Positions 1-35,142 of a DNA stretch of 35,142 nt are shown here, one piece after another (position 1 is the first letter of the stretch; each line of letters begins with the position of its first letter). A program made the translations under genes and the position numbers. The DNA comes from Candidatus Terraquivivens tikiterensis (GTDB lineage Archaea; Thermoproteota; Nitrososphaeria_A; Caldarchaeales; Wolframiiraptoraceae): positions 1 through 35,142 of the forward strand of contig NDWU01000019.1 of NCBI GenBank assembly GCA_003056285.1. Direction: 5' to 3'. Below the pieces are notes generated by a model that made no database searches, was not told the origin of the DNA, and saw only the letters and a program-made list of their open reading frames with translations.

Positions 1-884
1 GACGCGACCTTGCGGTTCTTCCGCTTTGCATATCTATTCCTCGTAGCGTTATAGCTCAAGCCTTTAAGATTTTCAAATATGGGAGCAAGCCCTTCCTGGG
101 ATAGCTCTTTAACTATGCTCGTGGTTACCTTATGGAGCATGTCGTTCACCCTCCTCCTCTCGCGCCTGGAGTACTTCTGCATGAGCCTTCTAGAAGTTAT
201 CGGGTTGTATTTCGAAAGGCTTTGGATTCTTCCACGCTTCTCAAAGTAATGTACTCTGATCCCATACAGCTTCTTTAAGTCAACCTTCCGGTACTCAGCC
301 GAGTCTCCTTTTACCTTAAGGAAGTCTATGCTCATCAGGTTTACGTCTATCGAGGCATAACCCTTTGGGGTCTTCTCTTCGATTGTTTTCTTGAAAGCTA
401 TGACGGCTCTATCCTCCAGAAGCGTTACCTCGCCTAAACTCAGCTCCCCATTCCTCCATGCATCGATGAATCTTTTCTGATATGAGCCTACTATTAGCGG
501 AACCTCAACACGATGATACGGCCTTGTCGTAATTACTATCCTATCTCCTTTGAATCGCATGAGCTCCTTCTGTAGTCTCATAGAGAGGGCGTTGAAGGTC
601 GGTGGATTGCTCGGGTCGGCCCTTCTCCTCTTAACAAGCCTTTTCCAAGAGCGGATTACGTTGCAGGCGACCCTAGCGGCCGAGATGCAGTAGTGGGTCG
701 CTAGACCATATTTTTGCTTGAACTCCTCGTATAGGGCCCTCTCGACCTTCATGGGCGAGCTTATGCCATGACTTATGGCGTACTGTATGCACTCGCTCAC
801 CATCCCGTTGAAAATCTGAAGCAGAGGCCTGGTGTCGGAGCTATGCTTGAACGCTACCGCCTTGACGGCCTCCAACCTCGCCAC
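1..884 (-). CDS. tnpB: TnpB/OrfB RNA-guided nuclease of an IS607/IS605-type element, 3' end outside the window
   Basis: Translating the minus strand from a GTG at 884 (preceded by a TGAGGGG ribosome-binding site) gives an uninterrupted protein of about 294 residues that runs off the window. It has the OrfB/TnpB layout: a basic N-terminal half, then the RuvC-I block reading SIDVNLMSID with its catalytic Asp, a long basic helical stretch (KYSRRERRRVNDMLHK), and the RuvC-II block reading IFENLKGLSY with its Glu. The zinc ribbon and third RuvC Asp would lie beyond position 1. TnpB proteins are omega-RNA-guided DNA nucleases that keep IS200/IS605/IS607 elements in place. The catalytic residues that can be seen are intact, so this is not evidently a nuclease-dead derivative. 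The start overlaps the end of the upstream HTH gene by 44 nt, indicating translational coupling. The matching omega-RNA would lie outside the window. Confidence 0.85.
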   Translation of the reverse strand, partial: MARLEAVKAVAFKHSSDTRPLLQIFNGMVSECIQYAISHGISSPMKVERALYEEFKQKYGLATHYCISAARVACNVIRSWKRLVKRRRADPSNPPTFNALSMRLQKELMRFKGDRIVITTRPYHRVEVPLIVGSYQKRFIDAWRNGELSLGEVTLLEDRAVIAFKKTIEEKTPKGYASIDVNLMSIDFLKVKGDSAEYRKVDLKKLYGIRVHYFEKRGRIQSLSKYNPITSRRLMQKYSRRERRRVNDMLHKVTTSIVKELSQEGLAPIFENLKGLSYNATRNRYAKRKNRKVA

Positions 885-1047
885 CCCTCAGAATCTTCTC
901 GATGTCGCTCTTGTAGTAGCGGAGCTTCCCGCTTAGAAGCCTGACAGCCCTTATCAAGCCCTTCTTGTACCATGACCACAGAGTCTTGTTGCTGACCTTT
1001 AGTAGAGCCCTAACCTCCTTAGGAGTAATGAGTTCCTCGTAAGCCAT
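841..1047 (-). CDS. Stand-alone MerR-like helix-turn-helix protein paired with TnpB
   Basis: This 68-residue protein is a single winged-helix/MerR-like DNA-binding domain: TPKEVRALLKVSNKTLWSWY, then basic recognition and wing residues, then the KSDIEKIL helix. It is the same domain that forms the N-terminus of IS607-family TnpA serine recombinases. Those proteins are usually about 200 residues, with a catalytic domain starting directly after this helix. Here the reading frame stops after a Gly-rich tail and tnpB starts inside it, so the recombinase domain is missing. A TATA-like box lies 28 nt before the ATG, suggesting a leaderless tnpA-tnpB message. It could be a truncated transposase or a retained transcriptional regulator. 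The domain call is firm; the function is inferred. Confidence 0.8.
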   Translation of the reverse strand: MAYEELITPKEVRALLKVSNKTLWSWYKKGLIRAVRLLSGKLRYYKSDIEKILRGGEVGGRQGGSVQA

Positions 1048-1070
1048 TAAGGTAATATAGGAAACAAGTT

Positions 1071-1080
1071 CTATTTAAGA
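1071..1080 (-). promoter_or_regulatory. TATA-like box for the HTH-tnpB operon
   Basis: Read on the minus strand this is TCTTAAATAG, centred about 28 nt upstream of the ATG at 1047. That spacing fits a leaderless archaeal promoter. It was located by eye only. Confidence 0.4.
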
Positions 1081-1120
1081 TTATCTATTTTGAAAACTGC
1101 TGAGAACGGCAATACGATAA

Positions 1121-1130
1121 GGTATAAATG
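1121..1130 (+). promoter_or_regulatory. TATA-like box for eS30
   Basis: GGTATAAATG lies about 38 nt upstream of the eS30 ATG. A GGGAG ribosome-binding site at 1152-1156 fits a short leader. The divergent HTH gene promoter lies about 45 nt away. Confidence 0.45.
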
Positions 1131-1162
1131 GATAAGCCGATGGTTAATTATGGGAGTTCGAG

Positions 1163-1327
1163 ATGCCGAGCCACGGATCCGTAACAAAAGCCGGAAAGGT
1201 CAGGTCGCAGACACCGAAGCTGGAGGCTAAACCAAGGCGTAGCCCGATCCCAAGGATCAGGAACAGGTACAACTACAAGCTAAGGGTGCTGGAGGCTAAG
1301 CCATCGGAGGAAAGGAGCCAGGAGTAG
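1163..1327 (+). CDS. rps30e: Small ribosomal subunit protein eS30
   Basis: This is a 54-residue, strongly basic protein. It starts MPSHGSVTKAGKVRSQTPK and continues with PIPRIRNRYNYKLRVL, which is the recognisable eS30 pattern (HGSL/V-TKAGKVR-QTPK, then PR-RNR-NY). eS30 binds the small ribosomal subunit near the decoding region. The ATG is preceded by a GGGAG ribosome-binding site 6 nt away and by a TATA-like box. The last 32 nt overlap the 3' end of the convergent purB gene. Because of its size this gene is easy to miss in annotation. Among archaea eS30 is characteristic of TACK lineages and generally absent from Euryarchaeota, so it is a useful taxonomic marker here. Confidence 0.93.
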   Translation: MPSHGSVTKAGKVRSQTPKLEAKPRRSPIPRIRNRYNYKLRVLEAKPSEERSQE

Positions 1328-2666
1328 ACAGCCTCTTCTTAACGCGCTCGACGACCTCGCTTATTATCAACTTCGAGGCACCCAAACATGCCCCTGGCTT
1401 CATGACACCCTCTATTTCCTCTCTAGATAGCTTATGTGAAACTTCCGGTATTTGGAGCAGGGCTTCTAGGAAGGGCATATCCGTCTTCTCCGACGCTCTC
1501 TGAACCAGCCTGTAAGCGGTAACCCTAGAAAAGCCCTTCTTTAACATCAGGTCGAGGACGAATTCGGAAAATATCCTTCCGCCGGTCTTTTGGATGTTGG
1601 CCATTATGGATTCCTCGTTAACCTTAAGCCCGCTTATCACCTCGACCATTGTTCTGAGAGCCTCGTCGAGAAGGATAAGGCTCATGGGGATTATGAAGCG
1701 CTCATTTGCGGAGTTTGTCAAATCCCTTTCGTGCCACAACGGTATGTTCTCAAGGGCGACTTGAACCAGCGGCCTGAGCAAACGGGCTATGGAGGAGACC
1801 TTCTCGGATTTTATGGGGTTCCTTTTTACTGGAACCGCGGAGCTTCCGACCTGTCCAGGCCTGAACGGTTCCTCAACCTCGCATATCTCCGTCCTTTGCA
1901 GGTTCCTTATTTCTGTTGAAATCCTGTCTAACGTGGAGGCTAGCATGGCCGCGAAGAAAACCACTTCTGCGTAAAGCTCTCTGGGAACGACCTGCGTCGC
2001 GGCATCTATCGGTCTCAGGCCAAGCTTCTCTGCAACCCGCCTTTGAACCTCGATGGCCTTTTCACCCATGACAGAACCAGTACCGACCACACCGAGGGTT
2101 TTGCATACCAATACCCTGTCAAGCATTTGGCTAAGCCTGTCGAAGTGTCTCAGCATCTCAGATGCCCAGACGGCAAACTTTAACCCGAACGATATTATGC
2201 TCGCATGCTGTCCGTGGGTCCTTCCAACGGCGGGCAGACCAGCATAGCGCTGTGCCATCTCGGCCAGCAAGGTCGTAAGCTCGCGCATCCTTCCCTCGAT
2301 TATCCTCATCGCATCCCTTATCTGCAGAGACGTCGCTGTATCCAAAAGGTCGTTGCTCGTCATCCCATAATGGACCCATGGCTTCGCGTGGTCCCCGCAC
2401 ACCCCGACCAGGACCTCCACGACGTTCGCGGGTTCATGGCCTATCTCTTTCTCGACCTCTTTGCACCTTTCGAGGGTTACGTAGTCGATGCTAGCCTTCG
2501 ACGCTATCTCCTTACCGGCCTCAGCCGGTATGATACCTAGCTCTGCCTGGGCCTCTGCAACCGCCGCCTCTACAGCGAGTATGTACTTGAGCCTACTGCT
2601 CTCCTCGAATATTTCCCTTATCTCTTTGCTGCCGTACCTTCCGGAGTCTATGGGGAGCACGGGCAT
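1296..2666 (-). CDS. purB: Adenylosuccinate lyase
   Basis: PurB catalyses two fumarate-releasing steps in purine synthesis: SAICAR to AICAR, and adenylosuccinate to AMP. The protein begins MPVLPIDSGRYGSKEI, the normal family N-terminus. It carries the THGQHAS block with its catalytic His, the EPFRPGQVGSSAVPVKRNP signature loop of the fumarase/aspartase superfamily, and a C-terminal lyase helical domain (about 456 residues, normal length). An upstream in-frame ATG at 2717 would add 17 basic residues. The start at 2666 is preferred because a GGAGAT ribosome-binding site sits just upstream and homologues begin there. The signature has Val where many members have Met. The 3' end overlaps eS30 convergently by 32 nt. 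Confidence 0.95.
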   Translation of the reverse strand: MPVLPIDSGRYGSKEIREIFEESSRLKYILAVEAAVAEAQAELGIIPAEAGKEIASKASIDYVTLERCKEVEKEIGHEPANVVEVLVGVCGDHAKPWVHYGMTSNDLLDTATSLQIRDAMRIIEGRMRELTTLLAEMAQRYAGLPAVGRTHGQHASIISFGLKFAVWASEMLRHFDRLSQMLDRVLVCKTLGVVGTGSVMGEKAIEVQRRVAEKLGLRPIDAATQVVPRELYAEVVFFAAMLASTLDRISTEIRNLQRTEICEVEEPFRPGQVGSSAVPVKRNPIKSEKVSSIARLLRPLVQVALENIPLWHERDLTNSANERFIIPMSLILLDEALRTMVEVISGLKVNEESIMANIQKTGGRIFSEFVLDLMLKKGFSRVTAYRLVQRASEKTDMPFLEALLQIPEVSHKLSREEIEGVMKPGACLGASKLIISEVVERVKKRLSTPGSFPPMA

Positions 2667-2727
2667 GCTTAATCTCCGGCCAGCATTGCGCTTCGGTCTT
2701 TTTATCTTTAAGCCCAACCCTAAACGG

Positions 2728-3636
2728 CTATGCGCTTTCTAACGACTTAAGCTGTCTGTGAACCTTCACGAGCCTCTTTAGTATCTCGGACTTTATATCC
2801 CTCCAATCCCTACCAACCGGTGTGGAGAAACGGATCTGAACGATATAGTATTCTTTATCGCTCTGCTCGTTGAGCGTTACATTTTCTATTAGCTCTTTCA
2901 TATCCCCTAAGGCCTCCTTAATCCTTTCAAGGACAACATCTGGGTCATAGTCAACCTTGAATTCGTAACGAACCTGCGATATCCTTTCCAGCCGGCGTTC
3001 GGGCGTATAATTAACGATCGCCGCGTCGAATATTATCCTGTTCGGAATTTTTAGCTCTACGCCGCTATCCGATATCATCAAAGAGTAGAGCAGGCCAACC
3101 TCCAGGATCCTGCCCCTATAACCTACGAAGACGTAGTCGGGCGAGAAGTACTTGTAACCTGGTGAAAATGCCCACTGGTAAGGTATGGCCGGCGTTAGGA
3201 GCCTGATGTCGTCTCCTGGTCTCACGTAACCAGTTAGGAGGACTATGAGGCCTGCGAAGAAGTTGCTGAGCACAGGCTGCAAGGCCAGACCCACGACGAG
3301 CCCAGAGAAAGTGCCCCCTGCGAGCGCCACCTCGGGGCTTATGCCTAAGGATGCTAGTAGGATTATTCCGGCTATTATGTAGGTGAAGACCTTGAGGACG
3401 TTCGTTACGGTATAGGCCTTCCTTCCGTACCTAGGAACAAGGACCCTAAGGATTGGACCGCTTATGCTATAAACTATCAGCACGATGCCGGCTACGGCTA
3501 AGACCGTGTAAACGACGTTTAAGGAAATTATGGGCGGAATAACGCCCGTATTCCATAAGAACCACACTAACGCGGCTAATAGGCCCAGCGTTACGATGCA
3601 CACGATTATCCTTAAAGCTATGCTCCTTGCACTCAT
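2728..3636 (-). CDS. MscS-family mechanosensitive ion channel
   Basis: This 302-residue membrane protein of the small-conductance mechanosensitive channel family would release solutes on hypo-osmotic shock. Hydrophobic segments lie at about residues 8-28, 37-60, 79-98 and 104-138. The last is the Gly/Ala-rich pore helix TM3 (GGTFSGLVVGLALQPVLSNF), followed by the typical VRPGDDI entry into the beta domain. The soluble part has the KIPNRIIFDAAIVNYT segment that matches the MscS PN-N motif, then an alpha/beta C-terminal domain ending in a charged helix. Between the pore and the beta core there is an insertion rich in Tyr, Phe and Pro (about residues 148-170). A TATA-like box at 3688-3696 precedes the gene, which is divergent from aconitase. 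Confidence 0.9.
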   Translation of the reverse strand: MSARSIALRIIVCIVTLGLLAALVWFLWNTGVIPPIISLNVVYTVLAVAGIVLIVYSISGPILRVLVPRYGRKAYTVTNVLKVFTYIIAGIILLASLGISPEVALAGGTFSGLVVGLALQPVLSNFFAGLIVLLTGYVRPGDDIRLLTPAIPYQWAFSPGYKYFSPDYVFVGYRGRILEVGLLYSLMISDSGVELKIPNRIIFDAAIVNYTPERRLERISQVRYEFKVDYDPDVVLERIKEALGDMKELIENVTLNEQSDKEYYIVQIRFSTPVGRDWRDIKSEILKRLVKVHRQLKSLESA

Positions 3637-3687
3637 ACCGCACCGACGGCTCTACTACATCTTCTGGGTTTAGGTGAAGGTACGCGG

Positions 3688-3696
3688 TATTTTATC
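3688..3696 (-). promoter_or_regulatory. TATA-like box for the MscS gene
   Basis: The minus strand reads GATAAAATA about 55 nt upstream of the ATG at 3636, in the divergent intergenic region shared with aconitase. Confidence 0.3.
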
Positions 3697-3764
3697 GTTT
3701 TTCATGCTGTAAACCTCTACGATGCAAGGATCCTCAGAAGAAGCCTTCCGACGGCCGCCTGAAA

Positions 3765-3775
3765 TGTTAAATAAC
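3765..3775 (+). promoter_or_regulatory. TATA-like box for aconitase
   Basis: TGTTAAATAAC is an imperfect palindrome about 37 nt before the first ATG at 3807 and about 49 nt before the second ATG at 3819. It implies a very short leader. Confidence 0.4.
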
Positions 3776-3806
3776 ATGCGATTAAAGGTAGAATTGGGTC
3801 ATCCGC

Positions 3807-5747
3807 ATGGGTCTAACAATGACCCAGAAGATAATAAAGGAGCACCTCGTTAGCGGAAGGCCAGAGCCTGGCGAGGTCGTTTCTATAAAAGTTGACCAGG
3901 TCCTTATGCAGGACGCTACAGGCACGATGGCCATGCTGGAGTTCGAGGCTATGGGCGTTCCGCGCGTAAAGGTACCCTTGGCGGTAGTTTACGTCGACCA
4001 CAACATGCTTCAGATCGATAACCTAAACGCCGATGACCACATATTCCTAAGGACCGCGGCCGCAAAGTACGGCATATACTACTCTAGGCCGGGAAACGGC
4101 ATCTGCCACCAGGTCCACCTGGAGAGGTTCGCGGCTCCCGGACAGGTGCTACTCGGTTCCGATAGCCACACACCAACGGCCGGAGGCATGGGCATGCTGG
4201 CGATAGGCGTAGGCGGCTTAGAGGTTGCCGCCGCCATGGCAGGAGAGCCTTATGAGTTCAAGGTTCCTGAGATAGTGAAGGTTGTCCTCGAGGGCGAGCT
4301 GAGGAGGCCATGGGTTACGGCGATGGACATCACGTTCGAGCTCCTAAGAAGGTTTACGGTCAAGGGTGGTGTAGGAAAGATATTCGAGTACGTCGGCCCC
4401 GGCGTTAAGACGCTCACGGTTACGGAGAGGGCTACGGTCACGAACTTCGGAACGGAGCTGGGCCTAACGACTTCGATCTTTCCCTCGGACGAGAGGACGA
4501 GGCACTACCTTGAGGCTCAGGGGAGGGGGGATGCGTGGAGGGAGCTAAGCCCAGACCCAGACGCGGAGTACGCAGATACTATAACGGTAAACCTGAGCGA
4601 GCTGGAGCCGTACGTCGCCAAGCCGCACCAACCTGACAACGTAGTAAGGCTGGTTGAGCTTAAGGGCATGAAGGTGGACCAAGTGTGCATAGGGAGCTGC
4701 ACAAACTCCTCATACCAGGTGATGAAGGCTGTAGCACAAATACTCAAGGGAAGGACGGTCGCGCCCAACGTGAGCATGACTGTTTCACCTGGCTCTAAGC
4801 AAGTTTACGAAATGCTAGCCAGGGAAGGCGCGCTGGCCGACATGATAGCGGCCGGCGTAAGGGTACTCGAGGCGGCGTGCGGACCTTGCATCGGCATGGG
4901 TCAGGCACCGCCATATAACGGCGTATCGGTAAGGTCTTTCAACAGGAACTTCAAGGGGAGGTCTGGGACGCCGGAGGCGAGTGTCTACTTGGCAAACCCG
5001 CTAGTCGCGACGTATATCGCGCTGAAGGGAGAGTTTGCAGACCCGAGGGAGTCCGACATAAACGTTACGTACGTCGAAGAGCCTGAGCGCTTTTTGATAA
5101 ACGACAACATGATAATCCCTCCCTCGCCGACGCCAGAGGCTGTCAAAGTGATAAAGGGCCCGAACATAAAGGAGGTACCCGTAAAGGAGCCCCTGGCCGA
5201 ATCTTTGACAGCTAAGGTTTTGATAAAGGTTGGCGACAACATAAGCACCGACGACATACTTCCCGCGGGCGCGAAGATCCTGCCCCTAAGGTCCAACATT
5301 CCTGAGATCTCCAAGTACACCTTCAGCAGGATAGACCCGACTTTCTACGAAAGGGCAAGGGCAGCCAAGGCTGGAGTGATAGTTGGCGGCGAAAACTACG
5401 GCCAAGGCTCTTCAAGGGAGCACGCGGCGATAGCGCCGATGTACTTGGGCGTGAAGGCCGTGATAGCCAAGTCCTTGGCCAGGATACACAAGGAAAACTT
5501 GGTAAACTTCGGGATAATTCCTTTAACGTTCGAGAACCCATCCGACTACGATAGGATAGATGCCGGTGACGAGCTGGAGATTCTTAGGTTGGCGGAGGCC
5601 GTGAGAAAGAATGAGCCGATAAAGATCGTAAACAAAACGAAGGGGATAGAGTTCGTTACGACCTTCAGCCTTATCGAAAAGCAGAGGGAGGTGCTATTGG
5701 CCGGCGGCCTCTTGCCTTACATAAGAAAAAAGATTCAGGCATCCTGA
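3807..5747 (+). CDS. acn: Aconitate hydratase (aconitase), [4Fe-4S] enzyme
   Basis: Aconitase isomerises citrate to isocitrate through cis-aconitate in the TCA cycle. At 646 residues it is the shorter archaeal/mitochondrial-like type with the swivel domain fused at the C-terminus. Visible family blocks are VVYVDHNMLQID, GSDSHTPTAGGMGM and VCIGSCTNSS with Cys298, then AACGPCIGMG with Cys358 and Cys361. These three Cys are the expected cluster ligands. The C-terminal domain has DNISTDDILPAGAK and GGENYGQGSSREHAA, with the substrate-binding Ser-Arg. The ATG at 3807 and one at 3819 (MTQKIIKEHL) are both possible starts; no strong ribosome-binding site separates them. The gene stands alone and is divergent from the MscS gene. 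Confidence 0.95.
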   Translation: MGLTMTQKIIKEHLVSGRPEPGEVVSIKVDQVLMQDATGTMAMLEFEAMGVPRVKVPLAVVYVDHNMLQIDNLNADDHIFLRTAAAKYGIYYSRPGNGICHQVHLERFAAPGQVLLGSDSHTPTAGGMGMLAIGVGGLEVAAAMAGEPYEFKVPEIVKVVLEGELRRPWVTAMDITFELLRRFTVKGGVGKIFEYVGPGVKTLTVTERATVTNFGTELGLTTSIFPSDERTRHYLEAQGRGDAWRELSPDPDAEYADTITVNLSELEPYVAKPHQPDNVVRLVELKGMKVDQVCIGSCTNSSYQVMKAVAQILKGRTVAPNVSMTVSPGSKQVYEMLAREGALADMIAAGVRVLEAACGPCIGMGQAPPYNGVSVRSFNRNFKGRSGTPEASVYLANPLVATYIALKGEFADPRESDINVTYVEEPERFLINDNMIIPPSPTPEAVKVIKGPNIKEVPVKEPLAESLTAKVLIKVGDNISTDDILPAGAKILPLRSNIPEISKYTFSRIDPTFYERARAAKAGVIVGGENYGQGSSREHAAIAPMYLGVKAVIAKSLARIHKENLVNFGIIPLTFENPSDYDRIDAGDELEILRLAEAVRKNEPIKIVNKTKGIEFVTTFSLIEKQREVLLAGGLLPYIRKKIQAS

Positions 5748-5777
5748 GGGGTCGTCGCTAACCTTTATTACGCTCGT

Positions 5778-5975
5778 CCGTACGAATGGCGAGAGGTTGC
5801 TGAGGCTAAGCGAGGCCTGTAAGAGCCGGTATCCATCTGAGCGCGCTTAGAGAATTGGATAGGTATGGAAAGGCTAGGGTCGTTAGAACCGTTGACGGTA
5901 GAAGGCGGGTACCTGGGAGCTAAGTTGAGCACTTGGTGAGCATTCTTAAGCAAGGAGAGGTCTTACTTCGCCTTT
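5778..5975 (+). pseudogene. Decayed IS607-type TnpA HTH domain
   Basis: Two reading frames together spell a MerR-like HTH of the IS607 recombinase type. The first frame gives GERLLRLSEACKSRYPSER and the second gives ALRELDRYGKARVVRTVDG, followed by RRRVPGS and a VEHL-like helix. A frameshift and internal stops disrupt it and no recombinase catalytic domain follows. This is the N-terminal relic of an insertion sequence whose tnpB relic lies directly downstream. Confidence 0.6.
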
Positions 5976-6018
5976 ATCAGCAGTTTGAAATAGATAGACT
6001 TAAGCCGTAATAGAAGTT

Positions 6019-6206
6019 GATGGAGAGGCTTTACACGCTTAAGGAAGCCAAGAATACTTCGAGGGAGTGTCATAGATGCGGGCATGTGGTCAAGTGAAAG
6101 GAAGAATATACAAATGTCTAAGTGTGGAATGGAATATGACCGAGACTTAACGCATGTGTGAACATAGCTAATAGGGTAATGAGTTCTATGGGGAGAGCCG
6201 TTAGCC
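6019..6206 (+). pseudogene. Decayed tnpB C-terminus (zinc ribbon and tail), copy 1
   Basis: Reading across frameshifts gives MERLYTLKEA, then SRECHRCGHVV, then a second pair of Cys followed by GMEYDRDLT and NIANRVMSSMG. This is the CxxC-CxxC ribbon and third RuvC motif (YDRD.NA..NIA) typical of TnpB. In-frame stops and single-base shifts show it is dead. The coding tail merges into the right-end element at 6188-6287. Confidence 0.65.
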
Positions 6207-6287
6207 CCAAACCAGCAGATGGGGAGATAGGCGTAAAGCCTACTCTAAACGCTGGAAGCTCCCGAGTTCGTTCGTAGAGTAGCTCAC
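6188..6287 (+). repeat. TnpB right end / omega-RNA-like element, copy M
   Basis: A stretch of about 100 nt is shared with 31480-31579. Both carry AACCAGCAGATG, a GGCG(T/C)AAAGCC block, AACGCTGGAAGCTCCCG, then a hairpin region ending GAGTAGCTCAC. This is the layout of the 3' end of a tnpB gene overlapping its omega-RNA scaffold and right end. Position 6288 onward would be the genomic flank or guide side. It lies inside the coding remains of a second tnpB, showing one element inserted into another. Confidence 0.6.
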
Positions 6288-6290
6288 AAA

Positions 6291-6491
6291 TCTAGCATTC
6301 AAAACCCTCAACCCTATAACACAACGAAGAGGTGCTCCAGATGTGGGATGACAAATTCCCCGAAAGGAGCGATATATGAGCGTAGGCATTGTGGGTTTAG
6401 GATAGACAGGCAACTGAGCGCGAGCATAAACCTATACCTTAAGATGGAGGGGCTTACTCCAAGCCTAAAGAACCTTTCGATGAGCTTATGA
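6291..6491 (+). pseudogene. Decayed tnpB C-terminus, copy 2, from a different element
   Basis: An open frame reads YNTTKRCSRCGMTNSPKG, then ERRHCGFRIDRQLSASINLY, ending at a TGA. It is the TnpB zinc ribbon and RuvC-III block. One ribbon Cys is changed to Arg and the conserved Asn of LNASIN is Ser. Its sequence differs from copy 1, so two element types met here. The 5' part was displaced by the insertion ending at 6287. The stretch from 6492 to 6640 has no convincing gene. Confidence 0.6.
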
Positions 6492-6645
6492 GACTTGGAG
6501 CGGGTTCACCCTGAGGGGGAGGAGGCTGATGAGTCCCAAGAGCTATGCTATGTCTATTAAAAGACTACATAACTTCAGAACCCTATTGGGGTACGCAAGA
6601 TCGAAAGGTTCTTTAGGATGCCGCCAGCGGATTAGCAAGGAGTAT

Positions 6646-6657
6646 AAACTATATAAT
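6646..6657 (+). promoter_or_regulatory. TATA-like box for the uL15-secY operon
   Basis: AACTATATAATA lies about 70-78 nt before the uL15 TTG start and is the strongest AT-rich box between the IS relics and the ribosomal operon. Confidence 0.4.
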
Positions 6658-6723
6658 ATCGTCGTAATCTTTTATCTCTGCGCAGAAAGGACCGTGGATA
6701 TACGTAGCTAAAAGGTGGTAGGT

Positions 6724-7179
6724 TTGCCTACGAGGTTAAGAAAGATAAGAAAACTGAGGGGTTCGAGGACGTGCGGCTGGGGTCAGATAGGGCAGCATAG
6801 AAAGAAGGGCTCGAAGGGCGGCAGGGGAATGGCCGGTTCGCATAAGCACAAGTGGACGTGGGTTCTTAGGTACGCGCCAGATTACTTCGGTAAGCATGGC
6901 TTTTTTAGACCGAACAGGAAGGTATACAGGAGCATTAACCTAAACCAGCTCTCCGAGCTCGCAGAAGCAATCGAGAAGGACAAAAACGCGCAAAGGGTAG
7001 GAGACATGCTGCTAATTAACCTAAAGTCCCTCGGTATAGAAAAAGTCCTGGCCGGAGGCAAAGTGCATAAGCCCCTTTTGGTCGTCGCAGAAAGATGGAC
7101 GGAGCGGGCAAGCAAAAAAATATCCGATGCCGGAGGCAAAATTATAAAACCAGAGGAGCTTACCACCCTGGTAGGCTAA
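6724..7179 (+). CDS. rpl15: Large ribosomal subunit protein uL15
   Basis: uL15 is a 50S assembly and structural protein. The N-terminus MPTRLRKIRKLRGSRTCGWG and the glycine-rich KKGSKGGRGMAGSHKHKWTW segment are diagnostic, and the C-terminal half folds as the globular domain. I place the start at a TTG (6724): archaeal homologues begin Met-Pro-Thr-Arg, and a GGTGGT ribosome-binding site lies 4 nt upstream. A GTG at 6715 would add three residues. The gene is 10 nt upstream of secY, as in the conserved archaeal S10/spc operon order, but the rest of that operon is replaced upstream by insertion-sequence debris. Confidence 0.95.
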   Translation: MPTRLRKIRKLRGSRTCGWGQIGQHRKKGSKGGRGMAGSHKHKWTWVLRYAPDYFGKHGFFRPNRKVYRSINLNQLSELAEAIEKDKNAQRVGDMLLINLKSLGIEKVLAGGKVHKPLLVVAERWTERASKKISDAGGKIIKPEELTTLVG

Positions 7180-7189
7180 AAGCGGACGC

Positions 7190-8623
7190 GTGGGGTCCTT
7201 GTCCGTAGTAAGGAAGTTCTTCGAGGGCGCAAGCCGGCTCATGCCGGAGGTGGCGAAGCCTAAGAGAAGGGTTGGGCTAGCCGAAAAGCTTGCATGGACA
7301 GCCTTAGCCATGATCGTATACCTAATCATGGGCGAGGTGTACCTTTATGGTGTACCGAGGACCCAGGTTACTGAGAGCATATTCATTCTCCACGTTGTTT
7401 TTGCCCAAAAAACCGGAACGCTGACCACGCTAGGCATCGGACCCATAGTCACTGCAGGCATACTCCTCCAGCTGCTGGTTGGGGCGGAGATAATAAAGCT
7501 GGATTTAAGTAAACCCGAGGACAGGGCGCTCTTCACCTCCACGAGTAAGGTCCTATCGCTGGTGGTTGCGGCCATTCAAGCATTCGCATTCAGCATGAGC
7601 GGCATGTTCGGCACGATAACGACAGTCCAAGCCGTTTTGATATTCCTCCAGCTGCTCATAGCCACGTTCATCATAATGATGCTCGACGAGCTGATACAAA
7701 GGGGTTGGGGGCTCGGCAGCGGCATAAGCTTGTTCATAGCCGTCGGCATTGCACAAGACATAATGATAAAGTTATTCTCGCCCATAGTCGTTTCGCCCGA
7801 TGGTCTTTACCAGGGCGTAATACTGGCAACCTTCCAGTCGATACTCTCGGGCGCGGGGTTATCCCCAGTGCTCCTACGCAGCCGCAACATGCCGGATATC
7901 GTGGGCCTCATAGCTACCGTCGCACTAATTTTGATACTAATATACCTTAACGCGGTCGAGGTAGAGATACCGATATCGTATGCGAGGTTCTCGGGATTCA
8001 GGGCGAAGTATCCAGTAAAGCTGCTATACGTCTCTGTCATACCCGTAATATTTGCCAGCATGATATTCGGCAACGTTTACTATCTGTCCTCGATGCTATG
8101 GAACAGCTACAACCAAGATGGAAAGAACGTGTTTCTGAACTTGCTGGGTACTTTCAAAAAGACTGAGACGGGTCAGGTAGTGCCGACTGGCGGGTTAGCC
8201 TATTATATGGTCTCGCCTGGCTCCATCGAAGGCCTGATGAAAGACCCCATCAGGGGAATAGTATACGCAGGTTTGCTCGTCGTTTTTTGTCTCCTGTTTG
8301 CCAAATTCTGGGTAAACGTAGGCGGGTTAAGCCCTTCGAAGGTCGCTGAACAGCTGATCAGCGCAGGCATGCAGGTCCCTGGTTTTAGGAGGGCACCAGA
8401 GGTGATAGAGAAAATAATAGGAAAGTACATCTCGACGGTTACGGTACTGGGAGCGATAATCGTGGGCCTCATAGCAGGTGTGGCGGATTATACGAATACC
8501 TTCGGGACGGGCACAGGCCTTCTTCTGCTGATAGGGATTCTGTACCAGTACTACGAACTCCTGGTGAGGGAGAGGCTTACGGAGATGTACCCAGCGCTAG
8601 GAAGGCTGCTAGGTGAGGCTTAA
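7190..8623 (+). CDS. secY: Preprotein translocase subunit SecY
   Basis: SecY (Sec61 alpha) is the channel subunit of the Sec translocon in the cytoplasmic membrane. At 477 residues with about ten hydrophobic segments it has normal archaeal length. Typical parts include the plug and TM2a region (VFAQKTGTLTTLGIGPIVTA), the ELIQRGWGLGSGISLFIA loop, the EVEIPISYARFSGFRAKYPVKLLY cytosolic loop, and the FWVNVGGLSPSKVAEQLISAGMQVPGFR ribosome-facing loop. The start is a GTG at 7190; a TTG at 7199 following GTGGGG is an alternative that removes three residues. The stop codon TAA shares its last A with the ATG of the next gene. Confidence 0.96.
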   Translation: MGSLSVVRKFFEGASRLMPEVAKPKRRVGLAEKLAWTALAMIVYLIMGEVYLYGVPRTQVTESIFILHVVFAQKTGTLTTLGIGPIVTAGILLQLLVGAEIIKLDLSKPEDRALFTSTSKVLSLVVAAIQAFAFSMSGMFGTITTVQAVLIFLQLLIATFIIMMLDELIQRGWGLGSGISLFIAVGIAQDIMIKLFSPIVVSPDGLYQGVILATFQSILSGAGLSPVLLRSRNMPDIVGLIATVALILILIYLNAVEVEIPISYARFSGFRAKYPVKLLYVSVIPVIFASMIFGNVYYLSSMLWNSYNQDGKNVFLNLLGTFKKTETGQVVPTGGLAYYMVSPGSIEGLMKDPIRGIVYAGLLVVFCLLFAKFWVNVGGLSPSKVAEQLISAGMQVPGFRRAPEVIEKIIGKYISTVTVLGAIIVGLIAGVADYTNTFGTGTGLLLLIGILYQYYELLVRERLTEMYPALGRLLGEA

Positions 8624-9135
8624 TGGGCCCGAACGTCTTTCCCATGCTGCTTGTAGTATGCATAGCTGTACTGACGATATCCGTAACGAATTTTTTGAGA
8701 AGAATACTGATCAAGAAACAAGATATTGAAAAGATGAGGGAAGCTAACATATTCAGGCAAGAACTCATGAAGGCGAGGAGGCGCGGCGACCAGAAGACTG
8801 TACAGAGGCTGGAGAAGAGGATGGATTACATCAAGAAGGTAGAGTTTGACATCATGAAGAAGAACCTAGTGGTAATGGGTATTAGCATGGTTATCTTTCT
8901 GGGCGCGTACTGGATTTTAGCGACGCTTTTTGGTGGTTTGAGGCTTTCCCTACCCGGAGACTTTTTCATACCTTTCATAAGCCAGGGGGGCGCGTTAACC
9001 TTTTATGGATGGTATATCCTGACGTTTTTCGCGGTTAGCTTACCGCTATCCAAGGCATTCGGTCTAAGTATGACGGGTGGTAGCCTTGCCGAGAAGAGCT
9101 CTCAGGACAAGAAGCAGGAAAAGAAAGAAGGTTAG
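8623..9135 (+). CDS. DUF106 / EMC3-like Oxa1-superfamily membrane insertase
   Basis: This 170-residue protein has TM1 at about 6-24, a long positively charged cytosolic helical hairpin at about 28-78 (REANIFRQELMKARRRGD), TM2 at about 82-102, TM3 at about 127-147, and a Lys-rich tail. This is the arrangement of archaeal DUF106 proteins, distant YidC/Oxa1/EMC3 relatives thought to help insert membrane proteins. It overlaps the secY stop by one base, a classical archaeal gene neighbour that supports a role with the translocon. The lysine-rich tail region overlaps the start of eL34. Confidence 0.9.
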   Translation: MGPNVFPMLLVVCIAVLTISVTNFLRRILIKKQDIEKMREANIFRQELMKARRRGDQKTVQRLEKRMDYIKKVEFDIMKKNLVVMGISMVIFLGAYWILATLFGGLRLSLPGDFFIPFISQGGALTFYGWYILTFFAVSLPLSKAFGLSMTGGSLAEKSSQDKKQEKKEG

Positions 9136-9379
9136 GACGCCCGGCGGGAGGCTCGCCATCCACTACTTTGACGAAAGGCCTGGAGCCCCCAGCTGCGGCC
9201 TATGCGGTAAACCGTTGCACGGCATCCGCGTCGAGAAACCATCCAAAACGTCCAAGAGCGAGAGGACGGTATCAAGAGCATACGGAGGTACCGTTTGCGC
9301 CTCTTGTCTAAGGGAGGCGTTGGTAGACGCAGCCTACAACCTATGGACCGTACAGGAAACGCAGAAAAATGAAAGCTAA
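9086..9379 (+). CDS. rpl34e: Large ribosomal subunit protein eL34
   Basis: This 97-residue basic protein starts MPRRALRTRSRKRKKVRTPG. It carries two zinc-ribbon Cys pairs, CGLC and CASC, with the GRLAIHYFDERPGAPSC segment between N-terminus and ribbon, as in archaeal and eukaryotic eL34. The TTG start at 9086 is chosen because family members begin Met-Pro-Arg and because the upstream GGTGGTAG resembles the site before the uL15 TTG start. A GTG at 9077 is the longer alternative. It overlaps the DUF106 gene by 50 nt, in line with the conserved archaeal order secY-(adk)-DUF106-eL34. Adenylate kinase is absent here and cytidylate kinase lies about 11 kb away. Confidence 0.94.
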   Translation: MPRRALRTRSRKRKKVRTPGGRLAIHYFDERPGAPSCGLCGKPLHGIRVEKPSKTSKSERTVSRAYGGTVCASCLREALVDAAYNLWTVQETQKNES

Positions 9380-9575
9380 CCCTCGTAGGATTCATGGATC
9401 TTCATCGTTTCCCCACCGCCCCTAGCCTCGGGGGCTTCGGCAACGGCAAAGCACCCATGTCGGACTTTGTTCATGCTACTCGGCTTATTCTTCGCATATC
9501 GGGCGAGAGAGCATTCTAACGTCTGTAGGATCTACCCATTCAGAAACAACTGTTGAACCACCCTAAAATAGAAAA

Positions 9576-9583
9576 GCTTTTTA
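9576..9583 (+). promoter_or_regulatory. TATA-like box for the small membrane peptide and primase
   Basis: GCTTTTTA is centred about 30 nt before the ATG at 9610, consistent with a leaderless transcript. The 196 nt before it (9380-9575) hold no gene or RNA that I can recognise. Confidence 0.35.
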
Positions 9584-9609
9584 CGTCATGGTTATATTAA
9601 AATAACGCC

Positions 9610-9723
9610 ATGCCGCTGGAAGCATTCTTTGACCAAGTTAGGCTAAACATCTACTGGCTAATCTTACTCGTACTGCTTTTGGTATTAACGTACACTGTAA
9701 GGAGCCGTGGTGAAAAGGCCTGA
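9610..9723 (+). CDS. 37-residue single-span membrane peptide upstream of primase
   Basis: An ATG reading frame encodes MPLEAFFDQVRLNIYWLILL followed by more Leu/Val residues, a TYTVRSRGEKA tail and a TGA. It has a short amphipathic N-terminus, one strong transmembrane helix (about 14-29) and a basic cytosolic tail. A TATA-like box sits at leaderless distance. Its 3' end overlaps the proposed CTG start of priS by 4 nt, so translation of the two could be coupled. I do not recognise a family. It may be a real small membrane protein or only a leader peptide. Confidence 0.5.
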   Translation: MPLEAFFDQVRLNIYWLILLVLLLVLTYTVRSRGEKA

Positions 9724-10955
9724 GCTTCCTGAGTAGCAAGGATGGAGAATACGTCCATGAGCTATTTAGTGAATATTATGCAAGAAAGGCTGAAAGCGTG
9801 CATGTACCCAATATGATTGAAAGGAGGGAGTTTGGCTACTTCACTTTTGGGCAGAAGATCATGGTAAGGCACATATCTTTAAAGAATCCTTCCGAGCTGT
9901 TTAACCTGATAAGGAAGGTTACACCCCTCCATATCTATCACTCGGCCGCCTACTATCAGTACCCGCAGGCACCTATGGAAGAAAAAGTATGGCTGGGCGC
10001 GGAGCTTATATTCGATATAGACGCTGACCACTTAAATCTCCCATGCAAGGAAGGCCATGACTTTTCGGTATGCGAAGACTGTAGAAGTTTGTTACCCTCA
10101 GGGTCTGAGCGGTGTAGTAATTGTGGTGGCGCAAGGGTAAGGCGTGTCGAGTGGGTTTGCGAGAATTGTATAGAGGCGGCGAAGAAAGAGGTTTACAAGC
10201 TTTTAGATTTTCTCGAGGGGGATTTCGGCATACCACCCTCGAAGATTTCGGTAAACTTCTCGGGGAACAGGGGTTTCCACGTAGCCGTGAACGACGAAAA
10301 ACTTCTCATGCTCGACCAGACTTCGAGGAAAGAAATTACCGACCATATTCTTGGAAGCGGGCTGGACCCTTCGCTTCACGGAATACCCGTCGACAGGAAA
10401 CGTTATGCCCTAACGTTCAGCTATGCCGACGCTTCGTGGAGGGGTAGGTTAGCGAGGACGGCATTCGAGCTCATTAAAGACCTTCAGAAACCAAGCGTTT
10501 CCGAAAGGTTGATAAAACTCATCGGAAAAAGAGAGTACAACAAACTGCTTGGGCTCAAGGAATCGTTGCTGACATCCTGGTTGGAATCCCCTAAGTGGGA
10601 GGCCCTTAAGCCCGACGTCTTAAAAGCGCTTGTAGCGTTAGCGATAGAGGAGGCGAGGAGCATGATAGATACGATAGTCACCACGGACATTCACCGACTC
10701 CTAAGGCTTGCCAACACGTTGAACGGTAAGACGGGCTTTCTGGCGAAGAAGCTGGATGCTGATAACCTGGAACAATTTAACCCGTTCGTGGACGCTGTTG
10801 TAATGCCGGAGGATCCGAGTAAGGTACACGTCGTATACATGCCAAAAATCAATATACGCGGCGAGTGGTACGGACCCTATAGAAACACCCTAGCGAGGGT
10901 TCCTACCTTTTTGGCCGTGTTATTGCTTTGTAAAGGCATCGCGACGCTCGCGTAG
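9720..10955 (+). CDS. priS: DNA primase small (catalytic) subunit PriS
   Basis: PriS makes RNA/DNA primers for replication as the catalytic half of the archaeal-eukaryotic primase. Visible motifs are REFGYFTFG, the catalytic IFDIDADHL with the Asp-x-Asp pair, a zinc module with three Cys pairs (about 118/121, 132/135, 147/150), SGNRGFHV, the IPVDRKRYALTF block, and DIHRLLRLANTLNGKTG near the C-terminus. The zinc module inside the catalytic domain resembles thaumarchaeal primases. The first ATG/GTG/TTG start in frame is GTG 9798, but conserved residues (HELFSEYYARKAESVHVP) are encoded upstream without a stop. I therefore extend the gene to CTG 9720, which has a GGTGA site 7 nt before it; CTG 9729 is also possible. 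GINS follows 42 nt downstream. Confidence 0.9.
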   Translation: MSFLSSKDGEYVHELFSEYYARKAESVHVPNMIERREFGYFTFGQKIMVRHISLKNPSELFNLIRKVTPLHIYHSAAYYQYPQAPMEEKVWLGAELIFDIDADHLNLPCKEGHDFSVCEDCRSLLPSGSERCSNCGGARVRRVEWVCENCIEAAKKEVYKLLDFLEGDFGIPPSKISVNFSGNRGFHVAVNDEKLLMLDQTSRKEITDHILGSGLDPSLHGIPVDRKRYALTFSYADASWRGRLARTAFELIKDLQKPSVSERLIKLIGKREYNKLLGLKESLLTSWLESPKWEALKPDVLKALVALAIEEARSMIDTIVTTDIHRLLRLANTLNGKTGFLAKKLDADNLEQFNPFVDAVVMPEDPSKVHVVYMPKINIRGEWYGPYRNTLARVPTFLAVLLLCKGIATLA

Positions 10956-10997
10956 CAGGGCAACGGTTTAAGAGCAAGGAACTATACCGTCAAAGCG

Positions 10998-11564
10998 ATG
11001 TCAAAGGAAACTGTAGAAGGCTTTTACGATGAGGTTGTAAGCATGTGGCTCAAAGAGAGGGGACAAGAAGGCCTTGCGCCCATACCCCAGGATTTTGAGG
11101 CTAAACTGCATGCCTACGCATCCTTGGTAAAACAGCAGCTGAAGATATCCGACAAAAAAGCAATCTCTACGGCAATCAAGCAAGCCGAGCTGGAAACCGT
11201 CAAGAAGCTGCTATCCTCGCTCTTTGAGGTAAGGTTTAGAAAAATAATTCATGCCATAATAAAAGGGAGTCGACCCGAGAACCTTTTAAGCGTAGAGAGA
11301 CATTTTGTTGAGGAATTTTCTAAGCTGATTTACGAGTACAGAGAAAGGATAAACTCGATCGCGCATGATTTCAGAGTTCCAAGGATTAAGGAAAGGTTGG
11401 CAAAGTATGAGGTTGTTTGCTTTATGCAAACGTTCCCAAAAGTCGTATGCGAGGATATGAAAAGCTACGGGCCGTTCGTACAGTACGACCTTGCCGCACT
11501 GCCAACGGAAAGCGCCAGGGCGCTTGCTACGAGGAGCATAGCAAGGCTTTTAGAGTTACCGTGA
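10998..11564 (+). CDS. GINS complex subunit (Gins51-like)
   Basis: GINS is the factor that joins Cdc45/RecJ-like protein and MCM in the replicative helicase. The 188-residue protein has a mostly helical A domain (about 1-135). It ends in the short beta-strand B domain typical of Gins51: FPKVVCEDMKSYGPFVQYDLAALPTE followed by a helix. Location directly after priS is a conserved archaeal arrangement that supports the call, since GINS sequences are divergent. The TGA stop lies in the sequence GTGATCTACCC, which is the terminus of a repeat element pointing the other way, so the last residues could be slightly altered by that insertion. Confidence 0.82.
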   Translation: MSKETVEGFYDEVVSMWLKERGQEGLAPIPQDFEAKLHAYASLVKQQLKISDKKAISTAIKQAELETVKKLLSSLFEVRFRKIIHAIIKGSRPENLLSVERHFVEEFSKLIYEYRERINSIAHDFRVPRIKERLAKYEVVCFMQTFPKVVCEDMKSYGPFVQYDLAALPTESARALATRSIARLLELP

Positions 11565-11611
11565 TCTACCCATGCTCATAAGCCCGTGGGCTTCCTGCTT
11601 CAAAGACAGAA
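11561..11611 (-). repeat. TnpB-type right-end hairpin at the GINS stop codon, copy D
   Basis: GTGATCTACCCATGCTCATA and then AGCCCGTGGGCTTCCTGCTTC match, in antisense orientation, the terminal part of the elements at 13933-13991 and 27412-27468. The outer end GTGA includes the GINS stop TGA. The rest of the gap to 11809 has no supported gene; a 30-codon open stretch at 11632-11724 is probably chance or debris. Confidence 0.5.
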
Positions 11612-11809
11612 GAGTGGTTTCGTCTCAGTAATGAGGCTGCTCATCACCAACCCTTACCCTGCAAGCTGGGATATACTCCGTTCGGTTTTTGAAGAAAACC
11701 GATGGGTGAGCCATGTTCAATGAGCATGCTTGTCGTGCTCGAGTCCTAGGCACGGATTATGCCGAAAAGCCGGTTACGACCCTACCGCTGAGGCACATGG
11801 GATCTCCGC

Positions 11810-12994
11810 TCACGATGTTGGATGGGTAGTCCAAACGAATAGCTCGTCTCCATGATAGGAGAGAAGCATACAACCTATGACTAGCTTTTTAGGTATCGTC
11901 TCAACCTTTGAGTACAACTTGATCGTGCTTCTTTTGTTATCCACTTCGCCTACCAACCCTATACCCAAGCACCGCTCTTCGGCATCGAACAGGTAGGACA
12001 GGATGCCAACCCTATTTTTTGAAAGCGACCCTGCGTTCAAGGGCGGTAGCGTTGTGTTCTGCAGGTTGTAAGCCTCTATTAGGGATTGCATATGCTTTAG
12101 CGGGTTGCCCTCTACGTTGAATGCTTCCATAGGGATTGTTGAAAGCCTAAGCCATGAGATGGGTATTGTCTTTATCGTACCATCCTTTAAGTACCTCCTG
12201 AAGGAGCTTTCCCTTAGCCTCCTACGTGCCTCCTGATCCCGCTTGTACACGTATTCTGGTTTGCTTACAACAACATGCTCTATACCCGCATCCTTACAGT
12301 AGGTTTCAACCTTATGCTGGGCACTCCCTAGGAATATCACGAGCGAGGGTTTAACGACGTTAAGAAGGTTCAGCTTATGCTCTTCCGCATCCTTGCCCTC
12401 TATCCAGCCGTCGCAGTCAACGACGACATAACCCTCATCCTTAATGGCGTAGCCTAAAAGCTCGCCAGCTCTCTTGAGATGGTACTCTTTCGCGAAGGAT
12501 GGTGACGTGAAACCGACTGGGGCTATGAGCTCCGCCTTGAGCTGGTAAAGGTCGGGAATGGGCTTTGTCGTCCAAACAAGCCCCACCGTGGTGGAGGGGC
12601 ATATGTTTGATTGGCCTAAGTCTAAATCCACCAAGCAGGCTTTTTTTCCCTCGTTCACCAGCGAGTTTATGATAAAGGTGGTTAAGGACGTCTTCCCCGA
12701 ATCTGTCCCGCCCATAACGACGATCTTCTTATGATTCCTGACCGTCTGCGTAACCAAAGCCTTCCAGTCATCCGGTATAGTGTCCCGGTCCACGACCTCG
12801 ACAGATGAGCCCTCCCCAAGGCTTACCTCAACCTCCATGCCGACCTCTGTGAATATCGGCAGAGCCCTTGAGTCCCTCACGAAAAGAGGTTTTTTCTGCG
12901 TTAGGGCGTACCCAAATACCTTTCCAGAACCCGATACCAACTTAACGGAGGCAGGGCCTTTAATGAGGAGGGTCTTGCCAGCTCCTACGTTCAT
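11810..12994 (-). CDS. Clp1/Grc3-family polynucleotide 5'-hydroxyl kinase
   Basis: These kinases phosphorylate 5'-OH RNA (and DNA) ends and act in RNA processing. The 394-residue protein has an N-terminal beta domain (about 1-75), then a Walker A motif GGTDSGKTS at 95-103. It is followed by the family-specific DLDLGQSNICPSTTVGL motif and a VVVDCDGWIEG Walker B-like strand, with a C-terminal beta domain of the Clp1 type. An ATG at 13009 exists, but the ATG at 12994 follows a GGTGAGG site by a few nt and is preferred. The upstream RuvC-like gene ends at 13002, so the two are almost certainly co-transcribed. Confidence 0.88.
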   Translation of the reverse strand: MNVGAGKTLLIKGPASVKLVSGSGKVFGYALTQKKPLFVRDSRALPIFTEVGMEVEVSLGEGSSVEVVDRDTIPDDWKALVTQTVRNHKKIVVMGGTDSGKTSLTTFIINSLVNEGKKACLVDLDLGQSNICPSTTVGLVWTTKPIPDLYQLKAELIAPVGFTSPSFAKEYHLKRAGELLGYAIKDEGYVVVDCDGWIEGKDAEEHKLNLLNVVKPSLVIFLGSAQHKVETYCKDAGIEHVVVSKPEYVYKRDQEARRRLRESSFRRYLKDGTIKTIPISWLRLSTIPMEAFNVEGNPLKHMQSLIEAYNLQNTTLPPLNAGSLSKNRVGILSYLFDAEERCLGIGLVGEVDNKRSTIKLYSKVETIPKKLVIGCMLLSYHGDELFVWTTHPTS

Positions 12995-13001
12995 GGTATC
13001 C

Positions 13002-13658
13002 TCACCCATCAGACAGCATCAATTTTCCTCTGGCTTTGATGAATAGCATGAGGGCCGCATTTTCGTCAGAGGAGCGCGCATGGATAAAAACATTCTTCTG
13101 GTTCGAGCTATCTTCCGATACTGTCATTATCTCAACCTGACCCAACCCCAGAAACCTTTCATATATGCTACCCTTTAGAGTGTAAAAGAAGTCCCCTGGA
13201 CCTTCTCCGATTATTATATATTTCCTGCACTCTTGGTGTGCCCTAAAGAAGTCGTCAACATCGTCCAGGAGGGCGCGTACATTCGAGTAGATCGAGGTCC
13301 TAAGCAGTATGTCTTCGGCGAAGAAGGCGCATCCAATCCTTTTCTCACCAGGATCTATGGAGACCGTTACGAACCTTACGCTGTCCTTCCCGAAAGCCAC
13401 CTCGTACGCCCTGTCGATGATGGCTTTGTAGGAGGGTGCATCCTCGACGAACAGGGCAGGTATGGGAAGCTTAGGAGCGAGTTTCCTAGTCGTTATGATC
13501 ACCTTTGTGCTGAGGGGCAAGTCTGAAGGGCTACTAACAGAAAGCACCTCAACACCACGCCTCCTGGCCTCGGATGCTATAGCATAGGCCACCCTAAGGT
13601 CAGGCAATAGGAGGCCAATGGTCACCTTGTATTTATTAGGGTTCCTTTTCTTTTTCAA
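13002..13658 (-). CDS. Uncharacterised RuvC/RNase H-like fold protein
   Basis: The N-terminal 90 residues look like a small alpha/beta domain. From about residue 95 the pattern is that of a RuvC/YqgF RNase H-like nuclease. VTVSIDPGEKRIGCAFF has Asp102 in a D-P-G motif, IIIGEGPGDFF has Glu152, and the C-terminal SSDENAALMLFIKA has acidic 198/199 followed by a helix. All three expected acidic positions are present, so catalytic activity is plausible; this is inference from motifs. The start is a TTG at 13658, with an ACTAAATA box about 28 nt before it; a GTG at 13625 is an alternative. It is the first gene of a pair with the Clp1-type kinase. I do not recognise a named family. Confidence 0.7.
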   Translation of the reverse strand: MKKKRNPNKYKVTIGLLLPDLRVAYAIASEARRRGVEVLSVSSPSDLPLSTKVIITTRKLAPKLPIPALFVEDAPSYKAIIDRAYEVAFGKDSVRFVTVSIDPGEKRIGCAFFAEDILLRTSIYSNVRALLDDVDDFFRAHQECRKYIIIGEGPGDFFYTLKGSIYERFLGLGQVEIMTVSEDSSNQKNVFIHARSSDENAALMLFIKARGKLMLSDG

Positions 13659-13719
13659 TTCAAAGAACCATTTACAAGCAGGTATTTAGTCTTTGGTTGC
13701 GGGGGCTTTTTGTCCAAGA

Positions 13720-13930
13720 CCGATCGTCCAAAAGACAGAGGTCCCACGTTTCGGCACTGGCATCGACGTTTAACGCCGTAGACGGAAAACAGTTGGAGTA
13801 TAAGGCTGAAAGAGCCTGTGTTCCGTTAGTGAGGGTAAACCAAAGAGGTGACCTGAAGGGCTAAGCCATGAAGATGTTCTAAAAGACATAAAGGGTAGAG
13901 ACCGTTGCCTAGGAGCATCTACTGACCTAT
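13720..13930 (+). pseudogene. Possible tnpB relic in the 13659-14040 gap
   Basis: Between the RuvC-like gene and the Elf1 gene there is no intact gene. A degraded frame reads like GIDV-NAVDGKQLEYKAER, reminiscent of the TnpB RuvC-I block, with frameshifts and stops. A right-end element lies immediately downstream in the orientation expected for a TnpB element. The similarity is short, so this is a tentative call. Confidence 0.3.
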
Positions 13931-13932
13931 GC

Positions 13933-13991
13933 GCCGGCAGGCTCCGTCGTCGAGGCAGGAAGCCAAGGGCTTATAATCGCGGGTAGCTCAC
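13933..13991 (+). repeat. TnpB-type right-end / omega-RNA 3' hairpin, copy E
   Basis: The element runs GCCGGCAGGCTCCGTCGTCG, AGGCAGGAAGCC, a hairpin region, and GGGTAGCTCAC. It is nearly identical to 27412-27468 and is the reverse complement type of 25895-25953 and 31075-31130. The shared terminal sequence is TAGCTCAC or TGGCTCAC. The Elf1 promoter starts within 15 nt of the end. Confidence 0.65.
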
Positions 13992-14000
13992 GGGAATAAG

Positions 14001-14010
14001 GGTTTTATAG
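14001..14010 (+). promoter_or_regulatory. TATA-like box for the Elf1-GGGP synthase operon
   Basis: GGTTTTATAG is about 35 nt upstream of the Elf1 TTG start and lies directly beyond the repeat element end at 13991. The promoter may have been affected by that insertion. Confidence 0.4.
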
Positions 14011-14040
14011 AAAAAGATACTGAACACAGACGGATGAGGG

Positions 14041-14298
14041 TTGGGAAGGAAGAGGAGAAAAATAATACGGAAGACGGTTAAGCCACCACCTTCGGTCTTC
14101 CTCTGCCCGTTGTGCAACCACGAAGCCGTGATGGTGATACATGAAAAAGATTCAGAGGTGGCTAGGGTTGTATGCGGATTCTGCAAAGTGTCCAAGGAGG
14201 TGCCTTGGTACCCTTCCTATACTCCTGTAGATGCTTATGCAGCATGGTACGATATAGTTACTAAAGAGGCTGAAGGGGTTGAAGCCAGGCAGGGTTGA
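14041..14298 (+). CDS. Elf1-like transcription elongation factor, zinc ribbon protein
   Basis: This 85-residue protein has a very basic N-terminus (MGRKRRKIIRKTVK) and a zinc ribbon with Cys22, Cys25, Cys45 and Cys48 (LCPLCNHEAV and VVCGFCKV). It then has PVDAYAAWYDIV, matching the PIDVY..WID region of Elf1. Elf1 binds RNA polymerase during elongation in eukaryotes and is found in TACK archaea. The start is a TTG following a GGATGAGGG site. Its last 20 nt overlap the GGGP synthase start, so the two genes are coupled. Confidence 0.87.
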   Translation: MGRKRRKIIRKTVKPPPSVFLCPLCNHEAVMVIHEKDSEVARVVCGFCKVSKEVPWYPSYTPVDAYAAWYDIVTKEAEGVEARQG

Positions 14299-15064
14299 GC
14301 GCTATATACTCGAGAGGATACAGAGTAACGGCTGCGTCCATATGACACTGCTCGACCCTGAGAACCTTTCCGCCCAGGAAATGGCGAGGTATGCAAAGAT
14401 ATGCGAGGGGCAGGGAACGGATGCCATAATGGTCGGCGGGTCTATATTTCAGTCGCAAACTGTTCTGGACGAGGCGGTTAAGATGGTAAAAGAAAACGTT
14501 TCCATACCCGTAATACTTTTCCCAAACAACATCAACGCTATTAGCAGGTATGCGGATGCTATATGGTTCATGTCGCTATTAAACTCGACCGACTGGTACT
14601 ACATCGTTGGTGCGCAGATGCAGGGGTCGTTCTTGGTCAAGAAGTATGGGCTTGAGGCCATACCCATGGGTTACATAGTGTTTGGCTCGGATACGACCGT
14701 TTCCGCCGTAGGGAGGGCACTTCCGCTTCCTGTCGACAAAGGTGAGGTTGCCATAGGATACGCTCTAGCAGCCCAATACTTAGGTATGAGGTTTGTGTAC
14801 CTCGAGGCCGGTTCCGGTGCAAAGAACCACATACCGCCTGAGACCATAAGGGCCGTTAGGGATGCCGTAGACATAAAAATCGTAGTAGGCGGCGGCATCT
14901 CTTCTCCTGAAGATTCCCAAGCAGTAGCAAGGGCAGGTGCCGACATAGTGGTCACGGGAACGGTAGTCGAAAGGAGTAAAAACGCCGAGTTGTTGTCGAA
15001 GATAATCCGGGCGGCGAGGGAGGGAGCTGCGCTAAGAGCATGGCCAAAGAGGGCGGAGCCTTGA
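14279..15064 (+). CDS. Geranylgeranylglyceryl phosphate synthase
   Basis: GGGP synthase forms the first ether bond of archaeal membrane lipids from sn-glycerol-1-phosphate and geranylgeranyl diphosphate. The 261-residue TIM-barrel shows MTLLDPENLSAQEMA (Mg-diphosphate site), DAIMVGGSIF, VILFPNNINAISRYADAIWF, then FVYLEAGSGAKNHIPPETI, IVVGGGISSPEDS and IVVTGTVVE, which form the glycerol-phosphate pocket. The start is a TTG at 14279 after GAAGGGG, overlapping the Elf1 gene by 20 nt. The family gene symbol varies between genomes, so none is given. Confidence 0.95.
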   Translation: MKPGRVERYILERIQSNGCVHMTLLDPENLSAQEMARYAKICEGQGTDAIMVGGSIFQSQTVLDEAVKMVKENVSIPVILFPNNINAISRYADAIWFMSLLNSTDWYYIVGAQMQGSFLVKKYGLEAIPMGYIVFGSDTTVSAVGRALPLPVDKGEVAIGYALAAQYLGMRFVYLEAGSGAKNHIPPETIRAVRDAVDIKIVVGGGISSPEDSQAVARAGADIVVTGTVVERSKNAELLSKIIRAAREGAALRAWPKRAEP

Positions 15065-15099
15065 CTCTAAGACGTGGATGATGCTGAAAGCTGTTGAAC

Positions 15100-15108
15100 A
15101 AATATAAT
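15100..15108 (+). promoter_or_regulatory. TATA-like box for the PolD large subunit
   Basis: AAATATAAT is about 30 nt upstream of the TTG start at 15137, the spacing of a leaderless transcript. Confidence 0.45.
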
Positions 15109-15136
15109 CAAGCTGTGGATAAAAGAAGCATTTGGC

Positions 15137-18100
15137 TTGTACAGGATACCGGCTGAGTTTGCCGAATACTATGCCAGGATATTGGATAGGGTCAAGGAAG
15201 AGTATAGGATAGCCTCCGAGGCAAGGAAAAGGTTAGGGATGGTCGTCGATGAGGTTGAGACGATAATAGCGGAGGACATGGCAAAAAGGGTCGAACTACT
15301 CGTCGGTCCTCAAGGCATCGCCGAGAAGATAAGGTTTCTAAAAGATAAACTCTCAAGAGAACGCCTGGCGTTCAAGCTCGCAGAAGACATCATATACAGT
15401 TCGATAGGAAAGTTGAAAGAGGAGGCTGCCATCAAGCAAGCACTATGTACTGCGCTTGCCGTTATGACGCCGCCGTGCATAACAGCTGCACCGAGCGAGG
15501 GCATCGCGGACGTAAAGATCAAAAAGAACTTTGACGGAACAAGCTACTTGGCCGTTTACTTTGCCGGCCCAATAAGGGCGGCTGGCGGAACGGAGTTAAC
15601 GGCGACCGTCATCTTAGCGGACTACATCAGAAGGTTACTGAACTTAGATAGGTACAAGCCTACAGAAGAAGAGATTAGACGTTTCAAGGAAGAGCTTAGG
15701 ACCTATGTACGGATGGTTAGCAGGTTCCAGTACAATGTCCCAGACCATCTAATAGAAAAAGCGTTGAGAAACATACCAGTGGAGGTTACGGGAATCCCCA
15801 CGGATAATATCTTGGCACCTTCTTACAGGAATCTGCCGAGGGTTGAGACGAACTACCTGAGGGGCGGTGCCCTTAGGGTCGTGAACGACGGCATAGTCGG
15901 AAGGGCGAGAAAGGCGCTTAAGCTCGTAGAGATGCTTGGCCTACCCGGTTGGGAATGGTTGCACGAGGTTGCAGAGGAGTTCAGCAAGATCCACTCGGCA
16001 ATATCGGCCGAGGAAAGCTACCTGAACGAGGTCATAGGCGGTAGGCCCGTGTTCTCTTTACCGGATGCGTTCGGCGGATTTAGGTTGAGGTACGGCCGCT
16101 CGTACAACACCGGTATGGCCGCCGTCGGCGTACATCCCATGACGATGAGGGTTCTTGATGGGTACATCGCGACCGGTACGCAACTAAAGCTCGACTATCC
16201 TGGAAAGGGTGGCGTTGCCATGCCTGTCGATACGATAGAACCCCCTAGGGTGCTGTTAGACGATGGTTCCGTCGTCAAAGTCGACAACGATTTAACCTAC
16301 AAGGAGGTAAAAGATAAAATAGTAAAAATCCTTTTCCTTGGCGACCTACTGGTCTCTTTTGGGGATTGCATAGAAAACAACGTTGAGCTCAGGCAGGTTG
16401 GATATTGTGAGGAGTGGTGGGCGCAAGAGCTTAAGAATGAGGCTGTGAGGCTGGGTGGTGTTGAAAAGGTCGCGAGGATGCTGGGGATACCAACCGAGCG
16501 CCTTATGCTACTGACGGAGAGGCCGCTCGACGTCAAACCAACAGACAGAGAGGCTTTAAGGTTGAGCCTCAGGCTTGGGATCCCACTCCATCCCTCTTAC
16601 TGCTGGTTTTGGGAAAACATCGACATGGATGGGCTGGAAACGCTAAGAGATTGGTTGAATGGATCAAAAGCTCGCTGCAAACCCTACAACGGAAAGGTCA
16701 GGCTGCCGTTCACCGATAGTGTACATGATATATTGGTGAAGATAGTGCTCGAGCACAGGGTTGATGATGGATGCGTGGTTATCGACGTTTCAACTTATAG
16801 GGTACTCTTGGCACTATTAGCACAGCCGAAGAACGTATCGGGTCCAGTTAGCGATACTTTGGAGGGAATATCCGTGATTTCGGGAATAACCCTGAGAAGA
16901 AAAGGCGGAACGTTCTTGGGCGCGAGGATGGGAAGGCCGGAAAAGGCAGGGGTAAGGGTCATGGAACCGCCAGTCCACGTGCTGTTCCCGGTAGGCCTTA
17001 AAGGGGGTGCGTCGAGGGACATAGCAAGCATCGTCAAGTCTGGGGAGAAGGTTTTCGTGGAAGCAGCCAGGCTGGAATGCCCAAAGTGCGGCTCCATAGG
17101 CTGGAGAACGGTTTGTGAAAGTTGCGGTACGAAAAGGAAACCGTTAGGGATATGCTCAAAATGCTCGACGAAGTACTATGACGTCTTGGTCCAAAACTGC
17201 GAAAGGTGCGGGGGCAAGGTCTCATACACGGAGAAATTCTCGCTGGATGTTAGGGCAGAGTTTATGCAAGAATGCGAGCGCCTCTCCCTTAGGATGCCAC
17301 CGAAGATCAAGGGCGTTCGCGCGCTCATGAGCAGGATCAAGGTTCCGGAGGACGTGGCGAAAGGGCTTCTTAGAGCACAGTATGACCTATACGTTTACAA
17401 AGATGGGACGATTAGGTTTGACGTGACGAACGCGCCGCTTACCCATTTCACGCCCCGCCAGATTTCGACGGATATCAACACTCTAAGAGGCTTGGGTTAT
17501 ACTTATGATATCGAGGGGAAACCGTTGACGAGCATCGACCAGGTCTGCGAGCTTAGGCCTCAGGATCTGATAATACCTAGGAAGGCTGCCGAGCACCTTC
17601 TCAAGGTATCCAAGTTCATCGACGACGTCCTAGAGAAGCTCGCTGGGATGCAGCCATACTACGAGTGTAATAAGCCGGAAGACCTGATAGGCAAGCTGGT
17701 CGCATCGCTTTCACCGCACACGTACGTGGCAGTAATAGGGAGGATAATCGGTTTCACGGACGCAGACGTGTGCTTCGCGCACCCCCTCTTCCACGCATCC
17801 AAAAGGCGCGACTGCGATGGCGATGAGGATAGCCTAATGCTTCCGCTAGATGTTTTCATCAATTTCTCTAGACTGTACTTGCCCGACAGAATCGGTGGAA
17901 AAATGGACTCACCCTTGCTGATAACACCGATAGTCTATCCAGAAGAGGTTGACGAGCAGGCCCACAACCTAGACGTTGCCTACGCCTACCCGCTGGAGCT
18001 GTACGAGTCAGCAAGGAATGGGGAACCGTCGATCAAGCTATCGAACCTTATCGCCACCATAAAGCTGAAACTTGGCTCTGCTGAACAATACGGCGCCTTT

Positions 18101-18583
18101 GGGTTTACGCATGGAACGCACCAGCTCGTCGTCGACGTGAGCTCCGCATACAAGCAGAGCAAGTCGATGTTCGAGAAGGTCATAGAGCAGATAAAGCTAA
18201 CAGAAAAGTTATCCTCCGTAAAAATAGAGAAGGTAGTTGAGAGCATCGTTTCGTCGCATATCCTTCCTGACGTTGCTGGAAACACAAAGGCATTCTTCGT
18301 TCAAAGTTTCAGGTGCAAAAAGTGTAATGCTAAGTTCAGGCGTCTTCCCTTGAGCGGCCTATGCAGTAAATGCGGTTCTAATCTGATGCAAACTGTTTTC
18401 CGCGGCACGATCGAGAAGTATGTTGAGTTGTTGGGAAAAACGCTGTCCAAGTACATAACAACCCCGTATCTTAAAGAAAGGGTAAGCATAGTAATAGAAA
18501 ACGTTCAGAGCACTTTTATCCAACAAGAAGAGGCCTCATCGGCTGTAAAGCAGGTTTCTCTAGAAAGCTTCATCGAAAGCTAG
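15137..18583 (+). CDS. polC: DNA polymerase D large subunit (DP2)
   Basis: DP2 is the catalytic subunit of the archaeal replicative polymerase PolD. The 1148-residue protein begins MYRIPAEFAEYYARILD. It shows the GPIRAAGGTELT and RVVNDGIVGRARKAL blocks and the catalytic RRDCDGDEDSLMLP motif (Asp894 and Asp896). Zinc-binding Cys clusters lie at about 648-700 and about 1060-1080. No intein interrupts the active-site region, a common insertion point in this gene. The last ten residues, QVSLESFIES, match a PCNA-interacting PIP box. The small subunit DP1 is not in the window. The start is a TTG with a TATA-like box 30 nt before it. PolD is absent from Crenarchaeota, which helps place the organism. 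Confidence 0.96.
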   Translation: MYRIPAEFAEYYARILDRVKEEYRIASEARKRLGMVVDEVETIIAEDMAKRVELLVGPQGIAEKIRFLKDKLSRERLAFKLAEDIIYSSIGKLKEEAAIKQALCTALAVMTPPCITAAPSEGIADVKIKKNFDGTSYLAVYFAGPIRAAGGTELTATVILADYIRRLLNLDRYKPTEEEIRRFKEELRTYVRMVSRFQYNVPDHLIEKALRNIPVEVTGIPTDNILAPSYRNLPRVETNYLRGGALRVVNDGIVGRARKALKLVEMLGLPGWEWLHEVAEEFSKIHSAISAEESYLNEVIGGRPVFSLPDAFGGFRLRYGRSYNTGMAAVGVHPMTMRVLDGYIATGTQLKLDYPGKGGVAMPVDTIEPPRVLLDDGSVVKVDNDLTYKEVKDKIVKILFLGDLLVSFGDCIENNVELRQVGYCEEWWAQELKNEAVRLGGVEKVARMLGIPTERLMLLTERPLDVKPTDREALRLSLRLGIPLHPSYCWFWENIDMDGLETLRDWLNGSKARCKPYNGKVRLPFTDSVHDILVKIVLEHRVDDGCVVIDVSTYRVLLALLAQPKNVSGPVSDTLEGISVISGITLRRKGGTFLGARMGRPEKAGVRVMEPPVHVLFPVGLKGGASRDIASIVKSGEKVFVEAARLECPKCGSIGWRTVCESCGTKRKPLGICSKCSTKYYDVLVQNCERCGGKVSYTEKFSLDVRAEFMQECERLSLRMPPKIKGVRALMSRIKVPEDVAKGLLRAQYDLYVYKDGTIRFDVTNAPLTHFTPRQISTDINTLRGLGYTYDIEGKPLTSIDQVCELRPQDLIIPRKAAEHLLKVSKFIDDVLEKLAGMQPYYECNKPEDLIGKLVASLSPHTYVAVIGRIIGFTDADVCFAHPLFHASKRRDCDGDEDSLMLPLDVFINFSRLYLPDRIGGKMDSPLLITPIVYPEEVDEQAHNLDVAYAYPLELYESARNGEPSIKLSNLIATIKLKLGSAEQYGAFGFTHGTHQLVVDVSSAYKQSKSMFEKVIEQIKLTEKLSSVKIEKVVESIVSSHILPDVAGNTKAFFVQSFRCKKCNAKFRRLPLSGLCSKCGSNLMQTVFRGTIEKYVELLGKTLSKYITTPYLKERVSIVIENVQSTFIQQEEASSAVKQVSLESFIES

Positions 18584-18593
18584 ACCGCATCAG

Positions 18594-18604
18594 AAATATT
18601 TAAA
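18594..18604 (+). promoter_or_regulatory. TATA-like box for moeA
   Basis: AAATATTTAAA is centred 30 nt before the ATG at 18629. This supports that ATG, rather than 18608, as the leaderless start. Confidence 0.5.
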
Positions 18605-18628
18605 GCCATGCTGAGGCTTATTTTTTGC

Positions 18629-19885
18629 ATGCCGTTAGAATACAAGTTTAAGGCAAAGCCATACGACGTAGCTTTGAAGGAATCCCTAGAGGCGTTTAAG
18701 ACGAGAGCTTCTGTGGAGCTCGTACCCGTTACGGAAGCCGTTGGACGTAGGATAGCCTTCGACGTAAAATCCCGCTCTGACATGCCACCCTACGACATGG
18801 CGTTTTATGACGGGTACGCCGTCAGGTACGAGGACACGTTTGGGGCTAGCGCCTCGAGCCCAAAGAAGCTCAGAATCGTCGGACAGGTTCTGAAGGCTGG
18901 CGAGGAGGAGGGGTTGTCGGTTACGAGCGGTACTGCTGTCTACTTGTCGTCTAACTCGCCCTTACCGGAAGGCGCCAACGCCGTGGTTAGGGATGAGTAC
19001 GCTAGCAGGGAGGGGGATTTTGTTCTCATAAAGAAGGAGGTGGGATTGCACGAGGACGTTGTTCTAAGGGGAGAGGACTTTAAAGCGGGAGAAATTCTGG
19101 TAAAGAAGGGTAAGTTGCTCAGGCCGCAAGACCTAGTATTGTTGATGGAGGCGGGGATCTACAGGGTTCCTGTTTACAGGGAGCCAACGATCGGGATAGC
19201 CTCCGTCGGCGACGAGATCCTAGAAAGGTTCGAGAAGGGTAACCCATATCCTGACGATTATTGCCTTTTCATCTCCGCACTCCTAAGGCTTCTCGGCATA
19301 AAGACCGTCTCGCTTGGCATACTGAGGGACGACCCAGAAGAGATAGCGGACTTCGTATCCAAAAACATCGGCCTTTACGATGCTTTAGCCTTGATGGGCG
19401 GGGGCGCGAGAGGCGCCAAGGATTTCACAGGGGTAGCGCTGGACCGTATAGGTGAGGCCATATTCCATGCGACGACGATAAGCCCCGGTAAGATATCAGG
19501 CGTTTGGAAGGTAAAAGAGAAGCCAGCCTTTCTCGTCCCAGGCCATATCGGTTCGGCCATCGTATGCTTATACAACTTTGTCATCCCCGTTATGTCAAAG
19601 ATATACTATGAGGGCACTCCTTTGGTTAACAAGGTTAGCGCCAAGCTGGCCGTCGCCGTTGAGGCTAGGCCGGGCTCTTACACCGTCAGGACCGTTTACC
19701 TAAACCCCAAAGAAGACGGTACGCTGGTAGCCACGCCCCTTTTGAAAAGGCTTGGGGGCTCGACGCTCCTTACTACGCTATCGAAGGCAAACGGTTACAT
19801 AATAATCCCACCCGGAGCGAGGCTTTCAGAAGGCAGCGTCGTCGAAGTAACGCTCTTCAGCCCCCTTGAACTACTGAGTTTTTGA
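18629..19885 (+). CDS. moeA: Molybdopterin molybdenumtransferase MoeA family protein, divergent
   Basis: MoeA inserts molybdate (or tungstate) into adenylated molybdopterin. The 418-residue protein has the MoeA N-terminal region (FDVKSRSDMPPYDMAFYDGYAV), the beta-rich domain (GAVY/EGANAVVRDEYA-type), the MoCF-binding-like domain (ASVGDEIL and MGGGARGAKDFTG), and the C-terminal MoeA domain. Two active-site loops deviate from the usual form: GG-S-G-D is GGGARGAKD and PGNPVSA is PGHIGSA. It is therefore a divergent paralogue type, possibly a specialised one; this is inference. The start at 18629 is preferred over 18608 because of promoter spacing and family N-termini. mobA follows 19 nt downstream. 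Confidence 0.85.
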   Translation: MPLEYKFKAKPYDVALKESLEAFKTRASVELVPVTEAVGRRIAFDVKSRSDMPPYDMAFYDGYAVRYEDTFGASASSPKKLRIVGQVLKAGEEEGLSVTSGTAVYLSSNSPLPEGANAVVRDEYASREGDFVLIKKEVGLHEDVVLRGEDFKAGEILVKKGKLLRPQDLVLLMEAGIYRVPVYREPTIGIASVGDEILERFEKGNPYPDDYCLFISALLRLLGIKTVSLGILRDDPEEIADFVSKNIGLYDALALMGGGARGAKDFTGVALDRIGEAIFHATTISPGKISGVWKVKEKPAFLVPGHIGSAIVCLYNFVIPVMSKIYYEGTPLVNKVSAKLAVAVEARPGSYTVRTVYLNPKEDGTLVATPLLKRLGGSTLLTTLSKANGYIIIPPGARLSEGSVVEVTLFSPLELLSF

Positions 19886-19904
19886 AGGGGCAGAGTTCCT
19901 GAGT

Positions 19905-20819
19905 ATGCTGATAGCCATCATACTCGCTGGAGGCCTATCGAGGAGGTTTGGCAGGGACAAGCTGCTTGCTGAGGTCGACGGCACGAACGTTATTACGAGG
20001 GTTGCAAAAGCAGTCCACGGGGTAGCAGACAAGGTCCTTGTATCCGTGAGGGACGAGGCAAAAGGACGGCTGCTGATGGAGAAACTGGGAGACCTTTGTC
20101 AAGGAATCGTGACGGACCTAGAAGACATAGGGTTTAGCGGACCCCTCAGGGGCATGCTGAGCTGTATTTCTAAGGTTGGCCCGAACGACCTGCTTTTCGT
20201 CCCAGGAGACATGCCTTGGCTGGATTCAGGCGCCCTAGCTTCTTTCTTTGATGCGTGCAGGTCGTACGGTGCAGAATCGGGCAGCATAATATGGGACAAT
20301 GGGTTGGTAGAGGTGTTGATTCAGTACCATAGCAAGGATGCTAGGTTTGGAAGGATTCTAGAGGCGTGTAAGGCAAGGAGCAGCATGGCTAAAGTCTCCG
20401 ATACGCTCAGGAACTCTGAAAAAGCATGCTACGTACCTGCTGGCAACCTGACGGACAATCCTTTAGCGTTTAACAACATAAACACCGTGGAGGATCTGAT
20501 GAGCCCAAAACCCAGGGGGCGCTTGATAAAGGGCGAGGTGATCGTCATAAAGTCAAAGCACTTCTGGAAAGCCTTCGAGTTCTGGGCTCGTGGGGATTTC
20601 GTATCCGCCGCCGAGGTTTACGAGCTCGAGGGGGACGTTAACGCGTCGCTCGGCGTACACCATATCGCCTTGCACGCATACATAGACGCTGCCATATGCT
20701 TAGGACCTAAGCACAATGATGTCTTGGAAGAAAAGATAGCCAGAGAAAAGTCAAAGATTGCGAGGGGCTACACGGGCGATGCCCATGGGAGGTTCAACGC
20801 AACCCATAATGGAGTTTGA
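19905..20819 (+). CDS. MobA-like molybdenum cofactor guanylyltransferase with an extra C-terminal helical domain
   Basis: Residues 1-205 are a MobA-type nucleotidyltransferase. IILAGGLSRRFGRDKLL is the nucleotide-binding loop, IGFSGPLRGM the substrate loop, and FVPGDMPWLD the metal-binding Asp region; DNPLAFNNINTVEDL closes the domain. MobA attaches GMP to molybdopterin. About 95 further residues follow, absent from standard MobA: a SKHFWKAFEFWARGDFVSAAEVYELEGDVN segment and AYIDAAICLGPKHND, helical and resembling a TPR- or HEPN-like fold (inference). It lies 19 nt after moeA and overlaps the convergent cmk gene by 26 nt. The first-domain call is firm but the nucleotide specificity (GTP or CTP) is not visible. 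Confidence 0.82.
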   Translation: MLIAIILAGGLSRRFGRDKLLAEVDGTNVITRVAKAVHGVADKVLVSVRDEAKGRLLMEKLGDLCQGIVTDLEDIGFSGPLRGMLSCISKVGPNDLLFVPGDMPWLDSGALASFFDACRSYGAESGSIIWDNGLVEVLIQYHSKDARFGRILEACKARSSMAKVSDTLRNSEKACYVPAGNLTDNPLAFNNINTVEDLMSPKPRGRLIKGEVIVIKSKHFWKAFEFWARGDFVSAAEVYELEGDVNASLGVHHIALHAYIDAAICLGPKHNDVLEEKIAREKSKIARGYTGDAHGRFNATHNGV

Positions 20820-21381
20820 TCAGGGAAAGCAGCAGCCTATAGACTTCATCCTCGTTCAGCCCGGTCGTATCCAATACGACGTCGAACGGGCTTAGGTCGC
20901 TTCCGAGCGAGATCCCGTACAATCTTTTATAGATATCCTGGCTTTCTGAGTCGCGCTTCCTTAGTATTTCCTTTGCAACGTCTATGGGCATCCCGCTCCT
21001 CTTCGCAAGCCTTGCCGCCCTTTCTTCCTCATCAGCCTTAAGCCATACCTTGTAGCCGTCTTTCAGCAGCCAGGGTAAAACCCAGCTATCGACTACCACG
21101 TCTTCCCTAGACGCTAGCTCGATCAGCTTTGCATCGACGAGCTTATCAAACTCGGGGTTCGATGACCTCTCGTTAAGAAACTTTAGGCCTTCGGGCTTCT
21201 CCCACCAGTCTTCTCCCCCTGGGCTGTAGCCCCTCTCGATTGCAAGCTGCTTCAGTGCCTGGCCGCCGGAAACGTACTTTACGTTTAAAGCCTTAGCAAG
21301 CCTCCTGGCGACGGTACTCTTTCCCGTAGCGGCAAGGCCGCTGATGCATACTACCAGCCTTCTTCTACGGCAGCCCTCCAT
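20794..21381 (-). CDS. cmk: Cytidylate kinase, archaeal type
   Basis: Cmk phosphorylates CMP and dCMP. The 195-residue protein has Walker A GLAATGKST (15-23), the YVSGGQALKQLA segment, a DKLVDAKLIELA helix, VVVDSWVLPWLL and the RDSESQDIYKRLYG lid that is typical of the archaeal enzyme. A longer frame opens at 21492, but the extra 37 residues are not family-like. The ATG at 21381 has an AT-rich box (minus strand AAAATATTAAT, about 21400-21412) at leaderless distance. In many archaea cmk lies in the secY-eL34 cluster; here it has been relocated next to the molybdenum cofactor genes. Confidence 0.9.
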   Translation of the reverse strand: MEGCRRRRLVVCISGLAATGKSTVARRLAKALNVKYVSGGQALKQLAIERGYSPGGEDWWEKPEGLKFLNERSSNPEFDKLVDAKLIELASREDVVVDSWVLPWLLKDGYKVWLKADEEERAARLAKRSGMPIDVAKEILRKRDSESQDIYKRLYGISLGSDLSPFDVVLDTTGLNEDEVYRLLLSLIKLHYGLR

Positions 21382-21577
21382 ACTTTTTAGTTTAACTGGC
21401 TGATTAATATTTTTGGTTATCCTCGGGCACGCCTCCGGCTCTTTCGGCCAGGGGTCATCCGGATGGGAGAGACGCAACGCCCTAAGCCTCATGCACCATG
21501 CATGCGCCCACGCTTTTACGATAGAAACACGAGCTTCTGAAACTTTTCTAACGACAAAACTTATATCGATGTTACAA

Positions 21578-21603
21578 AATTATAATATCGCTTAGTGGTG
21601 AGG
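21578..21603 (+). promoter_or_regulatory. AT-rich promoter region and RBS of the ABC transporter operon
   Basis: A TATA-like TTATAATAT at about 21580-21588 is followed by GGTGAGG at 21597-21603, about 5 nt before the ATG. A second box, CTTATATC, lies near 21562. Confidence 0.4.
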
Positions 21604-21608
21604 AGTAG

Positions 21609-22637
21609 ATGGACAAAAGAAAATTTTTGATCGCTTTAAGCGCTGTTATTGTAATCGCCCTCATTATAACAGCCTACATAACCCTTCCGAGAACGTACCC
21701 TGAGCAAAGGCCCATTAGGTTGGCCGTCGAGTTTACAGACCATGCTGCTGGTGCCTTCGTAGCGATGCGCAAAGGTTTTTTTAAAGAGAATGGGCTGAAC
21801 GTTACAGCTTTCAATTACTACATAACAGGTCCTGCCCTTGCCGCCGCTTTGGGTAGGGAAGATATCGATGCAGCGTACATATGCTTGATCCCTGCCATAG
21901 CGGCTTATGCCAACGCTAAGGTACCAATAAAGATCGTTGCTGGAATGCATAAGTACGGGTACGCTTTGGTTGTGAATGAAAGCAAAGTAAAAACCGTCAA
22001 GGACTTAGAAAAACCCGACGTCCGTATATCCTGCGTTAACAAAGGCAGCCCGCCGGACGTCCTCTTAAATAAACTTATCGAAGAGTACCAACTAGACAAG
22101 GAGAAAATACTGAGCAAAGTCCAGTATATGCCTCCTCCAAACATAATCCTAGCCCTTAAGGCAGGGCTTGTGGATGCGGCTTTTCTGCCCGAACAATACC
22201 CGACCATGGCAGAAGAGCTAGGGTTCAAGGTATTGCTGACAGCCCAAGACCTTTGGCCCGACATGCAAGGTAGCGTGCTGGTGGTTAAAGAAGACCTTAT
22301 CAAGAAAGACCCAGAGACTGTTAGGATGCTCGTTAAAGCAACGCAACAAGGAATCCGCTATGTACAGAAAAATTTGGAAGAGTCGTCGCAGATCGTAGCC
22401 GAAGAGCTGCAGGTTGCTGGTAAACAGATCCTACCATCAGAGGTTGCGAACGTCGCTGGACAGTTGAGAATAACTCCTAGCACTATATCAAAATCCTTGA
22501 CGACGAGGGTTATCTGCGACGATAGGGTTGATGTTAAAACTGTCCAGGATACGATAGATTACATGGCAAAGCTAGGGTACATCCATTGGTTCAGGGCCGA
22601 GGATATTCTAGACCTAAGTTTCCTGGAAGGTAGCTGA
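21609..22637 (+). CDS. ABC transporter substrate-binding protein, NMT1/TauA-like
   Basis: The 342-residue protein begins with a membrane anchor or uncleaved signal (hydrophobic 8-27, after MDKRK). It continues as a type-2 periplasmic-binding fold of the NMT1/THI5, TauA/SsuA class: HAAGAFVAMRKGFFKENGLNV, a GPALAAALGREDIDAAY loop, IVAGMHKYGYALVV, and NKGSPPDVLLNKLI. No lipobox Cys is present. Family ligands include sulfonates, thiamine precursors and other small anions or amines; the ligand cannot be read from the sequence. Placement between molybdenum cofactor genes makes a cofactor-related or metal ligand possible (inference). It is the first gene of a four-gene operon with essentially no gaps. 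Confidence 0.88.
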   Translation: MDKRKFLIALSAVIVIALIITAYITLPRTYPEQRPIRLAVEFTDHAAGAFVAMRKGFFKENGLNVTAFNYYITGPALAAALGREDIDAAYICLIPAIAAYANAKVPIKIVAGMHKYGYALVVNESKVKTVKDLEKPDVRISCVNKGSPPDVLLNKLIEEYQLDKEKILSKVQYMPPPNIILALKAGLVDAAFLPEQYPTMAEELGFKVLLTAQDLWPDMQGSVLVVKEDLIKKDPETVRMLVKATQQGIRYVQKNLEESSQIVAEELQVAGKQILPSEVANVAGQLRITPSTISKSLTTRVICDDRVDVKTVQDTIDYMAKLGYIHWFRAEDILDLSFLEGS

Positions 22638-22638
22638 G

Positions 22639-23406
22639 ATGAGGTTGTCAGATTTCGTATGGAGCATGCTTCCTATAGGTTTGTTTGCAGGCGTATGGGA
22701 AATCGTGGCAAGGCTCAATCTGATCCCAGGCAGTTTCTTCCTTCCCCCATTCAGCGTCGTAGTTCAGGAGCTATTTTACTTAACTGTAAACGGGGTACTT
22801 TTAAGCAACCTTCTTCATAGCTTAATTAGGGTTCTTGTGGGGCTTACGCTAGGCTCCATCTCCGGCATATGCATCGGAATCCTGATGGGCTACAGCAGGG
22901 TGATGCATGCCATATTAAATCCGATCGTCAGCCTGCTGTACCCCATTCCAGCATTGGGCTGGCTGCCGCTTTTAATGCTTTGGATTGGGATAAACGAGGC
23001 CCTACCTATCACAATCATATTCCTTTGCTCCTTCTTCCCGACTGCGTACGCTACCGCAACCGGAATAAGAAACGTGGACAGAAAGCTCATCAGAGCGGCA
23101 GAGACTCTAGGCGCTTCCCCAGCAACCATACTCAGAACGATAATTTTACCGTGTGCGTTGCCAACGATATTCACTGGGTTAAGGTTGGAGTCAGGAATGG
23201 CCTGGCGGGTTGTTATTGCAGCAGAGATGATAGCCATCCCGACTGGCATGGGTGCTCTCTTCATGCAGGCGCAGAGCTTGATCAGAGTCGACATCATCAT
23301 AGCGTGCTTAATGGTTTTGTCGTTGATGTGTCTATTTTTCGAAAAAAGTTTCCAATACATGGAGTCGAGGCTTTGTAGGTGGGCGAGGCATTTTGAGCAA
23401 AGTTGA
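22639..23406 (+). CDS. ABC transporter permease, TauC/SsuC-like
   Basis: The 255-residue protein has about six hydrophobic segments and the EAA loop characteristic of binding-protein-dependent permeases (LIRAAETLGASPATILRTIILPCALPTIFTGLR). That loop contacts the ATPase. GVWEIVARLNLIPGSFFLPPFSVVVQEL near the N-terminus is typical of the nitrate/sulfonate/taurine permease subfamily. The ATG is one base after the stop of the binding protein, and the gene overlaps the ATPase gene by 14 nt. Confidence 0.92.
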   Translation: MRLSDFVWSMLPIGLFAGVWEIVARLNLIPGSFFLPPFSVVVQELFYLTVNGVLLSNLLHSLIRVLVGLTLGSISGICIGILMGYSRVMHAILNPIVSLLYPIPALGWLPLLMLWIGINEALPITIIFLCSFFPTAYATATGIRNVDRKLIRAAETLGASPATILRTIILPCALPTIFTGLRLESGMAWRVVIAAEMIAIPTGMGALFMQAQSLIRVDIIIACLMVLSLMCLFFEKSFQYMESRLCRWARHFEQS

Positions 23407-24133
23407 ACTACTGCACGTTAGCAATAGATACATACTCCACGACATAAACCTGAAGATTGACGATGGACAGCTTCTAGTGCTTTTAGGACCGACGGGCGCT
23501 GGAAAGACAACATTGCTAAACGTAATAGCTGGCATAACGGACTATGAGGGTAGCGTTCTTTTCGACGGCGAAAGCGTAGACGACAAGCCCGCTAGCAAGA
23601 GGAATGTCGGCTATGTCTTCCAAGACCTAGCCCTATTTCCACACCTCGACGTAGCATCGAACATAGCCTATGGCCTGAAAGTACGAAAATGGCCTCAAAG
23701 CGAGGTAGAGGAAAGGGTGAACGAGCTGCTAGAGCTGATGCAAATCAAACACCTTAGGCACCGCTACCCAGCGAGCTTAAGCGGCGGGGAGAAACAAAGG
23801 GTGGCATTGGCGCGAGCGCTAGCATATTTCCCACATATCCTGCTTTTGGACGAGCCCTTTAATCACTTGGACCGCTGCACTAGAAGGCACCTTAGGGCAG
23901 AGGTTCGTCAGATACAGAAACACTTTAAGGTTACGACGGTATTCGTTACGCACGATATAAAGGAAGCCAGAGAGGTCGGTGATATTGTTGCCGTTCTTAT
24001 CGGCGGTAAGCTGCGACAGGTTGGGGACACGGAGGAAGTCTTCTCAAACCCAGCAGACGGCGAGGTTGCAGAATTGGTCGGCCATCGGGAATATAGCGTG
24101 AGTTATCACGTTTGCGAGAAGGTCGACGGGTAG
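23393..24133 (+). CDS. ABC transporter ATP-binding protein
   Basis: This 246-residue ATPase has Walker A GPTGAGKTT, Q-loop YVFQDLALFPH, signature SLSGGEKQRVALARAL, Walker B ILLLDEPFNHLD and the H-loop VFVTHDIKEA, all intact. FNHLD replaces the usual FSALD after Walker B. It energises the transporter formed with the two genes before it. The start is a TTG inside the end of the permease gene, after GGGCGAGG. The stop TAG is immediately followed by the ATG of the DUF364 gene. Confidence 0.93.
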   Translation: MSKVELLHVSNRYILHDINLKIDDGQLLVLLGPTGAGKTTLLNVIAGITDYEGSVLFDGESVDDKPASKRNVGYVFQDLALFPHLDVASNIAYGLKVRKWPQSEVEERVNELLELMQIKHLRHRYPASLSGGEKQRVALARALAYFPHILLLDEPFNHLDRCTRRHLRAEVRQIQKHFKVTTVFVTHDIKEAREVGDIVAVLIGGKLRQVGDTEEVFSNPADGEVAELVGHREYSVSYHVCEKVDG

Positions 24134-24886
24134 ATGGGAAAACCAATCTATGAGCCTAAGCGCGTATACGCTCAGCTCAGAGATAAGTTCATTGAGCTCA
24201 TAAGCTCGAGCGGTCTTTCGAACGAAAAAGCAGAGTACAGGATACTTGGTTCAGATTTCGTAAAATTGCCCTCAAGCGATTATGCCTTAATGAGGGGGAG
24301 GGAGGTTATAGTCGACTGCGAAGTTTGTGGCTTTCATGGTCAAGCTTTCACCGACATGCCCAAGCTATTTAGCGGACGGTTAGTCGATGCGTCTGAGCTA
24401 GTGTTTGGCGATCCTGGAGACAGGGGCATATTCTTTGCAACGCTTAACGCAGTCATGAGAAGGCTCGGCCTAATCGATGGAACGGTCCATTGTAGGGGGG
24501 CTGATGCCGAAGAGTGCGGACGGATGCTAGCCAACCATATCCTGAGCAAAATCGGAAAAGTTAAGGTGGCGCATATCGGTTATCAGCCTGGTCATGTGAA
24601 GGCAACGTCAAGCATTTTTGACGTAGTATACGTAACGGACCTAAACCCGGAAAACATAGGGAAGATCAAACACGGCATAAAAATCCTCGACGGTTCTATG
24701 AATGAAGAAGTTATAAGAGACACGGACGTGGCCTGTATAACCGGTAGCGCAATAGTCAACGGAACGTTGTTTAAACTTCTCGAGTGCTGTGAGACGTATA
24801 ATGTCAAGTACATCATATACGGTGTTACGATAAAGGGCGCCGCCAAAATACTGGGTTTTGATACATTTTGTCCCTTAGGGACGTGA
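24134..24886 (+). CDS. DUF364-type putative heavy-metal chelation protein
   Basis: The 250-residue protein matches the DUF4213/DUF364 pattern. It has an N-terminal helical part, a Rossmann-like half (KVAHIGYQPGHV), and the hallmark CITGSAIVNGTLFKLLE followed by YIIYGVTIKGAAKIL. Members are proposed to chelate heavy metals and often lie beside metal or anion uptake genes. It has eight Cys, at 62, 65, 120, 128, 201, 218, 219 and 246, including CEVC and adjacent CC, which favour metal binding (inference). It abuts the ABC ATPase stop codon, so it works with the transporter, perhaps receiving the imported ligand. Confidence 0.8.
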   Translation: MGKPIYEPKRVYAQLRDKFIELISSSGLSNEKAEYRILGSDFVKLPSSDYALMRGREVIVDCEVCGFHGQAFTDMPKLFSGRLVDASELVFGDPGDRGIFFATLNAVMRRLGLIDGTVHCRGADAEECGRMLANHILSKIGKVKVAHIGYQPGHVKATSSIFDVVYVTDLNPENIGKIKHGIKILDGSMNEEVIRDTDVACITGSAIVNGTLFKLLECCETYNVKYIIYGVTIKGAAKILGFDTFCPLGT

Positions 24887-25007
24887 GCCGGATATCCCGC
24901 ATGGTTAGGCATCTGGATGGAAAGCGGAGATGGGCAGCCCGAGGGTGCGTAAAGCCTATGAAATTCATGAAGGCGGTATCTTGCCAGGCTTGTAGCTTTT
25001 AAACTAC

Positions 25008-25046
25008 TTCTTCTAAGTATGAAGTAGATATTTATGGAAGCGGAGG
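25008..25046 (+). repeat. 39-nt direct repeat, left copy (truncated torD 5' end)
   Basis: TTCTTCTAAGTATGAAGTAG and the following GATATTTATGGAAGCGGAGG differ by one base from 26447-26485, the start region of torD. The copy carries a TAG where torD has TGG, and continues into an unrelated 31-codon frame ending at 25129. It looks like a stranded duplicate of the torD 5' end. The gap 24887-25007 has only a 33-codon open frame (24901-25002) without recognised similarity. Confidence 0.75.
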
Positions 25047-25125
25047 GTAGGAGACAATTAAGAACCCAGAGAAGTGCAGAGATGATGTCTTTGAGCATGT
25101 ATCATAAGGCTAAGGGATTAGAAGA

Positions 25126-25518
25126 TTAAATTATAATACTTTCGGGCATGTCCTTAAAATGTGGGTCTCCGGTCAAAATCTTTGCTCTAAGTCTTTTACT
25201 ACACGCTAATACATAAGCATCTGCAAGGCTGAAATCTCTTACTTTATTTCTGACTTCAGCGTGCAGGATGCCTGCCTCTTTAGACAATTCTGCATCAACC
25301 CCTATTACCCTAGAGTTTAACGTTATTGCTTGATAGGCTATATCTTGGCTAAGCCCGCTTCTAACCACCTTACTAATTACCTCAGCCAAGGTAACCGAGC
25401 ACGTATAGACCTCGTTATCCCCCTCCAGAATCTTCTTTACACGCTCGCCTTTATCACTTCCACGTAAATATTCAACCCATGCATAAGCATCGACAACATA
25501 GCACCTACTCATGCGCAT
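25126..25518 (-). CDS. vapC: PIN-domain toxin VapC
   Basis: VapC toxins are PIN-fold ribonucleases. The 130-residue protein has the four expected acidic positions: Asp10 (YVVDAYAWVEYL), Glu46 (TLAEVISK), Asp100 (FSLADAYVLA) and Asp118 (ILTGDPHF). It lies downstream of and overlaps its antitoxin gene; ATGs at 25518 and 25512 are both possible, with GAGGAG a few nt before the first. The cognate RNA target is not visible. The pair sits between two copies of a 39-nt direct repeat, suggesting horizontal arrival. Confidence 0.9.
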   Translation of the reverse strand: MRMSRCYVVDAYAWVEYLRGSDKGERVKKILEGDNEVYTCSVTLAEVISKVVRSGLSQDIAYQAITLNSRVIGVDAELSKEAGILHAEVRNKVRDFSLADAYVLACSKRLRAKILTGDPHFKDMPESIII

Positions 25519-25699
25519 GTAGCTCCTCTTCAGCAGTCATAGGAGTCATGTCCCTTAATGCCCCAAAGAAATCGCGCCGCAGCTTCTTGACCTCAATCCT
25601 CACAAGCTCGCCCTCCCTTATCCCCAACGCCTCTGCAAGTTCTTTCGGAATAGTGACCATCAAGGACCCGCCAACACGCTTAACCCTACTAACAGACAT
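25505..25699 (-). CDS. vapB: AbrB-type antitoxin VapB
   Basis: This 64-residue swapped-hairpin AbrB/SpoVT-type DNA-binding protein carries SVSRVKRVGGSLMVTIPKEL and ALGIREGELVRIEV. It is followed by a short acidic C-terminal tail (TAEEELHAHE) that would block the VapC active site. It should neutralise VapC and repress its own promoter; an AT-rich box (minus strand CTTATATAATT) lies about 35-40 nt upstream. It overlaps vapC by 14 nt. Confidence 0.9.
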   Translation of the reverse strand: MSVSRVKRVGGSLMVTIPKELAEALGIREGELVRIEVKKLRRDFFGALRDMTPMTAEEELHAHE

Positions 25700-25894
25700 T
25701 AAACATCAGTATAACTAAATTAAACCACAATTATATAAGAATTACTTAGAGGTTGTCCCACAATATTTAAGGCCTGATGGTATGTGTATTTTGTATGGAG
25801 TTTTGTGAACATAGCGGTGCTGAGTGGGAGTTTATCTGTTTTCCCCTAAAGCCGCTTAGGGGAAGAAAGCACTTGGTAGATGATAGGTCTTTGA

Positions 25895-25953
25895 GTGAGC
25901 TACCCACGGCTGAAAGCCAGCGGGCTTCCTGCTTCAAAGATGGAGCTTGCTGG
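25895..25953 (-). repeat. TnpB-type right-end hairpin, copy A
   Basis: On the plus strand: GTGAGCTACCCACGGCTGAA, AGCCAGCGGGCTTCCTGCTTC, then ATGGAGCTTGCTGG. It is the antisense form of the elements at 13933 and 27412. The following bases to about 26035 (including CTTTCTCGCCTGAGTATGGTAA at 26012-26033) recur near 30117-30137. The region 25700-26446 holds no gene I can support; short open frames here are built from repeat sequence. Confidence 0.6.
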
Positions 25954-26034
25954 TATCCCTACCAGTAAGGGCTCCACCTCAGCAGGCGAATCAGGGCTAC
26001 CCCTTTCTCGCCTGAGTATGGTAATGTGAGAGAA

Positions 26035-26446
26035 ACATGGAATACGGGTGAAGGTGTACGGTAATGTCGTGTTCGGATTAATAAAAAGGCCGTCAGATGA
26101 AAAACATCTGGCACAATTGATGGATTGGAATGTAAAATGCTATCTTACAATAGGTTGGTGAAACCACTGCAAAGAGAAAGTTGAATAATATAATCGTGTG
26201 CTGTGGTTTGAAGCTATAAATTCGAGTTGTCGCTTTCAAAGGGTATGCGGCTCATGTTAAAAATTATCCATTTAGGTTTTTCCGTTGTTATGGCAAAAAC
26301 TAAAAACAATAATACAACACTCTTAACCAAATAATCCTTGTAACCGTCCAGCCCCTCCACCCCCGGAGGCCATGGATAGAGAGAAACATACCAGGCATAA
26401 AATTATCCAACACAGCAAAGTTTTCTAAAACTATTTATAAAACGAT
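26035..26446. other. AT-rich non-coding stretch upstream of torD
   Basis: This stretch is clearly richer in A and T than the flanking genes and has no gene-like frame. It contains a small hairpin (CAGATG, AAAAA, CATCTG, near 26095-26111) and a TATA-like CTATTTATAA at 26431-26440 that serves torD. It looks like imported or decaying sequence. Confidence 0.4.
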
Positions 26447-26485
26447 TTCTTCTAAGTATGAAGTGGATATTTATGGAAGCGGAGG
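26447..26485 (+). repeat. 39-nt direct repeat, right copy (torD 5' end)
   Basis: One mismatch in 39 nt to 25008-25046. The two copies bracket a 1.4-kb segment that holds vapBC and a right-end element. Confidence 0.75.
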
Positions 26486-27189
26486 CAGGAGCCGGAAGTC
26501 AATACTTAGTTGCTGCGATGAGTAACCGCTCCGCCATATACAATTTTCTGTCGAGGATGTACGAGAAGGAAATAACGACCGAGTTGCTGAAGGAAATGAT
26601 CGATGAAAAGAGCCCGATACTGAGGGTTGAGGGTTTACAAGAAATACCAGACGATGAGTTGAAGAACGGGCTCGAAAAGCTAAGGAAGTATTTAGAGGGG
26701 CTCAAGGAACGCGATTTGGAAGAGGCAAGGTTGGAGCTGGCAGTCGAATACGCAAACCTATTCCTTGGGATTAAAGGGAAACCACCACACCCTTCAGAGT
26801 CAGCATACAGGAGCGAGGACCACCTCATAATGCAAGAACCGATGGATGAGGTTCTCCACGCTTACTGGGATGCTGGTGTGAACAAGGATAAGAAGTTTAC
26901 AGAGCCAGCAGACCATATAGCCGTTGAGCTCCAATTCATGGCATACCTTTGTCGAAAGACAGCCGAGGCATTAGGAAGGAACGAAAAGGATAACGCTTTA
27001 AAGTATTTGAAAATGCAGAAGGATTTCCTTAGAAACCATCTCTCGTTGTGGATTTCTCCGTTTGTTAAGGACATTCTTGATACCGCTGAAGTAGATTTTT
27101 ACAAAGGGATAGCGATAATAACTAAAAGGTTTGTCGAGCTGGATAACAGCATGATCGACGACCTGCTCAAGGCAGCGGAGGAATTATAA
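26473..27189 (+). CDS. TorD/DmsD-family molybdoenzyme maturation chaperone
   Basis: This all-helical protein has SNRSAIYNFLSRMYEKEITTELL at the start of the fold, the EYANLFLGI..KPPHPSESAYR segment that matches the Y/F-x-x-LF..G...P..P.ES.Y motif of TorD-like proteins, and ADHIAVELQFMAYLCRK with its conserved D-H-I-x-x-E-L-x-F-M block. Such chaperones bind signal sequences and help insert the cofactor into molybdenum enzymes such as DMSO reductase, nitrate reductase or formate dehydrogenase. The frame opens at 26458, but a TATA-like box at 26431-26440 puts the transcript start near 26462. I therefore take ATG 26473; ATG 26518 is closest to the conserved fold. The client enzyme is not in the window. 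Confidence 0.85.
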   Translation: MEAEAGAGSQYLVAAMSNRSAIYNFLSRMYEKEITTELLKEMIDEKSPILRVEGLQEIPDDELKNGLEKLRKYLEGLKERDLEEARLELAVEYANLFLGIKGKPPHPSESAYRSEDHLIMQEPMDEVLHAYWDAGVNKDKKFTEPADHIAVELQFMAYLCRKTAEALGRNEKDNALKYLKMQKDFLRNHLSLWISPFVKDILDTAEVDFYKGIAIITKRFVELDNSMIDDLLKAAEEL

Positions 27190-27411
27190 TTTAACATACA
27201 CGAACGGGAAACACCACGCTTCGGCAGTCGAGAGCGAGCCAACCCCATACAGGTTCATAGCGTAATCCGGAAAAGAGCACTAGGAAAGTTGCTGGGAACA
27301 TAGGCTGTGCGGCGTACAAAGCTTCTTAGCCCGTTGAACAAGAAGAAGGTTCGGGTTCCAGGATGGGGCATCCCTGGTATGCCTGCCGGGAGGGGACGAT
27401 GCTGGCTTTCG

Positions 27412-27468
27412 GCCGGCAGGCTCGTCATCGAGGCAGGAGGCACAGGCTTACAATCGTGGATGGCTCAC
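27412..27468 (+). repeat. TnpB-type right-end / omega-RNA 3' hairpin, copy F
   Basis: GCCGGCAGGCTCGTCATCG, AGGCAGGAGGCACAGGC, TTACAATCGTGGATGGCTCAC is a close copy of 13933-13991. Its last bases TCAC lie antisense to the Fe-S protein gene and supply that gene's TGA stop. The 27190-27411 stretch upstream has no supported gene and may be element debris. Confidence 0.65.
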
Positions 27469-29117
27469 CGTCTGACTTCCTTTGTCGGATACATAACCGG
27501 TAGCACATGGTTCCTTTTGCATGCTGGGCACAGAACCAACGTAGACGGCTCTGGGGTCACGCCTATCTGTCTTTGGATTTCCCTGATCTTCTTCAGCTTA
27601 TTTATTGTTGTGAAGGGCTTCTTGCAGTTGGAGCACGCTACCAAGCCCTGAACGGCCAGCGTTTTCGGTAAACTCTCTAATAATCGCCCTACGTCAAACA
27701 CCCGCTTTAAACTAACGGCCTTTTCCGGACAGGTCGATTCGCATAAACCACAACCTATACAATCCCTGTATTTGAAGGACAAAGCTACGGATTTTTCGTC
27801 CTTGTGTACCTCTATGGCCTTAGTCGGGCATAAGGAGCCGCACAGCTCGCACGCAGTACACCTCTCTTGGTCGATTAGAACGTCGGCAAAGGGGCACTGA
27901 CCAGCCCATTCTAAAATCCCGGGCACTTTACCCGTCTCTTCAGCAAGGGCTTTTATTAAGCTGATGAGCTTGGCGCGTCTATTGTTCCCAGAAAACGTTA
28001 GGCGAAGGGTGTTCGGGCTCATGTGTTTGACGTCCTCGACGAATTTCGTAAGATTATCCGCAAGTTTGCTGGACTCATCCTTACGTGCTTGGAAAATACC
28101 TATCCGAGATGTGTCGATGTTGAAAGATGAGAGGAGCGATTTAACTGTAGAGAGCTTCTGCTTGGCCGACAAAAGACCGTTCAGATGTGGGCAGTCGTTA
28201 TCAGGACACCCGGCCAAGAGTACACCATCCGCTCCGAGCGCGAATGCTGTTAACAACGTGAGCTCGGAGAGCACGCCTAAGCTCGGCACCCTTATTATAA
28301 GAGCCTCGAGCGGTACCTTCGCTCCGACTTCGCTTGCGGCATTTATTGCAGGATAGCCGCTCTCCTCGCAGGCAAAAACGATCACGCGGCGATCTAACTT
28401 GGCCCCCATGTCCGACAGCATCCATCTCATCTGCACCTCTAGCTGCTCATCGTTATGCGTCGGAATCTGTATAGCACCGAACGGGCAACTAGCTGCGCAT
28501 GAGCCGCAAACTTTACATTTTTCTCTCTCAACGACGATGCCGCCTTCCCCTAACGTTAGAGCACCGTATGAGCATGCGTTTATGCAGAGCTTGCATGCCT
28601 TAGGGTTGATGCATAAAGACCCCTCGACCAAAGGGGTCGGTTTGTATACCATAAGGAACCTGAGTACCGAGCGGAAAAGCGCCCTGCGGGTAACTTGCTT
28701 GTTCGCGGATATCCTTTGCGGAGGTACATGCTTAACGGCTTCCATGCGCTTCATCTTCTCGACAGCAGCCCTGACGATGAGGGCTGCCTTCAGCGTCGCT
28801 TTTTCACGGTCTACGTGAGGGCCTGCGAGCTGTTCTTTAAGGTTAAGAACTTCTAGAAGCAATGGGTTTAAACCTCCGTCTTCGGATTCGTCCCTAAAAA
28901 GCGTTTCGTGAAAAGAACATGCTCCCACCACGAGCCCCTCGAGCTTTTCAGACCTTACAAGATTACGGATGAGAGATGGTTGCTTGCATAACTCGCGATG
29001 TACCTGAACAGTTTGAACACCATAACAACCGGTCAGGTAGCTTAAAACCTTATCAAAATCTACGGATTCGAGTTTATGGGCACATGTGCAAAGCAGGACC
29101 CCAATCCTCGATAGCAT
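27465..29117 (-). CDS. Multi-cluster Fe-S protein: HdrA N-terminal domain, ferredoxin, MvhD-like domain, second ferredoxin
   Basis: The 550-residue protein is a fusion. Residues 1-75 resemble the HdrA N-terminal domain (VLLCTCAHKLES and VVGACSFHETLF). Residues 165-215 hold two [4Fe-4S] motifs (Cys169/175/178/182 and 201/204/207/211). Residues 233-350 are MvhD/FrhD-like (VIVFACEESGYPA, ALGADGVLLAGCPDNDCPHLNG). Residues 436-487 hold two more [4Fe-4S] motifs (Cys440/443/446/450 and 473/476/479/483). The tail has ACSNC and LCPAC pairs (505/508 and 530/533). The FAD domain of HdrA is missing, and the MvhD part lacks some usual [2Fe-2S] Cys. It likely shuttles electrons, probably to or from a molybdopterin enzyme given TorD and MobB next door (inference). 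The stop codon lies inside repeat copy F. Confidence 0.8.
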   Translation of the reverse strand: MLSRIGVLLCTCAHKLESVDFDKVLSYLTGCYGVQTVQVHRELCKQPSLIRNLVRSEKLEGLVVGACSFHETLFRDESEDGGLNPLLLEVLNLKEQLAGPHVDREKATLKAALIVRAAVEKMKRMEAVKHVPPQRISANKQVTRRALFRSVLRFLMVYKPTPLVEGSLCINPKACKLCINACSYGALTLGEGGIVVEREKCKVCGSCAASCPFGAIQIPTHNDEQLEVQMRWMLSDMGAKLDRRVIVFACEESGYPAINAASEVGAKVPLEALIIRVPSLGVLSELTLLTAFALGADGVLLAGCPDNDCPHLNGLLSAKQKLSTVKSLLSSFNIDTSRIGIFQARKDESSKLADNLTKFVEDVKHMSPNTLRLTFSGNNRRAKLISLIKALAEETGKVPGILEWAGQCPFADVLIDQERCTACELCGSLCPTKAIEVHKDEKSVALSFKYRDCIGCGLCESTCPEKAVSLKRVFDVGRLLESLPKTLAVQGLVACSNCKKPFTTINKLKKIREIQRQIGVTPEPSTLVLCPACKRNHVLPVMYPTKEVRR

Positions 29118-29156
29118 CTTTTGGTCGCCCTACTGTTTATTACCTCTTTCTTCTCG

Positions 29157-29167
29157 ATTTAAATTTT
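29157..29167 (-). promoter_or_regulatory. AT-rich promoter box of the Fe-S protein gene
   Basis: The minus strand reads AAAAATTTAAA about 40-50 nt upstream of the ATG at 29117. Confidence 0.35.
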
Positions 29168-29218
29168 TAACGTTATGGGCGGAAATCCGATGGTGTAGCC
29201 CTGATCCTGCTGGCTTTG

Positions 29219-29258
29219 TGCAAGCTCCGTCGTTGAAGCAACCAGCCCATGGGTGAAG
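29219..29258 (+). repeat. Degenerate TnpB-type right-end fragment, copy G
   Basis: TGCAAGCTCCGTCGTTGAAGC, then AACCAGCCCATGGGTGAAG, matches the inner part of copies B and E (GCAAGCTCCGTCGTCGAGGCAGGAAGCC) but has lost the TAGCTCAC end. It lies between the divergent Fe-S and mobB genes. Confidence 0.45.
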
Positions 29259-29278
29259 TCTTAGGTTTAGGTTAACAA

Positions 29279-29289
29279 TAATTTATAAG
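29279..29289 (+). promoter_or_regulatory. TATA-like box for mobB
   Basis: TAATTTATAAG lies about 55 nt upstream of the mobB start. An AGGTGG ribosome-binding site at 29324-29329 fits the resulting leader. Confidence 0.4.
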
Positions 29290-29338
29290 TACAAGTTATC
29301 TACTATAACCATGATCGTTCACAAGGTGGCGTTTGGTT

Positions 29339-29827
29339 TTGAAGGTGGTTGCAGTTCTTGGGCATAAGAAATCCGGAAAGACTAGGCTTGTGACGATGTT
29401 GATAAAGGCCTTGAGAGATATGAATTATAAAGTTGCCAGTGCAAAGCACGTTCACCATGTAGACTTCAGCATAGACCGGCCTGGAAAAGATAGCTGGAAG
29501 CATAGGGAGGCGGGCGCGAACCCTACCATAATCATATCTCCAGGAGAGGTAGCGATTATGCTAAGGGGCAAGAAGGTCGAGGCGCTATCGGACTTGGTAA
29601 AGATGGCTGAAGGTTCGGATGTTTTGGTCTTAGAGGGGTTCTACGGATTGCTCAAGGAAAGCGATGACGCGATAAAAATAGCTTTAGTAAAGAATGCAGA
29701 GGAGTTAAAAACCATGAAGGGTGAGATAATTGCTACGTTCGAGAACCTGAACGAGGGGGGCGTCTATAGACTTCCGGAGGAGTTCCCTCAACTATTCAAA
29801 CTGCTACTGGACAAAATCTCTAGTTGA
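29339..29827 (+). CDS. mobB: Molybdopterin-guanine dinucleotide biosynthesis protein MobB
   Basis: MobB is a small P-loop GTPase that assists MobA in making the MGD form of the cofactor. The 162-residue protein has Walker A GHKKSGKTRL near the N-terminus and KVASAKHVHHVDFSIDRPGKDSWKHREAGA, whose H/D/T-S and H-x-x-AGA pattern is typical of MobB. DVLVLEGFYGL is the Walker B-like strand. Two TTG codons are possible; 29339 is preferred because AGGTGG lies about 9 nt upstream, while 29333 leaves too little room. The TGA stop lies in TTGACACTCCCACGG, the end of a repeat element pointing back at the gene. Confidence 0.9.
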   Translation: MKVVAVLGHKKSGKTRLVTMLIKALRDMNYKVASAKHVHHVDFSIDRPGKDSWKHREAGANPTIIISPGEVAIMLRGKKVEALSDLVKMAEGSDVLVLEGFYGLLKESDDAIKIALVKNAEELKTMKGEIIATFENLNEGGVYRLPEEFPQLFKLLLDKISS

Positions 29828-30230
29828 CACTCCCACGGCTAAAGCCATGGGATTCTCGCGCACAGCCCATTCAACACTCTGGAGCACATCTGCGGTAGCA
29901 TTCGCTCCATCATCGCTCCAGGGCTATCTGCGAGGGGTGTGCCACCAGCCCGTTATCCCTATCCCGTATGGGACTTGGGATTATGGAGCCCCCCTTCCCT
30001 TTCGGCCTAGAGCCTTATTCGGGCCCTTTGGACATCCAGGCCACATGCTCAAAAATTTTATTACCAGACAGCATTTTAACTTTTCGGCGATTCATCCAAC
30101 GCCTAAAGGATGTGGGCTTTCTCGCCGAGTATGGTAAGTTATCAGGCTATAAGCCCGCGGCTTCCTGCTTCAGCGATAGAATTCGGCCCCACCAGGAGCG
30201 TATATCCCCATCGGCGAGGTCTTTTCCATG
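29824..30230 (-). repeat. Two TnpB-type right-end structures, copies H and C, in a gene-free region
   Basis: At 29824, TTGACACTCCCACGGCTAAA and GCCATGGGATTCT is the antisense form of a right end finishing GGCTTTAGCCGTGGGAGTGTCA, a different subtype from the TAGCTCAC family. About 200 nt inward are further palindromic GC-rich blocks. At 30151-30171, AAGCCCGCGGCTTCCTGCTTC is a degenerate member of the TAGCTCAC family. CTTTCTCGCCGAGTATGGTAA at 30117-30137 repeats 26012-26033. No gene is supported anywhere in 29828-30471; open frames here are assembled from repeat sequence. Confidence 0.5.
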
Positions 30231-30439
30231 AAGTATGTCTGGAAGGTGTGTTACAGAGTTTTCTGCAGGCTTAACTTCGGCTGTCCCAGCTCCTAGAAAA
30301 AGTAACAGAACAGGATGGGGAGTGTAAATATTTGCTCTAATCCAACCACTAAAGGTCTTGGGATTTCCGCCCATGATTTTGAAGTCCCTTTCAAGATGGT
30401 GTAGGGTTCTATGGTTTAACCATCGTTTTAGAAATATAA

Positions 30440-30462
30440 TGTAAAAAAAGGTTTTAAGTTTT
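30440..30462 (-). terminator. T-rich terminator downstream of the coiled-coil gene
   Basis: Read on the minus strand, the bases just after the stop at 30472 contain T-rich runs (AAAACCTTTTTTACATTATA). This fits oligo-T archaeal termination. Confidence 0.4.
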
Positions 30463-30471
30463 TGAAGACAT

Positions 30472-31026
30472 TTAGCCCGTCTTCGGTTTTGCCGTCACTC
30501 TTGCGATGACTATACCCGTTAGGGCAAGGTTGATTATGAGCAGTACCACGACGGCCCAAAACAGCATGGATAGCGTGGAAACGCTCGCAGCAGTGCTCTC
30601 TAGCTTTTCCGTCGATGCTTTCACCGATTGTTGTAGGTCCGTGACGGATTTCTCTAAAGACTTCATGGAGTTCTGGAGAGATGTCTTGAACTCTTCCAGG
30701 CTACTTGCAACGCTTTTATCAACGCCAGACACGCTACCTAATACATTGCTCTCGACGTTCGATAGTTGCATAGATAGACCGGTCAGAGCTTGCTTGAGGT
30801 CGTTGATTTCTTCCTTGAGCTTTTGCAACTCCGACGAAATATTATTATCCATCGCTGTTATTTTGCCCATAATGTTATCTTCAATGCTCGACAGCTGAAG
30901 CGATAAGCCATTTAATGCATTTAGGATTGCATTTTCGCCTTCAGGAGTTGCCTGGACTATCAATAGCGGAACGGAAAGGGCTGCTATCAACGAACAAGCT
31001 ATCAAAATACTCTTGGCTTTATTCAT
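30472..31026 (-). CDS. Secreted coiled-coil protein with a C-terminal membrane anchor
   Basis: The 184-residue protein has a signal peptide or anchor at 6-25, a Leu/Ser/Glu-rich coiled-coil ectodomain (about 30-150), one transmembrane helix at about 154-176 and a short basic cytosolic tail. The ectodomain contains a tandem repeat offset by 43 residues: 37-74 beginning ALNGLSLQLSSIEDNIMG and 80-117 beginning ALTGLSMQLSNVESNVLG. I do not recognise a family. The architecture resembles a surface spacer or a sensor of protein partners. A palindromic TATA region (GGTATATTTATATACC, 31053-31068) lies upstream, and a T-rich stretch follows. It is flanked on both sides by repeat elements, so it may be a recent passenger. 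Confidence 0.7.
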   Translation of the reverse strand: MNKAKSILIACSLIAALSVPLLIVQATPEGENAILNALNGLSLQLSSIEDNIMGKITAMDNNISSELQKLKEEINDLKQALTGLSMQLSNVESNVLGSVSGVDKSVASSLEEFKTSLQNSMKSLEKSVTDLQQSVKASTEKLESTAASVSTLSMLFWAVVVLLIINLALTGIVIARVTAKPKTG

Positions 31027-31052
31027 GTCATTTCATTTATGAATTCTGTTTC

Positions 31053-31068
31053 TGGTATATAAATATAC
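31053..31068 (-). promoter_or_regulatory. Palindromic TATA region of the coiled-coil gene
   Basis: GGTATATTTATATACC is a near-perfect inverted repeat centred 34 nt before the ATG at 31026. It may serve both TBP binding and a dimeric regulator. The end of repeat copy B lies 7 nt beyond it. Confidence 0.5.
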
Positions 31069-31074
31069 CGGTTG

Positions 31075-31130
31075 GTGAGCTACCACTGTTATAATCTCGT
31101 GGGCTTCCTGCCTCGACGACGGAGCTTGCT
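31075..31130 (-). repeat. TnpB-type right-end hairpin, copy B
   Basis: On the plus strand: GTGAGCTACCACTGTTATAA, TCTCGTGGGCTTCCTGCCTCG, ACGACGGAGCTTGCT. It is the antisense form of copies E and F, including the inner block GCAAGCTCCGTCGTCGAGGC. Sequence 31131-31340 has no supported gene. Confidence 0.6.
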
Positions 31131-31344
31131 TATTTTGCATGCTGAGATCAAATCCATTATAGGGACTCTCATGCTTGTCCTCCTGATGCACCCCTTGGTT
31201 TTTCCTTCATCGCACGAACAATTACCCTTTCAGCCCTGTATTCCAGTAGCTGAGCGAGCAGGATTTTTCACTCATGGCGATAAAAATAGCTTACTCGGAC
31301 AACGTCCACACGCACAGAACGTTTATAAAAAGGGTGCCCAGAAA

Positions 31345-31366
31345 AACCTAGAGCTTTAGCTCTGGG
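31345..31366 (+). repeat. Short hairpin of right-end type
   Basis: ACCTAGAGCTTTAGCTCTGGG forms a stem with a TTTA loop and is followed by ATGAATTGG, like the short right ends of IS200/IS605-type elements. Stand-alone and tentative. Confidence 0.35.
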
Positions 31367-31419
31367 ATGAATTGGCAAAATTTAAATATATCGTTTAGAA
31401 ATGTTCCGATGACCCATGA

Positions 31420-31579
31420 AGCCATGTTGGCCGAGGTTGGAATGGCAGAATAGCCCATGCCTTAACGAGAGGCATGGGATGGCGGAGGTGTGAGCCCCGC
31501 GAACCAGCAGATGTGACCGGAGGCGCAAAGCCCCAGGCGAACGCTGGAAGCTCCCGGCTTTAGCCGTGGAGTAGCTCAC
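31420..31579 (+). repeat. tnpB 3' tail with right end / omega-RNA-like element, copy J
   Basis: From 31480 the sequence matches 6188-6287: GCGAACCAGCAGATG, GGAGGCGCAAAGCC, GAACGCTGGAAGCTCCCGGC, TTTAGCCGTGGAGTAGCTCAC. The preceding bases read as a broken TnpB tail (MTHEAMLAEVGMAE, then a stop). Only the 3' end of the element remains. The flank after 31579, which would be the guide side of an omega-RNA, leads into the next gene 34 nt later. Confidence 0.6.
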
Positions 31580-31613
31580 ATTCCCTTCAACAAGCATACG
31601 GTGGAAATAGGTT

Positions 31614-32189
31614 ATGGAGTTAGCGGAGCTTAAGTCTAGGATTCTTAAGCTGTTGAAAGAGGATGAGGAGTTTAGGTATGCCGTCGCAGGCTTAATAGGC
31701 TTGGATGAGATACTCAAGAAGCTTGACCGTCATGAGGAGGAGCTCGTGAAGCTTAGGGAGGACATGAACAAACTCAGAGAGGACATGATGAGGGGGTTTG
31801 AGCTCCTCAACAGGCACATATCTGCTTTGGGTGCCAGATGGGGGCTCATGGCCGAGGAGGCATTTAGGGAGGGCCTAAGGGGAGTGTTAGAAAAGGAGTT
31901 AGGGTTTAAGGTTGAGAGGTGGAGGGCGTATGACGAAAAGGGTAAGGTATTCGGTTATCCAAGCGAGGTGGAGGTGGACATCGCAATCAAAGATGGGAAG
32001 CCCATACTAATCGAAGTATCATCGCACGTGAGGGCATCGGACGTATACCAGTTTAAGAGGAAAGCAGAACTATACGTCGAGAAAACAGGGGAAAAGCCGG
32101 AAAGACTCATCGTAGTGACACCATACGCAGAGGAGGAGGCGATCGAGGCATCCAAAAAGCTAGGCGTGGAGATGTACACAAAAATTTAG
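31614..32189 (+). CDS. DUF3782-like PD-(D/E)XK nuclease-fold protein
   Basis: The 191-residue protein has an N-terminal coiled coil (about 31-70, HEEELVKLREDMNKLREDMM). A restriction-endonuclease-like domain follows: AEEAFREGLRGVLEKELGFKV, EVEVDIAIKDGKPILIEVSS, DVYQFKRKAELY and RLIVVTPYAEEEAIEASKKLGVEMY. This is the layout of the DUF3782 family common in thermophilic archaea, often in multiple copies and of unknown role. Asp122 and Glu134 are present, but the usual Lys of E-x-K is Ser136, so activity is uncertain unless another Lys substitutes. The ATG lies 34 nt after the end of repeat copy J. The gap 32190-32412 downstream has no supported gene. Confidence 0.78.
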   Translation: MELAELKSRILKLLKEDEEFRYAVAGLIGLDEILKKLDRHEEELVKLREDMNKLREDMMRGFELLNRHISALGARWGLMAEEAFREGLRGVLEKELGFKVERWRAYDEKGKVFGYPSEVEVDIAIKDGKPILIEVSSHVRASDVYQFKRKAELYVEKTGEKPERLIVVTPYAEEEAIEASKKLGVEMYTKI

Positions 32190-32394
32190 CTTAGCGGTTT
32201 GACATAATCTACGGCTTAAGCCAGATATTCTTGCTCCCAAGGCTTTCATCTGTTGCTCGTTCATAGCCCTTCTAGGCCCCATCCCGTCAACCTAGAAGCA
32301 AAGGATGTGGCACAATACGTTGACGTCTCCTCGTATAGAGAGGCCTATACTTGCCTGAAAACTTTCCTCTCCTTTTGGACTTTGGTCATCTTGA

Positions 32395-32437
32395 TTCTGA
32401 TACATCCCACGCTTAAAGGGCGTGAGCTCGCTCACCT
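32395..32437 (-). repeat. Hairpin overlapping the 3' end of the radical SAM gene, copy K
   Basis: The minus strand reads GAGCTCACGCCCTTTAAGCG then TGGGATGTATCA. A stem (CACGC/GCGTG) encloses the TAA stop codon in its loop. It resembles the short right-end hairpins elsewhere in the window, but may just be a terminator hairpin. Confidence 0.35.
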
Positions 32438-34062
32438 AGTTTGGTAAAGTACTCTCGCACCTTATCTTGAAGTAACCTCAACCTTGTATCCTTTTCTTTC
32501 TCATCCTTGAGCTCCGCTATTTTGTCAACCTCTTTCATGATTAGCCTGCTTAGGTCAACGTAGCAAAATTTTTCAACGAAGGCCGTTGTCCTGTCGTATA
32601 TTCCGTACTTTTCTCTAAGGCTTATGGAGTACTCTACCGTGTCGAGGATAAGCTTGGCTATCTCATCCCTCCTGAGGTACTTCGTCTCGTAGTTTATCCA
32701 CTGGTGCCAAGAGGGCTGCTCCATCTGCTTAATATGACCTTCTAGGGTATTGGATAGCATACGATAACCATAGCTTGATGGGTTATCAAAGGCTAGGGAG
32801 CCGGGGTCCAGCAGGATCATGGGCCCGAAGCCATAGTTTACGGTTATAGGGTACTCCTCGCTACGAGCTTCCTGGTCCATCATGCAGATCTTTTCCCAGA
32901 GCTTCCATGTCTCCTTTACTGTATCGTAATTGTCCTCCGCCAGGGCGAGCATGAAAAAGACAAGCAAGGGTACACGGTTCTCCTGACATACCTCGATCGT
33001 TTTTATCAGCTCCGCGTTAGTATAGTTACGCCCGTGCGCCATCCTTACATGATCAACCCCGGATTCGGGCGATATCGTTAAAGTTACCGATACGCCCAAA
33101 CCTGCAAGGGCTTTCACGTACTCTGCGTCGGCCGGCCTAAATAGCTCCAGCGTTAGATGGTCTATGGGCAAACCATTCTTCCTCAACGTGCTAAGCAGGC
33201 TCTCCCAGTATCTTTTACCGCCCATCCTTGGGTCTTGGAACAGGAAGACAGCCTTAACGCCTTGCTCCGCAAGCCTCTCCAAGTCCTCCATTATCCTCTC
33301 GGGTCTCCTGAAAGACGGCCTGCTCCTGCCGAGGAGCCTTGCACACGCATAAGCTGAGCCGCCGCATGTAACGCAGTTCTCCACGCACCCCCTGCATACC
33401 GGTATGGACCAATGGGCGCAATAGGGCGGCCTGCTTTTCGAGAAAAGGATAGACTTGGGAACCAGTAGGTCGAGCCTGGTGAAGTCAAACTCGTCGATGC
33501 TTTCTGAAGGGGCTGCCGATGGTCCTACGACGGGACGCCCATTCACCCTCAACGTCGCATTTCCTACGGACATGTTTTTCTGCCCTCTATCCAAAGCGTT
33601 CATAAGCTCCAAGAACGTTTTTTCTGCCTCGCCCCTAATCACAACGTCTACGAATTCGTACTTCCTGATTATCTCTTCGTGGAACCTTGTTGCTGTCAGC
33701 CCTCCGAGAACTATCACAGAATCCGGGTGGAGCCTTTTACACAATTTGGCCAACTCTATGGCTCCTTGGGCATGAACGCACCAGTGGAGGTCGATGGCAT
33801 AAACGCTCCCCTCGATGCCTTTTATGTGCCCTTCGACGTCGAAATTTTTATCCTGGACCATCCTCTCGCCTATGTTTTCCACTACGACCCTGTACCCATG
33901 CCTGTCCAGGTATTCTGCTATGCTCAGCATACCTATAGGGGGTATTATGAACTGCTCTGTGCTCTCGGTGACTGTGTAAGCTATCGGACCAGGGAAAGTC
34001 GGCCTCTCTCTAAAATCGTATATGGCAGGAGGGTGGAGAAAGACAGCGTCGTAACGCTTCAT
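32413..34062 (-). CDS. B12-binding domain / radical SAM protein
   Basis: Residues 1-150 form a cobalamin-binding-like alpha/beta domain (YDAVFLHPPAIYDFRERPTF, GMLSIAEYLDRHGYRV, VIVLGGLTATRFHEE, VDVVIRGEAEKTF). The radical SAM cluster motif C-x3-C-x2-C follows at Cys226, Cys230 and Cys233 (CVENCVTCGG), with an extra Cys223, then a SPESGVDHVR barrel strand and a helical C-terminus. The 549-residue length and the N-terminal FLHPP...FPGP pattern resemble the archaeal Ta0216-like B12/radical SAM group, function unknown. The substrate cannot be read from the sequence. A TATA-like box (minus strand CTATATACTTTT, 34085-34096) lies about 30 nt before the ATG. The gene is divergent from the next gene. 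Confidence 0.85.
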   Translation of the reverse strand: MKRYDAVFLHPPAIYDFRERPTFPGPIAYTVTESTEQFIIPPIGMLSIAEYLDRHGYRVVVENIGERMVQDKNFDVEGHIKGIEGSVYAIDLHWCVHAQGAIELAKLCKRLHPDSVIVLGGLTATRFHEEIIRKYEFVDVVIRGEAEKTFLELMNALDRGQKNMSVGNATLRVNGRPVVGPSAAPSESIDEFDFTRLDLLVPKSILFSKSRPPYCAHWSIPVCRGCVENCVTCGGSAYACARLLGRSRPSFRRPERIMEDLERLAEQGVKAVFLFQDPRMGGKRYWESLLSTLRKNGLPIDHLTLELFRPADAEYVKALAGLGVSVTLTISPESGVDHVRMAHGRNYTNAELIKTIEVCQENRVPLLVFFMLALAEDNYDTVKETWKLWEKICMMDQEARSEEYPITVNYGFGPMILLDPGSLAFDNPSSYGYRMLSNTLEGHIKQMEQPSWHQWINYETKYLRRDEIAKLILDTVEYSISLREKYGIYDRTTAFVEKFCYVDLSRLIMKEVDKIAELKDEKEKDTRLRLLQDKVREYFTKLGERAHAL

Positions 34063-34124
34063 GGCTAAAACAAGCGTTAGTATGAAAAGTATATAGGGAT
34101 GGTGGCTCGAATCGTGTGGATGGA

Positions 34125-34140
34125 TATTTAAAATATTTTA
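34125..34140 (+). promoter_or_regulatory. TATA-like boxes of the unrecognised gene at 34171
   Basis: ATATTTAAAATATTTT provides two overlapping AT-rich boxes 31-46 nt upstream of the ATG at 34171, which favours that start over a TTG at 34153. Confidence 0.4.
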
Positions 34141-34170
34141 AGCTAGAAAATTTTGATACTACATATAGAG

Positions 34171-34764
34171 ATGTCGGCGGGTGGTATCCCTTTCGAGAAA
34201 GGATCGCTAAAGGGAAAGCTGGTTTTGGAGTGTCCAGGAAGGGCCGCCCTATCGGAGGTATTCAAGATAAGACCGGATATAGAGCAACTCCTCCAAGAGG
34301 TTGAGGCAAAGGGCTGGATGCACTTCTACGTCGACCATGAGGCCAACATAATCGGCGAGGTAGAGTTCAACGGCACCGAGTACCAAATAGTTCCCTGGAG
34401 CGTCCTGAGGGGGCCTTACGGTATGTTCATAGATATTGGCGAAAACTTTCCAGAGCTCAAGGGCCTCGAGCTGAAGAAGCTTGTGTACAACGTTTACGGC
34501 AGGAACACGTACCCGAGGGCCGTTACTGTAGACGTCCAGAACAAAGTCATCACGTACGTTAACGATGCTTTTTGGAAGTGGGAGGAAGGATGGGAGAAGG
34601 ATGAAAAGAAAACAGTAGCGGCCCTCGAAACGTGCGAGATTTTAAAGTGGTTTGCCGGGAAAGGGTTCTCTTTGCACGAAAGCTACGATCCGGAGAGGTA
34701 CAATGCGCTCGTTGAAAAATTCACAGAGTTAGCAAAATCTAGAACATCGGCTACCCATGTCTGA
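34171..34764 (+). CDS. Hypothetical protein, soluble, no recognised family
   Basis: This 197-residue soluble protein has a Trp/Tyr-rich core (KGWMHFYVDHEANIIGEVEF, YQIVPWSVLRGPYGMFIDIG, NDAFWKWEEGWEKDEKKTVA). The codon use and clean frame look like a real gene, and it is divergent from the radical SAM gene, so the two may share regulation. It has no signal peptide or membrane segment and only one Cys pair spread far apart. The frame opens at TTG 34153, but ATG 34171 fits the promoter better. The last residues (SATHV) and the TGA are encoded by the beginning of a repeat hairpin, so the C-terminus may have been altered by an insertion. Confidence 0.75.
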   Translation: MSAGGIPFEKGSLKGKLVLECPGRAALSEVFKIRPDIEQLLQEVEAKGWMHFYVDHEANIIGEVEFNGTEYQIVPWSVLRGPYGMFIDIGENFPELKGLELKKLVYNVYGRNTYPRAVTVDVQNKVITYVNDAFWKWEEGWEKDEKKTVAALETCEILKWFAGKGFSLHESYDPERYNALVEKFTELAKSRTSATHV

Positions 34765-34778
34765 AGAGCGTGGGCTTA
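34749..34778 (-). repeat. Right-end-type hairpin at the 3' end of the preceding gene, copy L
   Basis: GGCTACCCATGTCTGAAGAG then CGTGGGCTT resembles GAGCTACCCACGGCTGAAAG-CC-GTGGGCTT in antisense orientation, and contains the gene's TGA stop. The following bases to about 34915 include more GC-rich palindromic blocks and no supported gene. Confidence 0.4.
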
Positions 34779-34988
34779 GGAGTTAGGACTACCGCCCGTT
34801 TCGCCTAAAGGCTCGCCCTCCAATTTGATTGGAGCTCCCAGAACCATGGGGCACGCCGTGCCTAATGACGGAAGCACCCATCGTGCCCGGAGACAAAGCC
34901 GCACGGCTAGCCCATGCGTCTAAAAAGAAAATTGCAATCAATCTTTTATGGTCCGAAAAACCTATCGTCCCTAAAAAGGTGGGCTTCC

Positions 34989-35142
34989 TTGCGACAAGGA
35001 GGCGAACTCTGCGAACCATACAAGACACTACTTATTAAGCTCCTGAACAAGGCTTCTGAGAAGCTTGGAGACGATCTCGTTTCGTTCATTGTTTACGGTT
35101 CTGTCGCAAGATCCGAGGCTAGGAAAGATAGTGACATAGATA
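34989..35142 (+). CDS. MNT-type nucleotidyltransferase, 5' part only
   Basis: A TTG at 34989, preceded by AGGTGGG, opens a frame reading LLIKLLNKASEKLGDDLVSF, then IVYGSVARSEARKDSDID at the window edge. The G-S-x-A-R/G-x9-D-x-D pattern is the active site of minimal nucleotidyltransferases, the MntA half of MntA-HepT toxin-antitoxin pairs, which transfer nucleotides to inactivate a HEPN toxin. The partner would lie beyond the window. The start is tentative and the rest of the protein is not seen. Confidence 0.75.
   Translation, partial: MRQGGELCEPYKTLLIKLLNKASEKLGDDLVSFIVYGSVARSEARKDSDID

Follow-up and report, generated by a model that had tools for sequence, protein, structure and literature searches.

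The YqgF/RuvX proteins are RNase H-fold nucleases whose active site is arranged differently from that of RuvC. The strand-4 Glu of RuvC is absent from YqgF; strand 5 of YqgF ends in a Glu instead, and its last helix bears one acid (PMC9601230, PMC3985635). The junction-binding helices of RuvC are missing as well (PMC9601230). DrYqgF is a 5'-3' exo- and endoribonuclease that cuts RNA, shows no junction activity and loses its RNase activity in the E106A and D122A variants; Holliday-junction activity was reported for the YqgF proteins of M. tuberculosis and H. pylori, and E. coli YqgF acts at the 5' end of pre-16S rRNA (PMC9601230). It was also proposed that the YqgF geometry may be unfavourable, and Tex, a large multi-domain protein with a YqgF-like domain (PF16921), lacks the third carboxylate (PMC3985635).

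Clp1-family polynucleotide kinases form the second background to this locus. Archaeal Clp1 phosphorylates both RNA and DNA with a preference for RNA, and in archaea without Clp1 the ligation of pre-tRNA exons is thought to proceed through RtcB (PMC6777427). No assigned partner of archaeal Clp1 was found in the literature searched. In eukaryotes, kinases of this family are partnered with nucleases, as in Las1-Grc3-Rat1 and TSEN-CLP1. Las1 is a metal-independent HEPN nuclease and, like TSEN, has no relation to the RNase H fold; both leave 5'-OH ends, whereas two-metal RNase H-fold nucleases normally leave a 5'-phosphate and a 3'-OH. In yeast, Grc3 phosphorylates the 5'-OH product of Las1, which is then handed to the 5'-3' exonuclease Rat1 (PMC10942766).

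The window analysed here, a stretch of 35,142 nt from Candidatus Terraquivivens tikiterensis, encodes a 218-aa protein immediately upstream of a Clp1-family kinase (Table 1). The earlier note had taken this frame for a gene, and the reading holds: the TTG start is common to all six genus members (6/6), and the frame is not a chance ORF, because it is conserved and single-copy in the class and conserved across the phylum. A profile search detected the family, as a single copy, in every one of the 38 genomes of its class (Caldarchaeales), and the window genome likewise has one copy, so that the gene is single-copy in the genomes surveyed closely. With the single sequence as query, 38 of the 41 genomes searched, which include that of the window, gave a match; the relatives named through the DNA scan belong to Caldarchaeales (Wolframiiraptor, Geocrenenecus, Caldarchaeum and 'Aigarchaeota'). 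In the wider survey, which covered the phylum Thermoproteota and uses its own family labels f1-f50, a narrow profile (A1) placed the family in at least 128 of 250 genomes. A wider profile (A4) gave matches in 185 of 250, the weakest of them uncertain, and two or more matches in some genomes, DUF460 proteins probably among them.

Annotation searches returned little for the individual sequence. No Pfam or NCBIfam model passed with the window protein, the protein alone matched nothing in the PDB and Pfam, and the first contig scan with it gave no match; the early family alignment was too divergent for patterns to be read from it. Profile matches to de novo designed proteins were put down to composition effects. 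As the window protein matches no Pfam or NCBIfam entry, the family is likely labelled hypothetical in most genomes.

Table 1. Positions of the gene pair, predicted domains and acidic residues in the window, with an example of the RadB-like neighbour from another locus
Feature	Position	Strand or orientation	Basis
YqgF/Tex-type RNase H-fold protein, 218 aa	13002..13658	(-)	TTG start at 13658, stop 13002-13004
Predicted alpha/beta domain at the N terminus, residues about 13-92	13383..13622	(-)	AlphaFold
RNase H-fold domain, residues 96-217 (predicted)	13008..13373	(-)	AlphaFold, Foldseek
D102 of the DPG motif (strand-1 end), predicted first catalytic acid	13353..13355	(-)	D in 69/69
E152, earlier proposed second acid	13203..13205	(-)	Glu in 6/69
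E182 (strand-5 end), second of the conserved acids	13113..13115	(-)	67 E + 2 D of 69
D198 (first turn-in of the last helix), third of the conserved acids	13065..13067	(-)	66/69
Clp1-family polynucleotide 5'-OH kinase	11810..12994	(-)	CLP1_P domain (PF16575), 118.5 bits vs cut-off 26.6, E 4e-34
RadB-like recombinase, example	L077:4621-5334; 24 other loci in L078-L114	head-to-head	TIGR02237

The structure of the protein was predicted with AlphaFold2 from a 17-sequence alignment (mean pLDDT 84.4, pTM 0.81). In the model the C-terminal domain has the topology b1-b2-b3-a-b4-a-b5-a, the canonical RNase H order, with strands at 96-103, 108-114 and 117-124, a helix at 127-140, a strand at 145-151, a helix at 156-172, a strand at 175-180 and a last helix at 197-217. 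Foldseek searches against the PDB gave RNase H-like proteins. The compact whole-fold matches included RuvX (7ess) and the YqgF of D. radiodurans (7w89), both with probability 1.00 and TMt (TM by target) 0.55; Tex (2oce) was matched with probability 1.00 inside a larger protein, and the IS621 recombinase was also among the matches within larger proteins. The prediction and fold search thus show an RNase H fold in the modelled protein, as the earlier note had anticipated, and the outcome that it named as refuting its reading, a predicted structure lacking this fold, did not occur. The extra N-terminal alpha/beta domain that it had described is also seen in the model, in the order strand-helix-strand-strand-strand-helix; no residue of this domain is invariant across the family, and when folded alone it gave just weak receiver-like or BRCT-like structural matches (E 0.025 or worse). 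A minimal Argonaute-like MID-PIWI arrangement was considered, since MIWI heads the full-length Foldseek list and Aa-Ago spans both domains, but these matches have a TM of about 0.3 and an rmsd above 14, and with the results for the isolated N-terminal domain they leave that reading unsupported.

Conservation was read from 69 non-redundant family members drawn from across the phylum. Only eight columns carry one residue in at least 85% of them, namely D102, P103, G104, G109, G151, E182, D198 and A202, and this set minus P103 pairs with D9, G11, G16, G60, E96, D122 and A126 of YqgF (E. coli numbering). D102, E182 and D198 align to D9, E96 and D122, an arrangement of acids like that of YqgF. Of the acids named previously, D102 in the DPG motif and D198 at the opening of the last helix are kept; E199, next to the latter, is conserved in 34 of 69 members and is not kept outside the order. 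E152, formerly read as the second acid, is probably not catalytic, because Glu occurs in so few members (Table 1); S, A, N, D or K stands there in the others, directly after the invariant G151. A RuvC-type site built on E152 is ruled out by this conservation, and E182 takes that role. The site is therefore of the YqgF/Tex type and not of the RuvC type, since strand 4 carries no conserved acid and its place is taken by a Glu on strand 5; the RuvC/YqgF-like RNase H fold assigned earlier is supported, with this refinement. Deviations are few: the third acid is His in L078 and L109 and Asn in L093 (possibly by an alignment shift), and E182 is replaced by Asp in L109 and L115. In the genus of the window organism an extra residue follows DPG (window 13344-13346), giving DPGEKR where the other aligned members have DPGKR.

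Based on profile comparisons, the family can be placed among known proteins. With hhalign the family alignment matched DUF460 best (E 3.9e-10, prob 96.7), followed by a set of 11 bacterial YqgF proteins (E 4.7e-9, prob 96), and the negative controls RadB and Clp1 gave prob about 1. When 47 members were scanned singly against Pfam, DUF460 was found in 32 (best 4e-5), Tex_YqgF in 7 (1e-4) and RuvX in 6 (1e-5), three leading families that belong to one and the same branch. Sequence profiles and the model together support placing the family, which is archaeal and has no name yet, in the YqgF/Tex/DUF460 branch of the RNase H-like superfamily.

The family shares with YqgF/RuvX (PF03652, COG0816) the RNase H fold, the strand-1 Asp, the lack of a strand-4 acid, the Glu ending strand 5, one Asp in the last helix, and the matching conserved glycines and Ala. 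It differs from these bacterial nucleases in being archaeal, in the added N-terminal domain and in sharing an operon with Clp1. Of the DER[LFW]-[ST]T and GxP motifs, the Glu and often the following T/S are present, whereas neither Arg nor Pro is conserved. It was not filed in PF03652, because the window protein lacks these two residues and gives no match at the RuvX gathering score; the G012 orthologue exceeds that cut-off (30.6 vs 29.2 bits). With Tex it has in common the strand-5 carboxylate arrangement, and with RuvC (PF02075) the RNase H fold, the strand-1 Asp and an acid within the last helix. DUF460 (PF04312, COG2433) is likewise archaeal and shares the G[IV]DPG motif and, on its last helix, RD...A, but its frames are about 370-740 aa with further regions, and it has a strand-4 Asp (ATDV) where the family has G-x. 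Membership in DUF460 was rejected: family members reach about 24 bits against a cut-off of 28, the strand-4 Asp is absent, and 35 of 250 phylum genomes encode both. DUF460 is thus a separate protein, given these 35 genomes and its detection in 0 of 41 relatives. Across Thermoproteota, where DUF460 is above the cut-off in 126 of 250 genomes, the two are anti-correlated (35 genomes with both, 93 with the family only, 91 with DUF460 only and 31 with neither), a distribution obtained with the narrow profile and without correction for phylogeny.

The kinase gene follows closely. Its conserved ATG at 12994 lies 7 nt past the nuclease stop on the same strand; another in-frame ATG exists upstream at 13009. 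A Walker A motif (GGTDSGKT) and a lid-type RxxxxR are present, and the clasp reads CDGW, the motif given in the literature being [T/S/L]xGW (PMC6777427). The spacing is close in relatives too. In the best 30 loci of the order Clp1 is directly downstream, and 35 of 55 loci have it as the next co-directional gene. From genome positions, an adjacent same-strand pair occurs in at least 60 genomes and in at least 18 of 28 families, counts that are not independent of phylogeny; at least four further genomes have Clp1 on the same strand no more than about 2 kb away, and at least two have it adjoining the nuclease gene in the opposite orientation. The close linkage noted in this window is therefore recurrent and real in many families, yet it is not obligatory: in f2 (of the window's order), f8, f21, f26, f34 and f44 Clp1, where found, sits elsewhere, and none of the Clp1 matches listed belongs to f7, whose 30 genomes retain the nuclease; many f7 genomes are also named among those without a Clp1 match. 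A conserved YqgF-type protein beside Clp1 in many Thermoproteota families offers a concrete, testable partner for the kinase.

The other neighbours are more varied. In the window's order, Elf1 and GGGP synthase (PcrB) lie on the divergent side and GINS51 and PriS on the convergent side. In 25 of the 39 phylum-survey loci (L077-L115), all outside the window's order, a RadB-like recombinase gene stands head-to-head at -1, mostly followed by CarS, an arrangement that recurs in many lineages of Thermoproteota. All 25 match TIGR02237, and since the proteins checked singly score under the RadB equivalog cut-off, they may constitute a distinct RadB-type subfamily; RadB is a recombination mediator that crenarchaea were stated to lack (PMC5480776). 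An XPD-type helicase is convergent at +1/+2 on the opposite strand in L078, L086, L097, L098, L102, L105 and L112, and that of L078 has the domains DEAD_2, HBB and Helicase_C_2. No paper was found in a literature search for RadB and Clp1 combined in archaea.

With the three acids in the YqgF arrangement and the predicted fold, the protein is likely to be a nuclease, and we infer that it is a divalent-metal enzyme that processes the ends of RNA, or of nucleic acid containing RNA; RNA is somewhat more likely as the substrate than DNA. Counted against RNA, the RadB-like, PriS, GINS and XPD-type helicase neighbours point equally to DNA. The reading we favour, held tentatively and at a little under even probability, is that this metal-dependent nuclease of the YqgF/Tex/DUF460 branch and Clp1 serve one RNA end-processing pathway in which the kinase acts first. 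Clp1 would phosphorylate 5'-OH ends, for example those from the tRNA-splicing endonuclease, and the YqgF-like enzyme would then trim or degrade the 5'-phosphorylated RNA, in the way that Rat1 follows Grc3. Binding of a partner or substrate would fall to the N-terminal domain, and in genomes missing Clp1 the nuclease could act on ends that already bear a 5'-phosphate. Such a kinase-first order is plausible but unproven, with a precedent in Grc3 and Rat1. That many TACK archaea possess a dedicated 5'-end processing module, made of two enzymes, a Clp1 kinase that converts 5'-OH into 5'-phosphate ends and a YqgF-like nuclease that bears a targeting domain and trims those ends afterwards, is a bolder and rather unlikely proposition. 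If true, it would be an archaeal counterpart of Grc3 and Rat1 assembled from unrelated nuclease parts, and would give an unnamed, widespread archaeal family its first function.

The main rival is a role in DNA recombination or repair, in which the YqgF-like enzyme would cut branched or damaged DNA together with RadB or RadA, and Clp1 would mend 5'-OH DNA ends. This is unlikely, though the frequent RadB-like neighbour, the junction activity of the two bacterial YqgF proteins and the DNA phosphorylation by archaeal Clp1 all speak for it. A head-to-head arrangement is, however, weaker evidence than a common operon, and there is no RadB link in the window's order. DrYqgF cuts RNA without acting on junctions; YqgF lacks the junction-binding helices of RuvC, and in the model none is predicted between strand 5 and the last helix. 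All 41 relatives tested have Hjc, the archaeal resolvase, which the protein therefore need not replace, and its candidacy as a substitute Holliday-junction resolvase was rejected.

It is quite unlikely that the protein is an inactive YqgF-derived nucleic-acid-binding or scaffold protein, resembling the YqgF-like domain of Tex and perhaps regulating Clp1. The possibly unfavourable geometry, the Tex precedent, the presence of just three carboxylates and the altered acids in a few members are compatible with it, but at least 96% of the 69 diverse members keep all three acids while almost nothing else is conserved, and DrYqgF is an active RNase with the same three acids.

In the f7 loci L082-L084 the nuclease gene adjoins NAC-like and PUA-domain genes, neighbours that suggest a translation or RNA context. 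These loci, the 30 f7 genomes that keep the nuclease without a listed Clp1, and the action of E. coli YqgF on pre-16S rRNA would fit a general housekeeping RNase, used for instance in 5' trimming of pre-rRNA, a task proposed for E. coli YqgF, with a linkage to Clp1 that is inherited gene order of no functional significance; we regard this as improbable, as the pair is kept in at least 18 families while the other flanks vary (L072, L088, L099, L107). The opposite order, in which the nuclease cuts and Clp1 then phosphorylates the new 5' end, had been suggested from this locus and would accord with the tight co-directional linkage and with the sequence of events in Las1-Grc3, but it is chemically doubtful and holds little probability, because the products of a two-metal RNase H-fold nuclease would already carry the 5'-phosphate and leave a 5'-OH kinase idle, so that the kinase-first order fits better.

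Elsewhere in the window, downstream of Elf1 and PcrB, a 1148-aa ORF (15137-18583) resembles, as judged by eye, the archaeal DNA polymerase D large subunit.
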